64,000 nt of DNA from Methanobacteriota archaeon (lineage in GTDB: Archaea > Halobacteriota > Methanomicrobia > Methanomicrobiales > Methanoculleaceae). The position numbers and the translations under genes are program-made. The notes beneath the pieces are model-generated. The model saw only the letters and a program-made list of their open reading frames with translations. It was not told the origin of the DNA and made no database searches. Below, piece by piece: positions 1 to 64,000 of this stretch. The stretch lies in assembly GCA_016841955.1 (NCBI GenBank), contig JAENYE010000001.1, forward strand, positions 1-64,000, in the 5' to 3' direction. Position 1 is the first letter of the stretch; each line of letters begins with the position of its first letter.

Positions 1-80
1 ACAGGGGAGGGGGGATGCTCCCCCCTCCCCGTCAGCCCCACCCCCAATGGCGATACCCCCACGGTCCACTGCACCGGGTT
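1..80. repeat. Dispersed repeat, left copy, with G/C-rich palindrome
   Basis: This 80-bp stretch is the reverse complement of 20547-20626 with about 5 mismatches and no gaps. It contains a palindrome at 4-30 (12-bp arms, 3-base loop) built from G-runs and matching C-runs. The element starts at or before the window edge, so its full length is not visible. The rest of 1-310, up to the hisF start, shows no gene that I can support. The repeat's function is unknown. Confidence 0.8.
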
Positions 81-310
81 ACTTCATGGTTCGGCTGTAG
101 TAGGCTCCACCCAGCTAAAGGCTTCTGGTTTACGCGATACAGAACAGTGGGTTCCAGACAGTTTTGCGTTCACCTGGCCACATCTTGGACTTTGCGACCC
201 TCACGCCCACCGCCAGGTTCCCCAAGCAGCCGCAAGCCAACCCTGCTCACAAGAACAGAGGAGTTCTCATAGGCAAACCCTCATCACCCACCACCCCCCA
301 ATCATTACCC

Positions 311-1117
311 ATGGTTCTGACGAAGCGAATCATCCCCTGCCTGGACCTCAAGGATGGGCGGGTAGTCAAGGGCACGCACTTCGTCGGCCTGCGCGACGCG
401 GGCGATCCCGTCGAGCTGGCCCAGCGCTACAACGAGCAGGGCGCCGATGAGGTGGTGTTCCTCGATATCACCGCCACCCGGGAAGACCGGGGAACCATCA
501 TCGACGTCGTGCAGCGGGCGGCCGACGAACTCTTCCTCCCGCTCACCGTCGGCGGCGGCATCCGGACAATCGACGACATGAAGCAGATCCTCCGGGCGGG
601 CGCAGACAAGGTGAGCATCAACTCGAGCGCCGTCCAGAACCCGGAACTGATCTCGCAGGGCGCAGAGCGGTTCGGCACCCAGTGCATCGTCGTCGCCATG
701 GATGTCCGGCGAAACTACGCAATGGAGCAGGGATTGACCCCCATCACCCTCGTCGACGGTCGGGAGTGCTGGTACGAGGTCGTGACCCACGGCGGGAGCA
801 GGCCGACGGGAATTGACGCCGTCGCCTGGGCGGCAGAGGCCGAAGAGCGCGGAGCCGGCGAAGTCCTGCTCACCAGCATGGAGACCGACGGGACGAAGGA
901 GGGGTTCGATATCCCGATCACCGCGGCGATCTCGGCGGCGGTCGGGGTCCCGGTGATCGCGAGCGGCGGCGTGGGCACGCTCGAGCACTTCTACGACGGA
1001 TTTACAGAAGGGAAGGCCGACGCCTGCCTCGCGGCAAGCGTCTTCCACTACGGTGAGTTCACCGTCCGCCAGGTCAAGGAGTACCTGGCGGGACGGGGTA
1101 TCCCGGTACGGCTGTAA
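311..1117 (+). CDS. hisF: Imidazole glycerol phosphate synthase, cyclase subunit HisF
   Basis: HisF is the cyclase half of the HisF-HisH enzyme of histidine synthesis. It uses ammonia delivered by HisH to turn PRFAR into imidazole glycerol phosphate and AICAR. The 268-residue product is a typical (beta/alpha)8 barrel: it opens with [17 protein letters not shown], and the two catalytic aspartates are at D12 and in VAMDVRR (D131). Phosphate-binding glycines lie in TVGGGIR and VIASGGVG. The reading frame is open further upstream, but homology begins at the ATG at 311. No other his gene is adjacent. The 3' end overlaps the convergent pheT by 44 bp. Confidence 0.97.
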
Positions 1118-2714
1118 GGTCGAGGGCCAGCGCCGCCACCGGGTGCTCGAGGTCGAACGCGGTCAGGACGGCCGGGTGGATCTCCCCGAACACCCCGACT
1201 TTTCTTCCATCAACGATGATATCCCCGCGGCGGCCGTCGAGAAACGCGGGGTCGTCCGATTCCGTGACCGTGTACGGGAGCGAGAGTTCGCGGCAGAGGA
1301 CGTCGGCCGCCGCGTATGCCTCCGAGAAGTCGGCCGCCGGGTGGATGCTGACCGCGGCGACCTGCTGGGAGGTGACGCAGGCCTCGACCACGTCGCCCAC
1401 CGCAAAGAGCCGTTGCGGGAGCTCGCGGTGCTTGTTCGAAAGAAGCATCTCCATGAGCAGAGGGAGGAGGTCGGTCCGCACCACGGTCTGCTCCTCGCTG
1501 ATCGGGTGGAGCAGCCGCAGGGTTCCCGGGGAAGGCTCACGCTGCATGTTCGCGTAGAGCACCCGCTCGTTCGTGAGGGTGAACGGCATCATCTCGAGGT
1601 AGCCGAGGCCGGTCATCACCGACCGGACCGCTCCCGCAATGGCGGGGATCGGGTGCTCCTGCGCGACGGTCGATGTGGCCGGGAGGGCGGCATCGAAGTT
1701 CTCGAAGCCGTAAGCGATCGCCACGTCCTCAAAGACGTCCCAGTCGTGGAGGATATCCGCCCGGTAGCAGGGAACGAGGACCCGGACCCGTGAGTCCCCG
1801 TCGGGCTCGGCCCCGAACCGCATCCGGGCAAGGAGCCGCGCCATCTCCTGCACCGTGAGGGGAAGGCCGAGGAGGGAGGCGCACTCCCCGACCGAGACCA
1901 CCCGTTCTGCCGGCGCAAGCGTGGGCATCTCCTGCCCGTCGACGGTCACCGTCTCGACCGTCGCCCCGGCCTCGATAAGCGCCGTGCAGATGATGTTCAC
2001 CGCCGTCATCACCGCTTTTTTGTCGGTGCCGGTGCAGTCGAGCAGGATGTTCTTCGTCGCCGTCGTGACCCTTGTCAACTCGCCGTTGATGATGGGCGGG
2101 AAGGAGAGCACTTGATCGTCGGCATCGACGATCAGCGGGAACCGGGGGAAGTTCTCCACGAGGCGGGCGTAATCCCGGCCCTTCGGGTGGTCGGTGAGGA
2201 TCTCATCGAGGGTCATCTCCTGCTCGAAGTCCAGCGGGACGAAAGAGCGGTCGCGGGGGGAGGCGATGTAGCGGAAGGGCGGCGTGACCGCGTCGAGGTC
2301 ATGGACGCCGATCGCCACCTTGCCCCGCCCGCGCCCGACCGCCCAGTGGAGGGCCTCCTGGAGGCTCATCAGGCTCTCGATCGCTTCTTCGTCGAGGTCG
2401 ACGTTCCGGATCACCGCCGAACCGAGGTAAGGCCGGATATCGGCAAGGCCCGGGTCGACCGAGAAGGTGATCCCGGAGGGGCGGACGGTATAGACCGGGA
2501 GCCCCTCCTCGATCCCGAGGAACCCGCGCATCGCCCGGGCGACGCCCTCGGGGGAGTAGAGGTCCGGCCGGTCCGGGAAAAACTCGACGTCCACGTGGTC
2601 TTCCTCGATCCGTTCGATGTCGGCCCCGATCATCGGGACGCGATCGATGATCGTCTGCCGGTCGGTCCCGGTCAGCCGTTCCAGGTACCGGTAGGGTAAC
2701 GTGATTATCGCCAT
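1074..2714 (-). CDS. pheT: Phenylalanyl-tRNA synthetase beta subunit
   Basis: Beta subunit of the (alpha-beta)2 phenylalanyl-tRNA synthetase. It carries editing and tRNA-binding functions, while the catalytic core is in PheS. The product has 546 residues, the size expected for the compact archaeal form. The N-terminal segment [17 protein letters not shown] is characteristic. The ATG at 2714 lies two bases beyond the pheS stop (TGAGATG), so the pair is translationally coupled; an in-frame start 15 bases upstream inside pheS is less likely. The last 44 bp overlap the end of hisF on the other strand. Confidence 0.96.
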
Positions 2715-2715
2715 C

Positions 2716-4167
2716 TCATCGCCTCCCACCGTAGGTGGGCGTCTCCCGGATCCACTCGACGTCGCTCCGGTAGAGCTGCCGCAGGTCCCGGAGCCCGAGC
2801 CTCAGCATCGCCACCCGGCTGATCCCGAGGCCCCACGCGAGCACCGGGTGCTCGATACCGAAGGGCGCCGTCACCTCCTGCCGGAAGATGCCCGCTCCGC
2901 CGAGTTCCACCCAGCCGAGCCCGTCGACGTAGACCTCCGGCTCCACGCTCGGCTCGGTGTAGGGGAAGTAGCCGGGGCGGAACCTGACCTTCTCAAAGCC
3001 CATCTTCCCGTAGAACTCCTTCAAGAAGCCGAGGAGGTGGCGGAAATTGACCCCTTCGTCCATCACGATCCCCTCGAGCTGCTCGAACTCCGCGAGGTGG
3101 GTAGGGTCGATCGCCTCCCGCCGGTAGACCCGGCCGATGCAGAACGCCTTCACCGGGGGTTTGGGGTGCTCGGCCAGGTGCTGGATCGAGAGGCTCGTCG
3201 TGTGGGTCCGGAGCACGCACTGCTCCGCCTTTGCAGCGCTCCAGGTCCCTCCCCACCCTGTGGAAGAGGTCTCGCCGCCGTGCTCGTGCATGTCGCGGAC
3301 ACGCTCATACCCTGCCGGGAGCGGCCAGCGTTCGCCGAGGAAGAAGGTGTCCTGCATCTCCCGTGCCGGGTGGTCCTGCGGCTGGAAGAGGGCGTCGAAG
3401 TTCCAGAACGAGCTCTGCACGATCCCGCCCGCCATCTCCGTAAACCCCATGTCGAGGAGAACGCGGCGCATCTCGTCGATGAGGCGTTGGTAGGGGTGGG
3501 TTTTCCCCGGGTAGGCACGCTTCGGGAGTTTTCCGACGTCATAGCGCCGGAGAGGGAGGTCCTTCCACGCGCCGGAGAGGATCTGCTCGCGGGTGAGCGT
3601 GCCTGCCTCCTCCTGCAGGTCGAGCCCTCCGGCGAGGAGTTCGCGGCCGCGAGGCGTGATCGAGACGGTATAGGTGACGGTCTCCTCCTCCTGCACGAGC
3701 CCACGCCTCGCGAGGTCGGCAACTCCTTCGCCGTCGGCGATCGCACCGCTCTCGCCGAACCGGGCAAACGCGGCTTCGTCGGGGCCGAAAGCGGCGTTGC
3801 CGGTCTTCTGCACGACCCCGTCCCGGATGGCGATCCAGCCCTTCTTCCGCATCCAGCCGATCCCGATCTTTGCGAGCGGGTGGCTCTGGAGGTCCCGCAT
3901 CGGGATCGTCTCCTCGAAACTCTCGAGCACCTGCCGCTCGGGGAGGCCCTTCCCGATGTAGGCCCGCCCTTCTTCCGTCGGGGCATACCGCCGGGAGACG
4001 TGCTTCTCCACGTCCACAAGCCCCCGTTCCCCGGCGAGGTTCGCGTACTGCACCACCGCCTCCCGGCGGGTGTCCATCTTCTCCGCAAGGGCGGCCGCGT
4101 CGGCCGATCCCATCGGTCCCAGAACGACCAGGAGCTTCTTCTCGTTCAGCGTCAGTTCCACTATCAC
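2716..4167 (-). CDS. pheS: Phenylalanyl-tRNA synthetase alpha subunit
   Basis: Catalytic subunit that activates phenylalanine and charges tRNA-Phe. The 483-residue protein has an N-terminal winged-helix region (about 1-130) typical of archaeal and eukaryotic forms, then a class II synthetase core with [14 protein letters not shown] (motif 2 region) and [14 protein letters not shown] (motif 3) near the C-terminus. The start is GTG and overlaps the trpS stop in a GTGA tetranucleotide. Gene order endA-trpS-pheS-pheT indicates one operon for tRNA processing and charging. Confidence 0.97.
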
Positions 4168-5420
4168 ACTTCCTCTGCAAGATGCTCGACCGCATCCATC
4201 TTGTCCCGCAACTCCGCGAGGAACGCCTGCACGCGCTCATTCGTCTCTTTCTTGCACTGCCCGCAGGTGAGCTCGCCGCTCTCGCACCGCCGCCGCACAT
4301 CGGCGAGTTCCACGTCGTCCTCGAGCATATGGAAGAGGTTCAAGAGGTAGACCGAGCAGCGGTCGGGCTCCCCCCCGAGACGTTTCTGCTCCTCGAGCGT
4401 CATCCGCCCGCCGGTCAGCGCAGCCATGACCTTCTTCCTGATCGATTTGTCGGACTCGTAGAACCCGAACGAACTCTCGGGCACGCTGCTCGACATCTTC
4501 CCGCCCTGGAGCCCGGGCATGAAGATGTGGTAGGTCGACGAGGGCAGGTAGAACCCGAACCCACCGTGGGCGATCTCGATCCCCCGGACGGCGTCCTCCA
4601 CCCGCCCCATCGGAAGACCTCTGACGTCCACGTGGCCCGCGTACTTCTTTGAGCCGGGGAATGCACGGTGCACGGCTTCGAGAGCCGCTTCCGGGGCGTT
4701 CTTCGACCGGACGCTGATATGGTCGCCGCGGTCCTCGACCGTGAACATCCTGAGCTTGTAGGCCACGTCCCGGGTGAGCCGGAGGTGCGGATCCTGGTCG
4801 AGGCCGACCGGAACGATCGTAGGAGCCGGGCCGGCGTCGAGCTGCGGGAAGAGGATGTCAGCCACCTGGGTGATGACGCTCATGGCATGGGAGAGCGAGG
4901 TCTCGGGCCCGAACCCGTAGATCGCCGTCATCTCGGAGAAGTTCACCTTCGTGGACGCCTCGAACGCGAGATCTTTCAAGCGTTCGTTCCTGCTCTGGTA
5001 GTAGGTCGTGCCCTCGAACCCGAGGGCGTAGAGGGCCTTGAGGTACTCCTTTCCGTACTCGCGGCACTTCTCCCACGAGATGCCGCGGACCGCGTGCGCC
5101 TCCCGATCAGCGATGGCGACGTAGCCGTTTCCACCCTGCTGGACGTGCCAGACCACCTCCTTCATGACCATCAGGTGCCCGAGGTGCGGGAGGCCTGAGG
5201 GCATGAACCCGGTCAGCACATGAAACGGGGTTTTGTTCCGGATGGCGTCGACGACCAGGTGGTAGTCCCGGTGTCCGACCACGATACCCCTGCGTATAAA
5301 CGGCGGTACCACGGGAAGCCTTCGTGCAACCTCACCGATCGGCTCGATGCCGAACTCGGCAAAGAGTCGATCCACATCGACGGTCTGGTTATTCGACCAC
5401 GGGTTCATCTCGGAATGCAT
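4164..5420 (-). CDS. trpS: Tryptophanyl-tRNA synthetase (archaeal type)
   Basis: Class I synthetase that charges tRNA-Trp. The 418-residue product has the HIGH-like motif in GLPHLGHLMV and the KMSKS loop as GGKMSSSVPESS, both in the usual order. Its length fits the archaeal/eukaryotic type, longer than the bacterial enzyme. Two ATGs are possible, at 5420 and 5408. I chose 5420 because a GTGAG lies about 7 bases upstream; the difference is four residues. It ends in a 4-bp overlap with pheS and begins 10 bp after endA. Confidence 0.95.
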   Translation of the reverse strand: MHSEMNPWSNNQTVDVDRLFAEFGIEPIGEVARRLPVVPPFIRRGIVVGHRDYHLVVDAIRNKTPFHVLTGFMPSGLPHLGHLMVMKEVVWHVQQGGNGYVAIADREAHAVRGISWEKCREYGKEYLKALYALGFEGTTYYQSRNERLKDLAFEASTKVNFSEMTAIYGFGPETSLSHAMSVITQVADILFPQLDAGPAPTIVPVGLDQDPHLRLTRDVAYKLRMFTVEDRGDHISVRSKNAPEAALEAVHRAFPGSKKYAGHVDVRGLPMGRVEDAVRGIEIAHGGFGFYLPSSTYHIFMPGLQGGKMSSSVPESSFGFYESDKSIRKKVMAALTGGRMTLEEQKRLGGEPDRCSVYLLNLFHMLEDDVELADVRRRCESGELTCGQCKKETNERVQAFLAELRDKMDAVEHLAEEV

Positions 5421-5430
5421 GTACTGACGC

Positions 5431-6441
5431 TCACAGTTTCATTCGGGCGAATTCGACGTACCTGATATCGGTATTGTATATGCAGGCAAACAACATCTTC
5501 TTTTTGACGCTGTGAGCAAGCCTGACCGAGCGGGAGACGGCGCTCATAGGCGTGGAGGTCCCGGACGGAACGGCGTGGACGAGCATCTCGGAGTGGCTCT
5601 TCTTCCCGGAGTAGACGCGGAAGTGGTGCCCGAACTTGTACCCCGTTCTCGGAATGTAGCCCTTCTCCCGGAGGTCGGAGAAGACCCGCTCTTTCTCCCG
5701 GATCTCGACGTCCTTCTCCGCCGCTGCATCGAGGAACTGCTCTGCGGTCATCGGTTCTCCGTCCCGCGTGATTGCGAGGCACTCCCGGCGCATGAGAAAG
5801 ATCGACTCGACCGGGCGGAGCAGCAGCCGCTGCGCATCAAGCCTCTTGCCGTACCAGTCCTCCTCAAGCGGGTTTCCCGGCGGGAGGTGAGCCAGCGCGT
5901 AGGTCCCGAAGAGGGAGGCCTCCACCGGCGTGCTGCACCCGGCCGGCTCCCCGACCCCCGGGAGGTCCTGCACCCGCACCTCGTAGTAGGTCAACTCGTC
6001 CTCGTCGTCCACGACCGCGAGGAGGTACTGTTTGCGCATGTTGACCGCAGCGAGCACGTCCTGGCTCAGCTGGTCGAAGTCGACGAGGTCCCGCTCGGAG
6101 AGGACCCGGACCAGGTACCGGGACTTTCCGACCCCGGGCTTGTGGCCGCGACGGAAGACACGGAAGTCGTGCGGGCCGGGCTGAACCACGTATCCCCGCT
6201 CGCGGATGTCACGGTAGACGAGATACCTGCGGACAAAGTTCGGCTGGCCGGCGAAGAGACCGAGCAGGGTGTCAAAGCCGAAGTCCTTCACGTCGATCTT
6301 GTTCCGTTCCATGAGGTAGAGCGCCTCTTCGGGAGAGAGGCGGAGACCGGTTTCCTCAAGTCTCCCGTAGCCGCCCTGCTCGTAGAGCGTGCGTCCTTCG
6401 CTCTTAAGGCGCACCCAGGTTCCGTCGAATATCGCCAACAC
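5431..6441 (-). CDS. endA: tRNA-splicing endonuclease EndA
   Basis: Cuts introns from precursor tRNA at bulge-helix-bulge sites. The 336-residue length is about twice that of the homotetramer-type enzyme, so this is the duplicated form that acts as a homodimer. The C-terminal repeat keeps the catalytic set: Tyr in TGYKFG, His in GHHFRVYSG and Lys in SVKKKM. The N-terminal repeat (HDFRVFRRGHKPGVGKSRY, about 95-115) has diverged and is presumably structural. It is the first gene of the endA-trpS-pheST operon. A divergent promoter region of about 130 bp separates it from the secreted protein at 6570. Confidence 0.93.
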   Translation of the reverse strand: MLAIFDGTWVRLKSEGRTLYEQGGYGRLEETGLRLSPEEALYLMERNKIDVKDFGFDTLLGLFAGQPNFVRRYLVYRDIRERGYVVQPGPHDFRVFRRGHKPGVGKSRYLVRVLSERDLVDFDQLSQDVLAAVNMRKQYLLAVVDDEDELTYYEVRVQDLPGVGEPAGCSTPVEASLFGTYALAHLPPGNPLEEDWYGKRLDAQRLLLRPVESIFLMRRECLAITRDGEPMTAEQFLDAAAEKDVEIREKERVFSDLREKGYIPRTGYKFGHHFRVYSGKKSHSEMLVHAVPSGTSTPMSAVSRSVRLAHSVKKKMLFACIYNTDIRYVEFARMKL

Positions 6442-6569
6442 GTGCTAGAACTATAGGGAGTTCACGTTCATTAATGGATTGTCGTCCGCCGGTTCACCGG
6501 CACGACCCCCGGTCGGGGGGGCTAACCACTACGCTTTTTGCGTGCCGCACCGCACCAGTGATCGATTCC

Positions 6570-7790
6570 ATGACGAAAAGTTACCGAGACTTCTGGCAGC
6601 CGGGGATGATCCTGGCGGCACTGCTCATCGCGGTGGTGCTGCCGGCAGGAATCGTCTCTGCGAGCGAGACCGCTCCGGCGGTCGCCTGGAACGTGACGTT
6701 CTCGCCGGAGGAGAACAGCAAATTCGATGCCGTTGCGCCGACCGCGGACGGCGGCTTCATCGCTCTCGGCTCTGCCCTTACTGAGGTCTACGGGGGCAGG
6801 GAAGACCTGCTGCTCGTAAAGACCGACGGCCAGGGGAACGAAGCATGGACAACGAGATTCCCCGAAATTGCGCCGGCCGCCGTTGCCGAGACCACCGGCG
6901 GGGGCTACATCGTCGGCGGCTACAACGTCTCAATAACCGGGACCGATGAGAACGCCGCCTACCAGGGCACCTCGTCCCTGATCAGGACGGATGCTGCCGG
7001 GGAGGAGGAGTGGCGGCAGGTCCTGCCGGGCATGAAGGTCTCGTCCGTCGCAGAGACCGCTGACGGCGGGTACGTCGCCATCGGGTGGCTCTGGGAACCG
7101 CCCGGGTCGGCTAACGACACGACGGCGGCCATCGTGAAGACCGACGGCAACGGCACGCCCGTCTGGAACCGGACGTTCCCCGGCACCGCGGCAAACACCG
7201 GGATCGTGACCGCCGACGGGGGGTATGTCATCGGGGGCACGAAGTCGCCCTTCAACAACGACATAGGCGACGCCTTCCTCATCCGCCTCGACGCCGACGG
7301 CAACACGCTCTGGCACAAGAATTACCAGGCTCCGGTCATCTTCGACGTCGAGGAGACCGATGAGAGCGGGTTCGTCTACTCGGCGAACTACTGGTACGGC
7401 CTCGTCGACGCGGAAGGAGAGGAGATCTGGCTCCGGAATATGGAGGGCCTGAGCGGATACGCCGTCGCCCTGCGATCTTCCGGCGGGTATATGGTTGCGG
7501 GCACGGACGCGAGGATCGGAGAGGGCTTCGCCTTCGGGACCGATGCGGACGGGACGATCCAGTGGAACACGACGTTCCCCGCTACAGGGATCTACGCGGC
7601 CGCCAGCGCTCCCGGTGGTGGCTACACCCTTGCGGGCATCCAGTACCTCTCGCCCGATACCAGCACCGCCTGGCTGGCCGGCCTCGCGGAGACGGCAGGA
7701 CCGGCCCCAACGGCAGCACCGGGATTCGGTGCTATCGGTGCCGGGACGGCGCTCCTACTCCTGCTCGCAGGAAGGAAGCGGAGAGGGTAA
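6570..7790 (+). CDS. Secreted seven-repeat beta-propeller protein with PGF-type sorting signal
   Basis: Predicted exported protein of 406 residues. A signal peptide (about 1-33, hydrophobic core MILAALLIAVVLPAGIVSA) is followed by seven repeats of 35-45 residues. Most run from a TADGGYVIGG-like strand to a D-G-N-x-x-W strand, as in TADGGFIALGS and VKTDGQGNEAW. Seven such units suggest a seven-bladed propeller. The C-terminus has a Thr/Ala/Pro linker, APGFGAIG, a hydrophobic stretch and GRKRRG, the layout of an archaeosortase (PGF-CTERM) signal; BtuF at 47074 ends the same way. Ligand and role are unknown. A GTG four codons upstream (6558) is an alternative start. Confidence 0.8.
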   Translation: MTKSYRDFWQPGMILAALLIAVVLPAGIVSASETAPAVAWNVTFSPEENSKFDAVAPTADGGFIALGSALTEVYGGREDLLLVKTDGQGNEAWTTRFPEIAPAAVAETTGGGYIVGGYNVSITGTDENAAYQGTSSLIRTDAAGEEEWRQVLPGMKVSSVAETADGGYVAIGWLWEPPGSANDTTAAIVKTDGNGTPVWNRTFPGTAANTGIVTADGGYVIGGTKSPFNNDIGDAFLIRLDADGNTLWHKNYQAPVIFDVEETDESGFVYSANYWYGLVDAEGEEIWLRNMEGLSGYAVALRSSGGYMVAGTDARIGEGFAFGTDADGTIQWNTTFPATGIYAAASAPGGGYTLAGIQYLSPDTSTAWLAGLAETAGPAPTAAPGFGAIGAGTALLLLLAGRKRRG

Positions 7791-7829
7791 CCCCCTCTCT
7801 CATGCATATTTCTGCTCATTCGAAACGTT

Positions 7830-10559
7830 TCAGGAGTTCCCCTTCCGGTAGTAGAGGAACGCCCCCGCCCCCACGATGATGAGGGCAAGCAGGCCGGGGA
7901 TGAGGTGCGCATACGGGAGGTCCGGCACGGCCCCGGGCTGCGGGCCGGTTTCGGCCGCGACCACCTGCGCCGCGCCGCTCCCGGGCACTTCGACAAAGAG
8001 CGCGTATGGGCTGAAGTGCGAGACAACGGTTGTGACGCTCCGGACTCCCTGGTGGACGGTGGTGGGAACCTCCTCCCAGGCGTCCGCCGACCGGTTGTAC
8101 CGCTGCACCACGAGCCCGCCCTGCCCGCTGCTGTAGACGGCATCCCACTGCTCCTCCGTGAAGTTGAACGCCAGGGTCACCGGCGGTGAGAAGGTGGCTC
8201 CCTCCGGCCCGGCGATCCAGGCATACCCGGTAAACGCGTACGCGCCCACGCCGGGCACCGGGGGTACGTCGGCCGGGTCGAGAGGCGCAAGGGTCACCGC
8301 CGCAAGCGGATTCCCGGCGGCATCGACCGCCCTGACGCCCTCCGCAATGGCGAGGCTCGCGATGCCGTCGGAAGAACCGAGCAGGACAACCCGTTTCACG
8401 AGGCCGGTCTCCCCGAGGTGCAGCCGGCCGGGCTCAGCGTCCCCGGGGACGGCGGTCGGCGTCGGGGTCGGGGTGGGGGCGGGTGTCGGCGTGTTCCAAC
8501 CCGGGTTTACCCAGGCAAAGCCGCCGCCCCCTCCTCCTCCTCCGCCGCCACCGCCGCCTGTCGACTTCGGAGTCGGTGTGGTCGTTGCCGGGGCGGGGCG
8601 GACGGATATGTACTCGGTTTTCACCGCGGTGCTGCTCCCGGCGGCGTTCCCTGCGGTCAGGTTGACGGTATAGTTCCCGGCAGCGGCGTAGGTGTGCGAG
8701 GGATGCCGGTCGGTCGAGGTCTTCCCATCACCGAAACTCCAGAGCCAGGAGGAGAGCTCACCGGTGGAAGTATCGGTGAACGTGACCTTGAGAGGCGCCG
8801 TTCCGTTGAGGGGCACGGCATGGAACCCCGCGGTCGGCGGGCCGAAGGTGCGGATTTGCATGGTTTTTGTGGAGTGATCGCTGCCGCCGGAGACTGTCAG
8901 ACTGACGGTATAAGTTCCGGGTTTTTCGAATACGTGGACCGGGTTCGGCACGGCAGAGGTCTTTGTGTCGCCGAAGTTCCAGGACCACGAAACGGGCTTC
9001 CCCGCAGACGCATCCGCAAACCCGACGGTGAGCGGGGCGGCCCCGACGGTCACGTTGGCGGTGAACCCGGCGGTCAGCGGTTCGAGGACCGTGATATAAC
9101 CGGCCCGAACCGTTGTGTTCTCTCCCCCATCTTTTGCTACGGTCAGGGAGACGGTATAGGTGCCGGCGGTGAGGTAGGTGTGCTCCGGGTTCTGCTCGGA
9201 GGAGATCCCGCCGTCACCGAAGTCCCAGAGCCAGGTAGCGGGGCTGTTCGTCGATTCGTCCGTGAACTGCACGACGAGAGGCGCACCACCCGACACCGGC
9301 GCGGCGGAGAAACCGGCGACCGGCGGTTCGGGCAACTCTACGCTAATGAGATCGGTCTTCGTGACGGTATCAGCCCCGAACCGGTTGCTCACCGTGAGCG
9401 AGACGGTGTAGTCTCCCGGTGCCTCGTAGGTGTACTCCGGGTTCCGTAAGGTCGAGGCATTCCCGTCACCGAAGTCCCACTCCCACGATTCCGGGTCGCC
9501 GGTCGACAGGTCGGTGAACCGGACGGTGAACGGCACTCCTCCATCGGTCGGGTCAGCCGAGAACTCCGCCACCGGCAGCGATCCGCCGGCGTAAGTGAAG
9601 GCATAGATGTCCGATCCCTCGTCACGACCGTTCTGCCAGACGACCAGGTCACCGCTGACGGCAGGGTAGAGCTGCTCCTGGCCGGACGAATTAACGGGCA
9701 TTTGGACCTCCTTCCCCAGGGAGAGGTCGCAGATGTAGATGTTCCACACCTCGCTCCGCTTGTCCTCCCAGGCAACGAGTTCCCCATCGATCGCCGGGGA
9801 GACCTGCCAGGCAGGGTCGTCGGTGATCCTCTGCTCTCCACCGGACGGGTTGTCGAGATCGAAGAGGTAGATGTCGGGATCTTCGTTCCGGTAGTCCTCC
9901 CAGACGATCCGGCTCCCCGATATCGCCGGATACGTCTGCCGTACACCGTTCCAGGTGATCCGTTGCTTCTCTTCGGCCAGGATATCGTACACCCAGATGT
10001 CGCCGCCCCCGGTGCTCTCCTCCCAGACGACGTACTCGTCCGAGAGCGCAGGCTTCCACTCGGTTACCGGCGAGCAGGAGAGGAAGGTCTCACTGCCGGT
10101 CTCGATGTCGTGAAGGCAGATATCCACACTCCCTTTCCGGGTATCGTACCAGACGACATGCCTCCCGTGGACTACGGGCAGCCACTGGTCCGCCGGATCG
10201 TCGGCGAGTGCTATCGTGCCCATCAAGCGCCCAAAGAGGTAGATGTCCGGGCTCACGTTTCGGTTGTCCTCCCAGACGATGTAGTCACCCGAGACGGACG
10301 GTCTCGAAGGCGAGGCGGAGTCGCCCGTTATCCGTTCACCGGGACCGTGACTGCTCGCCGAGTAGATGTCCTCATCCCCGTTCCGGCCGTCTTCCCAGAC
10401 GACCACACCGCCGTCGATATCGGGGTGCTCCTGCGATCCGCCGGCGGTACAGAAAAGCACCGTATCCCCCGGAGCCGCTTCCACCGCCAGAACAGGCGGC
10501 ACCAACAGTCCGGCGACGATGACGGTGCAGATTAACATCAGCACGTTATGTTCGGCCAT
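7830..10559 (-). CDS. Large surface protein: TolB-like propeller plus four PKD domains
   Basis: A 909-residue predicted surface protein. Signal peptide at about 1-27. Residues about 35-330 hold seven repeats of the form VVWEDxRNxDxDIY, each a blade of a TolB-like propeller. Four PKD domains follow, each with a W-x-FGDG or similar motif (WEWDFGDG, WLWDFGDG, WSWNFGD, WLWSFGDG) and a YTVxLTV strand. Then come a linker with a run of 13 glycines and Thr-Pro repeats, another beta-rich domain of about 140 residues, and a C-terminal membrane helix ending YYRKGNS. PKD proteins are common on methanogen cell surfaces, where they probably mediate adhesion or envelope structure. It converges with the gene at 6570. 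Confidence 0.85.
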   Translation of the reverse strand: MAEHNVLMLICTVIVAGLLVPPVLAVEAAPGDTVLFCTAGGSQEHPDIDGGVVVWEDGRNGDEDIYSASSHGPGERITGDSASPSRPSVSGDYIVWEDNRNVSPDIYLFGRLMGTIALADDPADQWLPVVHGRHVVWYDTRKGSVDICLHDIETGSETFLSCSPVTEWKPALSDEYVVWEESTGGGDIWVYDILAEEKQRITWNGVRQTYPAISGSRIVWEDYRNEDPDIYLFDLDNPSGGEQRITDDPAWQVSPAIDGELVAWEDKRSEVWNIYICDLSLGKEVQMPVNSSGQEQLYPAVSGDLVVWQNGRDEGSDIYAFTYAGGSLPVAEFSADPTDGGVPFTVRFTDLSTGDPESWEWDFGDGNASTLRNPEYTYEAPGDYTVSLTVSNRFGADTVTKTDLISVELPEPPVAGFSAAPVSGGAPLVVQFTDESTNSPATWLWDFGDGGISSEQNPEHTYLTAGTYTVSLTVAKDGGENTTVRAGYITVLEPLTAGFTANVTVGAAPLTVGFADASAGKPVSWSWNFGDTKTSAVPNPVHVFEKPGTYTVSLTVSGGSDHSTKTMQIRTFGPPTAGFHAVPLNGTAPLKVTFTDTSTGELSSWLWSFGDGKTSTDRHPSHTYAAAGNYTVNLTAGNAAGSSTAVKTEYISVRPAPATTTPTPKSTGGGGGGGGGGGGGFAWVNPGWNTPTPAPTPTPTPTAVPGDAEPGRLHLGETGLVKRVVLLGSSDGIASLAIAEGVRAVDAAGNPLAAVTLAPLDPADVPPVPGVGAYAFTGYAWIAGPEGATFSPPVTLAFNFTEEQWDAVYSSGQGGLVVQRYNRSADAWEEVPTTVHQGVRSVTTVVSHFSPYALFVEVPGSGAAQVVAAETGPQPGAVPDLPYAHLIPGLLALIIVGAGAFLYYRKGNS

Positions 10560-10871
10560 CCTCTGATCACCACGATGAGAACGCCCCCTTTCGTCTCACA
10601 CGATGGTGCCTGCAGGCACGACGGAGAAGAAGCCCCTCCCCGCCGGCGTGCAAACAGAGATCCTGCGGGGTGCCGGAGAATCACCGGGATTCCACAGGAT
10701 AAAGGGTTCGTGAGTTGCAGGATAGTAGTATAAATATAAATCTCTTGCTATGAACGGCAACCAGGGGAAGCGTTCAGGATTATTATAAAAATTAGAGAAT
10801 ACTAGTTGGATCAGGCGCCGCCGCACCATCACCGGCAACACGGCCTTGCCGGAGGTGACGCCCGGGGGCGC
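10560..10871 (-). promoter_or_regulatory. Intergenic region upstream of the PKD surface protein
   Basis: A 312-bp gap between nfo and the surface-protein gene, both on the minus strand. An AT-rich core at 10725-10805 includes a TTTATATTTATA-like stretch on the minus strand at 10729-10740, which could be the TATA box of the surface-protein gene with a leader of roughly 140 nt. A short open frame exists on the minus strand, but its composition looks random and I do not call it a gene. Confidence 0.4.
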
Positions 10872-11720
10872 TCACGCCCCTGCAAGTTCACGGACCTTCG
10901 CGATATTCCCAATATCGTCCCGCCGCTCGTCCACCGGCGTCTCGCAGATGAGGGGGAGGCTCCGGATAACGGGGTGGCGGAGAATATGCCGGAATCCTTC
11001 CTCCCCGATGGACCCGAGCCCGATATGCTCGTGCCGGTCAAGCCCGCTCCCGAGAGCGCCCTTGCAGTCGTTGAGGTGGACGACCCGCAGGTGTGCAAGG
11101 CCGATCCGGTCGTCGAGCTCCGAAAAGACCGCATCGACCCCCTCCTCGGTCCGGAGGTCGTAGCCGGCGGCGAACGCGTGGCAGGTATCGAAACAGATCC
11201 CGACTCTTCCTTCCGCATCGATCCCGTTCATGATCCGGCAAAGGTCCTCGACGGTCGTCCCCACGCTGTTCTTCTCCCCGGCGGTATTCTCGAGGAGCAG
11301 CATCACGTCGGACTCCCCGGCATCCGCAAACGCCCGGTTTATGGCGGCGATAACCCGTTCCTGCCCCGCCTCTGTTCCGGCACCGCGGTGGTGCCCGAGG
11401 TGGGTCACGAGGTAGGGGACCCCGAGAAGGCCGCACCGCCCGAGCTCCCCGGCGAGTGCCGCGACCGATTTTTCATAGATCTCGGCATCGGGCGAGGCCG
11501 GGTTCGGGAGGTAGGGCATGTGGTCTACGACCGGGCCGAGCCCCGATGCACTCAGTGCCGCCCTGAAGGCTTCGACCGAGCCTAACTCGAGGTCCTTTGC
11601 CCTCCATCCCCGGGGGTTCCGGGAGAAGATCTGAAACGTGTCGCAGCCCCGTTCACGCGCTCTCCCGACCGCGAGGTCGATCGAGCCGGCGATGGAGACG
11701 TGGCATCCCACCAGCACCAT
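10872..11720 (-). CDS. nfo: Endonuclease IV (AP endonuclease)
   Basis: Zn-dependent apurinic/apyrimidinic endonuclease of base-excision repair. The 282-residue product has the AP-endonuclease-2 barrel motifs in order: LLENTAGE, GICFDTCHAFAAGYD and HLND, then GSGLDRHEHIGLGSIG, which supply the metal ligands. The frame is open far upstream, but homology starts at MVLVGCHVSIAGS (11720), preceded by GAGGG about 8 bases away. It lies 25 bp downstream of aksF on the same strand and may be co-transcribed with the coenzyme B cluster, without an obvious functional link. Confidence 0.95.
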   Translation of the reverse strand: MVLVGCHVSIAGSIDLAVGRARERGCDTFQIFSRNPRGWRAKDLELGSVEAFRAALSASGLGPVVDHMPYLPNPASPDAEIYEKSVAALAGELGRCGLLGVPYLVTHLGHHRGAGTEAGQERVIAAINRAFADAGESDVMLLLENTAGEKNSVGTTVEDLCRIMNGIDAEGRVGICFDTCHAFAAGYDLRTEEGVDAVFSELDDRIGLAHLRVVHLNDCKGALGSGLDRHEHIGLGSIGEEGFRHILRHPVIRSLPLICETPVDERRDDIGNIAKVRELAGA

Positions 11721-11745
11721 AGCGTAACCCTCGACTCTGAAGCGT

Positions 11746-12714
11746 TTAGGCCTTCCCCTGCCCGACCTCGCGGAGCACCGCCGCCCCGAACTCCCGGGTG
11801 CCGGCGGCACCGCCGAGGTCGGGGGTCCGGATGCCCGCGTGAAGCACCCGGTGGACGGCCTCCTCAACGGCCGCCGCCGATGCAGGGTCGCCGAGGTGGG
11901 AGAGCAGCATCGCGGCGCTCCTGATGGCCGCGACGGGGTTTGCAACGTTCTTCCCCGCGATGTCGGGAGCGCTCCCGTGCACGGGCTCAAAGAGGGCGTG
12001 CCGCTCCCCGATGTTGGCGCTCGGGAGCATCCCGAGCCCCCCCACCAGGTAGGCGGCGGCGTCGGAGAGGATGTCCCCGAACATGTTGGTCGTCACGACC
12101 ACGTCGTACCGGTCCGGGTGCATCAGGAGGTCGAGGCAGAGCGCGTCGATGTAGCGGGCCGTGCAGGGAACTCCCGCCCGGGCAGCCTCCTCCGTGCAGA
12201 CCTCGACGAAGAGGCAGTCGGATTTCAGCACGTTCGCCTTGTTGCCGACGGTGAGGTGGCGGCGGGACTTCGCGAGGGTGCAGGCGTACCGGGCGATCCG
12301 CTCGCTCCCCCGCCGGGAGACGACCCGGACGGTGCAGGCCCGGTCGGACTCCGTCCACTCGATGCCGGAGTAGAGCCCCTCGGTGTTCTCCCGCACGATG
12401 ACGACGTCGACCCCCTCGCCCCGGATCGGGCGGACGTTCGCGTAGAGGTCGAGAGCACGGCGGATCTGCACAAGAACGCTCCGGTAGCCGGGGTCCGGCG
12501 GCGTCGTGACGGCCCCGAAGAGGATGGCGTCCGCCGACCCCAGATCGGCCATCGTCTCCTCCCCGCAGGCGCTCCCCGTCCGCTCCCACCGGCCGTATCC
12601 CACCTCGACGTCGAAGAACTCGAAGTCCGGGCGTACGGCTGCGAGGATCTCGCGGGCGACCGGGACGACCTCGCGCCCGATGCCGTCGCCCTCAACGACC
12701 GCTACCTTCGTCAT
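11746..12714 (-). CDS. aksF: Homoisocitrate/isopropylmalate-type dehydrogenase, probably AksF
   Basis: NAD(P)-dependent beta-decarboxylating dehydrogenase, 322 residues. It has the nucleotide-binding start VAVVEGDGIGREVVP, the substrate-arginine region RRALDLYANVRP, and the family signature NMFGDILSDAAAYL followed by PVHGSAPDIAGKNVANP. On sequence alone it could be LeuB (leucine) or AksF (threo-homoisocitrate dehydrogenase of the 2-oxosuberate pathway). AksF is favoured because the neighbouring small aconitase subunit carries the homoaconitase YLRT loop and because aksA lacks the LeuA regulatory domain. The ATG at 12714 overlaps the end of the preceding gene by 23 bp. Confidence 0.85.
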   Translation of the reverse strand: MTKVAVVEGDGIGREVVPVAREILAAVRPDFEFFDVEVGYGRWERTGSACGEETMADLGSADAILFGAVTTPPDPGYRSVLVQIRRALDLYANVRPIRGEGVDVVIVRENTEGLYSGIEWTESDRACTVRVVSRRGSERIARYACTLAKSRRHLTVGNKANVLKSDCLFVEVCTEEAARAGVPCTARYIDALCLDLLMHPDRYDVVVTTNMFGDILSDAAAYLVGGLGMLPSANIGERHALFEPVHGSAPDIAGKNVANPVAAIRSAAMLLSHLGDPASAAAVEEAVHRVLHAGIRTPDLGGAAGTREFGAAVLREVGQGKA

Positions 12715-13519
12715 CCTGTTCCCTCCATGCGGCCGCGACCTGCCGCACCGCCTCTGCAATATCCCACGACGACGCCCCCCAGTGGACTACGGCGCCGAAC
12801 AGGCCGTTCCAGCGCCCGAGACCCGCCCGCTCGCTCCGGCAGCACCGGGCAATGAAAGGCTCGCCCGCCACCGTCTCGAGCGGGCAGATGTTCTCCACCG
12901 CAACCCCTTCCCCGTAGCACTCTCGCAACAGTTCCCGTGCCGTCAGGCACCCCGCAACCCGGTCGCCGGGGCGGAGCGGGTCCGCGTCGACGGTGCGGGG
13001 GAAACCGGCCGCACGGCAGGGGTAGACGTCGGCCCCGATCTCCCTGATATCCCGGACATGGTGCTCGAAGACGACCTCGAGGTCGCCAAAGAGTCCGGTT
13101 CTCTCAAGGTCGGCAAGCGTGGCCGAGAGGTGGGGGCGGGGCGGGGTGATGTCGTAGACGTGGATGCGGAGGAATCCCGAGAGGTCCGGATCGAGCACGA
13201 ACGTGGTCTGCTCGCCATGGCCGGTGAATATGGTGCAGCGGTACCCGGACCGCATCGCCTCCTCTACTAAGAATGTTCGATCCTGAACGTTCACGCGATC
13301 CGGGTAGCGGTAGACATCGTCGCCGCCGGCGAGCACCCGGGTTGAGAGTACTTTTCGCATCAACCCGGTCTCGTTCGGGTCGGTCTCCACCTCGAGGACC
13401 TCCGTGCCTTCGTGGGTCTCCCGGACCAGATAGCGCGAGAGGAAGTAAGCCTTATCGCCGCACGGGGTGCCGTTCGCGGATCCGACAAACTTGCAGTGAG
13501 GGGGGAAGATCACCGGCAC
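12692..13519 (-). CDS. Conserved-looking protein of unknown function inside the aks cluster
   Basis: A 275-residue soluble protein that I cannot assign. It has no signal peptide or membrane segment. It is rich in Cys and His with motif-like stretches: PPHCKFVGSANGTPCGD near the N-terminus, FTGHGEQTTFVLDPDL, HVYDITPPRPHLS, FEHHVRDIREIGADVYPC and VENICPLETVAG. It sits between aksE (10-bp overlap) and aksF (23-bp overlap), so it is translationally embedded in the cluster. That position makes a role in coenzyme B synthesis plausible, for instance threonine attachment or thiol formation, but this is inference from context only. Confidence 0.75.
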   Translation of the reverse strand: MPVIFPPHCKFVGSANGTPCGDKAYFLSRYLVRETHEGTEVLEVETDPNETGLMRKVLSTRVLAGGDDVYRYPDRVNVQDRTFLVEEAMRSGYRCTIFTGHGEQTTFVLDPDLSGFLRIHVYDITPPRPHLSATLADLERTGLFGDLEVVFEHHVRDIREIGADVYPCRAAGFPRTVDADPLRPGDRVAGCLTARELLRECYGEGVAVENICPLETVAGEPFIARCCRSERAGLGRWNGLFGAVVHWGASSWDIAEAVRQVAAAWREQDDEGSGR

Positions 13520-13983
13520 GACCTCCAGTAGGGGACCAGCCCTCCGGCCCGGAGGATGGCGACCATCTTCTCCGAGAGCGGACGGGCGGGGTGCCGCTCC
13601 CCGTCAACCTCCACCCATCCCGCATCGAGGTCGAAGGCGACGTGAGCGCCGTCGGTGCAGGAGACCGGGGCCTCGATCACCGGCAGGCCGACGTTGACGG
13701 CGTTCCGGAAGAATATACGGGCGAAAGACGGGGCGACGACCCCGACCACCCCGGCCTCCCTGAGGGCGACCACCGCCTGCTCCCGCGACGACCCGCACCC
13801 CATGTTCCTCCCGGCGACGATGACCGCGCCCCCAAGACGGCCGGCGAGCGTCGGGTCCAGATCCTCGAAGGCGTGCTCCGCCCAGACCGAGCGGTCCTTC
13901 GTCCGGAGGTAGCGCCCAGCGATGATGATGTCGGTGTCGATATCGTTCCCGAGGCAGATCGCCGGCCCAACTCCCTGCATCAT
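13510..13983 (-). CDS. aksE: Homoaconitase small subunit (swivel domain)
   Basis: Small subunit of an aconitase-family hydro-lyase, 157 residues. It has GNDIDTDIIIAGRYL at the N-terminus and the conserved MGCGSSREQA loop. In methanogens this subunit sets substrate choice: isopropylmalate isomerases have a hydrophobic loop, whereas homoaconitase has YLRT. Residues 25-28 here are YLRT, which supports conversion of homocitrate and its longer homologues to the homoisocitrates in 2-oxosuberate synthesis. The start is the first of two adjacent ATGs and overlaps the aksD stop (ATGA). Confidence 0.9.
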   Translation of the reverse strand: MMQGVGPAICLGNDIDTDIIIAGRYLRTKDRSVWAEHAFEDLDPTLAGRLGGAVIVAGRNMGCGSSREQAVVALREAGVVGVVAPSFARIFFRNAVNVGLPVIEAPVSCTDGAHVAFDLDAGWVEVDGERHPARPLSEKMVAILRAGGLVPYWRSCR

Positions 13984-15191
13984 ACCCCCTCCGGCACGGC
14001 GATTACGCCCGCGAGCGCGCTCACGGCGGCGGTGGCGACCGACGAGAGGTAGATCTCGCCGCCCACGCCCATCCGGTTCCTGAAGTTCCGGTTGGCGGTG
14101 GAGAGGCAGACCTCGCCCTCCCCGAGCACGCCGGCGTGCGCCCCGAGGCACGGCCCGCACCCGGGCGGCGCAACCATGCACCCGGCGTCCACAATATCGG
14201 CAAGGACGCCGGTGGCGATCGCCCGGGTGAGCACCGTCCGCGAGGCGGGGACGACCAGGGTGCGGACAGCGACCTTCCTCCCCCGGACGATGCGGGCGAA
14301 CCGGGCAAGGTCCTCGTAACGGCCGTTCGTGCAGGTCCCGACGAAGACCTGGTCGAGGTGCGTGCCCGCGACCTCCTCGGCCTCGCGGACGGTGTCCACC
14401 CGGTGCGGGACCGCGACGAGGGGCACGATATCGGAGAGATCGATCTCGACGGTCCGTTCGTAGCGGCAGTCCTCCGGCATCTGGGGCGATGCCGCGAGGC
14501 CGTACTCCGCGAGGTAGCGGACGGTGGCCGCATCGGCGTAGAAGATCCCCGCCTTCGCCCCGGTCTCGACCGCCATGTTGGAGAGGGTCAGCCGCCCGTC
14601 CATGGAGAGCCCCGCCGCCCCGTCGCCCGCGAACTCCAGCGCCCGGTAGGTCGCTCCTTCCATCCCGAGTTTCGCGACGTAGGCGAGGGCGACGTCTTTT
14701 GGCTCCGCGGCACAGGAGAGCCTGCCGGAGAGGTTGACCGCGATCGTCTCCGGGACCCGGAACCACGTGGCCCCCGAGGCCCAGACCGCCGCCGTGTCGG
14801 TCGCTCCCATCCCGGTGGCAAACGCGCCGAAGGCGCCGAGGGTGCAGGTATGGGAGTCGGCGCCCACGACCACCATGCCGGGCCGGACGACCCCTTCGCT
14901 CATCACCTGGTGGCAGATCCCCCCTCCGGCGTCCGAGAGTGCTATCCCCGAGGACCGGGCATACCCGCGGAGCTCGGCCTGGAGCGTTGCCGTCGTGCCG
15001 GTGTTCGCCGGGACAATGTGGTCGAAGATCAGGCGCAGGCGCTCGGGATGGGGGAGCCGCTCCACCCCCATCTCCCGGAGCGCCTCCCGGGCGAGGACGC
15101 CGGTCCCGTCATGGGCAAAGGCGATATCGACCTCGCGGTCCACGTATGCCCCCGCCGGTGCGCCGAGGATCCGCTCCGAGAGCGTGCTCAC
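13980..15191 (-). CDS. aksD: Homoaconitase large subunit
   Basis: Large, iron-sulfur subunit of the aconitase-family hydro-lyase partnered with AksE, 403 residues. Cys287 (GTCTNGR) and Cys345/Cys348 (PPGCGPCLG) are the three expected ligands of the [4Fe-4S] cluster. FDHIVPANTGT and GADSHTCTLGAFGAFATGMG are other family signatures. It would be LeuC if it acted in leucine synthesis; the YLRT loop in its partner favours homoaconitase. It starts with GTG overlapping the aksA stop (GTGA), so aksA-aksD-aksE look translationally coupled. Confidence 0.9.
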   Translation of the reverse strand: MSTLSERILGAPAGAYVDREVDIAFAHDGTGVLAREALREMGVERLPHPERLRLIFDHIVPANTGTTATLQAELRGYARSSGIALSDAGGGICHQVMSEGVVRPGMVVVGADSHTCTLGAFGAFATGMGATDTAAVWASGATWFRVPETIAVNLSGRLSCAAEPKDVALAYVAKLGMEGATYRALEFAGDGAAGLSMDGRLTLSNMAVETGAKAGIFYADAATVRYLAEYGLAASPQMPEDCRYERTVEIDLSDIVPLVAVPHRVDTVREAEEVAGTHLDQVFVGTCTNGRYEDLARFARIVRGRKVAVRTLVVPASRTVLTRAIATGVLADIVDAGCMVAPPGCGPCLGAHAGVLGEGEVCLSTANRNFRNRMGVGGEIYLSSVATAAVSALAGVIAVPEGV

Positions 15192-16318
15192 TGGACGATC
15201 CCCTCCTTTGCCTTACGGAGGAGCCCGCAGAGCACCTCGCGGGTTACGGTGCACTTCCCTTCGCTCTTCTGTTTGACCTGATCGAGCACCCACCGCGCCT
15301 CCTCATCAGAGAGGTCGAACCCGTAGGCCTTCGCGACATGCTCAAGCGCCTTTTTCCCCGTATGTTTCCCGAGGATGAACCGCCGTTCGCCGCCCACCAG
15401 CTCCGGGGGGATGTACTCGTAGGTCGAAGGGTCACCAAGGATAGCGGCGATGTGGATCCCGCTCTCGTGGGCGAAGGCGTTCTCGCCGACGACCGGCCGG
15501 GTACGCTCCGGGGCCACGCCTGAGCACCGGGCGACCAGGCTCGAGGTATCCTGCAGGCGGGAGAGGTCGTAGCGGTCGACGCCGCCCTTCATCCGCAGGG
15601 CGACGAGCACCTGCTCGAGCGCCGCGTTCCCGGCACGCTCGCCGATGCCGTTGACGGTGGTGTGGAGCTGGAACGCCCCGGCGGCTGCTGCCGTGATGGT
15701 GTTTGCGGATGCAAACCCGAGGTCGTTGTGGCAGTGGATGCAGAGCGGGAGGGGAGCCGCATCGAGGATCCCCGAGACGACCGCGTGGGTCTCAAGCGGC
15801 GTGAGGCACCCGACCGTATCCGCGAAACTGACGAGATCGGCACCGCACTCGACGCCCCGGGTATACATCTCCACCAGAAACGCCGGGTCGGTCCGCGAGG
15901 CGTCCTCGGCAGCGAACCGGACCTGCACGCCGTGGTCGGTGGCGAACTCCACCATATCGAGGGCGTCCTCAAGCACCTCCCCGCGGGACTTCCGGTACTT
16001 GTGCCGGATGTGGAGGTCCGAGGTCGCGATAAAGATGCTGACCATGTCCACGTCGCAGTCGAGGGCCGCCTCGATGTCGGGCTGCAACGCCCGGGCCAGG
16101 CAGCAGACGCGTGCGTCCAGACCGCTCCCGGCAATGGCGGCGACACATTCCTTCTCCGCCGCCGATACCACCGGGAACCCGGCCTCGATCACCTCCACGC
16201 CGATCTCGTCGAGTGATCGGGCGATCGCCATCTTCTCATCATAAGTAAACGAGACGCCGGGAGTCTGCTCCCCGTCTCGCAGCGTTACATCACAGATCTC
16301 GATATGCCACGGTAACAT
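15188..16318 (-). CDS. aksA: (Homo)n-citrate synthase AksA
   Basis: LeuA/homocitrate-synthase family enzyme that condenses 2-oxoglutarate (and then 2-oxoadipate and 2-oxopimelate) with acetyl-CoA, the chain-lengthening step toward 2-oxosuberate. The 376-residue product has the catalytic ICDVTLRDGEQTPGV, metal-binding HCHND and the second signature NGIGERAGNAALEQV. It lacks the C-terminal allosteric domain of leucine-pathway LeuA (about 500 residues), as AksA does. I use the ATG at 16318 because GGAGG is 9 bases upstream; a GTG three codons earlier is possible but too close to it. It overlaps the TPP-enzyme gene by 29 bp. Confidence 0.88.
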   Translation of the reverse strand: MLPWHIEICDVTLRDGEQTPGVSFTYDEKMAIARSLDEIGVEVIEAGFPVVSAAEKECVAAIAGSGLDARVCCLARALQPDIEAALDCDVDMVSIFIATSDLHIRHKYRKSRGEVLEDALDMVEFATDHGVQVRFAAEDASRTDPAFLVEMYTRGVECGADLVSFADTVGCLTPLETHAVVSGILDAAPLPLCIHCHNDLGFASANTITAAAAGAFQLHTTVNGIGERAGNAALEQVLVALRMKGGVDRYDLSRLQDTSSLVARCSGVAPERTRPVVGENAFAHESGIHIAAILGDPSTYEYIPPELVGGERRFILGKHTGKKALEHVAKAYGFDLSDEEARWVLDQVKQKSEGKCTVTREVLCGLLRKAKEGIVQ

Positions 16319-17546
16319 GTCGTCCACCCTCCGGGCAGGCGCCTTCGATCACCACCGTCCGGGGCCCTCCCTCGCGGGGGGCGAGGGCCCGGCGAAGCGC
16401 CGCGTTGTCGTCTGCGCCGCAGACGACCGGGTTCGCCCAGGCGATGTAGCGAAGTATATCGGGGACGGGGTGACCGCCGGTCATCCCCATCCGGTTGTTC
16501 GCGAGGACGATACAGAGGAGCGGGAGTCGACGCTCGTAGACGTCGATGAGGGCGTTTAGCCCTGAGTGCAGGAGCGCGTAGTCGCCGGTGAGCGCGACGC
16601 CCGTGCCGGTCGCCGCCACGGCAACCGACGAGCCGAGGCCGTAGGTGGCGATGCCGACCCGGTAGGGCGGGTTCATCGCGAGGATTGCGCACCCGGCGTC
16701 GCAGACCGCCCGCATCCCGCGCTCGGAGAGGATGGCAAGCGCCGGGTGGAACGGGCAGTCCCGGCAGAACGTCCGGCAGTAGCCCCTGGAGGAGAACCGT
16801 TCCGGCTCCCCGGCAGGGTCGGGATGGGTGAGCAGCCGGTGCTCCCGGAGGAAGGGGCGGCCGACCTCACGGGTCGGGGCGAGCGCGTCCGGGTCTGCCG
16901 GGGGCGGGTAGACGATGAGGGCACGGCGTTCACCGCCGGAGAGCCGGTTCAGCGGCGAGGACCGCGACCAGGCAAACATCGCCGCGGTCCGGCGTTCTGC
17001 CGCCGCCGCCCGTCCGGCCATCGTGAGCCCCGGGTCCGCGAGGCTCCCCTCCAGGTCGCTCCGGGGAGAGGAGGGGGACGGGACATCCGCGTCCAGGAGG
17101 TCGGGCGTGACCCTGACGATGGCAACGCGGGAGAAGGTCTCCGAAGCCTCGAACGCCGCTTCGACCGCCGTGCCGAGCGTCTCGCCGTCGGGTTCGAGAA
17201 CCGGGACCCGGGCCACCTCGCCGTAGTAGCGGGAGTCCTGCACGACGTCCGATGCGACCGCACACACGTCGTCGCCGACGACGACCACGACGCCTGCCCG
17301 GAGACCCTGAGCGGTAGCGTGCACGAGCGGGTCCGCACAGGCGTTGAGGCCGACGTGCTTGACCACCACGGCGGCCCTCCGCCCGGAAAGCGAGTCGCCG
17401 AGAGCGTACTCGAGCGCCACCTTCTCGTTTACGGTGATCACGGCCCCGGCCCGGGCGGCAAGCCCCGATACCGGGTAGCCGGGGACTGTGTAGCAGCGGT
17501 CGGCAGACCGGAGGATGGCCAGAGCGAGTGCCTCGGTGCCCTTCAT
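16290..17546 (-). CDS. IorA-like TPP enzyme without ferredoxin domain; candidate 2-oxosuberate decarboxylase
   Basis: A 418-residue thiamine-diphosphate enzyme related to the alpha subunit of indolepyruvate:ferredoxin oxidoreductase. The N-terminal pyrimidine domain has VNEKVALEYALGDSLSG and VKHVGLNACADPL (residues 39-73). The C-terminal PP domain has the TPP motif GD(321-322)-x27-NN(350-351). A CX3CX2C group lies at 257-264. Unlike IorA (about 600 residues) it stops after the PP domain, has no ferredoxin module, and no iorB is nearby. This suggests a non-oxidative 2-oxoacid decarboxylase. Lying directly upstream of aksA-aksD-aksE, it is a candidate for 2-oxosuberate decarboxylase (inference). 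It begins at an ATGA overlap with the radical SAM gene. Confidence 0.8.
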   Translation of the reverse strand: MKGTEALALAILRSADRCYTVPGYPVSGLAARAGAVITVNEKVALEYALGDSLSGRRAAVVVKHVGLNACADPLVHATAQGLRAGVVVVVGDDVCAVASDVVQDSRYYGEVARVPVLEPDGETLGTAVEAAFEASETFSRVAIVRVTPDLLDADVPSPSSPRSDLEGSLADPGLTMAGRAAAAERRTAAMFAWSRSSPLNRLSGGERRALIVYPPPADPDALAPTREVGRPFLREHRLLTHPDPAGEPERFSSRGYCRTFCRDCPFHPALAILSERGMRAVCDAGCAILAMNPPYRVGIATYGLGSSVAVAATGTGVALTGDYALLHSGLNALIDVYERRLPLLCIVLANNRMGMTGGHPVPDILRYIAWANPVVCGADDNAALRRALAPREGGPRTVVIEGACPEGGRHVTVAYRDL

Positions 17547-18514
17547 GTGTCCCTCCCCGGCACCAGGTCGCACCCGGTGCACGCCGCACACATCGTCAGT
17601 GCCCGGCGGGGGTCGAGCCCGGCCAGGCGGAGGATACGCTCGTGGATCCCGCAGAGCCTGATCAGCCGTTCGGCGGACGGGCGGGGCCGTCCGGCGAGAG
17701 ACGCCGCCGGGGTGAGCGGGCGGAGAACAGGGATAACCCCGGTCGCGGCGAGGTCTGCCATGACCCGCTCCAGGTCTTCGTCGGTCTCCCCGAGGCCGAC
17801 GATGACGTTCGAGTAGACCCTGTCCCGCCCGAAGAGCGCCACGGAGGACGAGAGCGCCTCCCAGACCGCGTTCCACGCAAGATCGGGGCACATCTCAGCA
17901 AAGAGCGCCTCCGTCGCCGCCTCGATGTTGAATTTCACTTCCACGACGCCGAGGGCACGGAGCCGGGCCGGGGTTTGTGGTCCCGGGTAGATCGAGACCC
18001 CGATGGGGAGGCCGAACGGCAGGAGCGCCGCCACGACGTCGAGGACGTACGCCTCCTCCTCCTCGATCGAGGAGGCGACACCGCTCGTGATCGCGATGGC
18101 ATCGCTCCGGTCGGCCACGTTCCCGACCATCCGGACGATCTCTTCGATCTCTTTCCGCCGGCCGGGAAGGCCCGGCACCGGGCAGTAGCGGCAGTGGAAG
18201 ATGCACGTCCCGCTGACAGTGATGTAGGCCTGGCGGGGGCAGTGGAGGGCGGCGGGCTCCAGACGGCCGGAGACCACATCGCCGTCGATGAAGAGGTCCG
18301 CCCCGCCTCCTCCCCGGTGGACGACCTCGATGGGGCTTGCCTTGCCGATACCGGCCCGGACCCGCCGGCCACCGCCGACGGAGAAGAAGAGCGAGCCGGA
18401 GGTCCCGGCCGAGGGGCCGGCGGCGGAACGGGATACGTACGGCTCTGCAGGTTCGCCTGAGAGGCGAACCGAACCAGCCTCAAGCAGCCGGGCCTTTAGC
18501 CGATTCCATTCCAT
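17543..18514 (-). CDS. Radical SAM protein with second C-terminal Cys cluster
   Basis: Radical SAM protein of 323 residues. The CX3CX2C motif binding the SAM-cleaving [4Fe-4S] cluster is at C104-C108-C111 (CIFHCRYC), after an unusual N-terminal region of about 100 residues. A second CX2CX2C group (C309, C312, C315) close to the C-terminus could hold an auxiliary iron-sulfur cluster or bind substrate. The specific reaction is unknown. It overlaps the TiaS-like gene upstream by 19 bp and the TPP enzyme downstream by 4 bp, so it is an integral member of the aks cluster. Possible roles include modification or sulfur insertion in coenzyme B synthesis, which is speculative. Confidence 0.85.
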   Translation of the reverse strand: MEWNRLKARLLEAGSVRLSGEPAEPYVSRSAAGPSAGTSGSLFFSVGGGRRVRAGIGKASPIEVVHRGGGGADLFIDGDVVSGRLEPAALHCPRQAYITVSGTCIFHCRYCPVPGLPGRRKEIEEIVRMVGNVADRSDAIAITSGVASSIEEEEAYVLDVVAALLPFGLPIGVSIYPGPQTPARLRALGVVEVKFNIEAATEALFAEMCPDLAWNAVWEALSSSVALFGRDRVYSNVIVGLGETDEDLERVMADLAATGVIPVLRPLTPAASLAGRPRPSAERLIRLCGIHERILRLAGLDPRRALTMCAACTGCDLVPGRDT

Positions 18515-19389
18515 AACGCCAGCGCCTCCTCATACCGCGTGGAGAACGGGATCGCCGCAACCGCCCCGATCGCGCCCCGGCCGTCCATGATGACGGAGAG
18601 CCGCCGGTCGTCGAGGGCGGCAAGGTCGTCGGCCGAGACCTCGCCCCGTTTCACGCGCCCGCCGAACTCCTCGAGCGGCGACGGGTCGAACCCGCGCCAG
18701 ACCGCCATCCCGGTCTCCTCCGAGAGCGTGTACTCCTCCAGGTAGTCGCGGTAGTGCCGGACCAGTCCAACGGGATCGGAGGTGGCGAACTCGCAGGCGA
18801 TGGCGACGCAGTTCTTGGTCCGGTAGGGGACGGGATAGAGCTGCACGATGGTGTGGGAGAGGTAGCGGGAACGGTCGTCCTCGACGGCCCGTGCGATGTT
18901 GTGGGCCAGCGTCCAGGTGGCGCCCTCTTCCGGGGTATCGGTGTCGTCGACCCCGACGATCACTCGCTCACGCCGGGGGAGCCAGATCGTCGATCCTGCG
19001 AGGCGGCCCCCTCCGGCAGGATCGCTCTCGTGGCGGGCGACGCCCGCGGCCCCGGCACGGCAGATGGATGCCCCCACGCCCCCGCCGCCGAGGCCCCGGT
19101 AGGTGACGGCGATCTCGTCTCCTTCGACGGCGACACCGGCTATCCCCGCCGGAAAGACCGAACCCTCAAGCGCGAGGTCGGCGCTGCCGGTCGAAAGAAG
19201 GTAGCGGTTGGTCGCCCCCACGGTGCGGACGGCGCGGACGAGCGGGCTCTGCGCATAGTGGCGCTTCACCCACATCGCACCGCCGGTGCAGTCGAAGAAC
19301 TCGATGAGCTCCACCTGCCCGGCGCTATCGTCGGCCACCGCCACGATCTGTGGATACCGTATCGTATACGGATCAGAGAGTCTCTCCAT
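18496..19389 (-). CDS. TiaS-like DDTD-motif protein, probably methanogenesis marker 11 family (copy 1)
   Basis: A 297-residue protein with VIVGVDDTDTPEEGATW (residues 144-160). The GxDDTD core is the ATP/metal-binding motif of TiaS, the tRNA-Ile2 agmatidine synthase, whose kinase-like domain phosphorylates its target. I believe it belongs to the methanogen-specific marker protein 11 family, of unknown function. It lacks the OB-fold and Zn-ribbon tRNA-binding parts of TiaS. It is a tandem paralogue of the next gene. The ATG at 19389 was chosen over an in-frame TTG at 19407 because homology and spacing to a GAGG fit better. It overlaps its neighbours on both sides. Confidence 0.78.
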   Translation of the reverse strand: MERLSDPYTIRYPQIVAVADDSAGQVELIEFFDCTGGAMWVKRHYAQSPLVRAVRTVGATNRYLLSTGSADLALEGSVFPAGIAGVAVEGDEIAVTYRGLGGGGVGASICRAGAAGVARHESDPAGGGRLAGSTIWLPRRERVIVGVDDTDTPEEGATWTLAHNIARAVEDDRSRYLSHTIVQLYPVPYRTKNCVAIACEFATSDPVGLVRHYRDYLEEYTLSEETGMAVWRGFDPSPLEEFGGRVKRGEVSADDLAALDDRRLSVIMDGRGAIGAVAAIPFSTRYEEALALWNGIG

Positions 19390-20329
19390 ACAGCCCAGCC
19401 GCCTCAACGCCTTTGTTCCCCCAGAGAACGGCGCCCAGTGCTCCTATCCGCCCTTTCCGTGCGTTCGAGTCGATGAACCGGACGCCCATCCGGGCGGCCT
19501 CCGCCTCCGCGTCATCGACCGTCAGGATCTCGGTCTTGACCCGTTTTAAGTAGGGGGACTCCTCCGCAAACGCAATCCCCCGGTGGACGGCGATACCGGT
19601 GTCGTTGCTGACCGCTTCCGACTCGATGAAGTCGCGGACGTACTCGAGGAGCGCATCCACCCTCCCGGGGCGGACCGCGAAGTTCAGGGCGGACCCGACG
19701 CAGTTGGTGGTCTTCTTCGGGACCGCGGGATTCAGCTGCACGAGGCGCATGTCCAGGTACTCGACCCCGGGGATCGTGCAGGCCTCGGCGCATTGGAGCG
19801 CAAGCACCCACGTGGCGCCTTCCTCGCGGGTGTCGGTGTCGTCGATCCCGATCGTCACCTTCTCATACAGCGGTGATGCGATCCGGACCCGGCAGACCCG
19901 GGCGCCGCCGATCTTGAGATCGTCTTCGGAGGGGTACTCGGCCCGGGTCACCCCCGGCGCCTGGGTCAGGCAGGCGGCGACGCCGACGCCCGCTCCCGCG
20001 ATCCCGGACCAGGTCGTCACCACTTCGTCTCCGGCGACCTCGACCCCCTCGAGCGCCTGCCCGCCGATCTCCTGGCCGGCAGCCCCGAACTTCGCCGGGG
20101 ATACACCCAGCCGGGCGAGCATCGTCATCGTCGTGCCCTCGACGTGGCAGGACTGGATTGCACCTTTCGCCCGCACCCGGTTCGCCGCATCCCACTCGAT
20201 GGTCCCTCGGGCCCGGCAATGCTCGCGGATCTCCGCAAGACCGGCGTTCTGGTCGACCATGGCGAGATACTTCATCGAGAACAACGGCCCGAACCGGGCC
20301 CTGACTTCGTCGGGCGTGAGCGTAATCAT
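19373..20329 (-). CDS. TiaS-like DDTD-motif protein, methanogenesis marker 11-like (copy 2)
   Basis: A 318-residue paralogue of the preceding protein and the first gene of the cluster. The signature is VTIGIDDTDTREEGATW (158-174), followed by conserved QLNPAVPKKTTNCVGSAL; copy 1 has QLYPVPYRTKNCVAIAC at the same place. The N-terminal half, about 150 residues, differs from TiaS. A phosphotransferase-type reaction is the best guess from the motif; the substrate is unknown. GGTGA lies 4 bases before the ATG. Upstream on the minus strand are a TTAAATACC TATA-like box and two direct repeats. Confidence 0.78.
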   Translation of the reverse strand: MITLTPDEVRARFGPLFSMKYLAMVDQNAGLAEIREHCRARGTIEWDAANRVRAKGAIQSCHVEGTTMTMLARLGVSPAKFGAAGQEIGGQALEGVEVAGDEVVTTWSGIAGAGVGVAACLTQAPGVTRAEYPSEDDLKIGGARVCRVRIASPLYEKVTIGIDDTDTREEGATWVLALQCAEACTIPGVEYLDMRLVQLNPAVPKKTTNCVGSALNFAVRPGRVDALLEYVRDFIESEAVSNDTGIAVHRGIAFAEESPYLKRVKTEILTVDDAEAEAARMGVRFIDSNARKGRIGALGAVLWGNKGVEAAGLYGETL

Positions 20330-20340
20330 GATGTCACCGG

Positions 20341-20378
20341 AATTATCGTTAACAAAATTATCGTTGATAACGGTATTT
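20341..20378 (-). promoter_or_regulatory. Predicted promoter with direct-repeat operator for the aks cluster
   Basis: A 10-bp direct repeat, AATTATCGTT on the plus strand, occurs at 20341-20350 and 20356-20365, one and a half helical turns apart. On the minus strand it lies between a TATA-like TTAAATACC (around 20371-20379) and the ATG at 20329, where a repressor site would be expected. This is prediction from sequence only. Confidence 0.45.
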
Positions 20379-20546
20379 AAGAGGATCGATCAGGATAAGA
20401 GGGGCGGCGGGGACCGGGCTCCGGCGAAGGGGTGGCGGGTGAGGGAGGCTCTTATACGTGCATGGGTCCCTCGCCGCAGGCGTGGGTAACGATGATGCAC
20501 GGGGGGCGGTTCTTTCATGAGGGAGGGAAGCCCGAATCGAGGGAAA

Positions 20547-20626
20547 AACCCGGTACAGTGGACCGTGGGAATATCGCCATAGGGGGAGGGGCTGACGGGG
20601 AGGGGGGAGCATCCCCCCTCCCCTGT
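20547..20626. repeat. Dispersed repeat, right copy (inverted relative to 1-80)
   Basis: Reverse complement of 1-80 at about 94% identity. It carries the same G-run/C-run palindrome at 20597-20623. The surrounding 20330-20917 gap (588 bp) otherwise holds the aks promoter, a second perfect hairpin at 20683-20705 and the ftr terminator. No gene is supported here. The element may be a member of a genome-wide repeat family. Confidence 0.8.
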
Positions 20627-20682
20627 CTCTACTCTGTACGCGGACACCTGTAACCCCCACCCCACCCGGCCTCCGGCCTCCT

Positions 20683-20705
20683 CCCCCGCCCCTGAGGGGC
20701 GGGGG
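20683..20705. repeat. Perfect G/C inverted repeat
   Basis: Ten-base arms (CCCCCGCCCC and its complement) around a TGA loop, 57 bp from the dispersed repeat. The role is not known. It lacks a following T-run on the plus strand, so it is not an obvious intrinsic terminator. Confidence 0.6.
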
Positions 20706-20903
20706 CAGTTTGTGGCGATATCCAGTGGAAATCCGTGTCATTGGTTTGCGGCTGACCAATGGTGCAACGGACAGCGTATACAAAATTCGAATCGTTTCAA
20801 GAGGTCAACTCTTCGCCATCAGACTAGGAGACTCCACCAATCACCAGCCCCACGGCCCCCGCCAACAGGATCAACCAGACAGCAGCCCAAAGAGCCACAG
20901 CAA

Positions 20904-20917
20904 CAAAAAAAAGAGAG
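20904..20917 (-). terminator. T-rich terminator after ftr
   Basis: On the minus strand the ftr stop codon is followed within a few bases by a run of nine T residues (plus-strand A-run at 20904-20912), typical of archaeal T-tract terminators. Confidence 0.6.
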
Positions 20918-21826
20918 TTAAAGATACTCGGCCAGGACATCCTTCAGCTCGAACTTGAACGGCCCGAGACTGCCGCCGAAGTTTCCGGCGCTGATGAACT
21001 TCACGCCCGGCACCTTGGATGCCGCACGGATACCCTCGGCCATCGCGGTCTTGATCGAGTCCTCGTCGACACCGTCGATGACGATCTCGTAGACCGCCTT
21101 GACACCCTCGGGGACCTTGCTGCCCTCGACCTTCTCTCTCAGCGTCGGGCAGTAGGCCTCGTTCGTGCTTGCGCCCATAAACTTGTACTTGTTGCTCCCG
21201 ACCTTCGAGCCGCTCGCGACGATGCCGCCCGGGAAGGGCGTGATGACACCGCAGACGCCGCTGATGGCGTCGACCGCCGCCTGGGCGGCCGTAAGGGCGG
21301 CCATCTGGTTCTCGCCCATGATGAAGAAGTTACCGCCGGCAACGCCCTTGACGGCGCCGAACTCCTCCTCACCGATATACTCGCCCTCCATGATCGGGAT
21401 AGCCCATACCGTCCTGCCGCCGACCTCGCGCTTCTCCTCGAACCCGTCGCCGAAGAAGTGGAGTTTGACCGGGAGCTTCTCCGGGACCTCGGCGACGACG
21501 TCCGCGAGACCGTCGAAGACCGCCGTCGTCGGGGCGGTGAGGATGCACTCGGCGAGGCGCTCAACGACCTGCTCTTTGAGCTTCTTCTTGCTCGCACAGA
21601 TCATGATTGCATAGCCGGGGCGGCCGTCGGGGGTCTCGTCGGCGGAGACGAAGCAGTCGATACCTGCCTCTGCCGGACACCCGATGGTGGAGGTGGCAAA
21701 GCCGACGGCCTCCACTGCTGCCTTGTATGCCCACTCCTCGGTGACGGCGGTGATAATGGGCCGTGCCACCCAGGTCGGGAACGCCTCTGCATAGGTATCG
21801 TCAATAGTAACGCCATTCAATTCCAT
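20918..21826 (-). CDS. ftr: Formylmethanofuran:tetrahydromethanopterin formyltransferase
   Basis: Second enzyme of CO2 reduction to methane: it moves the formyl group from formylmethanofuran to tetrahydromethanopterin. It is a cytoplasmic, soluble enzyme. The 302-residue length and start [19 protein letters not shown] match the family, as do [17 protein letters not shown] and the C-terminal [16 protein letters not shown]. It is transcribed alone and divergently from the fwd-hdr operon, with about 780 bp between their starts. Confidence 0.97.
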
Positions 21827-22230
21827 GGACAGAATACACCTCGTTTGCTACAATGTTACGATGTGGACAGAATAAGGTTTCTTTTTTTCCCGGCGGCGCA
21901 GCGGGCTGGTGCCGGGGAATCATGGGGGTCCAAACCGCGCGGTCTCCCTGCGGCCCCGTCCACCCACCGATATCCGCCTTCCCGGCAGGTAAATGTAAAA
22001 GGAACCGGGAAAGAGGATCCCGGGACATCCCTGGGTTCCTCCGTTGCACCTTCCAGGCGCGGAACGGCCATGTATCCCACACCTGCAGCAGGGACCGGGT
22101 TAAGCACGCCCCAGGGAGGCAGACCCGCCCGGCGGCGCTATCCCGGATGCGGCAGCGGGATCGCGGGCGCAGGATCCGGGCGGGTCCTTCCGGGCGAGCT
22201 CGGGCATTCGTCACGGAGGGAGAAGAATCA

Positions 22231-22323
22231 ATGGATACAGAAACGGTTACTACTCAAACCGCGCAACGGCCGATGGCCCCCCACCGGCAGGCGGGAAGGG
22301 ATTATACCCGGCTCGCGAGGTAA
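22231..22323 (+). CDS. Possible small peptide, 30 residues
   Basis: An ATG at 22231 preceded by GGAGGGAGAA opens a 30-codon frame ending in TAA at 22321-22323. The predicted peptide is hydrophilic (starts MDTETVTTQTAQRP) and I recognise nothing in it. The ribosome-binding site is good, but composition gives no further support; it may be chance. Confidence 0.2.
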   Translation: MDTETVTTQTAQRPMAPHRQAGRDYTRLAR

Positions 22324-22560
22324 TCCGGCCTGATCTTAACGCTGCCGGCCCAAATCGGCCACCGATTTTCATCAAGAACCCCCATTTACAATTTAAGGTT
22401 TTGCTTTTCCCGTCAGCCCCGGAAGTGCATTTGACGACGAGATTTTGAACATCGGATTAACATAACAACCGTTTTAATTTATAAAATTTGACGGATAATC
22501 ATAGTTCTGGAATATAAGACTGCCGGATTTCAGAAAGTTTATGTATATTCTTTGACAATT

Positions 22561-22585
22561 CTTTTTATATCGATTTTTAATCGAT
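22561..22585 (+). promoter_or_regulatory. TATA box with palindromic operator upstream of fwdG
   Basis: CTTTTTATAT at 22561-22570 is a good archaeal TATA element. Overlapping its end is a perfect dyad, ATCGATT-TTT-AATCGAT (22569-22585), 20 bp before the fwdG ATG. The dyad lies between TATA and the expected transcription start, the position for a repressor site. The regulator is unknown. Confidence 0.5.
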
Positions 22586-22605
22586 CAGATCTGGTGCGTG
22601 ATACC

Positions 22606-22878
22606 ATGGCATTTGCATTGCACATCAATATGGAACGATGTACAGGCTGCAATAACTGCGTGGTGGCATGTCCGGTCGACGCTCTCGAGCTCTACACCGA
22701 AGATCCGGTGACAAAGGAGAAGATCTACAAGGTCAAAGACGGCAAAGCCGTCATCCTTGATTTCAACTCCGAGCTCTGCGCCGGTTGCGGCGTATGCGTC
22801 CAGGCATGCCCCTATGGGGTTATCAAGCTTGCAGGACCGTGGGAGAGCCGGGCTAAGGCCCGAAAAGTGGAAGCCTAG
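22606..22878 (+). CDS. fwdG: Formylmethanofuran dehydrogenase ferredoxin subunit FwdG
   Basis: Small electron-carrier subunit of formylmethanofuran dehydrogenase, 90 residues, with two [4Fe-4S] motifs: CTGCNNCVVACP and CAGCGVCVQACP. It passes low-potential electrons to the catalytic tungsten or molybdenum site in FwdB. First gene of the ten-gene fwdGF-hdrCBA-mvhD-fwdDBAC operon. The start at 22606 places the first cysteine at residue 12; an in-frame upstream ATG at 22552 would add residues lacking homology and would precede the TATA box. fwdF follows after 15 bp. Confidence 0.9.
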   Translation: MAFALHINMERCTGCNNCVVACPVDALELYTEDPVTKEKIYKVKDGKAVILDFNSELCAGCGVCVQACPYGVIKLAGPWESRAKARKVEA

Positions 22879-22893
22879 GAGTGATACTAGAAT

Positions 22894-24063
22894 ATGGCAT
22901 TGTTTCCAAAGTATTCCAAAACGCGGGAAGGACAGAACGTCATCATGGAGCAGAGGCTCCTGAAGGCGGTCAACAACCTGATCCTTAACGCAGAGACGTG
23001 CACTGGCTGCGGCATCTGTGTCGACGCCTGCCCCGAAGAGGCAATCGTGCTCGGACCTGTCGGTGCGACACGCCGCGGGGCAATCGACTACGCAGAACCT
23101 GTCGATGTCAACCCTGAGAAGTGTTCGTACTGTGGTGTCTGTGTCATCATGTGCCCCTTCAATGCGATGACGCTCAAGATTGACGGGGAGGAGAGGCTCC
23201 CGATTCTTGAGAAGGAGGGATTCCCCACCTACGACATGGTCACCGTAATCGACGAGGAGAAGTGCGACCTTTGCACCATCTGTGAAGAAGCCTGCCCGAG
23301 GGACGCCATCGTACGCGATGTCCCCGCATTCGAGGGCAGCGACGAAGCCGGCAAACCGCGTCAGGCTGCACTGCAGACCAAGACCACGTTTGCCGTCGAC
23401 ACCGAGAAGTGCGACGTCTGCGGCATCTGCGGCGAGCTCTGCCCGAGCGTCACCGTCGTCCGCAACGCCCCTGACCCCGAGACCGGCAAGATCGAAGGGG
23501 AAGTCAAGTGGGAAGAGAGCACCTGCGACGGCTGCATGATCTGCGTCGAGGCCTGCCCCCAGGAGTGCATCACCCTCGAACGCGAAATCATCAGCGACAA
23601 GCTGCCCGGCAAGGTCAGTATCGAGCAGGACAACTGCTGCACCTGTACCTGGTGCGTCGAGACCTGCCCCCAGGAGGCAGTCACCGTCGAGAAGATCTTC
23701 GAGGGAGACATCGAGATCAACCCCGAGAAGTGCCCCGGCGGCTGTTCGACCTGTGTTGAGGTCTGCCCCTGCAACGCGCTCTACCTGCCCACCCCCCTCC
23801 CGGCAAAGGAGATGAAAGGACAGGTCGAGGCCAACATCGCCATCAACAAGGACTTCTGTATCCTCTGCGGCGCCTGCGTCAACGCCTGCCCGAGCGAGGA
23901 TGCGATCATCCTGCGGCGGACGGGTATCCGGATGAAGGATAAGGAGACGGAACTCTTCAAGCAGATCAAGGAGAAGCTGCTCGCCCCGAGGACGTCGAAG
24001 GTCAAAGAGACCGCCCCCGGAGAGGTCGAGATCAAAGTTCTGGGAGAAGCAGAAGAGGCATGA
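22894..24063 (+). CDS. fwdF: Polyferredoxin subunit FwdF of formylmethanofuran dehydrogenase
   Basis: A 389-residue polyferredoxin with eight Cys motifs of the CxxCxxCxxxCP type, from CTGCGICVDACP (about residue 36) to CILCGACVNACP (about 321). The seventh is altered to CPGGCSTCVEVCP. Together they can form an electron wire of eight [4Fe-4S] clusters between the heterodisulfide reductase and the formylmethanofuran dehydrogenase core. It lies between fwdG and hdrC, which fits a physical bridge between the two enzymes. Confidence 0.93.
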   Translation: MALFPKYSKTREGQNVIMEQRLLKAVNNLILNAETCTGCGICVDACPEEAIVLGPVGATRRGAIDYAEPVDVNPEKCSYCGVCVIMCPFNAMTLKIDGEERLPILEKEGFPTYDMVTVIDEEKCDLCTICEEACPRDAIVRDVPAFEGSDEAGKPRQAALQTKTTFAVDTEKCDVCGICGELCPSVTVVRNAPDPETGKIEGEVKWEESTCDGCMICVEACPQECITLEREIISDKLPGKVSIEQDNCCTCTWCVETCPQEAVTVEKIFEGDIEINPEKCPGGCSTCVEVCPCNALYLPTPLPAKEMKGQVEANIAINKDFCILCGACVNACPSEDAIILRRTGIRMKDKETELFKQIKEKLLAPRTSKVKETAPGEVEIKVLGEAEEA

Positions 24064-24073
24064 GGGATAGCCA

Positions 24074-24655
24074 ATGGCAGTGAAAAAAGACTATAAGGAC
24101 CAGCAACTCGCTGAGAAACTCCGGGACAGGAAGTACTACATTCCTGACAGCAACCCCGAGTTTATCAAAGACGTGGAGAAGATCGGGCAGACGGCCGCCC
24201 ACATGTGCTACCAGTGCGGCACCTGCACCGGTTCGTGCCCCTCGGCACCCCGGAGTTCGTACCGTATCCGGCTGTTCATGCGCAAGGCAGTCCTCGGTCT
24301 CGAGGAAGAGTGCCTCACCGACCCGGACCTCTGGCTCTGCACCACCTGTTACAGCTGCACCGACCGGTGCCCCCGGAACCTCGCGCCGACCGACGCGATC
24401 ATGGCGATGCGGAACCTGGCGTTCAAGCGGGACATCATTCCGCGCAACTTCCTCCAGACCGTCCAGCTGATCTACAAGAGCGGTCACGGCGTCCCCAACA
24501 ACGACGCGAACCGCGCCGCACGGAAGAAACTCGGCCTCGAGGAGGAGCCTGAGACGACGCTCAAGTACCCCGAGTACCTGCCCGGCATCAGGAAGATCCT
24601 CGACCACTACAGGCTGAAAGAGAACGCGGACAGGATCCTCGCGGAGGGAGAGTGA
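24074..24655 (+). CDS. hdrC: Heterodisulfide reductase subunit C
   Basis: Iron-sulfur subunit of the soluble, flavin-bifurcating heterodisulfide reductase, 193 residues. Two [4Fe-4S] motifs: CYQCGTCTGSCP and CTTCYSCTDRCP. It relays electrons from HdrA to the catalytic HdrB. No membrane segment, as expected for the cytoplasmic form. It follows fwdF by 10 bp and precedes hdrB by 4 bp. Confidence 0.96.
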   Translation: MAVKKDYKDQQLAEKLRDRKYYIPDSNPEFIKDVEKIGQTAAHMCYQCGTCTGSCPSAPRSSYRIRLFMRKAVLGLEEECLTDPDLWLCTTCYSCTDRCPRNLAPTDAIMAMRNLAFKRDIIPRNFLQTVQLIYKSGHGVPNNDANRAARKKLGLEEEPETTLKYPEYLPGIRKILDHYRLKENADRILAEGE

Positions 24656-24659
24656 AACC

Positions 24660-25562
24660 ATGAGCGGAAACAATCACCAGTATGCATTCTTCCTCGGGTG
24701 CATCGCCCCGAACCGGTACCCCGGCATCGAGGCGGCGGCCATTCGGACCAGCAAGAACGTCGGCATCGACCTTCTCCCCCTGAAGGGCGCAAGCTGCTGC
24801 CCGGCACCGGGTGCGTTCGGTTCGATCGACTTAAACGTCTGGTACGCGATGGCGGCCCGGAACGTCGTGCTCGCCGAGCAGATGGGCATGGATATCGCCC
24901 TGGTCTGCAACGGGTGCTACAAGTCGATCTACGAAGTCAACCACAAACTGAAGCACAACGACGAACTCCGCGACGGAGTCAACGAGGTGCTCAAAGAGAT
25001 CGACATGGAGTTCAAGGGGAGCGTCGACGTCTGGCACCTTGCCGAGCTCTACTACGACCCCAAGATCGTAGGCGTCAAGAAGATCGCCGACAGCATCAAG
25101 CGCCCCCTGACCGGTGCGAAGATCGCCGTCCACTACGGCTGCCACCTGATGAAGCCGAGCAAAGAGCGGCACTTCGGGGACACCGAGAACCCGATGTGGA
25201 TCGAGGAACTCGTCGCCGCTCTCGGCGCCGAGCCGGTCCAGTACCGCAACAAGATGCAGTGCTGTGGTGCCGGCGGCGGTGTCCGCGGATACGACCTGGC
25301 ACATGCGCTCGATATCACGAACGAGAAGATGATCAATATGCAGGACGTAGGCGTCGATGCAGTCACCGAAGTCTGTCCGTTCTGTCAGCTCCAGTTCGAC
25401 CGCGGCCAGATCGAGATCAAGGAGAAGTTCGGTGTCGAATACGGCATCCCCGTCCTGCACTACAACGAACTCCTGGGACTGGCACAGGGCATGAGCCCGG
25501 ACGAGCTTGCACTCGACCTCCATGCCATCGATGTTGAGCCGTTCCTGAAGAAGATCCTGTGA
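24660..25562 (+). CDS. hdrB: Heterodisulfide reductase subunit B
   Basis: Catalytic subunit that reduces the CoM-S-S-CoB heterodisulfide, 300 residues. It has the two cysteine-rich CCG-type motifs that bind noncubane [4Fe-4S] clusters: SCCPAPGAF with CNGCYKS in the first half, and GCHLMKPS, QCCGAGGGVRG and CPFCQLQFD in the second. The end overlaps the reading region of hdrA, whose ATG lies 11 bp beyond the hdrB stop. Confidence 0.96.
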   Translation: MSGNNHQYAFFLGCIAPNRYPGIEAAAIRTSKNVGIDLLPLKGASCCPAPGAFGSIDLNVWYAMAARNVVLAEQMGMDIALVCNGCYKSIYEVNHKLKHNDELRDGVNEVLKEIDMEFKGSVDVWHLAELYYDPKIVGVKKIADSIKRPLTGAKIAVHYGCHLMKPSKERHFGDTENPMWIEELVAALGAEPVQYRNKMQCCGAGGGVRGYDLAHALDITNEKMINMQDVGVDAVTEVCPFCQLQFDRGQIEIKEKFGVEYGIPVLHYNELLGLAQGMSPDELALDLHAIDVEPFLKKIL

Positions 25563-25573
25563 GGTGCAAATAC

Positions 25574-27595
25574 ATGGCAGAAGTCAAAAAGAACGAAGAG
25601 CCAAGAATTGGCGTTTTTGTGTGCCACTGTGGTACCAATATTGCGGGCTCCATCGACGTCAAGGCGGTAATGGAATACGCCAGGACGCTCCCGAACGTCG
25701 CCATCGCCGACGACTACCAGTACATGTGCTCGACCCCCGGCCAGAACAAGATCGCGGAGGCCATCGCCGAGCAGAAACTGACCGGAGTCGTCGTGGCGGC
25801 CTGTTCTCCCCGTCTGCACGAGCCCACGTTCCGTAACGCAACCAAGGCAGGCGGCTTAAACCCCTTCCGGTTCGAGATGGCAAACATCCGCGAGCAGAAC
25901 TCGTGGGTGCACATGCACCAGCCCGAAGAGGCCACCGCAAAGGCAAAGGACGCAGTCCGGATCGCCGTAGCAAAGGCCTCCCTGCTTGAAGACCTCGTCC
26001 CGAAGAGCGTCCCCGTAGAGAAGGCGGCCATGGTCGTCGGCGGCGGTGTCGGCGGCATGCAGGCAGCGCTCGACCTTGCGAACGCAGGCATCAAGACCTA
26101 CCTCGTGGAGAAGAGCCCCACGATCGGCGGCAGGATGTCCCAGCTCGACAAGACTTTCCCGACACTGGACTGCTCGCAGTGTATCCTTACACCGAAGATG
26201 GTGGACGTTTACCGGAACGAGGGCATCGAGCTCCTCACCTACACCGAGGTCGAACAGGTCGAGGGGTATATCGGCAACTTCGATGTGACCCTCCGGAAGA
26301 AGGCACGCGGTGTCATCACCCCCGCAGAGGCGGAAGCCCGCGGCATCGTCGGCGGCGGCTGTACCGGCTGCGGCGACTGTGTCGACGTCTGTCCGGTCAT
26401 CAAGCCGAACCCGTTCGAGCTCGGCATGGCGCCGAGAAAGGCGATCTACATCTACCACCCGCAGGTCTCCCCGCTGATCTTCACCGTCGACTTCGACGCC
26501 TGCGTCAAGTGCGGCCTCTGTGTCGAGGCATGCGGTGAAAAGAAAGCGGTCGACCTCGAGATGAAGGACGAACTCATGACCGTCAAGGTCGGGACCGTCG
26601 TCCTCGCTCTGGGATACGACATCTTCCCCATCGAGAAGAAGTTCGAGTGGGGTTACAAGAACTACGACAACGTCATCACGTCGCTCGAGTTCGAGCGCCT
26701 GATCTGTGCGTCCGGCCCGACCGGCGGTCACCTCATCCGCCCGAGCGACGGCGAAACCCCGAAGAGGGTCGCGTTCGTCCTCTGTGCGGGTTCCCGTGAC
26801 TCGACCGGCGTAGGCAAGCCCTACTGCTCGCGGTTCTGCTGCATGTACTCGCTCAAGCACGCCCACCAGATCATCGAGAAGATCCCCGGCGTGGTGCCCT
26901 ACATCTTCTACATGGACATACGGTCCTTCGGGAAGATGTACGAGGAGTTCTACTACCGCATCCAGGACGAGGGTGCAAAGTTCATCCGCGGCCGTGTTGC
27001 AAACATCCTCGAAGACCCGGTGACCAAGAACCTTCACGTCAACGCAGAGGACACGCTCCTCGGCCGGCCCATCGACATGGAAGTCGACCTGGTCGTGCTC
27101 GCGGCCGCTATCCAGCCCTCCGCCGAGACCGAGAAGACACGGAGACTCTTCGGCGTCTCCTGCTCGCAGGACGGCTGGCTCCTCGAGGCCCACCCGAAGC
27201 TGAACCCGTGCGGAACCACCACTGCCGGTGTCTACCTCGCCGGTGTCTGCCAGGGACCCAAGGACATTCCCGACACGGTCGCTCAGGCCGAAGGTGCGGC
27301 ATCCGCGGCGTCCATCCCGATCCACAGGGGAGAGGTGGAACTCGAGCCCTACTTCGCCCAGTGCATGGAGGAGAAGTGCGCCGGATGCGGACTGTGTGTC
27401 AACCAGTGCCCCTACGGCGCCCTCGCGCTCGTCGAGAAGGACGGTCGCACGGTCATGCAGGTCACTGAAGCCAAGTGCAAAGGCTGCGGCACCTGCGGCG
27501 GGTTCTGCCCCGGCGGTGCAATCTGGATGCAGCACTTCGCAACCCCGCAGATCGTCGCACAGATCGATGCATTCCTCCTGGGAGGTGAACAGTAA
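25574..27595 (+). CDS. hdrA: Heterodisulfide reductase subunit A (FAD, electron-bifurcating)
   Basis: Flavoprotein that bifurcates electrons between ferredoxin and the heterodisulfide. The 673-residue protein has an N-terminal VFVCHCGTNIAGS segment, an FAD-binding VVGGGVGGMQAALDLA, the TLDCSQCILTPKM cysteine region, an inserted ferredoxin domain (CTGCGDCVDVCP and CVKCGLCVEACG), and a C-terminal ferredoxin pair (CAGCGLCVNQCP and CKGCGTCGGFCP). The start at 25574 follows GAGGTG; the frame is open 15 bases further up but inside hdrB. Confidence 0.96.
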   Translation: MAEVKKNEEPRIGVFVCHCGTNIAGSIDVKAVMEYARTLPNVAIADDYQYMCSTPGQNKIAEAIAEQKLTGVVVAACSPRLHEPTFRNATKAGGLNPFRFEMANIREQNSWVHMHQPEEATAKAKDAVRIAVAKASLLEDLVPKSVPVEKAAMVVGGGVGGMQAALDLANAGIKTYLVEKSPTIGGRMSQLDKTFPTLDCSQCILTPKMVDVYRNEGIELLTYTEVEQVEGYIGNFDVTLRKKARGVITPAEAEARGIVGGGCTGCGDCVDVCPVIKPNPFELGMAPRKAIYIYHPQVSPLIFTVDFDACVKCGLCVEACGEKKAVDLEMKDELMTVKVGTVVLALGYDIFPIEKKFEWGYKNYDNVITSLEFERLICASGPTGGHLIRPSDGETPKRVAFVLCAGSRDSTGVGKPYCSRFCCMYSLKHAHQIIEKIPGVVPYIFYMDIRSFGKMYEEFYYRIQDEGAKFIRGRVANILEDPVTKNLHVNAEDTLLGRPIDMEVDLVVLAAAIQPSAETEKTRRLFGVSCSQDGWLLEAHPKLNPCGTTTAGVYLAGVCQGPKDIPDTVAQAEGAASAASIPIHRGEVELEPYFAQCMEEKCAGCGLCVNQCPYGALALVEKDGRTVMQVTEAKCKGCGTCGGFCPGGAIWMQHFATPQIVAQIDAFLLGGEQ

Positions 27596-28021
27596 ATGGC
27601 AGACGAGAACTGGAAACCCAAGATCATCGCCATCATCTGCAACTGGTGCTCCTACGCAGGTGCAGACCTTGCCGGCGGCGCCCGTATTCAGTACCCGCCC
27701 GACATCCGTGCCATCCGTGTGATGTGCACGGGTCGGATCGATCCCCTCTTCATCCTGAAGGCATTCCAGGACGGGGCGGACGGCGTGCTGGTCTCCGGCT
27801 GTCACTTCGGCGACTGCCACTACCTTGAGGGCAACTTTAAGGCGGCCAAGAGGATGTTCCTCTTGAAGAGTGTCCTCAAGAACATAGGCCTTGACGACAA
27901 GCGTCTCAGGATGACCTTCGTCTCTGCATCCGAGGGTGCAAAGTGGGGATCGGTCATGGAAGACGTCGTCAAGACCATCAACGAGCTCGGTCCAAGCCCG
28001 CTCAAAGAGTTTGCCAGATAA
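27596..28021 (+). CDS. mvhD: MvhD-type iron-sulfur adaptor
   Basis: Small [2Fe-2S] protein, 141 residues, that links HdrA to an electron donor. Cysteines in ICNWCSYAGAD, VMCTGRIDP and SGCHFGDCHY match MvhD. The hydrogenase subunits mvhG and mvhA are not beside it. In Methanomicrobiales the donor to this adaptor can be formate dehydrogenase instead, so the missing neighbours are informative rather than anomalous. It directly follows hdrA, with the start next to the stop. Confidence 0.93.
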   Translation: MADENWKPKIIAIICNWCSYAGADLAGGARIQYPPDIRAIRVMCTGRIDPLFILKAFQDGADGVLVSGCHFGDCHYLEGNFKAAKRMFLLKSVLKNIGLDDKRLRMTFVSASEGAKWGSVMEDVVKTINELGPSPLKEFAR

Positions 28022-28045
28022 TACCTAGACAGGGGATGAATAACA

Positions 28046-28447
28046 ATGGCAATCAGAGTGAATTTGATCACGGGTCGCACCATCCAGCAGGGGGTGTCAA
28101 TGGAGGCGGGGAAGGAAAAACCCGCCTACACCGCCGCCTGCGGGATTATCGAGCTCGACCCGGCGGACTTTAAAAAGCTGGGAGCTTTCCGCAGCACGAA
28201 CGTACGCGTCACCAGCAACCATGGCAGTGTTGTCGTCAAGGCGATCGAGGCAACCCAGGGCCCTCACCCCGGTGTAGCATATATACCGATGGGGCCCTGG
28301 GCAAACATGGTGGTCAACCCGAACACCTACTCAACCGGTATGCCGACCTTTAAAGGTACGCCGGTTGAGGTGGAGGTTGCCAAGACCGAATCCGTCCTCG
28401 GCTCGCTTGAACTGGTGCGCAAGGGGTGCAGGGGTGAACTAGCATGA
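28046..28447 (+). CDS. fwdD: Formylmethanofuran dehydrogenase subunit D
   Basis: Molybdopterin-dinucleotide-binding subunit, 133 residues, forming with FwdB the pterin-metal site. It has the beta-barrel motif NVRVTSNHGSVVVKA and AYIPMGPWANMVVNP, typical of the family. The last 4 bases overlap fwdB (ATGA), indicating coupled synthesis of the two halves of the active site. Confidence 0.94.
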   Translation: MAIRVNLITGRTIQQGVSMEAGKEKPAYTAACGIIELDPADFKKLGAFRSTNVRVTSNHGSVVVKAIEATQGPHPGVAYIPMGPWANMVVNPNTYSTGMPTFKGTPVEVEVAKTESVLGSLELVRKGCRGELA

Positions 28448-29757
28448 CCAAGACTGTAACCGACGTTATCTGTCCGTTCTGCGGAACGCTCTGCGATGAC
28501 CTCGAGGTCGTCGTCAGTGATGACGGAAAAGAGCTCTTCGAGGTCTACAACGCGTGCGCCATCGGCGCCGAGAAGTTCCTCCACTCCCAGGCAAAGGACC
28601 GTATCACCCGCCCCCGCATGCGGCAGGAAGACGGCTCCTGGAAAGAGATCTCCTATGATGAGGCAATCGAGTATACCGCCCGGATGCTCGCCGACGCAAA
28701 GAAGCCCCTGATGTACGGCTGGAGCTCCACAAACTGTGAGGCCCAGGCCGTCGGGTCCGAGATCGGCGAGGCCGTCGGAGCGGTCATGGACAACACGGCG
28801 ACCGTCTGCCATGGAACATCCCTTATCGCGGTTCAGGATATCGGGATCCCGAGCTGCACGCTGGGTGAGGTCAAGAACCGTGCCGACCGCATCCTCTTCT
28901 GGGGATGCAACCCGGCACACGCCCATCCGCGGCACATGTCCCGCTACTCGATCTTCCCCCGTGGATTCTTCACCGGCAAGGGTCATGCGGGCCGCAAGAT
29001 GATCGTCGTCGACCCGCGTCCCACCGACACCGCCAGTCTGGCGGACATCCACCTGCAGATTGAGCAGGGGCACGACTACGAGCTCCTCGACGCGCTCCGT
29101 GTGGCGTTCAAGGGCGAGCAACTCCCCGACTTCGTCGGCGGAATCCCGAAAGCGAAGATCTACGAGGTCGCCGAGACGCTCAAGAGCGGCCGTTTCGCGA
29201 TCATCTTCTTCGGCATGGGTGTGACCCAGTCGATCGGGAAGAACCACAACATCGATGCGGCCATCGCGGTCACCCGTGACCTGAACGAGTACACGAAAGC
29301 CGCCATCATGCCGATGCGCGGGCACTACAACGTCACCGGCTCCGGCCAGGTCTGGGGCTGGCTGTTCGGGTTCCCCTATGCGGTGGACCTCTCCCGCGGA
29401 TTCGCCCGCTACAACCCCGGCGAGACGACCTCCAACGACCTGCTCCGCAGGGACGAGGTGGACGCCGTCTTCGTTCTCGGAAGCGATCCCGGTGCGCACT
29501 TCCCCTTCAGTTCGGTGAAGAAGATCTACAACCTCCCATCGGTCGCCATCGACCCGCATGAGACCCCGACCACCGAGGTCTGCAAGGTCCATGTCCCGGT
29601 CGCCTTCGTGGGCGTCGAGGTGGGCGGATGTGCATACCGGATGGACAACGTGCCGATTGAGACCAGAAAGGTCGTCGAGGCCCCGGAGGGCATGATGACC
29701 GACGAAGAATTCCTCAGCCGCGTCCTTGCACGCGTCAAGGAGATCAAGGGGGTTTAA
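28444..29757 (+). CDS. fwdB: Formylmethanofuran dehydrogenase catalytic subunit B
   Basis: Subunit that reduces CO2 to formate at a tungsto- or molybdopterin site, 437 residues. An N-terminal [4Fe-4S] motif is CPFCGTLCDDL with C39 (YNACAIG). The metal ligand is Cys122 (TATVCHGTS), not selenocysteine. Sequence alone does not settle tungsten (Fwd) versus molybdenum (Fmd). It overlaps fwdD by 4 bp and is followed 3 bp later by fwdA. Confidence 0.95.
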   Translation: MTKTVTDVICPFCGTLCDDLEVVVSDDGKELFEVYNACAIGAEKFLHSQAKDRITRPRMRQEDGSWKEISYDEAIEYTARMLADAKKPLMYGWSSTNCEAQAVGSEIGEAVGAVMDNTATVCHGTSLIAVQDIGIPSCTLGEVKNRADRILFWGCNPAHAHPRHMSRYSIFPRGFFTGKGHAGRKMIVVDPRPTDTASLADIHLQIEQGHDYELLDALRVAFKGEQLPDFVGGIPKAKIYEVAETLKSGRFAIIFFGMGVTQSIGKNHNIDAAIAVTRDLNEYTKAAIMPMRGHYNVTGSGQVWGWLFGFPYAVDLSRGFARYNPGETTSNDLLRRDEVDAVFVLGSDPGAHFPFSSVKKIYNLPSVAIDPHETPTTEVCKVHVPVAFVGVEVGGCAYRMDNVPIETRKVVEAPEGMMTDEEFLSRVLARVKEIKGV

Positions 29758-29760
29758 GCG

Positions 29761-31464
29761 ATGGCAGAGTATCTCATTAAAAACGGTTTCGTCTTCGACC
29801 CGGTTCTCGGGATCAAGGGAGATGCAGCCGATATCGCCATCAAGGACGGCAAGATCGTCGAGACCAGCGCGGTCAAGAACCCGAAGGTCATCGATGCCGC
29901 GGGTAAGACCGTCATGGCCGGCGGTGTCGACGTCCACGCCCATGTTGCCGGCCCGAAGGTGAACATCGGCCGGAACTTCCGCCCGGAGGACAAACTCTTC
30001 GGCTACAAACCCAAAAACGGCATCGAGCGGATGCAGGGCGGGTTCTCGGTGCCGACGACGATCCGGACCGGCTACGACTATGCCCGCATGGGCTACACCA
30101 CGGTGATGGAAGCGGCCATGCCGCCGCTCTACGCCCGGCACACCCACGAGGAGATGCGTGATACGCCGATCCTCGACCAGGGGGCCTACCCGGTCTTCGG
30201 GAACAACTGGTTCGTGCTCGAGTACCTCAAGAACCATGAGATCGAGAACACCGCCGCCTACATCGCATGGCTCCTGCGGGCCACGAAAGGCTACGCGGTC
30301 AAGGTAGTCAACCCCGGCGGCACGGAAGCATGGGCCTGGGGCCTGAACTGTGAGAACATTCACGACCCGGTCCCCTACTTCGACATCACCCCGGCCCAGA
30401 TCGTCAAGGGCCTCATCGAGGCGAACGAGTACCTTGGTCTGCCGCACTCGATGCACATTCACGCGAACAACCTCGGAACCCCCGGCAACTACCAGACCAC
30501 GCTCGACACGTTCAAGCTCTCCGAGGGCATCAAGCCGAACAGCAAATTCGGCCGCGACCAGGTGATGCACCACACGCACGTCCAGTTCCACTCCTACGGC
30601 GGCGAAGGATTCAACTTTGAGTCCAAGGCTCCGGAGATCATGGACTACGTGAACACTCACGACAACATCACCATCGATCTCGGTTGCGTCACCCTGGACG
30701 AGACAACGACGATGACCGCGGACGGTCCCTTCGAGCACCACCTGACCGAGCTGAACCACCTGAAGTGGGCAAACGCCGACGTGGAACTCGAGACCGCCGC
30801 GGGTGTCGTGCCGTTCGTCTACAGCGCCAACAACAAGGCAAACGCTGTCCAGTGGTGTATCGGTCTCGAACTCGCACTGCTCGCAAAGGATTTCACACGG
30901 GTCTTCCTGACCACCGACCACCCGAACGCCGGGCCGTTCATCCGCTACCCGCGGATCATGAAGTGGCTCATGAGCGAGGAGGCACGGAAGCAGCAGTTCG
31001 ACGCCTTCAAGCACAAGGACAAGGTCATCGATGCGACCAACCTCGCCGGCATCGACCGCGAACTCGACCTCTACGAGATCGCGCAGATGACCCGTGCAGG
31101 ACCGGCAAAATCGCTCGGCCTCGCGCACATGTACGGCGGGCTTGCGCCCGGCCTCGAAGCGGATGTTGCTGTCTTTGACTTCAACCCGAACGAGCCCTAC
31201 GCACCCGACGACATCGAGAAGGCGTTCTCGAACGCAGAGCACCTCTTCAAGGCCGGCGTGCAGGTCGTTCGCGACCACAATATCGCGAGCAACGGCAACA
31301 AGCGGACGCTCTGGGTGAACGCCAAGGTCAACGAGAACCCGCAGGTGATGCGTGACGTCAAGGAGAAGTTCCTCCGCTACTACACCGTCACCCTGAACAA
31401 CTACGAGGTTACCGGGCACTATCTCCCGAACCCGTACGTGATTGAGGTTGATGCCACACAGTGA
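29761..31464 (+). CDS. fwdA: Formylmethanofuran dehydrogenase subunit A (amidohydrolase)
   Basis: Amidohydrolase-type subunit, 567 residues, that condenses formate with methanofuran at a binuclear zinc site connected to FwdB by an internal tunnel. Metal-binding motifs include GVDVHAHVAG (first His pair), HSMHIHANNLG and the downstream Asp in TTDHPNAGPF. Length and order match the family. Confidence 0.96.
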   Translation: MAEYLIKNGFVFDPVLGIKGDAADIAIKDGKIVETSAVKNPKVIDAAGKTVMAGGVDVHAHVAGPKVNIGRNFRPEDKLFGYKPKNGIERMQGGFSVPTTIRTGYDYARMGYTTVMEAAMPPLYARHTHEEMRDTPILDQGAYPVFGNNWFVLEYLKNHEIENTAAYIAWLLRATKGYAVKVVNPGGTEAWAWGLNCENIHDPVPYFDITPAQIVKGLIEANEYLGLPHSMHIHANNLGTPGNYQTTLDTFKLSEGIKPNSKFGRDQVMHHTHVQFHSYGGEGFNFESKAPEIMDYVNTHDNITIDLGCVTLDETTTMTADGPFEHHLTELNHLKWANADVELETAAGVVPFVYSANNKANAVQWCIGLELALLAKDFTRVFLTTDHPNAGPFIRYPRIMKWLMSEEARKQQFDAFKHKDKVIDATNLAGIDRELDLYEIAQMTRAGPAKSLGLAHMYGGLAPGLEADVAVFDFNPNEPYAPDDIEKAFSNAEHLFKAGVQVVRDHNIASNGNKRTLWVNAKVNENPQVMRDVKEKFLRYYTVTLNNYEVTGHYLPNPYVIEVDATQ

Positions 31465-31476
31465 GGTGAGAGAAGG

Positions 31477-32283
31477 ATGGAAACCGTTACACTCACCATA
31501 AAGAACCAGCCCGAACTGTATCTTGAGGCTGACAACATCACCCCCGATGCGTTCGCCGGGAAGAAGGCGGAAGAGATCGCCGCCCTCCACGTATACATCG
31601 GAAGAGAGCAGCACCAGCTCGGAGACTTCTTCGAGGTCTCCGGCGGGGCCGGAGCAACCCCGGAAGAGACGAAGGTCGTCGTCAACGGCGACCTCTCCCG
31701 GGTCAAGTACATCGGCATGAAGATGACCGGGGGCGAGGTCGTCGTCAACAGCAACGCCGATATGTATGTCGGAGCCTGGATGCAGGGCGGCAAGATCACC
31801 GTCAACGGGAACGTCGACGCGTTTGCCGGAACCGGCATGAAAGGCGGCGAGATCGTCGTCAACGGCAACGCCGGGAACTATCTCGGTGCTGCATACCGTG
31901 GAGACTGGCGCGGCATGGCCGACGGGAAGATCACCGTCGCGGGCAACGCCGGGAGCGATCTCGGCACCTTCATGAACGGCGGCGAGATCGTCATCGGCGG
32001 TGATGTCGACGTCCACGTTGCCACCCATGCCGAGGGTGGAAAGATCGTCATCAAGGGCAATGCGAAGAGCCGTCTGGGCGGCCAGATGGTGGGAGGCGAG
32101 ATCTACGTCCTTGGCAACATCGACGTCATGATGCCCGGCTTTGCATACCGTGAGGATGTCGATATCGAGATGGACGGCATCAAAGGACGGTTTGCTCTCT
32201 ACGAGGGCGACCTCGGGGAGCGCCACCGGAAGAGGAAAGGTCAGCTGATCTACGCTAAACTCTACCAGCAGATCGGGGCCTGA
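31477..32283 (+). CDS. fwdC: Formylmethanofuran dehydrogenase subunit C
   Basis: Beta-helical subunit, 268 residues, related to the C-terminal domain of glutamate synthase. It shows repeats of the form MxGGxIxVxGNAG (MTGGEVVVNSNAD, MQGGKITVNGNVD, MKGGEIVVNGNAG and others) over about residues 85-220. It scaffolds the A and B subunits. Last gene of the operon; a T-run follows its stop codon. Confidence 0.95.
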   Translation: METVTLTIKNQPELYLEADNITPDAFAGKKAEEIAALHVYIGREQHQLGDFFEVSGGAGATPEETKVVVNGDLSRVKYIGMKMTGGEVVVNSNADMYVGAWMQGGKITVNGNVDAFAGTGMKGGEIVVNGNAGNYLGAAYRGDWRGMADGKITVAGNAGSDLGTFMNGGEIVIGGDVDVHVATHAEGGKIVIKGNAKSRLGGQMVGGEIYVLGNIDVMMPGFAYREDVDIEMDGIKGRFALYEGDLGERHRKRKGQLIYAKLYQQIGA

Positions 32284-32645
32284 ACCCCTCTTTTTTTTGC
32301 CGCGCATAGAAAGCGGTGCCGATGGCCGGAGATCGGATGCAATCGGTAGAACGATTGTAACACGAAGTAGCACAATTTTGTATAATTCATGCCACCCGGG
32401 AGGGGGGGTGATACATTTGCTATCCTGTGCGATCGACAATTATTCGGCGGATATTTAATATTGCTCTTCAGATATATATCCAATCATAGGCATAAATAGC
32501 AATGCTTATATCATCAGAGAAGGTTATTACCTTTTGTCCCACGAGGACGTGCAGTAGTCACCGTCAGCCACAGTCAGCGATACTTTTAGCGTTCAGTTCA
32601 CAGTTCCGGAATGTATGCACTTAAAGAGGGTAATGGAGGAAAATT
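32284..32645 (+). promoter_or_regulatory. mcrB: Terminator of fwd operon and promoter/leader of mcr operon
   Basis: A 362-bp gap. A run of eight T at 32291-32298 should end the fwd transcript. The AT-rich segment 32440-32530 has TATA-like sites (GATATATATC at 32471, TTATATC at 32506-32512). From the latter, transcription would start near 32537 and leave a leader of about 110 nt. A small dyad (AAGGT-TATT-ACCTT) spans 32520-32533 and a GTCC/GGAC hairpin follows it. The leader ends with GGAGG shortly before the mcrB ATG. Confidence 0.55.
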
Positions 32646-33950
32646 ATGGCAAAATACAAGGAAACTATTGACCTGTACGATGATGCAGGCAAGCTGTTGA
32701 AGAGCGGTGTGACGCTTGAGAAGATCAGCCCGCTGGTCAACCCGGCAACCCGGAAACTCATCGACCTGACCAAGAGGACGGTTGCAGTCAACCTCGGAGG
32801 CGTTCAGGAAGGCCTGAAGGCCGGAAAGGTAGCGAAGGGACAGGTCCTCGGGCGTGAGATGAACCTCGACATCGTCGGCAACAAGGACGCCATCATCGCC
32901 AAGATAAAGGAGATGGTCCAGGTCGAGGAAGGCGACGACACCAACATCCGTGAGTTCGGCGGCGGCAAACTGATCCTCGTCGAGGTTCCCAAGACTCGTC
33001 TCGAGGCGGCATCCACGTACGATGCAGCAATCACCTCGGTCGCATCCGCGGCAACCTACGCGATCATCGAGCAGTTCGACGTCGGCATGTTCGATGCGGC
33101 CATGGTCAAGGCTGCACTCTGGGGTTCCTACCCACACACCATGGACCTGACCGGTGCCAACGTCACGTCCATCCTGTCGATCCCCCAGAACAACGAAGGC
33201 CTCGGCTATGCGCTCCGGAACATCCCGGTCAACCACGCCGTGATGATCACAAACAAGAACGCGATGCAGGGCGCCGCACTCTCGTCCACCTTCGAGCAGG
33301 CAGGAATGTTTGAGATGGGTAACGCCATCGGACCGTTCGAGCGCGCCCATCTGCTCACCTACGCCTACCAGGGCCTGAACGCGAACAACCTGGTCTACGA
33401 CCTGGTCAAGAAGAACGGAGCAACCGGAACCATCGGTACGGTCGTCCAGAGCCTGGTCGAGCGCGCCGTTGAGGACAAGGTCATCACCCCCGGCAAGAAG
33501 GGCGGGTACTTCCAGTTCTACGACACGAAGGACCCCATGCTCTGGAACGCCTACGCCGCTGCGGGAACCATGGCGGCCACTATCGTCAACTGTGGTGCCG
33601 GACGGTTCGCCCAGGCGGTCTCCGCGACACTCCTGTACTTCAACGACCTGCTTGAGCACGAGACCGGTCTCCCGAGCACCGACTACGGCCGTGTGATGGG
33701 TACCGCTGTCGGGTTCTCGTTCTTCAGCCACTCGATCTACGGCGGTGGCGGCCCCGGTATCTTCAACGGCAACCACGTCGTGACCCGCCACGCAAACGGT
33801 GTGGCTATCCCGTGCGTGGTCGCTGCGGCAGCACTCGACGCCGGAACCCAGATGTTCTCGCCCGAGAGCACTTCCAAGGTCTACGGCGACACCTTCGGCA
33901 AGGTCGACGTCTTCAACAAGCCGATCCAGCAGATCGCACAGGGTGTGTAA
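32646..33950 (+). CDS. mcrB: Methyl-coenzyme M reductase beta subunit
   Basis: Beta subunit of the nickel-F430 enzyme that makes methane and CoM-S-S-CoB from methyl-CoM and coenzyme B. The 434-residue product starts MAKYKETIDLYDDAGKLL and contains FFSHSIYGGGGPGIFNGNH near the active site, as in the family. GGAGG sits 7 bases before the ATG. First gene of mcrBDCGA, so an MCR I operon (the isoenzyme operon mrt lacks mcrC). Confidence 0.98.
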   Translation: MAKYKETIDLYDDAGKLLKSGVTLEKISPLVNPATRKLIDLTKRTVAVNLGGVQEGLKAGKVAKGQVLGREMNLDIVGNKDAIIAKIKEMVQVEEGDDTNIREFGGGKLILVEVPKTRLEAASTYDAAITSVASAATYAIIEQFDVGMFDAAMVKAALWGSYPHTMDLTGANVTSILSIPQNNEGLGYALRNIPVNHAVMITNKNAMQGAALSSTFEQAGMFEMGNAIGPFERAHLLTYAYQGLNANNLVYDLVKKNGATGTIGTVVQSLVERAVEDKVITPGKKGGYFQFYDTKDPMLWNAYAAAGTMAATIVNCGAGRFAQAVSATLLYFNDLLEHETGLPSTDYGRVMGTAVGFSFFSHSIYGGGGPGIFNGNHVVTRHANGVAIPCVVAAAALDAGTQMFSPESTSKVYGDTFGKVDVFNKPIQQIAQGV

Positions 33951-33966
33951 ATAACACAGGATACCA

Positions 33967-34443
33967 ATGACTGAAGCCATATACCCTCAGGTTCGAATCG
34001 TTTCTGCGCGATTCCTCAGACCCGACACTGCGGAACAACTCCTGAACAGGCTTGTTCAGGTCGGCGGGATTCGCCGGATGTCCATCAACGGACCGAGCAT
34101 TCCCGCCACCGTTCCCTACGGCCCGGCACGGGGGCAACCCAACCCCCACCCGGATCGTAAGGTCATCCATGTCGGAGACCAGGACGTCCAGCTCCAGGTA
34201 CAGGTCGGAACAATCATCCTGGAGCTCGAGGACGAGTCGTGCATTTCGGCTATCTGTGAAGCAGTCGACGAAGTCTTTGCCGATAAGGACTTCTCCTGCA
34301 CCGTCCAGCAGGGGCGGTACATGAAGACTCAGCCGACGATGTCCGACTACGCTAAATACGGACCTGACGCCGACAAAGAGATCCTCGGGCTTGTCGATCC
34401 ACGAAAGAAAGGCGGCCCAATTATCATTCAGGGAACCAAGTGA
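33967..34443 (+). CDS. mcrD: Methyl-coenzyme M reductase operon protein D
   Basis: Accessory protein, 158 residues, not part of the mature reductase. In published work it binds the apo-enzyme or F430 during assembly. Recognisable segments are YPQVRIVSARFLRPDTAEQ and GPARGQPNPHPDRK. It sits in the standard place between mcrB and mcrC. Confidence 0.95.
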   Translation: MTEAIYPQVRIVSARFLRPDTAEQLLNRLVQVGGIRRMSINGPSIPATVPYGPARGQPNPHPDRKVIHVGDQDVQLQVQVGTIILELEDESCISAICEAVDEVFADKDFSCTVQQGRYMKTQPTMSDYAKYGPDADKEILGLVDPRKKGGPIIIQGTK

Positions 34444-34444
34444 C

Positions 34445-35068
34445 ATGCCTATCGGAAGAGTAACCCAGGTTGTCGATTGCCGCGAGAGCATGGGGATGGG
34501 AAAAGGAGGTGGGCTTGCCCAGCGGGGCACCATCTCTGAGGCCAGGTCCCCGGATGTGATCGTGATCGGAATGTCCCCCGGCCGCAGGCACGTAACAAAA
34601 CCCGTCTGCGACATCACCTCCGGTCTCCGGAGGGAAGGGACGGAGTTCTCCGTGACTACGCTCGTCCTCAACGCAGGGAGCGGGGTTCCGGCAGATTCTC
34701 CTGTCACGGGTCACGTTCTCGGAGCCTATTTCGGGCTGACGGAGAAAGAGATCGCCCAGATCGAGCAGCACAAGGTCGCCATCCTGCATCACGGGAACGT
34801 CCGCTCCCATGTGGTGCAGAAGGTCCGGTTTATCCTTGAGCACGCTAACATCAGGGCAATCGTCGTCTCCCAGGTCCCGATCGACTTCGAAGATCTCGCA
34901 AAAGAGGGAATCAGGACTGCGGTGGTCATGCCGCCGCCCGACCGGGTGAGAACGAAAGGCATTGTGATGGATATCGTCAGCGGTGTGACACGTGGTCAGA
35001 CGCCAGGCAGAGGGAAATTGGCAGAGGTCATTCGTGCCGTTATGAAAGTGCTAAAAAGCCCAACATGA
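34445..35068 (+). CDS. mcrC: Methyl-coenzyme M reductase operon protein C
   Basis: Accessory protein, 207 residues, part of the ATP-dependent activation machinery that reduces the nickel of F430. It starts MPIGRVTQVVDCRESMGMG and contains GMSPGRRHVTKPVCDITSGLR. The ATG at 34445 is one base after the mcrD stop. Its presence distinguishes this operon from the mrt isoenzyme operon. Confidence 0.95.
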   Translation: MPIGRVTQVVDCRESMGMGKGGGLAQRGTISEARSPDVIVIGMSPGRRHVTKPVCDITSGLRREGTEFSVTTLVLNAGSGVPADSPVTGHVLGAYFGLTEKEIAQIEQHKVAILHHGNVRSHVVQKVRFILEHANIRAIVVSQVPIDFEDLAKEGIRTAVVMPPPDRVRTKGIVMDIVSGVTRGQTPGRGKLAEVIRAVMKVLKSPT

Positions 35069-35081
35069 GGTGAAAGAAAAC

Positions 35082-35843
35082 ATGGCATACAAGCCCCAAT
35101 ACGGACCGGGTACATCCAAGGTCGCCGAGAACCGGCGCAAGCAGATGAACCCCAGCCAGAAGCTTGAAAAGATGCGTGATGTGACAGATGAGGACATCGT
35201 GCTGATTCTCGGCCACAGGGCGCCGGGAGCCGCCTATCCGACGGCCCACCCGCCGCTCGCCGAGCAGCAGGAGCCCGACTGCCCCATCAGGAAGATTGTA
35301 ACTCCGACAGACGGTGCCAAGGCCGGCGACCGCGTCCGCTACATCCAGTTCGCGGACTCGATGTTCTTCGCCCCCTGCCACCCCTACCAGCGGACCTACA
35401 CCGAGTGCTACCGCTTCCGCGGTATCGACCCCGGTACGCTCTCCGGCCGTCAGATCGTCGAGTGCCGCGAGCGTGACCTCGAGAAGTACTCCAAGGAACT
35501 CGTCGAGACCGAGCTCCTCGACGCGGCCCGCACCGGCATCCGCGGTGCGACCGTGCACGGTCACTCGCTCCGTCTTGCCGAGAACGGCATGATGTTCGAC
35601 ATGCTCCAGAGGAGCGTCCTTGGCGAGGACGGCATCGTCCGTTACGTCAAGAACCAGATCGGCGAGCCCCTCGACCGTGCGGTTGCCATCGGCAAGCCGC
35701 TCGACGAGAAATGGCTCAAGGCCCACACGACGATCTTCCACTCCCTTGGCGGCACCCCCTACCGTGACGACGCGGAGTACATCGAATACGTACAGCGCAT
35801 CCACTCGCTGCGGACAAAGTACGGATTCATGCCCAAGGAGTGA
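35082..35843 (+). CDS. mcrG: Methyl-coenzyme M reductase gamma subunit
   Basis: Gamma subunit, 253 residues, starting MAYKPQYGPGTSKVAENRR and including GHRAPGAAYPTAHPPLAEQ and PCHPYQRTYTECYRFRG. It completes the (alpha-beta-gamma)2 complex. The ATG at 35082 follows a GAGGTGA; an in-frame start four codons earlier has no such site. mcrA begins 7 bp after its stop. Confidence 0.97.
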   Translation: MAYKPQYGPGTSKVAENRRKQMNPSQKLEKMRDVTDEDIVLILGHRAPGAAYPTAHPPLAEQQEPDCPIRKIVTPTDGAKAGDRVRYIQFADSMFFAPCHPYQRTYTECYRFRGIDPGTLSGRQIVECRERDLEKYSKELVETELLDAARTGIRGATVHGHSLRLAENGMMFDMLQRSVLGEDGIVRYVKNQIGEPLDRAVAIGKPLDEKWLKAHTTIFHSLGGTPYRDDAEYIEYVQRIHSLRTKYGFMPKE

Positions 35844-35850
35844 TTGAATT

Positions 35851-37557
35851 ATGGCAAAGATTGAGAGAACCCAGAAGCTGTTCCTGCAAGCCCTCAAGGA
35901 GAAGTTCCAGGGACAGGATGTCCAGTCCGAAACGGCTGAGTACTACAAGTTCAACGGTTACCACCAATCCCCCCGCAAGGAGGAGTTCGTAAAGGCGAGC
36001 CGTGCCGTCGAGATGGACCGCGGCATCTCCATGTACAACCCCGTACGCTGCCACCTGGGCGGTATCCCGCTCGGCCAGCGCCAGCTGATGACCTACGAGG
36101 TCTCCGGCACCGGCGTCTTCGTGGAGGGTGACGACCTGCACTTCGTCAACAACTCTGCGATGCAGCAGATGTGGGACGACATCAGGAGGACGGTCATCGT
36201 CAACATGGACCTCGCCCACCAGACCCTGCAGAAGCGTCTGGGCAAGGAAGTCACCCCCGAGACGATCAACGAGTACCTCCACGTGCTGAACCACGCCATG
36301 CCCGGCGCGGCCGTCGTTCAGGAGCACATGGTCGAGACCCACCCCGGCCTCGTCGACGACTGTTACGTCAAGGTCTTCACCGGCGACCAGGAACTCGCCG
36401 ACGACCTCGAGCCCCAGTTCGTCCTCGACGTCGAGAAGCTCTTCCCCGCGAAGCAGGCCGAGGCGCTCTCCGCTGCCGTAGGAAAGTCCCTCTGGCAGGC
36501 GATCCACATCCCGACCACGGTCTCCCGGACCTGTGACGGTGGAACGACCTCCCGGTGGTCTGCGATGCAGATCGGTATGTCCTTCATCGCCGCCTACCGC
36601 ATGTGCGCCGGCGAAGCGGCCGTCGCCGACCTCTCCTACGCCGCGAAGCACGCAGGCGTCATCCAGATGGCGTCCCACCTGCCCGCCCGGCGTGCCCGTG
36701 GCCCGAACGAGCCCGGTGGCATCATGTTCGGTGTCTTCTCCGATATCATCCAGGCGAACCGGAAGTACCCCAACGACCCCGCAAAGGCCTCCCTTGAGGT
36801 CGTCGGCGCCGGAACCATGCTGTTCGACCAGATCTGGCTCGGCTCCTACATGTCCGGCGGTGTCGGCTTCACGCAGTACGCGACCGCGGCCTACACCGAC
36901 AACATCCTCGACGAGTTCACCTACTACGGCATGGACTACGCCAAGGACAAGTACAAGGTCGACTGGAAGAACCCGAGCCCGGGCGACAAGGTCAAGCCGA
37001 CCCAGGAGATCGTCAACGATCTCGCCACCGAGGTCACCCTCAACGCCATGGAGCAGTACGAGCAGTACCCGACCATGATGGAGGACCACTTCGGCGGGTC
37101 CCAGCGTGCCGGTGTCATCGCCGCCGCGTCCGGTCTCACGACCTCCATCACGACCGGCAACTCCAACGCCGGTCTGAATGCCTGGTACCTCTCCATGCTC
37201 CTGCACAAGGACGGATGGTCGCGTCTCGGCTTCTTCGGCTACGACCTGCAGGACCAGTGCGGTTCCGCGAACTCGCTCTCCATGGTGTCCGACCGTGGTC
37301 TGATGGGAGAACTGCGTGGCCCGAACTACCCGAACTACGCGATGAACGTCGGTCACCAGGGCGAGTACGCCGCCATCGTCGGCAGTTCTCACTACGGACG
37401 CGGCGACGCGTTCTGCTACAGCCCGCTGGTGAAGGTCTGCTTCGCCGACCCGAGCCTGAAGTTCGACTTCGCCGAGCCCCGCCGCGAGTTCGCGAAGGGT
37501 GCAATCCGCGAGTTCATGCCCGCCGGCGAGCGTTCGCTCATCATTCCGGCCCGGTAA
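35851..37557 (+). CDS. mcrA: Methyl-coenzyme M reductase alpha subunit
   Basis: Catalytic alpha subunit, 568 residues. The sites of the known post-translational modifications are all present by alignment to the Methanothermobacter enzyme: His267 (YAAKHAGV; N-methyl-His), Arg281 ([13 protein letters not shown]; methyl-Arg), Gln418 (SQRAGV; methyl-Gln), Gly463 ([11 protein letters not shown]; thioglycine) and Cys470 (methyl-Cys). Whether each is modified here is not visible. It ends with the family tail [13 protein letters not shown]9 tract follows the stop. Confidence 0.98.
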
Positions 37558-37568
37558 TCCCAACTCAA

Positions 37569-37577
37569 TTTTTTTTT
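37569..37577 (+). terminator. T9 tract terminating the mcr operon
   Basis: Nine consecutive T residues 11 bp after the mcrA stop codon, as in archaeal T-tract termination. The mtr operon has its own promoter about 90 bp further on. Confidence 0.6.
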
Positions 37578-37659
37578 CCCTAGCGTAACCCAACATGCCT
37601 AAAAAGGGTATTTTAGCCGATTTTTTACGTTTCGTTGCGATAACGGCGTAACTTTTCGA

Positions 37660-37751
37660 AACCTTTAATTAAGTCATAAACAACTGTTAAATGAACCAAA
37701 AAGGTTTTGAACCCATACTCCGGTGCCATGAGCACCGGAGGAGGATGCTGA
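37660..37751 (+). promoter_or_regulatory. mtrE: mtr promoter and leader with hairpin next to the Shine-Dalgarno
   Basis: GAAACC followed by TTTAATTA near 37660-37668 resembles BRE plus TATA and would start transcription around 37690. The leader then forms a perfect 9-bp stem, CTCCGGTGC (37718-37726) with GCACCGGAG (37732-37740) and loop CATGA. The ribosome-binding GGAGGAGG (37737-37744) begins inside the 3' arm, 7 bases before the ATG at 37752, so folding would partly mask it. Confidence 0.5.
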
Positions 37752-38648
37752 ATGGAAGAGATCGTATTTGGCATCGGCATTACCGCATTGGCAGGTGCTC
37801 TTGCAACCGTCGCCGGCGCTGCGGAAGACACTGAGTCTGATATCGGATCACAGGGTGACCCGAACTCTCAGGTTCAGCTGGCTCCGCAGATGGGATATAT
37901 TCACCGCATCTTTAACAAGGCAGTTGCCGGTGAACCCCCCGCATACGGCCTATGGGTTGCTCTGGGTGCAGGCCTTGCCTGGGCATTCATGGCGATGCAG
38001 ATAAACCCGATACTTGCAATCGTTCTCGGGAGCGCTCTCGCGGTCTTCGTGCAGGGCGTCTATGCGACAACCGCATATCTCGGCCGTACTGCAAGTCTCG
38101 CCAAATTTGGACAGCCGGTCTACATCGATATCTTGAAGTCGATGACGACCGTGACCATGGCACACGCGTTCGTAGCAATCTTCACCACCGTCGCGATGTG
38201 TCACCTCATGATCAGCGCACTCGGCCACCCCTTCCCGCTCCCGCTGCTGGGCCTCGTATGGGGTATCGCGCTCGGTGCAGCCGGGTCTGCAACCGGTAAC
38301 CCGTTCTACGGAAAGGAGCGGCAGTACCAGGAGCAGAAGTTCGGAGCAGGCGTTCCGATCTCCGCGTCCGGAAACATCGTCCGCTACGCCGAGGCCGGCC
38401 AGCGGAACTCGCTCGACAACGGTTTCTTCAGCGCCAAACTCGGCGGCCCCGCGTCCGGGATCTGTTTTGGCCTGATCGTCTTCTTCGAACTCTGGCGTAC
38501 CGTGGTCTTTGAAGAGCTCAACATCTGGGGACCGATCATCGTCGGTATCATCGTGATCCTGGTCTTTGCCATCATCGACCGCTACATCGAGGTCTGGGCA
38601 AGGAAGACCTTCGGGCCCTACACGGCTCCTGAGGAGGCATCATCATGA
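37752..38648 (+). CDS. mtrE: Methyl-H4MPT:CoM methyltransferase subunit E
   Basis: Integral membrane subunit of the sodium-pumping Mtr complex, 298 residues with about six hydrophobic helices. It starts MEEIVFGIGITALAGALAT. MtrC, MtrD and MtrE form the membrane part, and MtrE is thought to take part in sodium translocation. It overlaps mtrD by 4 bp (ATGA). Confidence 0.96.
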   Translation: MEEIVFGIGITALAGALATVAGAAEDTESDIGSQGDPNSQVQLAPQMGYIHRIFNKAVAGEPPAYGLWVALGAGLAWAFMAMQINPILAIVLGSALAVFVQGVYATTAYLGRTASLAKFGQPVYIDILKSMTTVTMAHAFVAIFTTVAMCHLMISALGHPFPLPLLGLVWGIALGAAGSATGNPFYGKERQYQEQKFGAGVPISASGNIVRYAEAGQRNSLDNGFFSAKLGGPASGICFGLIVFFELWRTVVFEELNIWGPIIVGIIVILVFAIIDRYIEVWARKTFGPYTAPEEASS

Positions 38649-39496
38649 GCGCACTCGGTGGACCAGCACAGACTGGAGGCGTCCAGCCCCCGACGGGGAT
38701 GGGCCTCGTTCTCAGCATTGTTCTTATCATCGTCGCGCTTGCGCTCGCCTTCTTCCTCGTGCAGATGGCCGGATTGATCGCTCTCGTCGGCATCATCGTC
38801 GGCGGCGTCCTGATCGCGTTCGGCGTCCACTTCGTCCCGGTCGGCGGTGCCCCCGCTGCAATGGGACAGGCACCCGGTATCGCGACCGGTGTCGCGATGC
38901 TCGCCGCCGGTGCCGGCCTTGCCGGTCTCTTCGGTGGCGCATGGGCCGCTCCGTTCGGATTCGCTGTCGCTCTCGCCGGCGGTGCCGTCGGCGGCGGGCT
39001 GCTGATGGCAATCACCTGTACGATGGTCAACGTCATCTACGTCTTCGGCATGGGTATCCCGGCAGCATCCGGTAAGGTCGCAAAGGACCCGATCACCGGC
39101 GACACCTTCCCCGAGTACAAGAGCCAGGGTACCGAGGGGCACGGCCTCCCGTTCATCTCCTGGGTCGGCGGTGTCATCGGCGGCGCACTCGGTGGTCTCG
39201 GCGGAACGCTCATCTACCTCGAGCTTCTTGACATCTACCAGGCGCAGCTGCCCGTAATCCTGAACGTAACGGTCGAGCAGATCGCGTCCGTCGCCATCTC
39301 GCTTGCCGGTATCTTCGCGGTCGGAATGTTCCTGATGAACGCCGTGCTTGCCGCGTACAACATCACCGGTACGATCGAAGGGCCGCACGACCCCAAGTTC
39401 AAGAGATTCCCGAGAGCAGTCATCGCAGCCGCTGCGGCATCCGCAGTTGCAGGCATCTTCGCGATCGCGCTGCTCGGACTGGTGGGGGTATTCTAA
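38645..39496 (+). CDS. mtrD: Methyl-H4MPT:CoM methyltransferase subunit D
   Basis: Membrane subunit, 283 residues, six or more hydrophobic segments rich in Gly/Ala. Recognisable by order in the operon and by GLPFISWVGGVIGGALGGLGG. It follows mtrE with a 4-bp overlap and abuts mtrC. Confidence 0.94.
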   Translation: MSALGGPAQTGGVQPPTGMGLVLSIVLIIVALALAFFLVQMAGLIALVGIIVGGVLIAFGVHFVPVGGAPAAMGQAPGIATGVAMLAAGAGLAGLFGGAWAAPFGFAVALAGGAVGGGLLMAITCTMVNVIYVFGMGIPAASGKVAKDPITGDTFPEYKSQGTEGHGLPFISWVGGVIGGALGGLGGTLIYLELLDIYQAQLPVILNVTVEQIASVAISLAGIFAVGMFLMNAVLAAYNITGTIEGPHDPKFKRFPRAVIAAAAASAVAGIFAIALLGLVGVF

Positions 39497-40348
39497 ATGT
39501 CGGTAAAAATTGAAGTCGGAGCAGGCGGCATCCCGCACAACCAGATCCTGATCTACGGACTCGTGGGATCGCTCGTCCTCATCTACCTGACATACCTGAA
39601 CACAATCACCGGCACCCAGTACTTCGCGTTCTTCGGCGGGCTTGCCGCCGTGGTCGCACTCCTCTGGGGTACCGACACGATCAAGCACCTCTGCAGCTAC
39701 GGTCTCGGTACCGGTGTCCCGTCGGCGGGTATGATCGCGCTCGGGTCCGGTGTCGTCGGCGCGCTCTTCGGAGCCACGACCGGTATCCTCGCACCCATCG
39801 TTGCGATCATCGTCGCCGCGATCATCGGTGCGGTCGCCGGGCTGATGGCGAACAACGTCGTCCGGATGGACATCCCGGTCATGATCGTCTCGCTGATCGA
39901 GCTTGCAATCGTCGGTGCGATGACGGTGCTCGGCCTCGCAGCCATGGCCTGCGGAACGTTCGAATTCCTCGGCATGATCACCGGTACGGTCGTCATCCTC
40001 GGATTCGCCGTACAGACCTACGAAGCCTCCGTCATCGGCGGCAGCATCATCGCCGTGATCTTCATGCTCGGCGCCATCGCCATCCAGCACTCCTTCAACG
40101 CCTGTCTCGGGCCGGGGGAGCAGCAGGACCGGACACTCATGCTCGCCGCAGAGTGCGGGTTCCTGAGCATGATCCCCGTTGCGATCATCTCGTTCGCGTT
40201 CATCGCGTTCCTTCCCGCTCTCGTCGCGCTGCTGGTCTCCGTCATCGGGTGGATCTACACCTACGTGCAGTACATCGCGCTCTCGAAGCGCGACGCCTAC
40301 GCATGGCTCGACGCAAAGCCGATCCTGGAGCCCAAGGGAGGTGCCTAA
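39497..40348 (+). CDS. mtrC: Methyl-H4MPT:CoM methyltransferase subunit C
   Basis: Membrane subunit, 283 residues, with multiple transmembrane segments. It starts MSVKIEVGAGGIPHNQ. The start codon immediately follows the mtrD stop, and the stop immediately precedes the mtrB ATG. Part of the membrane-embedded sodium-translocating module. Confidence 0.94.
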   Translation: MSVKIEVGAGGIPHNQILIYGLVGSLVLIYLTYLNTITGTQYFAFFGGLAAVVALLWGTDTIKHLCSYGLGTGVPSAGMIALGSGVVGALFGATTGILAPIVAIIVAAIIGAVAGLMANNVVRMDIPVMIVSLIELAIVGAMTVLGLAAMACGTFEFLGMITGTVVILGFAVQTYEASVIGGSIIAVIFMLGAIAIQHSFNACLGPGEQQDRTLMLAAECGFLSMIPVAIISFAFIAFLPALVALLVSVIGWIYTYVQYIALSKRDAYAWLDAKPILEPKGGA

Positions 40349-40633
40349 ATGGCATACGTTCAGGTACTGCCTGAGTACGGACTGGTCGTCGACCCGATGG
40401 TCGGCATCGTCACCACTGCCGGTGTCTCGTACACCCCCGTGCTCGAGCAGGTAGCGGAACTCGAGAAGATTACCGACGACCTGGTCGGCATGCTCTCCGG
40501 AGAGGGCAGCTTCCTGGCATCGTTCCCGAACAGGGAGGGAGTTCTCAACGTCGCCGGAGGCGTGAACGCATTCTGGTATGGCATGGCAGTCGGCCTTCTG
40601 GTTGCCGGTGTCATAGTATTAGGACTGCTGTGA
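40349..40633 (+). CDS. mtrB: Methyl-H4MPT:CoM methyltransferase subunit B
   Basis: Small subunit, 94 residues: a soluble N-terminal part ([19 protein letters not shown]) and one C-terminal membrane helix ([16 protein letters not shown]). It lies between mtrC and mtrA with no gap on the 5' side and 10 bp before mtrA. Confidence 0.93.
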
Positions 40634-40640
40634 GGTGAAG

Positions 40641-41164
40641 AACATGGTTGAGAAGAAATCACCGGCCAGTGGATGGCCGATTGCTAAAGGCGACTTCCAC
40701 ACGGGAGATGCACAGAGCTGCGTCGCCGTCATCACCATGGGATCCCACCTCGATGAGCAGGGCATCTGCGATGCCGGAGCGGCAATCGCCGGGTCCTGTA
40801 AGACCGAGAACCTCGGCCTCGAGAAGGTCATCGCGAACGTCATCTCCAACCCCAACATCAGGTTCATCCTCTGCTGTGGTACGGAGGTTAAGGGACATCT
40901 CTCCGGTCAGAGCTTCATAGCGCTGCATGCCGGCGGTGTCTCCGGCGGTAAGATCGTCGGAGCCCAGGGAGCCATCCCGTTCATCGAGAACCTCTCCGAT
41001 GAGGCGATCAAACGCTTCCAGGACCAGGTCGAGATTGTCAACATCATGGAAAGCGAGGACATGGGGACCATCAAGGCCAAGATCGATGAACTCAAGGCCA
41101 GAGATCCCGGTGCGTTCGCTGCAGAACCCATGATCGTCGAGGTCAAGGAAGCAGGCGGTGCGGC
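40641..41164 (+). repeat. mtrA: 524-bp exact direct repeat, copy 1 (mtrA)
   Basis: Reading the two segments base by base, 40641-41164 and 41583-42106 are identical, including all silent positions. The copies lie 942 bp apart in direct orientation. They cover three bases before the ATG and the first 173 codons of mtrA; after 41164 the sequences diverge. Confidence 0.95.
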
Positions 41165-41366
41165 AGAGGAAGCGACTGGCGAAGTACAGCCGCTCACTGG
41201 CGAACTGGCACTGATACACGCACGGATGAAGGTTATCGAGCGGATGGTCACCGACATCGGCTACCGCAACAAGTTTGCCGCCGGCGTTTACTCGGGCAAG
41301 ATCGAGGGCCTCATGATCGGCCTGATCGTCTCGTTCGTGATCCTGGGGTTCATTTTGCTGGGGTGA
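40644..41366 (+). CDS. mtrA: Methyl-H4MPT:CoM methyltransferase corrinoid subunit A
   Basis: Corrinoid-carrying subunit of Mtr, 240 residues. The soluble domain (1-175) has [20 protein letters not shown] and EVKGHLSGQ, where His85 corresponds to the histidine (His84 in Methanothermobacter) reported to ligate cobalt. The C-terminal part ([19 protein letters not shown], then a membrane helix) anchors it. The methyl group passes from H4MPT to this corrinoid and then to CoM. GAGGTG lies 6 bases before the ATG; a GTG nine bases upstream is less likely. Its first 175 residues are repeated exactly in the fusion gene at 41586. Confidence 0.96.
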
Positions 41367-41371
41367 GATAG

Positions 41372-41584
41372 ATGGCAGAAGAAAGTACACAGGCAGCAGG
41401 CCCCATCCGGATGACCTCGATCAACAGAATGATGGACGCCATCCGGTACAAGGCACAGATCCTTGCCCGCACGACCAAACTCGAGTCAGGCATCATGGGC
41501 ATGGGACTCATCGGGTTCGCAGTCGGACTCGGTATCGTCATGCTCTGCGTCGTGGTTCCGGCTCTGATGCTGGGGGCGATCTAA
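41372..41584 (+). CDS. mtrF: Methyl-H4MPT:CoM methyltransferase subunit F
   Basis: A 70-residue subunit with an amphipathic start ([19 protein letters not shown]) and one C-terminal membrane helix. MtrF resembles the C-terminal part of MtrA, and indeed the [11 protein letters not shown] segment parallels the [11 protein letters not shown] segment of the MtrA just upstream. Its 5' and 3' neighbours are the two copies of the MtrA domain; the next ATG is one base after its stop. Confidence 0.85.
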
Positions 41585-42106
41585 CATGGTTGAGAAGAAA
41601 TCACCGGCCAGTGGATGGCCGATTGCTAAAGGCGACTTCCACACGGGAGATGCACAGAGCTGCGTCGCCGTCATCACCATGGGATCCCACCTCGATGAGC
41701 AGGGCATCTGCGATGCCGGAGCGGCAATCGCCGGGTCCTGTAAGACCGAGAACCTCGGCCTCGAGAAGGTCATCGCGAACGTCATCTCCAACCCCAACAT
41801 CAGGTTCATCCTCTGCTGTGGTACGGAGGTTAAGGGACATCTCTCCGGTCAGAGCTTCATAGCGCTGCATGCCGGCGGTGTCTCCGGCGGTAAGATCGTC
41901 GGAGCCCAGGGAGCCATCCCGTTCATCGAGAACCTCTCCGATGAGGCGATCAAACGCTTCCAGGACCAGGTCGAGATTGTCAACATCATGGAAAGCGAGG
42001 ACATGGGGACCATCAAGGCCAAGATCGATGAACTCAAGGCCAGAGATCCCGGTGCGTTCGCTGCAGAACCCATGATCGTCGAGGTCAAGGAAGCAGGCGG
42101 TGCGGC
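41583..42106 (+). repeat. 524-bp exact direct repeat, copy 2 (mtrA-mtrG fusion)
   Basis: Identical to 40641-41164. The left boundary falls three bases before the ATG and the right boundary at codon 174, where the frame continues into mtrG. Identity at silent sites implies a very recent duplication or ongoing gene conversion. Confidence 0.95.
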
Positions 42107-42323
42107 GGAAGTTGCCGCTGCAGGCGCAAACCCGCAGTTCCTTGAGATCGAGGAGCGGCTCAACGCTATCGAGGAGAGGATCGAGTTCGTCGATGCAGAG
42201 ATAGCCCAGCGCGTCGGAAGAAAAGTCGGGCGCGATATCGGCATCCTGTATGGACTGGTTGCAGGTTTGATTGTATTCATGATGTTGTTGGTATTACTGC
42301 CCAAATTGATTGGGTACCTGTAA
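41586..42323 (+). CDS. mtrG: MtrA-MtrG fusion: second corrinoid domain joined to subunit G
   Basis: A 245-residue protein. Residues 1-175 equal the MtrA corrinoid domain exactly, with His85 intact. Residues 176-245 are Mtr[21 protein letters not shown], then [17 protein letters not shown] and a C-terminal membrane helix. MtrG has no separate start codon here, so G can only be made as the fusion. A complex built with it would carry two corrinoid domains. The operon order is thus E-D-C-B-A-F-(A-G)-H. Whether the second domain binds corrinoid or is removed after translation is unknown. Confidence 0.93.
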
Positions 42324-42338
42324 GGAGGATTGACGAAT

Positions 42339-43376
42339 ATGTTCAAATTCGAAAAAGAGCAGACGGTACACGACTTCAACGGTACCATGATCGGCGGGCA
42401 GCCTGGAGAGTACCCGACCGTGCTCGGTGCATCCATCTTCTACAACAAGCACGAAGTAGTTCTGGATGACCACACCGGAAAGATCGACAAGCTAAAAGCA
42501 GAGGGGCTCTGGAACCGCTGCCAGGAACTCTCGGATATCACCGGCATTCCGCACTTCATTCAGATCATCGGGGAGTTCGGCGAGGCCTTCGAGAGTTACA
42601 TCGACTGGTTCTGCAGCATCGACGACAAGACCGCGTTCCTGATGGACTCGTCCGTCCCGACGGCGCTCGCCCATGCGTGCGAGTACGTCACCCAGTCGGG
42701 CACCGCCGACCGTGCGATCTACAACTCGATCAACGGTTCGATCGGACCGGAGAACATCGAGGCGCTGGCAAAGAGCGATGTGAACGCAGCCATCGTCCTC
42801 GCCTTCAACCCCGCCGACCCGTCGGTCGCCGGCCGTGAGAAGGTTCTGGTCGAGGGTGGCGTCGCCGGACAGGAGATGGGTATGCTCGAGATCGCAGAGA
42901 AGTGCGGCATCACCCGCCCGATCCTCGATACCGCAGCAACCCCGCTCGGTCTCGGCTCCGGTGGTTCATACCGTGAGATCCTCGCCTGCAAGGCGATTCA
43001 CGGTCTGCCGACCGGTGGTGCCTACCACAACATGACTGTCTCCTGGACCTGGCTGAAGCGGTGGAAGGGAACGAAGAAAACCCCCTCACAGCAGCTGGCT
43101 GGCCTCGAGGGCAAGGATGCCCTCGTCGAGCAGCTCACGCACCACTACCTCGGTGGCACTGACGGTATGCGCCAGGCAGCCTGGTCTGCACCCGATATCG
43201 GCTGCAACATGATTGCAAGCACGCTCGGTGCCGACCTGATCATGTACGGCCCAATCGAGAATGTCGAGGCGATGATCACCGCACAGGCCTACACCGACAT
43301 CGTTGTGCTGGAAGCGGCACGCGACTTCGGTGTCGAGCCCCTGGTGGACACTCACCCGCTCTTCAAACTCGTCTAA
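42339..43376 (+). CDS. mtrH: Methyl-H4MPT:CoM methyltransferase subunit H
   Basis: Soluble subunit, 345 residues, that moves the methyl group from methyl-tetrahydromethanopterin to the corrinoid of MtrA. It starts MFKFEKEQTVHDFNGTMIGG and has a TIM-barrel methyltransferase look (LVEGGVAGQEMGMLEIAEKCG). The ATG at 42339 follows AAGGAGG by 10 bases; a TTG at 42330 is too close to that site. Last gene of the operon. Confidence 0.96.
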   Translation: MFKFEKEQTVHDFNGTMIGGQPGEYPTVLGASIFYNKHEVVLDDHTGKIDKLKAEGLWNRCQELSDITGIPHFIQIIGEFGEAFESYIDWFCSIDDKTAFLMDSSVPTALAHACEYVTQSGTADRAIYNSINGSIGPENIEALAKSDVNAAIVLAFNPADPSVAGREKVLVEGGVAGQEMGMLEIAEKCGITRPILDTAATPLGLGSGGSYREILACKAIHGLPTGGAYHNMTVSWTWLKRWKGTKKTPSQQLAGLEGKDALVEQLTHHYLGGTDGMRQAAWSAPDIGCNMIASTLGADLIMYGPIENVEAMITAQAYTDIVVLEAARDFGVEPLVDTHPLFKLV

Positions 43377-43381
43377 ACCCC

Positions 43382-43390
43382 TTTTTTTTT
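43382..43390 (+). terminator. T9 tract terminating the mtr operon
   Basis: Nine T residues 5 bp after the mtrH stop codon. The remaining bases to 43579 hold no gene that I can see; a small CGTTCC/GGAACG hairpin lies near 43412-43426. Confidence 0.6.
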
Positions 43391-43579
43391 ATTCGCCTGC
43401 TTCTTCCATCGTTCCTCCGGAACGTCGCACTCGAAGCCCTATGGGTTTCTCAAAGGGTTCCGAACTGGAGCACCGATAGATGCGAGTGCAGCTGTCCACG
43501 GCATAGGAACTCCATCAGCCAGAGCACTCAAAAAAGAAGAGTATATTATCCGGAAGACGGGAACTTTCCCGCCCCCCGC

Positions 43580-44545
43580 TCAGGGCAGCTCAATACGCCC
43601 GGCGATCCGGAGTTTCCCGCCCTCGAGGTAGTGAAGCACCGCCGCATCGCCGGGGAGGTAGACGAGGTCTTTCTCCAGCGCAAGCGTGAGCGTCGGTTGC
43701 CGCCAGTCTCCGTCGTCCCGCACCGCCTCCACCCGCGCCGGGATGAACTGCATCCAGTGGCCGAGGTGGAGCACCGTCCCTGCCGTGAGCGGTGCCGGCC
43801 AGTACCTGACCAGGGTCGCCCGTGCCTCGAGGTTCGTCCGGGTCCTGATCGCGGGATCGTCGGAGAGGACAAAGCCGCGGTCGAGGTCGTCCGACTCGAT
43901 GTTCTTGAGCGCGAGCCCCACGCGGTCGCCCTCGGCGGCCCAGTCGAAGTCGTCGTCGTGCTTCTGGATGGACCGCACCGTGATCGCCTTCTCACCCGGG
44001 TAGACCTTCAGGGTATCGTGCTTCCTGATACCGCCCCGCACGACGCCGCCGAGGATGACCGTCCCGATGCCGCGGACGTTGAAGTGGTGATCGATGGGAA
44101 CCGTCCCCACGGCACCGGCGCCGGGCTGGGTGGAGGACCGTGCATGCGCCTCGCGAAGCAGACGGTCGCGCAGCGCGATCGGGTCAACGTCTACGAACTC
44201 GTAGCGCTCGAGCACCGTCCCGCGCAGGAGCGGCGCGACCTCATCGGGGGTTACGTAGTTTTTGAGGACGATGTAGCCCTGCTCCACCCCGACCTCATCG
44301 AGCATCAGCACCCATTCCCCGAACGTCGGGGTGATCTCGCTCACCACGATGAGAACCGCATCCGCCATCGATGCGGCATAAAAGAGCGGGGCCAGCCGCT
44401 CGGGATACCGTGTCGGCTCGATGATGGTGACGGTATCGTCGCCCTTCTTCAGGTTATAGAAGGTTATATCGGATTCCGTGCCCTTCTTCCCGAGGTCCTT
44501 CGCGTAACCGGCGGGTCCCAGCACGGCAACATTCAGATTGCCCAT
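43580..44545 (-). CDS. EF-Tu/SelB-like protein with degenerate GTPase domain
   Basis: A 321-residue protein built like a translation GTPase: an N-terminal G-like domain (1-140) followed by two beta-barrel domains (HFNVRGIGTVILGGVVRGGI, typical of domain 2, and a domain-3-like C-terminus). The P-loop is broken: residues 9-17 read LGPAGYAKD instead of GHVDxGKT, and no NKxD motif is seen. It probably does not hydrolyse GTP in the usual way. Its biological role is unknown; SelB-like binding of an RNA or tRNA is one possibility. It is transcribed alone, convergent with mtrH. Confidence 0.75.
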   Translation of the reverse strand: MGNLNVAVLGPAGYAKDLGKKGTESDITFYNLKKGDDTVTIIEPTRYPERLAPLFYAASMADAVLIVVSEITPTFGEWVLMLDEVGVEQGYIVLKNYVTPDEVAPLLRGTVLERYEFVDVDPIALRDRLLREAHARSSTQPGAGAVGTVPIDHHFNVRGIGTVILGGVVRGGIRKHDTLKVYPGEKAITVRSIQKHDDDFDWAAEGDRVGLALKNIESDDLDRGFVLSDDPAIRTRTNLEARATLVRYWPAPLTAGTVLHLGHWMQFIPARVEAVRDDGDWRQPTLTLALEKDLVYLPGDAAVLHYLEGGKLRIAGRIELP

Positions 44546-44712
44546 ATGCCAGATCTCTTGGTTATCAGAGAGTATGAGGTTTACTCCGCGCTACCCGGGA
44601 GAACGCGCCCGGTTTCAGGCCACCTCCGACTTCACCGGAACCCTGCCGGCGTATGCCGTACCGGCAACACAGACATATTTTAATAAAGTAAAATTGATTT
44701 TATTTAGAACTC

Positions 44713-45663
44713 ATGAGGAGAACGGCGTTCATCACAATTCCGGCACTCGCCTGCACACTTCTCGTCAGTGTGGCCTGTGCGGCCGCTCTCGGACCGACCG
44801 GTATCTCCCCCGGATCCCTGCTTTCGTTGCCGAACGCGTGGACGATCATCTGGGATGTCAGGCTGCCGAGGGTTATCGCCGCGGCACTGGTCGGGTGTGC
44901 GCTTGCCGTGGCAGGCACGGCCATGCAGGGACTGTTCAGGAACCCGATGGCAGATCCCCACATCATCGGCACCTCGTCGGGCGGCGCCCTCGGGGCCACA
45001 ATCGCGATCGTCCTGTTTGCCGGCGCAGGACGACCGGTGTTCGCGTTCGCCGGGGCGATGGCCGCCACTTTCGCCGTCTACTTCATCTCCCGCAAGCGAG
45101 GTAAGATCCCGGTCGAAACGCTCCTGCTCTCCGGCATCGCCCTTTCAACGCTTCTTGCGGCACTCCTCTCTTTCCTCATGTATACCGCAGGGCGGAGCCT
45201 GCACCAGATCATGTTCTGGCTGATGGGAGGGCTCTGGAACGTATCGTGGGACGATGTCATCGTTGCCCTTCCCATTCTGGTCGGGTGCGCGGGCATCTAC
45301 CTCTTCGCACGCGACGTCAACATACTCTCCCTGAGCGAAGAGGACGCAACCCATCTCGGGGTGAACGTCGAGGGGTTGAAACGGATCCTCCTCGTCCTGA
45401 GCGCGTTAGTGGCGGGAATAGCCGTTGCGGTAGCCGGATCGATAGGGTTCATCGGCCTGATCACCCCGCATGTGATGCGGCTGATCGTCGGACCCGACCA
45501 CCGCCTTCTCTTCCCCGCAGCTGCTCTTGCAGGCGCTATCCTCCTCGTCTGGTCGGATACGCTCACAAGGACCTTCACGAACGACATGCCGGTCGGGATC
45601 ATAACCGCCTGCTTCGGCGCACCGTTCTTCATTTACCTTCTCCGGAGCCGGATGAAAACATGA
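44713..45663 (+). CDS. btuC: FecCD/BtuC-type ABC transporter permease
   Basis: Permease of a corrinoid or iron-chelate importer, 316 residues with about ten membrane helices. It has the family's RLPRVIAAALVGCALAVAG near the start and GFIGLITPHVMRLIVGPDHR for ATPase contact. Together with the ATPase and binding protein it forms a BtuCDF-type system. Corrinoid is the likelier cargo given the heavy need of Mtr, but the sequence does not prove it. The stop overlaps btuD (ATGA). Confidence 0.9.
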   Translation: MRRTAFITIPALACTLLVSVACAAALGPTGISPGSLLSLPNAWTIIWDVRLPRVIAAALVGCALAVAGTAMQGLFRNPMADPHIIGTSSGGALGATIAIVLFAGAGRPVFAFAGAMAATFAVYFISRKRGKIPVETLLLSGIALSTLLAALLSFLMYTAGRSLHQIMFWLMGGLWNVSWDDVIVALPILVGCAGIYLFARDVNILSLSEEDATHLGVNVEGLKRILLVLSALVAGIAVAVAGSIGFIGLITPHVMRLIVGPDHRLLFPAAALAGAILLVWSDTLTRTFTNDMPVGIITACFGAPFFIYLLRSRMKT

Positions 45664-46916
45664 AACCGGTTGAAATCATCGATATCGACGTCTCCTACGG
45701 CGCAAAGAAGATCCTCGAGGCGATCACGTTCCATGCAGACGCGGGCGAGATCCTCGGGATCATCGGGCCGAACGGGTCAGGGAAGACGACCCTCTTGAAA
45801 GCGATGAGCCGGGTCGTCGCCCGGGATAGCGGAGAGATCCGGCTCGATAGCCGGAATCTGGATACGCTCGGGTACCGCGAGCTTGCGCGTCAGGTCGCGG
45901 TAGTTCCGCAGGACATCTCAATCGGCTTCGACTACACGGTGCGCGACATCGTCATGATGGGAAGACACCCCTACATCGGGAGGCTTGCTTCCGAGACGCT
46001 CCGGGACGTGGAGATCTGCGACCACGCCATGCATCTTACAAACGTCGCCCACCTCACCGGGATGTCGATACACGATATCAGCGGCGGGGAACGCCAGCGG
46101 GTGCTCATAGCGCGGGCGCTCGCGCAGGAACCGAAAATCCTGCTGCTGGACGAAGCAACTTCGAATCTCGACGTCAGCCACCAGGTCGAGATCCTCAACA
46201 TCATCAGGGATCTTACCGGGAAGATCACGGTGGTAAGCGTCTTTCATGACCTGAACCTGGCCGCATACTACTGTGATCGGCTCCTGCTCCTCAAAGACCG
46301 GAAGGTCTACGCCACAGGGACACCCGAAGAAGTCCTGACCTACGAGAACATCCGCGAGATCTTTCAGATGGAGACACTCGTCAAACCACATCCGCTTACG
46401 GGGAGACCGTATATCCTGCCCGTGTATACGCACCAGTCGGGTGTTGGGACGAACCGGAGGGTGCATGTCGTCTGCGGCGGGGGGACGGGGTCCGATATCC
46501 TCCAGCTGCTCCATGCTGCGGGTTTTACAGTCACCTGCGGCATCCTGAACGTCCTGGATACGGATTACGGGACGGCCATGCACCTCGGTCTTCCCTGCGT
46601 TGCGGAACCTCCGTTTCACGGCATCACCCCCGAATCGCTCTCAGGCCTCCGCGAGTGCCTGGACGATGCAGACGCCATCGTCGTTACGGCCATGCCGATC
46701 GGCCGGGGGAATCTCGACAACCTCCGGGTGCTGCTCGACTACAGGACAAAGCCCATAATCCTCTACTCAAGGAACAGCAACTCCCCGATGGAGGACTATA
46801 CCGGGGGCGAAGCGGCTGCGGTGCTGGCCGACCTGGAGACGCGCGGGGCTCTCCGGGTCGAGGAGGCGGAGGAACTCCTTGCCCGCCTGTCGCAGGGATA
46901 CTCCGGTCGGAGCTGA
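45660..46916 (+). CDS. btuD: BtuD-type ABC ATPase with extra C-terminal domain
   Basis: ABC ATPase, 418 residues. Residues 1-255 hold Walker A GPNGSGKTTLLKA, signature ISGGERQRVLIARALAQ and Walker B ILLLDEATSNLD. Residues about 262-418 form an additional domain starting NRRVHVVCGGGTGSDILQLL, with a Rossmann-like glycine motif and PIILYSRNSNSPMED further on. Such extended ATPases are seen in archaeal corrinoid importers; the role of the extension is not known to me. It overlaps btuC by 4 bp. Confidence 0.88.
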   Translation: MKPVEIIDIDVSYGAKKILEAITFHADAGEILGIIGPNGSGKTTLLKAMSRVVARDSGEIRLDSRNLDTLGYRELARQVAVVPQDISIGFDYTVRDIVMMGRHPYIGRLASETLRDVEICDHAMHLTNVAHLTGMSIHDISGGERQRVLIARALAQEPKILLLDEATSNLDVSHQVEILNIIRDLTGKITVVSVFHDLNLAAYYCDRLLLLKDRKVYATGTPEEVLTYENIREIFQMETLVKPHPLTGRPYILPVYTHQSGVGTNRRVHVVCGGGTGSDILQLLHAAGFTVTCGILNVLDTDYGTAMHLGLPCVAEPPFHGITPESLSGLRECLDDADAIVVTAMPIGRGNLDNLRVLLDYRTKPIILYSRNSNSPMEDYTGGEAAAVLADLETRGALRVEEAEELLARLSQGYSGRS

Positions 46917-47073
46917 CTCCCGATTCCCCCGCCCGGAGCGTTAAACCCGGCAGTATGCGTGGGATCGCTTCCTACCGGGGACGCGGAAGGCGACGCCCGG
47001 CAAACACCGCGGTGCCGTAGCATGATGTCAATTTGTAAACTGTTATTACCGTAACGCAAGTGTACCTATAGTA

Positions 47074-48111
47074 ATGCGAACCACGCGCCTGATACTCTCT
47101 GTTTCGTCGATCATCGTGCTCCTTCTGCTTGCCGGTACGGCAGGTGCGACACCCGTCGTTACGGGTGAGGCCGGACGATGCGTGACGGTGACCGACGATC
47201 TCGGGGAGACCGTCGTCATTCGGGGAACGCCGCAGCGAATAGTCTCGCTCGCACCCTCGAACACCGAGATCCTGTATACCCTGGGCCTTGAGGACCGGAT
47301 CGTCGGTGTCACCGATTACTGCGACTATCCGCCTGGGGCTGCCGATAAACCGAAAGTCGGCGGATACAGCAGCGTCAACATCGAAAAGGTGATCGCGGCG
47401 GAACCGGACCTGATCTTCGCCGCACGCAACACCGAAGAAGTTGCCGACCGCCTGCGAACCCTCGGGATGACCGTCGTCTCCCTCAACCCGCAGACGGTCG
47501 ACGACGTCCTGCGGGACATCGAACTTGTCGGAACGGCGACCGGGCAGGAAGAGCAGGCATCAGCATGCATCGAGGAACTCCGGAAGCGCATCCGGGCAGT
47601 GACCGGAAAGGTGGAAAACCTGGCCGAACGACCATCAGTCGCGCATATCGTCTGGTACGACCCGATCAGGGTCAGTGGCAGGGGAACGTTCCAGGACGAG
47701 GTGATCAGGATGGCCGGGGGGACCAACGCATTCGGTGCTGTCGAGGAATGGAGCATCGTCAGCCTTGAAGAGTTCATCACCACGGATCCCGAGTATATCC
47801 TGGTCAGTTCGGGCACCGGCATGAACAGAGACGGGTATGATGCCATCTACGATTACATCATGAACGAGCCCCGCCTGCAGAGACTCGATGCGGTCAGGAA
47901 CGGCCGTGTTTACGTCATTGACTCCGATATCGTCAGCCGTGGGAGCCCGCGGATCGTGGATGCGCTGGAAGAGGTGGCAGGAGACCTCCACCCGGACGTC
48001 TTCGGGACAGGCACCCCGAAGGCAACAGAGGCGGTCCAGTCACCGGGTTTCGGTGCGATCCCGCTCATCTGTACCTTCTTCGCCGTATTCCTGGCCTGGA
48101 GGAAGAGGTAG
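47074..48111 (+). CDS. btuF: BtuF-type substrate-binding protein with PGF-type anchor
   Basis: Periplasmic-type binding protein, 345 residues. A signal peptide (1-25) is followed by a BtuF-like domain (ITPQRIVSLAPSNTEIL-type start: RIVSLAPSNTEILYTLGLED) and KVGGYSSVNIEKVIAAEPDL. Instead of a lipid anchor it ends SPGFGAIPLICTFF...WRKR, a PGF-CTERM-type signal, so it is probably processed and anchored by an archaeosortase. It lies 157 bp downstream of btuD and may have its own promoter. Confidence 0.9.
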   Translation: MRTTRLILSVSSIIVLLLLAGTAGATPVVTGEAGRCVTVTDDLGETVVIRGTPQRIVSLAPSNTEILYTLGLEDRIVGVTDYCDYPPGAADKPKVGGYSSVNIEKVIAAEPDLIFAARNTEEVADRLRTLGMTVVSLNPQTVDDVLRDIELVGTATGQEEQASACIEELRKRIRAVTGKVENLAERPSVAHIVWYDPIRVSGRGTFQDEVIRMAGGTNAFGAVEEWSIVSLEEFITTDPEYILVSSGTGMNRDGYDAIYDYIMNEPRLQRLDAVRNGRVYVIDSDIVSRGSPRIVDALEEVAGDLHPDVFGTGTPKATEAVQSPGFGAIPLICTFFAVFLAWRKR

Positions 48112-48269
48112 AGCCGGTGCTGTGCAGAGTGCGGCTGAACTTCTTCCGGTAAGGAGCAGTAATCCGGGAACCCATGCCCGCGGCAGATCGTACCCGGTAC
48201 GACGGCTGCTGCAGTCGGGACGACCATCGGCATCCGGCGGGGAGATACCGATCTCAGCCATGTAATGTC

Positions 48270-48674
48270 TCAAGGGCCGGCGGGCCGCCCGATCAGCCGT
48301 TCCACCGCCGCGCGGAACTCGCGGAACTGCTTCGAGACCTCGGGGCCGCGGGAGCCCGGGTAGGCGTTTGCACCCCGCACGACGATATTGTGCCCGTCTA
48401 TCTCCATCCGCAGGTGCCAGTAGGTAACGTCGCAGCAGGAGTGGGCGGAGACGTACTCCGGCTCCCACTCCCGGACACCGAGCCGGTCGACGGTCTCCCG
48501 GAACCGAGCCCACTCCTCCTCTGCGGGCGACGCCTCCATCACCACTCCGGAGTAGCCGCCGGCACTCGCCCATTCGTAGAGGAGCCGGCCGTCTACGAGC
48601 CTGACGTAGAGGGACGGCCCGACGCTCCCGCCCAGGTAGAACTCAAACGCCGTCGGAGGCGCACCGCCGCACAT
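48270..48674 (-). CDS. Small protein of unknown function next to ecfT
   Basis: A 134-residue soluble protein with no recognised domain. It begins MCGGAPPTAFEFYLGGSVGP and has repeated Trp/Glu-rich segments (VREWEPEYVSAHSCCDVTYW, then HLRMEIDGHNIVVRG). No signal peptide or membrane segment. It starts 6 bp downstream of ecfT and is probably part of the same transcript; any link to transport is inference. Confidence 0.65.
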   Translation of the reverse strand: MCGGAPPTAFEFYLGGSVGPSLYVRLVDGRLLYEWASAGGYSGVVMEASPAEEEWARFRETVDRLGVREWEPEYVSAHSCCDVTYWHLRMEIDGHNIVVRGANAYPGSRGPEVSKQFREFRAAVERLIGRPAGP

Positions 48675-48680
48675 ATCAGG

Positions 48681-49466
48681 TTATACGACCAGCACGGCCA
48701 AATACCCTGCGACTAGAAGGCCCATGCAGCAGATCCCGGCGACGTCGGCCCTGCCCGGCACGAGGTCACGCATCGGTGTCCGCCTGCCGGAGCGGTATCC
48801 CCGGAGGTCGATGGTCAGCCCGAGGACCGTGGCTTTCCCGAGGGAGTTCGAGACCAGCGGGATGATGATGGGGAAGAGGCCCCGGATCTTCCCGGCAAGG
48901 CCTCTCCCGGGGTTATAGGCACGGGCAAGCTGCGCCTCGTGGATCCGCTTCCCCTCGAGCTGCAGGCTCGGGATGAACCGGAGCGCAATCAGGAACATGA
49001 GCGTGTAGTCCACAGGCATCCTGAGGCGGTCCATGACATGGACGAGGTCGCGCGGCTGGGTGGATATGACCAGGAGCTGGAACGCAAACAGCATCGCCGC
49101 GAACCGGAGCGACATCGCGAGCGCAAGGGCGATCGCCCCCGCCGTGACGGGGAAAGCACCGCCGATGACCGGGACCGCCGGAGGGACCAGGTAGCAGAGG
49201 ATATCCCCGCTCCGGATGGTGAGGACGGTAAGGGCGAGCAGGCTCACCGCGAGCGAGAGCAGCAGGGGAACCTGGCGAAGAAGGTCGCGGGCAAGCCCGC
49301 TCGCTACCGCCACGGCTACGACCGTCCCGGAAAGGACCGCGAGCATCACGGTATCGCTCGTCAGCACCGCAAGGGCCACGACGACGGCTGCAAAGATCAG
49401 TTTGGTGAGCGGGTGGAGGCGGTGAAAGGCGCTCTCCCGGGTGACATACTGCATAATCTCGGACAT
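48681..49466 (-). CDS. ecfT: ECF transporter transmembrane component EcfT
   Basis: Energy-coupling-factor membrane subunit, 261 residues with about six helices, ending in the coupling region LQLEGKRIHEAQLARAYNPG and ATVLGLTIDLRGYRSGRR. The ATG at 49466 is preceded by GAGGAGG at ideal distance, although it lies inside the 3' end of the ecfA frame (70-bp overlap). An ATG 12 bases downstream is possible but lacks such a site. Confidence 0.9.
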   Translation of the reverse strand: MSEIMQYVTRESAFHRLHPLTKLIFAAVVVALAVLTSDTVMLAVLSGTVVAVAVASGLARDLLRQVPLLLSLAVSLLALTVLTIRSGDILCYLVPPAVPVIGGAFPVTAGAIALALAMSLRFAAMLFAFQLLVISTQPRDLVHVMDRLRMPVDYTLMFLIALRFIPSLQLEGKRIHEAQLARAYNPGRGLAGKIRGLFPIIIPLVSNSLGKATVLGLTIDLRGYRSGRRTPMRDLVPGRADVAGICCMGLLVAGYLAVLVV

Positions 49467-50929
49467 GGTTCCTCCTCATAAGTTCTTCCGTCGTAGACGA
49501 TCCTTCCCTGCTCCATCCTGACGATACGATCCGCATACACCTCCCCGAGATGCATATCGTGCGTCACCATGACGATCGTGTGACCGCTCTGCCGCAGGCG
49601 CCCGAGGATCTCCATGACCCTTCCTGACTCCCGGGCGTCGAGCCCGGTCGTGGGCTCGTCGAGCACGATCACGTTCGGCTTCATGGCGATGACACAGGCG
49701 ATGGCCAGGCGTTGCCGCTCGCCCCGCGAGAGCGAACGCGGGTAGGCTGCCTTCCGGTGGAGGAGGCCGACCTCGCGAAGGGCCGCGTCGACCGGCTGCC
49801 CCGGGTCACCGGGGTCGATGTTTTTGAGGCCGAATGCCACTTCGTCCTCCACGGTCTCTGCAAAGAGCATGGTGTCCGGGTTCTGGAAGACGAGACCCAC
49901 ATGGCGTGCGAGTTCCGCTATCGGGACCGTCGCGGCGTCGAGTCCGTCGACGGTGACGGTGCCTTCGGTGGGGCGGAGCAGCCCGTTGAAGTGCTTGACG
50001 AGCGTCGTCTTCCCGGACCCGTTCTCCCCGACCACGGCCACGATCTCACCGGGAGCGACCTCGAGGTCGAGACCCCCGACGGCCATTACCCCGTCGTAGC
50101 GGTGGACGAGCCCACGGACCGATATGATGGGGGGTGCCTCGCTCCGTGGGGCTGCCGCCGGTGCAGGGGACCGGACGCCGCCGCCCGCCGGGTGTTGCAG
50201 GAGGTCGTCCTGCAGCATCTGTGCGGGAGACCCTTCCGCAACGATCGCTCCGCCTTCGACGAGGACCATCCGGTCCGCGATGGCGGCGAGCTCGCCGAGC
50301 TTCTGCTCGACGATGAGCACGGCCGTACCCTCCCCAGAAAGCCGGCGGAGGAGCGCGGATACCGCACCGGTCGCTTCCGCATCCAGTTCGGCGGTCGGTT
50401 CGTCCAGGACGAGGATCTCTGTCCCAAGGGCGAGGGTTGCGGCGATGGCAACCCGCTGCTTCTGCCCCCCGGAGAGAGTATGCGGTGCCCGGTCCGCGAG
50501 GTCGGCGATCCCGGTCGCCTCCATCACCTGGCGGAGCCTCTGCCGCATCTCCTCCCGGGAGAGCCCGAGATTCTCAAGCCCGGAGGCCACCTCCTCCTCG
50601 ACGGTCGTGAAGATGAGCTGGGCGTCGGCGTCGTCGAAGACCACCCCGACGTTTCTCCCGATCTCGGCCATGCTCCGGTAGTCCCGGACGCTCTTCCCGA
50701 GGATGGTGATCGCACCCTCGAGCGTGCCGCCGTACTCGTGATGGAGAATGCCGGACGCCGCAAGGCAGAGGGTCGTCTTCCCGGCCCCGGTGGGGCCGGT
50801 GACGAAGACGATCTCCCCTCTCCCGATAGCAAGGTCGATCCCGTCGAGTGCCGGCGTCCCGGACCCGGGGTAGGTGTAGGTGACGCCTCGAAGAGAGAGG
50901 GCGGTCTCCCGGCCGACCTCAGGATTCAT
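49397..50929 (-). CDS. ecfA: ECF transporter double ABC ATPase EcfA
   Basis: Two ABC ATPase domains in one chain, 510 residues. Half 1: Walker A GPTGAGKTT, signature LSGGQKQRVAIA. Half 2: Walker A GENGSGKTT, signature LSRGERQRLAIA. This layout serves an ECF importer together with EcfT and an S component. After GRIVYDGRTYEEE the chain continues for about 20 residues that look unrelated to the family and overlap ecfT by 70 bp, so the original stop may have been lost. The start is at 50929, 11 bp inside the S-component gene. Confidence 0.9.
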   Translation of the reverse strand: MNPEVGRETALSLRGVTYTYPGSGTPALDGIDLAIGRGEIVFVTGPTGAGKTTLCLAASGILHHEYGGTLEGAITILGKSVRDYRSMAEIGRNVGVVFDDADAQLIFTTVEEEVASGLENLGLSREEMRQRLRQVMEATGIADLADRAPHTLSGGQKQRVAIAATLALGTEILVLDEPTAELDAEATGAVSALLRRLSGEGTAVLIVEQKLGELAAIADRMVLVEGGAIVAEGSPAQMLQDDLLQHPAGGGVRSPAPAAAPRSEAPPIISVRGLVHRYDGVMAVGGLDLEVAPGEIVAVVGENGSGKTTLVKHFNGLLRPTEGTVTVDGLDAATVPIAELARHVGLVFQNPDTMLFAETVEDEVAFGLKNIDPGDPGQPVDAALREVGLLHRKAAYPRSLSRGERQRLAIACVIAMKPNVIVLDEPTTGLDARESGRVMEILGRLRQSGHTIVMVTHDMHLGEVYADRIVRMEQGRIVYDGRTYEEEPCPRLCSMSPGRAPFTASTRSPN

Positions 50930-51485
50930 CTGCCGGCCTCGCGTCCCGTGCCGGGGCCGCACGCGGGGCCCCCCGCATCAATGCCCGCGACGCCGGCACC
51001 TCGAGCGCCTGCGCAACGACGGCATTGACCGCCGCCGTCATGAGTACGATCGGCACGGTGACCGCGAGGAACGCACCGACGGTCCCGAACGTGCCAAGAA
51101 CCGTCGGGGCCACGGCGAGGAGCGCGATGAGGATGAAGGAGAACCCGCTCGCGAGGGTGGCAACGAGCGTCGTCACCGCCGGGGCGAGAACGAACCGGTC
51201 TCTCAGCACCAGGTAGGTCCCGAGACAGACGACCGCCCCGATAGGTTCGCTGATCAGGTTTGCGGGCGGGAAGATCGAGTGGCTGAGAAGGGCACAGACG
51301 ACGCCCGCCACGACGCCGATCCCGAGCGCCTCCCGGAACGTGGGCACGATGAGGATGATGGCGAGGCTATAGAAGGCGATCACGAGGTTCGATACGATGG
51401 GACCGGGGATCAGGAGGGACATGTACCTGATGATGGCCCCTATGGCAAGGAGTATGCCGACAATTGCAATATCTCTCGATTTCAT
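50919..51485 (-). CDS. ECF transporter substrate-binding (S) component
   Basis: Hydrophobic protein of 188 residues with about six membrane helices, the usual size of an S component, and directly upstream of ecfA-ecfT. It begins MKSRDIAIVGILLAIGAIIRY. The substrate (a vitamin or metal) cannot be deduced from the sequence. The C-terminal 20 residues are an Ala/Arg-rich tail. It overlaps ecfA by 11 bp. Confidence 0.8.
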   Translation of the reverse strand: MKSRDIAIVGILLAIGAIIRYMSLLIPGPIVSNLVIAFYSLAIILIVPTFREALGIGVVAGVVCALLSHSIFPPANLISEPIGAVVCLGTYLVLRDRFVLAPAVTTLVATLASGFSFILIALLAVAPTVLGTFGTVGAFLAVTVPIVLMTAAVNAVVAQALEVPASRALMRGAPRAAPARDARPADES

Positions 51486-51640
51486 GGTATCAATTTCATG
51501 GTATGGAATTCGACAAACGATCGAACAGGATATTTGCGGAAATCAGTACGGACGCCAGCATAGCCGGGACTGAGGCCAGAAGAGTCCTCCGGGGACGTTC
51601 CCGGAGGCGACGGACAGGGCCGAATGCCCCGGCGATATAC

Positions 51641-51684
51641 TGCACATTGTTGTACAGAATAGTACATCTGTGCATATATATTTT
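51641..51684 (-). promoter_or_regulatory. Predicted promoter with dyad upstream of the ECF operon
   Basis: On the minus strand a TATA-like AAAATATATA (51675-51684) is followed by TGCACA...TGTGCA arms (51641-51646 and 51669-51674) with inner GTAC cores. This could be an operator. The resulting leader to 51485 would be about 160 nt and contains a CCTCCGGG/CCCGGAGG hairpin near 51590-51610. I do not recognise a known riboswitch there. Confidence 0.35.
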
Positions 51685-51707
51685 CCGGGACCCGGATCCC
51701 GGGCGGG

Positions 51708-52283
51708 TCACCGCCGCGAGAGCAGGAGCGCCGCAACAAGCACCGCGCCGGACGTCACAAGGACGGCTGCAGGCGCCGCTGCCGTCGGCGTGGCCGAAGG
51801 TGTGGCCGTCGGCATCGCCGTGGTCTCCGGTTCCGTGGGCGTCGCGGTGGGCACAGCAGCGGTCGGCGTCACCAGGGTTCCCGGGGGTGTCCCGAGGGTA
51901 ACGGGAATGGTAGTGTAACCGTAGCCGGAGAGGTTCGACCGGTCGACAGGTGCTTCCACGGCGTAGACGGTGTAGGTCCCGGGATCGAGCCCGGCCTCAC
52001 CAGTTCTCCAACGGTAGGTCCAGCGGTCGTCGGCACCGACCGTCACCGTCGTGAAACTGGCCGGGTCCCCGGACCGGACGGGTGTATGCGGGTCTTCAAG
52101 CCGTCCGCCGTTGGGGGGGAGGTTCGGGCCGGTCACGAAGAGGTAGACGGTGTCGCTCCCCGTGCTCGTCCCTCCGAGCACGACCTCGCTGCCCGGGTAC
52201 ACCGTGACAGCGGAGGCGGACGGAGCGATGACGAGGGCGACGAGGAGAAGGACACCCGCGATGATCAGGGTTCGATCAGGCAT
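51708..52283 (-). CDS. Small exported, membrane-anchored protein
   Basis: A 191-residue predicted envelope protein: signal peptide (1-24, MPDRTLIIAGVLLLVALVIA), a beta-rich domain of about 110 residues (VTVYPGSEVVLGGTSTGSDT and DDRWTYRWRTGEAGLDPGTY), a Thr/Ala/Pro linker, and a C-terminal hydrophobic segment ending LLLSRR. The domain resembles ones repeated in Methanomicrobiales surface proteins, but I cannot name its function. It overlaps the amidohydrolase gene by 8 bp. Confidence 0.7.
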   Translation of the reverse strand: MPDRTLIIAGVLLLVALVIAPSASAVTVYPGSEVVLGGTSTGSDTVYLFVTGPNLPPNGGRLEDPHTPVRSGDPASFTTVTVGADDRWTYRWRTGEAGLDPGTYTVYAVEAPVDRSNLSGYGYTTIPVTLGTPPGTLVTPTAAVPTATPTEPETTAMPTATPSATPTAAAPAAVLVTSGAVLVAALLLSRR

Positions 52284-53325
52284 ATGGGTCACCGTCCTCG
52301 GGTCGACCGGGGAGATGATGAATCTGATCCCGGCACAGGGGGACGGCATGCCTGCCGCCTGCATACGCCTCCACGAGCAGCCGGGTGCTCGCCTTCGCCT
52401 CACCGCCGCCGGGTAGAGGGCGCGCGCCGTCGAGGGCGGCCACTATCGCTCCGACGGCGTTTGCGTGCGACCGCCCGTAGCCCCCTTCGAGCACGAGGGC
52501 GAGGGCCGCGGGACTCGCGTCCGCCAGCATCCCGGTCAGGGCTCCGAAGTCGTCGGGCTGAAGTTGCATCAAACCGAGCGGGTCGTCGGAGAGCGTATCC
52601 TGGCCCGCCGAGACCACCACGAGGTCCGGCTTGAGGCGCCGGAGCGCCGGGATGAAGACCTCCCGGAAGACCAGGGCGTAGTCGGCGCCGGTCGAGCCTG
52701 CCGCAAGCGGGGCGTTGACGGTATACCCGACGCCCGGGCCGGCACCCTGCTCCTCCGGCCAGCCGGTCCCGGGGAAGATCCCCGCCTGGTGGATCGAGCA
52801 GTAGAGCACCCGGTCTGAGGTGTAGAACGCCTTCTCTGTCCCGTTCCCGTGGTGCAGGTCCCAGTCCACGATCGCCACCCGGTCGACCTCGCGGAGCGCC
52901 CGGGCTGTCGCGACGGCAACGTTGTTGAAGAGACAGAATCCCATGGCCCGGTCAGGCACGGCATGGTGCCCCGGCGGACGGACCAGGGCGAAACAGTGCT
53001 CGCCGTCGAGCGCCCGCTCCACAGCCTGCCATGCGGCCCCCGCCGCGTACAGGGCCGCATCGAACGACTGCCGGGTGACGTAGGTATCGGGGTCGAGGTA
53101 GCAGGCCCGGCCGGGGGGACACTCCCTGCAGAACGAACGGACGGCGGCGATGTGCCGGTGCGTGTGCACCCGTGCCAGGTCCCCGGGCGTCGCCTGTTCG
53201 GGGGCAATGCGACGGGCGTCGGCCGGCACCCCGGCAAGGGCGGCCTCGAGGCGTGCCTGCGACTCGGGATGGGCGGGATCGTCGTGGGCACGGAAGACAT
53301 CCCCCGTAACGACCGAGTACGCCAT
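52276..53325 (-). CDS. Histone-deacetylase-family amidohydrolase
   Basis: Zn-dependent deacetylase-fold protein, 349 residues. It has RPPGHHAVPDRAMGFC, the metal-binding VDWDLHHGNGTEKAFY and SAGQDTLSDDPLG, and the C-terminal LVLEGGYG motif. Archaeal members may act on acetylated small molecules such as polyamines, or on acetylated proteins; the substrate is not evident. The start at MAYSVVTGDVFRAHDDPAHP (53325) gives the expected family length; the open frame beyond it carries no homology. It is 67 bp from the divergent atpC start. Confidence 0.9.
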   Translation of the reverse strand: MAYSVVTGDVFRAHDDPAHPESQARLEAALAGVPADARRIAPEQATPGDLARVHTHRHIAAVRSFCRECPPGRACYLDPDTYVTRQSFDAALYAAGAAWQAVERALDGEHCFALVRPPGHHAVPDRAMGFCLFNNVAVATARALREVDRVAIVDWDLHHGNGTEKAFYTSDRVLYCSIHQAGIFPGTGWPEEQGAGPGVGYTVNAPLAAGSTGADYALVFREVFIPALRRLKPDLVVVSAGQDTLSDDPLGLMQLQPDDFGALTGMLADASPAALALVLEGGYGRSHANAVGAIVAALDGARPLPGGGEAKASTRLLVEAYAGGRHAVPLCRDQIHHLPGRPEDGDPYA

Positions 53326-53392
53326 TGTGATCGTTGGTGGGTTGTCGGCGCAGGATATGAATCTTGTCTGCCACCCCCACGGGTGTGCATTT

Positions 53393-54535
53393 ATGAGAGA
53401 GCATGAACATGACACTATTGTTGTGGTGATCTCTCCCTCGTACATCTATGCCTGCACCCGGTTCCGGGTCCGGAGAACTACACTCCTCCCCCGTGAAGAG
53501 TACATGCGGATCATGCGGATGAGCATACCGGAGGTCGTCGCCCACCTCGGCCGGCGGGAGTACGGGCAGGAGATCATGGATCTCGCGCACGACTTCGCCG
53601 GCGCCCAGCTCATCGAAGAGGCGGTAAACCGCAACCTGGCGCAGTCGTTCCGGCACGCCATGGCGATTGCTCCCGGGGACCTGCGGACCCTGACCGGAGA
53701 ATACCTCAACCGGTGGGACATCGCAAACATCATGGCGATCCTGCGGAGCACGGTCCACGACGTACCCCGGCGGCAGGTCCGCGACCTCCTCATCCCGGCA
53801 GGCGAGGTCGACAGCGCGCTCCTCGCCCGCCTCCTCGAGGTTACGACCTGCGAGGAGGTCCTCGAGGCCCTCCAGGACTGGCGGCTCTACCCGGTCCTTG
53901 CAGAATACTACCGGATCTGCGGGGAGCAGGGAGTCTTTGCCCGGATCGAGAACGAGCTCTACCGGCAGTACTACGCCGGGCTGCTCGCCCTCGGCACGTC
54001 CGGGTGCAGCGGGTGCCAGGAGTTGATCGGCTATCTCCGGTTCGAGATCGACATCACCAATGTGAGGAACCTCCTCCGGCTCCACTGCGCAGAAGAAGCG
54101 TGCGATATCACGGTCATCGACCAGACCATGATCCCGGGCGGCCGTATCCCCATCGACCTCTTCCGGCGGCTCTACGGCATCGAGACCGAGGTAGAGTTCG
54201 TCAGCGTCTTTCTGGCGACCGATGTCGTCCCTGTTCTGGCCCAGGCGGTGCGCGAGCTCCGGCAGGACCCGAACTTTTCGAGCGAGGACGCCGCGGAACT
54301 GGTCTGGCAGCGGTGGCACCAGCGTCGGCGTCCCGTTCACGAGATCGAGATCGCAGTCACCCGCGTCAGGCTCCACCAGTTAGAGTCTCTCTCCCGGCGT
54401 CACCCGTTCTCGGTCCTGCCGGTGCTCGCGTACCTCGAGCGGAAGAAGTACGAAATCGCGAACCTGCGGGCAATCGCGCGGGGAAAAGCATTCGGTCTGC
54501 CGCCCGAGCGAATATGGCAGTATATTATCCTGTAG
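53393..54535 (+). CDS. atpC: A-type ATP synthase subunit C
   Basis: Subunit C (equivalent to V-ATPase subunit d) caps the membrane rotor and connects it to the central stalk. The 380-residue product has IYACTRFRVRRTTLLPREEY near the N-terminus and LRFEIDITNVRNLLRLHCAEE, typical of the family, and ends QYIIL. The ATG at 53393 has GGTGTG 6 bases upstream, but a GTG around 53420 would give a more usual N-terminus. Only atpD follows; subunits A, B, E, F, H, I and K are not in this window. Confidence 0.85.
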   Translation: MREHEHDTIVVVISPSYIYACTRFRVRRTTLLPREEYMRIMRMSIPEVVAHLGRREYGQEIMDLAHDFAGAQLIEEAVNRNLAQSFRHAMAIAPGDLRTLTGEYLNRWDIANIMAILRSTVHDVPRRQVRDLLIPAGEVDSALLARLLEVTTCEEVLEALQDWRLYPVLAEYYRICGEQGVFARIENELYRQYYAGLLALGTSGCSGCQELIGYLRFEIDITNVRNLLRLHCAEEACDITVIDQTMIPGGRIPIDLFRRLYGIETEVEFVSVFLATDVVPVLAQAVRELRQDPNFSSEDAAELVWQRWHQRRRPVHEIEIAVTRVRLHQLESLSRRHPFSVLPVLAYLERKKYEIANLRAIARGKAFGLPPERIWQYIIL

Positions 54536-54545
54536 GAGAGGTAGC

Positions 54546-55190
54546 ATGCCAGTCGACGATATCAAACCCACCCGGTCCGGTCTCCTGCTCGTCAGGCGAC
54601 GGATGGCGCTCGCGGAGCGGATACACCGGCTTTTATCGATGAAACTGGACGGCATGATGCTGGAACTGGTCAAACTCACCGACCAGACTGCCCTGAAACG
54701 CAGGGAACTTAACGAGAAATACGGCAGGGCACGGGAGATGGTGGCGGTCGCCGCCATGATGGAAGGGGCTACGGGAGTGCTCCTTGCAGCGCTCTCGGTG
54801 GAGACATCCCCCACCTACACGACCGGGCACAGGAACGCCTTTGGGGTCCGGCTCCCGGAACTCGAGCCGGTGATGGTGAAGAAGACGCTCGATCAACGGG
54901 GATACGGTATCCTCGGGACGTCATCGGTCATCGATGACGCTGCCGACGCCTACGAGGACCTTCTTGAGGCGATCATCGCGAGCGCCGAACTCGAAGGGGG
55001 GGTCAAGCAGCTGCTCGACGATATCGAACGGACCCGGCGGCGGGTGAACGCGCTGGAGTTCAGGATCATCCCGGAGCTCACGGAGGCCCGCCGGTTCATC
55101 GAGAATCAGCGCGACGAGATGGAGCGGCAGGAATGGACACGGCTCCGTCGCATCAAAAAGATAAAGGCAAAGAGGGCAAGGAAGTTCTAG
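54546..55190 (+). CDS. atpD: A-type ATP synthase subunit D
   Basis: Central-stalk subunit, 214 residues. It begins with IKPTRSGLLLVRRRMALAE, a hallmark of subunit D, and ends in a basic tail (RRIKKIKAKRARKF) after a long helical segment. It rotates with the membrane ring and couples it to the catalytic A3B3 head. It lies 10 bp after atpC. The last 4 bases overlap cmk on the opposite strand. Confidence 0.93.
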   Translation: MPVDDIKPTRSGLLLVRRRMALAERIHRLLSMKLDGMMLELVKLTDQTALKRRELNEKYGRAREMVAVAAMMEGATGVLLAALSVETSPTYTTGHRNAFGVRLPELEPVMVKKTLDQRGYGILGTSSVIDDAADAYEDLLEAIIASAELEGGVKQLLDDIERTRRRVNALEFRIIPELTEARRFIENQRDEMERQEWTRLRRIKKIKAKRARKF

Positions 55191-55729
55191 AGGGCGTCGG
55201 CCTGCTGCCGCAGGCACGCGATTGCGGTATCCACAATCGCGCCGAGAGCGTCAACGCCGAAGGTCTCGGACGAGAGGACGATATCGTACGCCGAGAGGTC
55301 GTCGATCTCGATACCGTAGTAGTTCCGGTAGCGGGTGGCTTCCGAGCGCTGCCGGTTCTCGGTGTAGGCCCGGGCCTCTTCTTCGTCCATCCCGTCACGA
55401 CCCGCGATCCGCTTTGCCCGGCAGGAGAGCGACGCAGAGAGCCAGATCCGGAGATCGGCGTTCCCGATCATCCGGCCCGAGAGCCTGCCCTCGACGATGA
55501 TATTTGCGGCGCTCTCGCCGATCTCTTTCTGCCGGGCATCGATCATCCTATCGACCGAGGGATCGTTCTCTGCGAACCTTCCGAACTCGGCGAGGTCCAT
55601 GCCGTGCTCCCGGGCGAGCTGGCGGAAGACCTCTCCCGCGGAGATGAGGTCGAGCCCGTACTTCCCGGCGAGATACCGGGCGAGCGATGTGGTGCCGCTC
55701 CCCGGCGGGCCGCTGATGGTGATCCGCAT
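55187..55729 (-). CDS. cmk: Cytidylate kinase (archaeal type)
   Basis: Phosphorylates CMP and dCMP. The 180-residue product has the P-loop SGPPGSGTTSLARYLA, then ISAGEVFRQLA and IVEGRLSGRMI, matching archaeal CMP kinases, which are shorter than bacterial ones. Downstream of the DUF106 gene with overlapping stop and start. Confidence 0.92.
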   Translation of the reverse strand: MRITISGPPGSGTTSLARYLAGKYGLDLISAGEVFRQLAREHGMDLAEFGRFAENDPSVDRMIDARQKEIGESAANIIVEGRLSGRMIGNADLRIWLSASLSCRAKRIAGRDGMDEEEARAYTENRQRSEATRYRNYYGIEIDDLSAYDIVLSSETFGVDALGAIVDTAIACLRQQADAL

Positions 55730-56349
55730 CAGAGCCCTCCGATGTTGAGGGCCTTCCTGATCACCTGGCTGATAGTCAGCGAGCAGAGCATGTACCAGAG
55801 GATCCAGGCCGGCACGATCCAGAACGCGAAACCCGAGAGGGTGACGGCTCCGAGGAAGGGCATCACGATGCCGCTCTCAAAGGTAGTCGGCGCGCCGACC
55901 ACCGGAAGCCGCAGGAGGAGCCAGAAGAAGATCGGCACCGACAGCAGGAGGATGATCGCCATCGGGGTAAACTGCTGCCGGGAGATGTCGAGCTGGTCCT
56001 GCATCATCCGGTCCTGCTTCCCCTGGAGTTTCTTGACCCGCTTTTCATCCCCGGAGAGCTGGGCCTCCCGGAACTCCTTCTGGAACACCCGCATCTTCGC
56101 CTGCGTCTCCTGCATCTTCTCGTAATCGATGGTGTACTTCTGGACAAGCGACGAGTACAGGCCCGTCATACCGGAGAGGATCATGATCATGACGAAAAAC
56201 GGCACGCCGAGCGTATCGATGAAGGGGCCCAGCACTACATTCATCGCCGAACCGACCGTCACCCGTATCCACGGGACGCTGTACGAGAGCATCACGAGCA
56301 TGGTAAAAATGAGGGCGATCGTCGGCCCGTGCTTCTTCAGGTCCACCAT
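55729..56349 (-). CDS. DUF106 membrane protein (archaeal YidC-like)
   Basis: A 206-residue membrane protein with about four hydrophobic segments and a charged coiled-coil region between them (about 78-120, YEKMQETQAKMRVFQKEFRE). This is the layout of the archaeal DUF106 family, related to YidC/Oxa1/EMC3 insertases. The location next to secY fits a role in membrane-protein insertion. Start and stop overlap its neighbours closely. Confidence 0.85.
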   Translation of the reverse strand: MVDLKKHGPTIALIFTMLVMLSYSVPWIRVTVGSAMNVVLGPFIDTLGVPFFVMIMILSGMTGLYSSLVQKYTIDYEKMQETQAKMRVFQKEFREAQLSGDEKRVKKLQGKQDRMMQDQLDISRQQFTPMAIILLLSVPIFFWLLLRLPVVGAPTTFESGIVMPFLGAVTLSGFAFWIVPAWILWYMLCSLTISQVIRKALNIGGL

Positions 56350-56355
56350 GTCAGG

Positions 56356-56931
56356 TTACCTCAGCACACTCACCAGGTCGTCGATGCCCTGTTCGAGCAG
56401 GAAGTTTTCGTTCCGGACGATCTTGATGGTGCAGCCGGTGTACATCGCATACGCCGCGGAAACGGCGCGGTTGAACTCCTGGTGCTCGGCGATCGCCCGG
56501 GACCCTTCCATGTCGCGGACTCTCGACTCGTCACCGAGCCGGCGCATCAGGATCTGGTCCGGGTCGGTCTCCACCAGCACGACCATATCGGGCATCAGTT
56601 CGCGGAGCACCCATTCGGGCAGCCCCGCGAGGAAACCCGTCGGGGTCTTGACGCTGCTGTGGGTATCGACGATGATATTCGCATCTCCGCTCATGGCGGC
56701 GATCCCCGAGGCAGCAGCCTGCTGGAGGCGTTTCTGGACATCTTTTCCGAGCTTGCGCATCTCATCGCGATTCGAGACCAGGTTCTCTTTTTTGGCCACG
56801 TCAAACATGAACGTGCCGAAGTTGACGGCCGTGTAGGTAACACCCTCGGCCGCCAGTCTCTCCATCGCACCGTTGATGACGGTGGTCTTCCCAACGCCGG
56901 GAACCCCCGTCACGACGACTTTCTTCCCCAA
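56356..56931 (-). CDS. adkA: Adenylate kinase (archaeal)
   Basis: Converts AMP and ATP to ADP. It has a P-loop VVVTGVPGVGKTTVINGA at the N-terminus and THSSVKTPTGFLAGLPEWVL, typical of archaeal AdkA. With the TTG at 56931 the length is 191 residues, matching the family, and GGAGTGAT lies just upstream. A GTG at 56940 is the alternative; the open frame further upstream runs through a tandem repeat and is not coding. Confidence 0.9.
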   Translation of the reverse strand: MGKKVVVTGVPGVGKTTVINGAMERLAAEGVTYTAVNFGTFMFDVAKKENLVSNRDEMRKLGKDVQKRLQQAAASGIAAMSGDANIIVDTHSSVKTPTGFLAGLPEWVLRELMPDMVVLVETDPDQILMRRLGDESRVRDMEGSRAIAEHQEFNRAVSAAYAMYTGCTIKIVRNENFLLEQGIDDLVSVLR

Positions 56932-56942
56932 CTTTATCACTC

Positions 56943-56978
56943 CATTTAGAATATAGTTCCCATTTAGAATATAGTTCC
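56943..56978 (-). repeat. Tandem 18-bp repeat in adkA leader
   Basis: CATTTAGAATATAGTTCC occurs twice head to tail (56943-56960, 56961-56978), perfectly conserved, immediately upstream of the adkA ribosome-binding site. On the minus strand it includes CTATATTC, so the copies may duplicate a TATA-like element. Confidence 0.85.
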
Positions 56979-57275
56979 CTGCAAAATAAATCCGCGCCTG
57001 AAAAGTAATTCCTTTCGGAATCACTCCGGGCCTGAACGATCGCCAGGATCTTTCAGGGTAAAAACGGATGATGTGCGGTTTTGGGAAAAGGAGAGTCAGA
57101 TGGGCTCACTCCGGGGGAGTGGACCTTCGGACTTATTCTTAGTCGAAAAAGGTGCTGACGCACCTTTTTCTCCAAGAGTAACTTCTCCGGCCCCGCCGGG
57201 GGCGGGGCCTCCGAACTCACCCTTGGTCGAAGCGAACGCTGATGCGTCGCTTCTCCAAGAATGACCCCTTCGGGC
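56979..57275. repeat. Intergenic block with three hairpins between adkA and secY
   Basis: No gene is supported here. Three inverted repeats occur: 57146-57169 (10-bp arms AAAAAGGTGC, loop TGAC), 57189-57209 (9-bp arms GGCCCCGCC, loop GGG) and 57230-57252 (imperfect, AAGCGAACGC with GCGTCGCTT). The first and third share flanks: GTCGA before and TCTCCAAGA after. They look like two copies of a small palindromic repeat with changed stems. The first hairpin could also terminate transcription. Confidence 0.7.
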
Positions 57276-58709
57276 TCATTCTTTCCCAAAGAATCCACGC
57301 ATGAACGGATACATCTCCATGATCTGCTGGCTTGCGACCTCTTCGTAGAGGCGGTAGGTGATGCTCACCGCAAGCAGCAGCCCTGTTCCCCCGACCGCAC
57401 CGATCACACCGAAGAGGTTCGCGACGACCGAGAGGAGGCCGATGAAGACACCGCCGATGACGGTGATCCGCGGGATATAGCGGTCGAGGTACTTCTCAAG
57501 CACCTGGATGTTACGCCGGTATCCAGGGATATGCATCCCGCTCCTCTGGATCTGCTGTGCCACATCCTTTGAGTCGAGGCCCGCGGTCTTGACCCAGAAG
57601 AGCGCGAAGATCGCGCCTCCGACCACCATGACGGCGATATCGATGCCCATACGCAGGAGGATCTCCCAGGGGGCGTGCCCGAGGTCGGAGAGCCACCACA
57701 TCCAGTCCTGCGGCTGGTTGATGGGAGCAATATACCACATGAGGCCGTTGACCGGCCGTTGCCCCTGGAACACGCCGAGGATCGTTATCCCGGCGTTGGA
57801 GAGGAACATCCCGATCATCTGGATGTTCGCCTGCAGCACCCGGACCAGGATCATCGGCAGAACACTCGCGTAGATGAGCTTCACCGGGAAACGCGCACGA
57901 GCGCCACGGACAGCAGTATGCGCGAGCGGGATCTCGATACGGGTCGACTCCACGTAGACGATAATCATGAAGATGGCGACCGTTGTGACGAGGGCAAGCA
58001 GATCCGTGCCGAAGTACTCGAGGAAGTTTGCCCCCGAGGTCCCTATGGCGAACAGTCGCGGGAAGAACCCGATCGGGAAGGGATCGGTGCCCGTCTGCCA
58101 GTTCAGGAAGCCGTTTACGAGACCCTGCGAGACTCCAGCGACGATGAAGAGCCCCACACCCGAACCGACGCCCCACTTGGTGACGACCTCGTCCATCAGC
58201 ACCACCAGGAGGCCGCCGATGCAGAGCTGGATGAAGATCAGGAGCGAGACCGTGAGCGTACTGCCGCCGAAGAACTGCGTTGCCACCGACGGATCGGGCA
58301 TCATCAGCCCGCTCGCGACCATGGGGAACGCTTCGACGATGATCATCACGAAGATGAGCAGCTTCTGCAGGCCCATGTACATGACCTGCCCGCGTGCTTC
58401 GCTGGTATCGATCTGCAGGAGTCCGGCACCCTTGAGCAGCTGCAGCACGATCGATGCGGTGACGATCGGCCCGATACCGAGATGCAGGAGCGAACCGCTT
58501 GCACCGGCAAGCAGGGCACGATATATTCCGAAAATATCCTGTGACTCCGGAGAGAGCCCAAAGATACTGATGTTGGTCAATGAGAAGTAGAGGAGCAGAA
58601 TCGCAACCGTCCACATGAGTTTGTTCTTGAAGTGGACATGCCCCTCCGGACTTCTGACTGCAGGCATCGCTGCAAGGATGGGTTCAAATCTATCCAGCAG
58701 ATCTCCCAT
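57276..58709 (-). CDS. secY: Protein translocase subunit SecY
   Basis: Central channel of the Sec translocon, 477 residues with ten membrane helices. It begins MGDLLDRFEPILAAMPAVRSP, with LHLGIGPIVTASIVLQLLKG in helix 2 and the conserved cytoplasmic loops. It is the last gene of the spc-type ribosomal operon, 20 bp after rpl15. Confidence 0.97.
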   Translation of the reverse strand: MGDLLDRFEPILAAMPAVRSPEGHVHFKNKLMWTVAILLLYFSLTNISIFGLSPESQDIFGIYRALLAGASGSLLHLGIGPIVTASIVLQLLKGAGLLQIDTSEARGQVMYMGLQKLLIFVMIIVEAFPMVASGLMMPDPSVATQFFGGSTLTVSLLIFIQLCIGGLLVVLMDEVVTKWGVGSGVGLFIVAGVSQGLVNGFLNWQTGTDPFPIGFFPRLFAIGTSGANFLEYFGTDLLALVTTVAIFMIIVYVESTRIEIPLAHTAVRGARARFPVKLIYASVLPMILVRVLQANIQMIGMFLSNAGITILGVFQGQRPVNGLMWYIAPINQPQDWMWWLSDLGHAPWEILLRMGIDIAVMVVGGAIFALFWVKTAGLDSKDVAQQIQRSGMHIPGYRRNIQVLEKYLDRYIPRITVIGGVFIGLLSVVANLFGVIGAVGGTGLLLAVSITYRLYEEVASQQIMEMYPFMRGFFGKE

Positions 58710-58729
58710 GGTTTCACCTTAAAAGAAGA

Positions 58730-59155
58730 TCAGACGGTCGTTGCCTGACCGCCCATCTCCTCAATCTTTGCCCGGGCCCGTTCTGAAAATCCGCGGGCGG
58801 AGATACTCAGTTTGTGGGTGACTCTTCCGCCACCAAGTACCTTCTCAATGCCGATCTCGGCAGCATCGAGAGTAATAAGGTCTCCTTCCTGGCTCGCAAG
58901 CCCTTCATGAAGCAGTGCTTCGGCCATCTGGTCGATCTCCCCTACGTCAAGAGCGGATACCTGCACGGAGGTCTTGTTGATGAAACCGTGCTTGCCGTTG
59001 GATATCTCACCCTTCAGGTAGAAGTGGGAGAAGCGGTGATCGCGCTGCCCGGCTCTACCTCGTCCACCCCTGTTGCCGGCGCCACGCCGGTTCTTGTGCG
59101 TACCGCCGCCACAGGTCCGTGAACCCCTATATTTGGATCTCTTGTTTACGGGCAT
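58730..59155 (-). CDS. rpl15: Ribosomal protein uL15
   Basis: Large-subunit protein uL15, 141 residues. It starts MPVNKRSKYRGSRTCGGGTH with the Gly-rich RGAGNRGGRGRAG region and ends with the uL15 fold. ATG at 59155; an upstream in-frame start at 59164 overlaps rpl30 and is less likely. Confidence 0.96.
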   Translation of the reverse strand: MPVNKRSKYRGSRTCGGGTHKNRRGAGNRGGRGRAGQRDHRFSHFYLKGEISNGKHGFINKTSVQVSALDVGEIDQMAEALLHEGLASQEGDLITLDAAEIGIEKVLGGGRVTHKLSISARGFSERARAKIEEMGGQATTV

Positions 59156-59160
59156 CAATC

Positions 59161-59622
59161 TCACCTCATCTTGTAGAGGAGATCGTTGATCTGGGGGCCA
59201 TAGTAGCCGAGAGCTCCACCCTGCTGAAAGGTTCGCTTGATGGTTTTATAGCCCTTTCGTGGGGGGTGCAGCCTCAGCACCGGCTTGATCTCAACCAGAT
59301 CGCGGAAACTGGTCTCGCCGTTGCAGAGCGCTGCCGCGAATTCGTCGATGTCGGCATACGGGGTATGCGCACGGACGTAATCGTCGGTCAGCTTCTCGTC
59401 GCCGGTCAGTCTGCCCCGGGTGCGCAGGAGGGTGGCCAGGGTCTCCCGGTCCACCTCGCCGTACGCCACGAAGTCCTTCACCTTGCGGATCATGCCCAGA
59501 TACGCAGGCGTATCGGGCACGAGGACGCAGTGGTTGACATGGTGCAGGCGGAGCATCTTCAAGGTGTCCTTGATCTCGCGGTTGGTCTTGACCACGCCGC
59601 GCACCTGTACTACCGCATACAT
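59161..59622 (-). CDS. rpl30: Ribosomal protein uL30
   Basis: Large-subunit protein uL30, 153 residues in the long archaeal/eukaryotic form. It begins [20 protein letters not shown] and contains LRLHHVNHCVLVPDTPAYLG. The start overlaps the rps5 stop (TGATG-type junction). Confidence 0.96.
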   Translation of the reverse strand: MYAVVQVRGVVKTNREIKDTLKMLRLHHVNHCVLVPDTPAYLGMIRKVKDFVAYGEVDRETLATLLRTRGRLTGDEKLTDDYVRAHTPYADIDEFAAALCNGETSFRDLVEIKPVLRLHPPRKGYKTIKRTFQQGGALGYYGPQINDLLYKMR

Positions 59623-60239
59623 CACTCCGTCCCTCCAATCCTGACTATGTTCGTCTGCTTCAGCGCCTCGAAGGTCGCCTTGGCATAGTTGATAGTCGTC
59701 CGGGTCTGTCCCCGGTTGAAGGCCCAGACATCCTTGATACCTGCAAGCATCAGGACCTTCTTCGGGATCTCCCCGGTCACGAGGCCGATACCCTGCGGGG
59801 CGGGCTTCAGCGTCACCCGGACGCTGCCTGCCTTCCCGGTCACTTCGATCGGGATCGAGTGGCCGGTGTCGCAACCGCACTCCCAGCTCCCGCATCCCCG
59901 GGAAACCTTGATCAGATTCAGTTTTGCGTTTACGATTGCCTTCTGGATCGCGTTGCCGACCTGGACATCCTTCCCCTGGCCGAACCCGACGTAGCCGTTC
60001 CTGTTGCCGACCACCACGACGGTGCGGAACTTCACACGGCGACCCGAGTCCGTCATCCGCTGGACCATGTTGATGTCCAGCACCTCGTCCTCCAGGTCGG
60101 GCAGGAGGAGATCGACGATCTGGGGCTCCTTGATCGGCCTGCCGCTCGCGAGCACCTCATCGATACTGGTGATCTCGCCTGCGGCGACCATGCGCCCGAG
60201 ACCGGTGAGCGGAATCCATTCTTCCTGTACGTATGCCAT
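59622..60239 (-). CDS. rps5: Ribosomal protein uS5
   Basis: Small-subunit protein uS5, 205 residues, with the double-stranded RNA-binding segment [20 protein letters not shown] and the C-terminal S5 domain ([20 protein letters not shown]). It contributes to decoding fidelity and mRNA entry. Confidence 0.97.
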
Positions 60240-60240
60240 G

Positions 60241-60768
60241 TCACACCAGCTCCTTCTTGATGGCCAGAGCCACAGCCTCTACATTCGCTACCAGGTTGCC
60301 TGCCCGCTCGGGAGCATACCCGGCGATGTGGGCACCCTTGAGCCGCTCCTCATCGGGGAGGATCGACTCCCCATAGGGGACGTCGAGACCCGCATCCACT
60401 GCCCCCTTGAGGGCGGCAAAGACACGCGCTCCGGGTTTTGCCCGGGCAAGCCCGATATCCAGGATGCCCTCCTCATACCCCGCATTCAATGCCTTGACCG
60501 CAAACAGCATCCCGGTCAGGTAGGCGGCCGGGGTGCTCGCGGTCGATCCCTCGTAGCCATAGTCGGCAAGTTCAGCCGAGTATGCAGCCACCAGGGTGCG
60601 GTCCCCTTCAACCTCGGGGACGACCAGCTGCACGATGATCTGCCGGTTCGTCCTTCGGACGACCATCCTCGGGCTTCCCGACGACAGGAGCGACATCCGC
60701 TTGTAGTAATCAGTTTTGCCCTCGTGCCGCCTGCGGAAGGGCACGAAGTATCTTGGGCCGGTTGCCAT
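60241..60768 (-). CDS. rpl18: Ribosomal protein uL18
   Basis: 5S rRNA-binding large-subunit protein, 175 residues. It begins [20 protein letters not shown] and includes YRLRRR-like [20 protein letters not shown]. Start and rpl19e stop overlap by one base (TAATG). Confidence 0.96.
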
Positions 60769-61220
60769 TATTTCATCCTCCCTGCCATCGTCTCAACATG
60801 AGCCGCAAGGTGCGACACACTCCGGAACTGGCCTCCGGAAGCCCGCCGGTACATAACGCGGTAGAGACTCCGGTCGATGGTACCTTCTTCACGCATCTCG
60901 CGCAGAGAGCGTCGCTGCGCCCGGATTTTGCGTATCCATGCCCGCTTGCTGGAGCCGCGTGCTCCAGCGGCACCCTTCCTCCGCCCCGGTCCCTTCCGGT
61001 GGCCGTAGGAACGCTTCGCCATCCGTGCCCGGGCTCTGCCGCGGCTGTTCCCCTTTACGGGGTGCGCCCTGATCGCGCCTTCTCCGACGAGATCGCGCAG
61101 GTCGTTTCTGGAGATAGCCGCCTCGATATCAGCCTGGCGCTCGGGATCGAACCAGACACGGTTGATCCCGCACTTGAGAATGGCGGCCGCCATTCGCTTC
61201 TGGCTGGCGAGATCACTCAT
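60768..61220 (-). CDS. rpl19e: Ribosomal protein eL19
   Basis: Archaeal/eukaryotic large-subunit protein eL19, 150 residues. It starts MSDLASQKRMAAAILKCGIN, then has the basic KRSYGHRKGPGRRKGAAGAR segment and IRKIRAQRRSLREM. It overlaps rpl32e by 8 bp. Confidence 0.96.
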   Translation of the reverse strand: MSDLASQKRMAAAILKCGINRVWFDPERQADIEAAISRNDLRDLVGEGAIRAHPVKGNSRGRARARMAKRSYGHRKGPGRRKGAAGARGSSKRAWIRKIRAQRRSLREMREEGTIDRSLYRVMYRRASGGQFRSVSHLAAHVETMAGRMK

Positions 61221-61647
61221 CCTCGTTCACCTCTTCTTCTTCGCTTCCGGCAGGTATTTCGGCCGCACGGGTGAGGTCTTTTGCGTTCAGCACCTTGAGC
61301 CCCAGTTCCAGGGCCCGCGTCTGAATCGCTTCACGCTTCCTGTTGCCTACGGATCCGCCGATCCGGACGGCCTGGGTCTCCGGGTTCAGTCCCGCAAGTT
61401 CTGCCGGTGTAAATACCCGTACGTCCTCGTAGCCGCTCGGGTGCATGCCGCGGATTGCGGCAGGGCTCCCGTATCCCGGCCGGGGAAGGGCGCCCTTTGC
61501 GCTGAACTGTCGTCTCTGCTTGTTGTGCAGACCACGCGGACGCCGCCAGACATCTGCCAGCTTCGCTTTGCGATGAATTCCCCGCCTCTTGAAGGCGGGC
61601 TTGTTGTGCCGGGTGCGGACGCGGATCAATCTTCTTGTTTCATCCAT
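61213..61647 (-). CDS. rpl32e: Ribosomal protein eL32
   Basis: Large-subunit protein eL32, 144 residues from the ATG at 61647. Conserved core WRRPRGLHNKQRRQ and GYGSPAAIRGMHPSGYEDV. A GTG three codons upstream overlaps the rpl6 stop (GTGA) and is an alternative. Acidic C-terminal tail (GSEEEEVNEDE). Confidence 0.95.
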   Translation of the reverse strand: MDETRRLIRVRTRHNKPAFKRRGIHRKAKLADVWRRPRGLHNKQRRQFSAKGALPRPGYGSPAAIRGMHPSGYEDVRVFTPAELAGLNPETQAVRIGGSVGNRKREAIQTRALELGLKVLNAKDLTRAAEIPAGSEEEEVNEDE

Positions 61648-61652
61648 CGGTT

Positions 61653-62177
61653 TCACGCCCTCTCGGTGATGTAAATGCCGTCCTGGAACACCCGGGGGTC
61701 ACGCTTCGTGATCCTGGTCGCGTGCTCGATGTTTGCGGCCGTGTTGCCCACCTTCTCCTTATCGATACCGGTGAGAGTCACCTCGTCGTTTCCGATCCTG
61801 ACGGTGACGCCCTCGATGATCTTTGCGATCCGGGACTGTTTCTCGCCAAGGAAGTTGTTGATCTCGAGGCGGTTGCCCTGCAGCTTGAGCTGGATCGGGA
61901 AGTGGCTGTAGACCACCTTCATGCGATACTCGTAGCCGTCGACAACACCCCGGATCATGTTCTTCACATGAGCCTCGAGCGTGCCGGTCATGGCAAGGAT
62001 CCGCTTCTTGTCGGATGCCGTGGAGACGACGACCTCGCCGTCTTCAACCTTGAGGTCGATCTGCGGGAAGCGCATGTCACGGACCAGTGTGCCCTTCGGT
62101 CCGGAGACCGTGAACACGCTGCCTTCGAGCGTGACGTCCACACCGGGAGGGATCTCGACCTGTCGTGTAATTCCCAT
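61653..62177 (-). CDS. rpl6: Ribosomal protein uL6
   Basis: Large-subunit protein uL6, 174 residues. It starts MGITRQVEIPPGVDVTLEGS and has the second-domain signature RDPRVFQDGIYITERA at the C-terminus. It helps form the GTPase-associated region of the ribosome. Confidence 0.97.
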   Translation of the reverse strand: MGITRQVEIPPGVDVTLEGSVFTVSGPKGTLVRDMRFPQIDLKVEDGEVVVSTASDKKRILAMTGTLEAHVKNMIRGVVDGYEYRMKVVYSHFPIQLKLQGNRLEINNFLGEKQSRIAKIIEGVTVRIGNDEVTLTGIDKEKVGNTAANIEHATRITKRDPRVFQDGIYITERA

Positions 62178-62191
62178 ACTCTCGCCCTCCT

Positions 62192-62584
62192 TCAGTAGAC
62201 ATATCCCAGCAGCTGCCCGCCGACACCCTCGTTCCGGGCCTGCTCGTGGGAGATGACTCCCTTCGAGGTCGAGACGATCAGGATGCCGAAGTTCTTTGCG
62301 GGGAGGTACTGCGACTCCCAGTATTCCATATCAGCCATCGCCACCGGGAACCGGGGGTTGATGGCGCCACACTTATTGATCGTTCCGGAGAGTTGAACCC
62401 GGAACTGGCCGCCACGGCCGTCGTCGATGAACTCGAAGCCGCCGATAAAGCCGTTTTCCTGCATAACGCGGAGCATTGCGCCTAAAAGCTTGCTGGCGGG
62501 TTCGACAATAACCTCGCTCTTTCCAGCGTCGCCGGCATTCTTGATCGTGCTCATCGCGTCAGCGATTGGATTCAGTCGTGCCAT
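62192..62584 (-). CDS. rps8: Ribosomal protein uS8
   Basis: Small-subunit protein uS8, 130 residues, starting [20 protein letters not shown] and ending [11 protein letters not shown], with [13 protein letters not shown]. Binds the central domain of 16S rRNA. The ATG at 62584 lies 11 bp after the rps14 stop. Confidence 0.97.
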
Positions 62585-62595
62585 ATTCTCTACCC

Positions 62596-62775
62596 CTAGT
62601 TCATCTTCTTGAAGCCCATCTTGCTCGCCCACTCACGGAAGCACTGGCGGCAGAAGTAGATGCCGTATTTACGCACAAGGCCCTGCTTCCGACCGCAGAT
62701 GCGACACTCGTTGGCGCCACGGCCGAATTTCCTTACGTTCTCACCTGAAGCAGGTGCTCCTGACTCTTCCGCCAT
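62596..62775 (-). CDS. rps14: Ribosomal protein uS14, zinc-binding form
   Basis: Small-subunit protein uS14, 59 residues. Translated from 62775: [20 protein letters not shown], then a zinc ribbon with C24 and C27 ([12 protein letters not shown]) and C42 and C45 ([11 protein letters not shown]), ending MGFKKMN. It has an N-terminal extension of about 10 residues relative to the shortest archaeal forms. It lies between rpl5 and rps8, as expected. Confidence 0.96.
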
Positions 62776-62778
62776 TTC

Positions 62779-63282
62779 TTACACCTCCACCTGGTAGCGC
62801 TCGCGCATGAATGCGATGGCTTCCTCTTTGCTCACTTTCTGGTCCTCCGGCAGTTTCCTGCGCTCGACACTCCTGCGTGCGATCCGCACGCCTTTGTGCT
62901 CGAGCACCACGTTGATATCCATGCCGTAGATCCCGATCGTCGGGTCGTAGGACATGCCCGGGAAGTCGGTATGCTCTTCGATGCCGAAGGAGACGTTGCC
63001 GGTCCGGTCGAACTGCGAGGTTGCGAGCTGCCGCTCGACGATGTTGAGCGCAGTCGTGATGAACTTCTCGGCGTTCTCCCGGCGCAGGGTGACCTTGCAC
63101 CCGATGGGTGCGCCCTTCCGGATACCGAACGCCGGCTGGGTCCGCTTTGCGATGGTGCGGACGGGTTTCTGGCCGGTGATCTGCCTCACGAGATCCTCGG
63201 CCTTGACCAGCCGCTCACCGCTCTCTCCGACGCCCATGTGCACGACGACCTTGTCGATGTAGACATCCTTCATCGCGCTCAT
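62779..63282 (-). CDS. rpl5: Ribosomal protein uL5
   Basis: Large-subunit protein uL5, 167 residues, binding 5S rRNA. It starts [20 protein letters not shown] and contains [15 protein letters not shown] and [20 protein letters not shown]. The ATG overlaps the rps4e stop (ATGA); a second ATG three codons on is possible. Confidence 0.97.
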
Positions 63283-64000
63283 GCCGAACCCTCCAGTTCA
63301 GGTGCAATCGCGGAGCGGCCGACCATGAAGATGTACTCATCGATGGTCTCGAACCGCTCGGCGGCCGAATCGTCCACGAGGATGACGCGGTTCGGGACGG
63401 AACTCGCGGTCGTGATGATCTCGACGATCCTGCCGACCTTCCCGGAGTGCTTCCCGCCGACGACCATGGCCACGTTGCCTTCCGCGAAGGGGAAGTGGTC
63501 GACGATCTGGAACCGGCCTTCATCGGTCTTTCCATCGCCGAGGGTAACCACGACGGAGTCTCTTGCCTTGTAGGTGTTGTCGGCAAGGATGTTTGCGCCG
63601 AACGCAAGGTTCAGCTGCACCCTGCCGCCCCGGATCGTGGTCTTGTTCCGGATCTTGCAGAGCCGGGTCGTTGCCGACTCCGCCGGGATCTCGACGGCGA
63701 CCAGGTTGCCCCGCATGTCCAGCTGGATGCGGTAGTGCTTCCCGAGCTTCGGGATCGAGACGATATCAAAGACACCGAGGCCCATCTGGGGGTTCCTGCA
63801 GGCCCGCCCGTTGACGATGATGTCGCGCTGGTGCAGGATCTTCCGGACCTCGCTTGCATTCTGCGCGAGACCGATATGCTCACGGAGCCAGACACCGACC
63901 GGCAGAGCGCCGGCGTTGTGGGGGCCCGGGGCGGTCTTCATGACGAATTTCTGTACTTTCTTCGGGATATGCCAGGACCCTGGCGCTACCAGCCGCTTGA
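63279..64000 (-). CDS. rps4e: Ribosomal protein eS4 (N-terminus beyond window)
   Basis: Small-subunit protein eS4, cut by the right edge. Reading upstream past the internal ATG at 63941 the frame stays open and gives [19 protein letters not shown], which is the usual eS4 N-terminal region, so the true start is just outside. The visible part has about 240 residues, including an S4-like RNA-binding segment ([20 protein letters not shown]) and a KOW-like part ([16 protein letters not shown]). Confidence 0.95.

Follow-up and report, generated by a model that had tools for sequence, protein, structure and literature searches.

Nine genes on the minus strand of a Methanoculleus-like genome very probably serve the biosynthesis of coenzyme B, which donates electrons in the step that forms methane. 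In the open-frame list they fill positions 11746-20329 of the window, the whole stretch of 64,000 nucleotides that was analysed. This reading is based on gene content, conserved linkage, homologies, phyletic profile and a series of gene losses in other genomes. The probability that the nine genes form one coenzyme B operon with the late-step route proposed below (TPP enzyme, DUF7714 or radical SAM protein, M11a) is put at about two in three. A new finding, obtained from sequence and profile comparisons, is the homology between DUF7714 and the XcbA family, whose genes lie in bacterial coenzyme M operons.

Passages of a 2025 paper describe the coenzyme B route as still unknown. The same passages report that a double deletion of L-ASST and MMP16 was unobtainable even with CoM and methionine, and their authors suggest a likely role in CoB (PMC12068725). 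For every type of chemistry still missing, the cluster would supply a gene. One of these genes is tied to a bacterial coenzyme M gene, and the genomes that have lost parts of it are natural loss mutants. This opens the long-standing gap in coenzyme B synthesis to testing. The enzymes, if confirmed, would also be possible targets for reducing methane output.

Gene content and proposed route

Domains were assigned by Pfam and NCBIfam scans of the nine proteins. Read from 5' to 3' on the minus strand, the features are as follows.

20374..20380, minus: TTAAATA, TATA-box-like element picked out by eye with no statistic, 45-51 bases upstream of the M11b ATG
19373..20329, minus: M11b, second marker-11 paralogue with DDTD motif and TiaS-type kinase domain (TIGR03280 190.5 bits; TiaS_TCKD 2.2e-16)
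18496..19407, minus: M11a, methanogenesis marker protein 11 (TIGR03280 337.1 bits; alternative ATG at 19389 possible)
17543..18514, minus: radical SAM protein, lipoyl/biotin-synthase-like (Pfam Radical_SAM)
16290..17567, minus: TPP enzyme, IorA-like, no ferredoxin domain (TPP_enzyme_C; likely start ATG 17546)
15188..16327, minus: AksA, homocitrate synthase type (HMGL-like and HCS_D2; LeuA regulatory domain absent)
13980..15191, minus: AksD, homoaconitase large subunit type (Pfam Aconitase)
13510..13983, minus: AksE, homoaconitase small subunit type, YLRT loop at residues 25-28 (Aconitase_C, LeuD type)
12692..13513, minus: DUF7714 (PF24830), XcbA-like five-cysteine protein (PF24830 7.2e-85)
11746..12714, minus: AksF, homoisocitrate dehydrogenase type (Iso_dh)

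With checked starts, each gene shares between 4 and about 38 bases with its neighbour. DUF7714 starts with the GTG at 13513, in agreement with the MIFP start of its relatives. A search of the sequence for tandem repeats found none.

The aks genes belong to the same families as the known AksA, AksDE and AksF pathway to 2-oxosuberate in methanogens, including the YLRT-type small subunit and the truncated AksA. Here, however, all four share an operon with five other genes, and the scores against NCBI equivalog models are below the curated cut-offs: 426.9 bits against 550 for AksD (HacA_Meth), 151 against 230 for AksE (HacB2_Meth), and 322.5 against 540 for AksF (methanogen homoisocitrate dehydrogenase). 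AksA has 379 residues with HMGL-like and HCS_D2 domains only, and no LeuA regulatory domain was found by Pfam and NCBIfam. The YLRT loop of AksE, numbered from the ATG at 13983, is a feature reported to separate methanogen homoaconitase from isopropylmalate isomerase. The loop itself and the missing regulatory domain, like the presence of aksA, aksD, aksE, aksF and five other genes overlapping on one strand, had been claimed in the sequence-only reading and are confirmed. Among Archaeoglobi, a LeuD loop of the YYHL/YFHL type was considered as a marker of coenzyme B makers and rejected; it occurs with and without M11a.

By homology to characterised enzymes, AksA, AksDE and AksF would convert 2-oxoglutarate to 2-oxosuberate. 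The TPP enzyme would then decarboxylate 2-oxosuberate to 7-oxoheptanoate without oxidation. Candidates for turning this aldehyde into the omega-thiol are DUF7714 and the lipoyl-synthase-like radical SAM protein, which may act with a COG1900-type sulfurtransferase encoded elsewhere. M11a, as a putative ATP-dependent enzyme of the TiaS type, would couple the acid to threonine or phosphorylate the product. Two observations go against this scheme: the single thiol step has two candidates, and there is no clear gene pair for ligation and phosphorylation.

Conserved linkage and distribution

Gene order is kept in the sampled Methanomicrobiales and partly kept in four other families. A contig profile scan with M11a covered the 80 best relatives out of 433; every one is from Methanomicrobiales or placed there by the rank of its neighbours. 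Among 80 named Methanomicrobiales loci, M11a and the radical SAM gene are linked in 73 of 74 testable cases; the corresponding counts are 66/66 for radical SAM and TPP enzyme, 65/65 for TPP enzyme and AksA, 64/64 for AksA and AksD, 58/58 for AksE and DUF7714, and 56/56 for DUF7714 and AksF. This linkage is far beyond chance. Outside Methanomicrobiales, M11a and the TPP gene are adjacent in all nine loci retrieved from families f8 and f21, and DUF7714 adjoins AksE or AksF in f7, f8, f14 and f21. Of 16 distant loci, 6 have the radical SAM gene next to COG1900a.

The phyletic profile was drawn from 147 genomes of the phylum, 91 of them with McrA; both it and the neighbourhood survey cover lineages other than the class I methanogens. 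DUF7714 occurs in 60 genomes, every one with McrA (60/60). The radical SAM family, at an analyst-set threshold of 200 bits or more, occurs in 95, and the 87 of these with McrA represent 87 of the 91 McrA genomes. M11a is present in 70 genomes, all of which also have the radical SAM protein, and 64 of the 70 have McrA; the other six are a real exception to the tracking of McrA. Neither DUF7714 nor M11a is universal, since 31 and 27 of the 91 McrA genomes lack DUF7714 and an M11a over the cut-off, respectively. In a control set for TIGR03280, four genomes including that of M. jannaschii had a match, and two of 14 were over the cut-off.

Linkage confined to this genome, or families widespread in organisms without coenzyme B, had been named beforehand as results that would speak against the coenzyme B reading. 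Instead, the same linkages recur across Methanomicrobiales and in part beyond them, and the families occur mostly in genomes with McrA, the six M11a genomes without it being an exception.

Candidates for the late steps

The sequence-only reading had proposed the interspersed genes as late-step candidates. This holds for the TPP enzyme, the radical SAM protein and M11a, which are good candidates. DUF7714 fits the thiol step, and M11b is a weak candidate with little tying it to synthesis.

The TPP enzyme is predicted to be a non-oxidative 2-oxosuberate decarboxylase. It shares TPP domains and conserved motifs with IorA but is shorter, with 425 residues against 593 in the genome's own IorA-like frame, and no ferredoxin domain was found in it by Pfam. 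Its motif residues are invariant or nearly so, its CxxC and DxGC motifs are conserved, and its gene is lost together with AksD. An analogous role, the conversion of a 2-oxoacid to an aldehyde, is known for the sulfopyruvate decarboxylase ComDE, with which the TPP enzyme is compared by chemistry only.

The radical SAM protein is a candidate for the sulfur step, with features like those of sulfur-inserting enzymes. In the PDB it comes closest to the lipoyl synthase 5exi (E 1.6e-9), followed by a biotin synthase (E 9.3e-8). With these and LipS2 it has in common the radical SAM domain, the CX3CX2C motif (each of its three positions kept in 148 of 149 sequences) and an extra cysteine cluster. The extra cysteines here, by contrast, form a C-terminal CX2CX2C (conserved in 147-148 of 149), and the named models score far below cut-off, as for LipS2 (NF053743; 56.4 bits against a curated 270).

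M11a and M11b are two TiaS_TCKD proteins of the methanogenesis marker protein 11 family (TIGR03280). M11a is over the family cut-off of 255.8 bits; M11b is below it and is a paralogue. The C-terminal half of M11a resembles the TCKD domain of TiaS, the tRNA-Ile2 agmatidine synthetase, in sequence and fold, with significant matches in the structure comparison over about 150 columns only. The DDTD is kept, and GxDDTD is invariant or nearly so in 143 sequences. M11a has 303 residues, whereas TiaS has over 400. It is predicted to be an ATP-dependent ligase or kinase for the threonine or phosphate end of coenzyme B.

The link between DUF7714 and bacterial XcbA proteins is seen with hhalign (99.6%, E 1.7e-23, 235 columns) and in five invariant cysteines common to both. 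NF052538, the XcbA model, matches 16 of 16 DUF7714 members, one DUF7714/XcbA pair has 28% identity by BLASTP (E 4e-17), and tblastn matches fall in bacterial CoM operons. The protein from the window scores 49.3 bits, below the curated cut-off of 150, and 4.1e-13 by hmmscan; an NF052538 search of its own genome gave no match at 0.001, and direct protein scans were preferred. XcbA corresponds by position to xcbF1 of PMC8727900. Both groups lie in operons tied to a thiol cofactor, but the bacterial genes flank phosphosulfolactate synthase, whereas the archaeal ones flank aks genes, and the two form separate clades with 100/100 support. A structure model of DUF7714 (pLDDT 89.9) had no Foldseek match at E 0.001 or better, and its best VIA-align result (Z 7.5, rmsd 2.5 over 81 residues) does not rise above the stated background range. 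Viral contigs scanned with DUF7714 yielded no relative, and nothing useful was found in the first 50 kb of pXAUT01. No paper naming DUF7714/PF24830 or methanogenesis marker protein 11/TIGR03280 was found in a literature search that mostly covered papers outside subscription.

The homology to XcbA points to thiol formation, and DUF7714 may be a thiol-step enzyme, perhaps shared with coenzyme M. A broader and tentative proposal, put at somewhat below even odds, is that the single family DUF7714/XcbA makes the thiol of the two cofactors used by methyl-CoM reductase: in bacteria that of coenzyme M, and in class II methanogens that of coenzyme B and perhaps of coenzyme M as well. In the same proposal, the aks-TPP-radical SAM-M11a operon would contain most of the missing coenzyme B enzymes, and lineages importing coenzyme B or its precursors would have lost them step by step.

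Gene loss and alternative readings

Five genomes form a loss series. AksD and the TPP enzyme are lost in two of them, and in the other three (G199, G160 and G159) the radical SAM protein and M11a are lost as well; all five keep DUF7714 and M11b. One of the three most reduced genomes is probably the coenzyme B auxotroph Methanomicrobium mobile.

It is very improbable that these genes serve leucine synthesis or another branched-chain pathway and carry passengers, and this reading was rejected. AksADEF are indeed LeuABCD homologues scoring below the strict equivalog cut-offs. The genome, however, has two LeuC-type and two LeuD-type matches, and the other LeuD adjoins the other LeuC on contig C8 with the loop FLTI; a second YLRT set elsewhere, an early objection, was thus not found. 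The cluster linkage is also conserved with families that mostly track McrA. For the TPP enzyme, an oxidative role as a 2-oxoacid:ferredoxin oxidoreductase, with IorB borrowed in trans and an activated acyl product made from 2-oxosuberate, is quite unlikely. IorA is its nearest named family (TIGR03336, IOR_alpha, 2.6e-37) and the cysteine motifs are conserved, but the score of 128.5 bits is far from the curated cut-off of 650.9, the protein is short and without a ferredoxin domain, and no partner subunit lies within the cluster. The published scheme also goes via a semialdehyde, printed as suberate semialdehyde (PMC3087415).

The radical SAM protein and M11a need not serve coenzyme B only, because six genomes have the pair without McrA. 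They might make another product, one that McrA archaea and also some McrA-less Archaeoglobi and others use, and have no more than the operon in common with the coenzyme B genes. The pair is adjacent in McrA-less G032, G024, G121, G138 and G046, and ANME-1-like genomes (f10) have the radical SAM protein without DUF7714 or an M11a over cut-off. This explanation is nevertheless unlikely: in the loss series both genes vanish only where AksD and the TPP enzyme are also absent, the radical SAM protein is nearly universal in McrA genomes, and linkage to aks genes is strict in Methanomicrobiales. Somewhat unlikely, too, is a role of DUF7714 (and M11b) in coenzyme M synthesis or coenzyme B salvage, with its proximity to aks genes due to co-regulation of both thiol cofactors or to one enzyme serving both. 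The bacterial relatives in CoM operons, the retention of both genes in the three most reduced genomes and the presence of DUF7714 in 133 of 135 Methanomicrobiales favour such a role. De novo coenzyme B synthesis is favoured by the position of DUF7714: each of the five family groups having it includes loci where AksE or AksF is its neighbour. It is also favoured by the much stronger drift in G199, as if the protein were freed from its main task: DUF7714 there is 49% identical to that of G198, and the two intact genus mates compared have 73-84%; M11b has 79% against 85-88%. No clear DUF7714 drift was found by identity comparison in Methanocorpusculum-like genomes.

The retention of DUF7714 and M11b in genomes without aks genes had not been foreseen in the sequence-only reading.

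The cluster and its assignment

Positions 11746-20329 of the window are taken up by nine open frames, all on the minus strand, which very probably form a coenzyme B operon. From first to last in the order of transcription they are:

19373-20329, minus strand: M11b, a marker protein 11 paralogue
18496-19407, minus strand: M11a, its paralogue
17543-18514, minus strand: radical SAM protein
16290-17567, minus strand: TPP enzyme
15188-16327, minus strand: AksA
13980-15191, minus strand: AksD
13510-13983, minus strand: AksE
12692-13513, minus strand: DUF7714 protein
11746-12714, minus strand: AksF

With starts checked, each gene overlaps its neighbour by 4 to about 38 bases. A TATA-like TTAAATA, read by eye, is found 45-51 bases upstream of M11b. 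Family scans bear out the gene names of the sequence-only reading: its 275-residue unknown is Pfam DUF7714, and both proteins of its DDTD pair are members of the methanogenesis marker protein 11 family that carry a domain of the TiaS kinase type. Among named records, those closest to M11a come from Methanoculleus and Methanomicrobiales.

One alternative to coenzyme B is that this set acts in leucine synthesis while a second set carries the YLRT loop. The genome contains two LeuC-type and two LeuD-type matches. Of the two LeuD-type proteins, the window AksE alone has YLRT; the other, which adjoins the other LeuC, has FLTI. A Pfam scan also confirms that AksA has no LeuA regulatory domain. The Aks proteins of the window fall short of the strict equivalog scores of NCBI, so the coenzyme B assignment depends on loop, pairing and context.

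Several other genes can be mentioned. A canonical mcrA is located in the window at 35872-37551, about 15 kb from the cluster, and a second McrA gene at 278104-279783 of contig C3. Deoxyribonuclease IV (nfo, 10872-11708) follows close behind AksF on the same strand; at locus L050, where AksF is gone, an nfo-like frame seen by eye follows DUF7714 too. Positions 7830-10559 encode a 909-residue protein, likely a surface protein judging by the propeller-like and PKD-like repeats and C-terminal membrane segment seen by eye.

Conservation of gene order and distribution

Linkage was scored in the best 80 named M11a relatives of 433, wherever the contig was long enough to show the downstream neighbour. 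Among these, adjacency was found for M11a and radical SAM in 73/74 (the sole miss is L126), radical SAM and TPP enzyme in 66/66, TPP enzyme and AksA in 65/65, AksA and AksD in 64/64, AksD and AksE in 57/60, AksE and DUF7714 in 58/58, and DUF7714 and AksF in 56/56. The three AksD-AksE misses (L085, L087, L151) do have AksE, in a frame overlapping AksD beyond the limit of the scoring rule. M11b is upstream of M11a in 40 of 71.

The linkage holds beyond this genome. Outside the Methanomicrobiales, M11a adjoins the TPP enzyme in all nine loci drawn from two families, f8 (presumably Methanosarcinaceae) and f21. Two loci of family f7 have M11a without other cluster genes. In three loci of f14, which we infer to be Methanocellaceae-like, M11a, the TPP enzyme and AksADEF occur together, with radical SAM in two; DUF7714 is within the fetched stretch in two, and begins at the stretch end in the third (G019). 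In loci selected around DUF7714, its gene adjoins AksE or AksF in 7/7 from f8, 2/2 from f21, 2/2 from f7 and 1/1 further f14 locus.

A phylogenetic profile was made from 147 genomes of the phylum with completeness of at least 85%. McrA matched in 91, including a probably spurious match in G108 (19.9 bits). DUF7714 occurs in 60 genomes, M11a over cut-off in 70 (64 McrA-positive), and radical SAM, at an analyst-set threshold of at least 200 bits, in 95 (87 McrA-positive), among them all 70 with M11a. Fisher tests, which ignore the relatedness of the genomes, gave 4e-13 or lower. The TPP enzyme scores at least 480 bits in 48 genomes, every one among the 60 with DUF7714, and is in two pieces in some further Methanomicrobiales. 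Scores are intermediate in G123 and G138 (349.5 and 342.7 bits, frames of about 510 residues); IorA-length proteins begin at 311.6 bits.

The 60 genomes with DUF7714 are all McrA-positive. M11a and radical SAM occur together without McrA in six genomes (G024, G032, G039, G121, G138, G046), which counts against exclusivity. Pairs of the two genes were seen in McrA-less genomes at L232, L233, L236, L237 and L070; some of these genomes we take to be Geoglobus/Ferroglobus (g39/g33). Genomes of f10, presumably ANME-1-like, have radical SAM, and lack DUF7714 and M11a over cut-off (in one, G067, M11a scores 233.7 bits). In two of them, the McrA-positive G005 and G051, the better of two LeuD matches, the one read, has no YLRT; the second is below cut-off.

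Candidate roles

The likelihoods given here for the TPP enzyme, M11a, DUF7714, radical SAM and M11b are judgements. Unlike IorA, the TPP enzyme has no ferredoxin part, and no partner subunit adjoins its gene; it is probably the 2-oxosuberate decarboxylase.

The C-terminal half of M11a resembles TiaS (Foldseek 2.2e-7, about 150 columns). In TiaS, ATP activates a carbonyl and an amine is then taken up; by this mode, ligation to threonine is as plausible for M11a as phosphorylation. M11a is a good candidate for an ATP-dependent end step; a part for M11b in the synthesis is doubtful.

By its sequence, DUF7714 is a relative of XcbA, from bacterial coenzyme M operons. NCBIfam CoM_XcbA_fam is matched by each of the 16 members aligned (best 6.9e-22), and comparison with the bacterial profile gives a probability of 99.6% over 235 columns (E 1.7e-23); both alignments were shallow, with 16 and 4 sequences. 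Cys167, 190, 211, 225 and 226 are invariant in 121/121 sequences (117 archaeal, 4 bacterial). The archaeal and bacterial proteins fall into separate clades. A tblastn search with the window protein matched nine of 72,556 plasmid records, four of them short and weak and five spanning most of the query: Methylocystis iwaonis (1e-9, 3e-10), Mycolicibacterium chubuense NBB4 (6e-7, 0.03) and Nocardioides JS614 (0.003). Four of these five were examined, and there the gene is directly between the phosphosulfolactate synthase gene and the lyase and PLP genes for making coenzyme M. The Xanthobacter Py2 relative is upstream of its phosphosulfolactate synthase; its gene (L078:6929-7860, CP000782, pXAUT01) is split into two overlapping frames in that record and missing from the PLSDB gene table.

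Work of Wu in 2022 reportedly has XcbA carry out the final reduction of the five-step bacterial pathway. The DUF7714 model is confident (pLDDT 89.9), and has no significant match in the PDB. In an excerpt of PMC8727900, the conserved gene at this position is xcbF1, of unknown function; a passage of PMC11507031 treats XcbA as a functional analogue of a sulfoacetaldehyde dehydrogenase. The balance tips slightly towards DUF7714 acting in thiol formation.

For the radical SAM protein the same role has about even odds. Its closest structures by sequence are lipoyl and biotin synthase, and CX3CX2C and a C-terminal CX2CX2C are kept in nearly all of 149 sequences. Its gene adjoins COG1900a (L-ASST, PF01837), in both gene orders, in six of 16 loci from f10, f12 (presumably Methanoliparia-like) and similar genomes, where contigs end less than 500 bases to one side of the gene in L192, L194, L198 and L200. 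The six are from five f10 genomes and one f12 genome (L189, L190, L194, L195, L201, L202). This genome has two COG1900 genes, both outside the cluster. According to parts of PMC12068725, the COG1900 members L-ASST and MMP16 convert aldehydes to thiols, and their double deletion was unobtainable even with coenzyme M and methionine; its authors suspect coenzyme B.

Partial loss of the operon

Of 135 Methanomicrobiales at least 90% complete, 133 have DUF7714. Twenty loci were read for losses, chosen for genera g11 and g13 (presumably Methanocorpusculum), low scores or variety, and 15 genomes were tested with a five-protein query. AksA, AksE and AksF were judged at loci; LeuD/AksE was searched genome-wide in G125.

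G125 and G163 keep M11b, M11a, radical SAM and DUF7714 in a closed locus, and the query found neither AksD nor the short TPP enzyme; G125 has one LeuC and one LeuD copy, without YLRT. In G199, G160 and G159 (90-92% complete), AksD, the short TPP enzyme, radical SAM and M11a were not found by the query, and DUF7714 and M11b are kept, adjacent in G199 and G160 and on separate contigs in G159. The operon is split in G153 and G156, with TPP enzyme and AksD together at another site. The G176 locus stops at a contig break, and G215 misses all five proteins, which may be a gap.

G199 (1.7 Mb) has no LeuC or AksD match and, from this missing LeuC and its genus mates, is probably Methanomicrobium mobile. 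The requirements of that species include coenzyme B and isovalerate, according to an excerpt of PMC10658910; citing Kuhner 1991, it states that the CoB molecule substitutes for the M. mobile growth factor, whose nature the same text calls unknown.

The sequence of losses is what a pathway would give, with Aks and TPP enzymes upstream, then radical SAM and M11a. What it chiefly leaves unaccounted for is that DUF7714 and M11b are kept, which may reflect a further role in coenzyme M, salvage or gradual decay. Between G199 and G198, DUF7714 is 49% identical, against 73-84% for two intact mates, and M11b 79%, against 85-88%.

A third, distant marker-11 paralogue is located beyond the cluster (contig C9, 65195-66022), with relatives at L214-L217; it is found also in G075, whose operon is without M11b.
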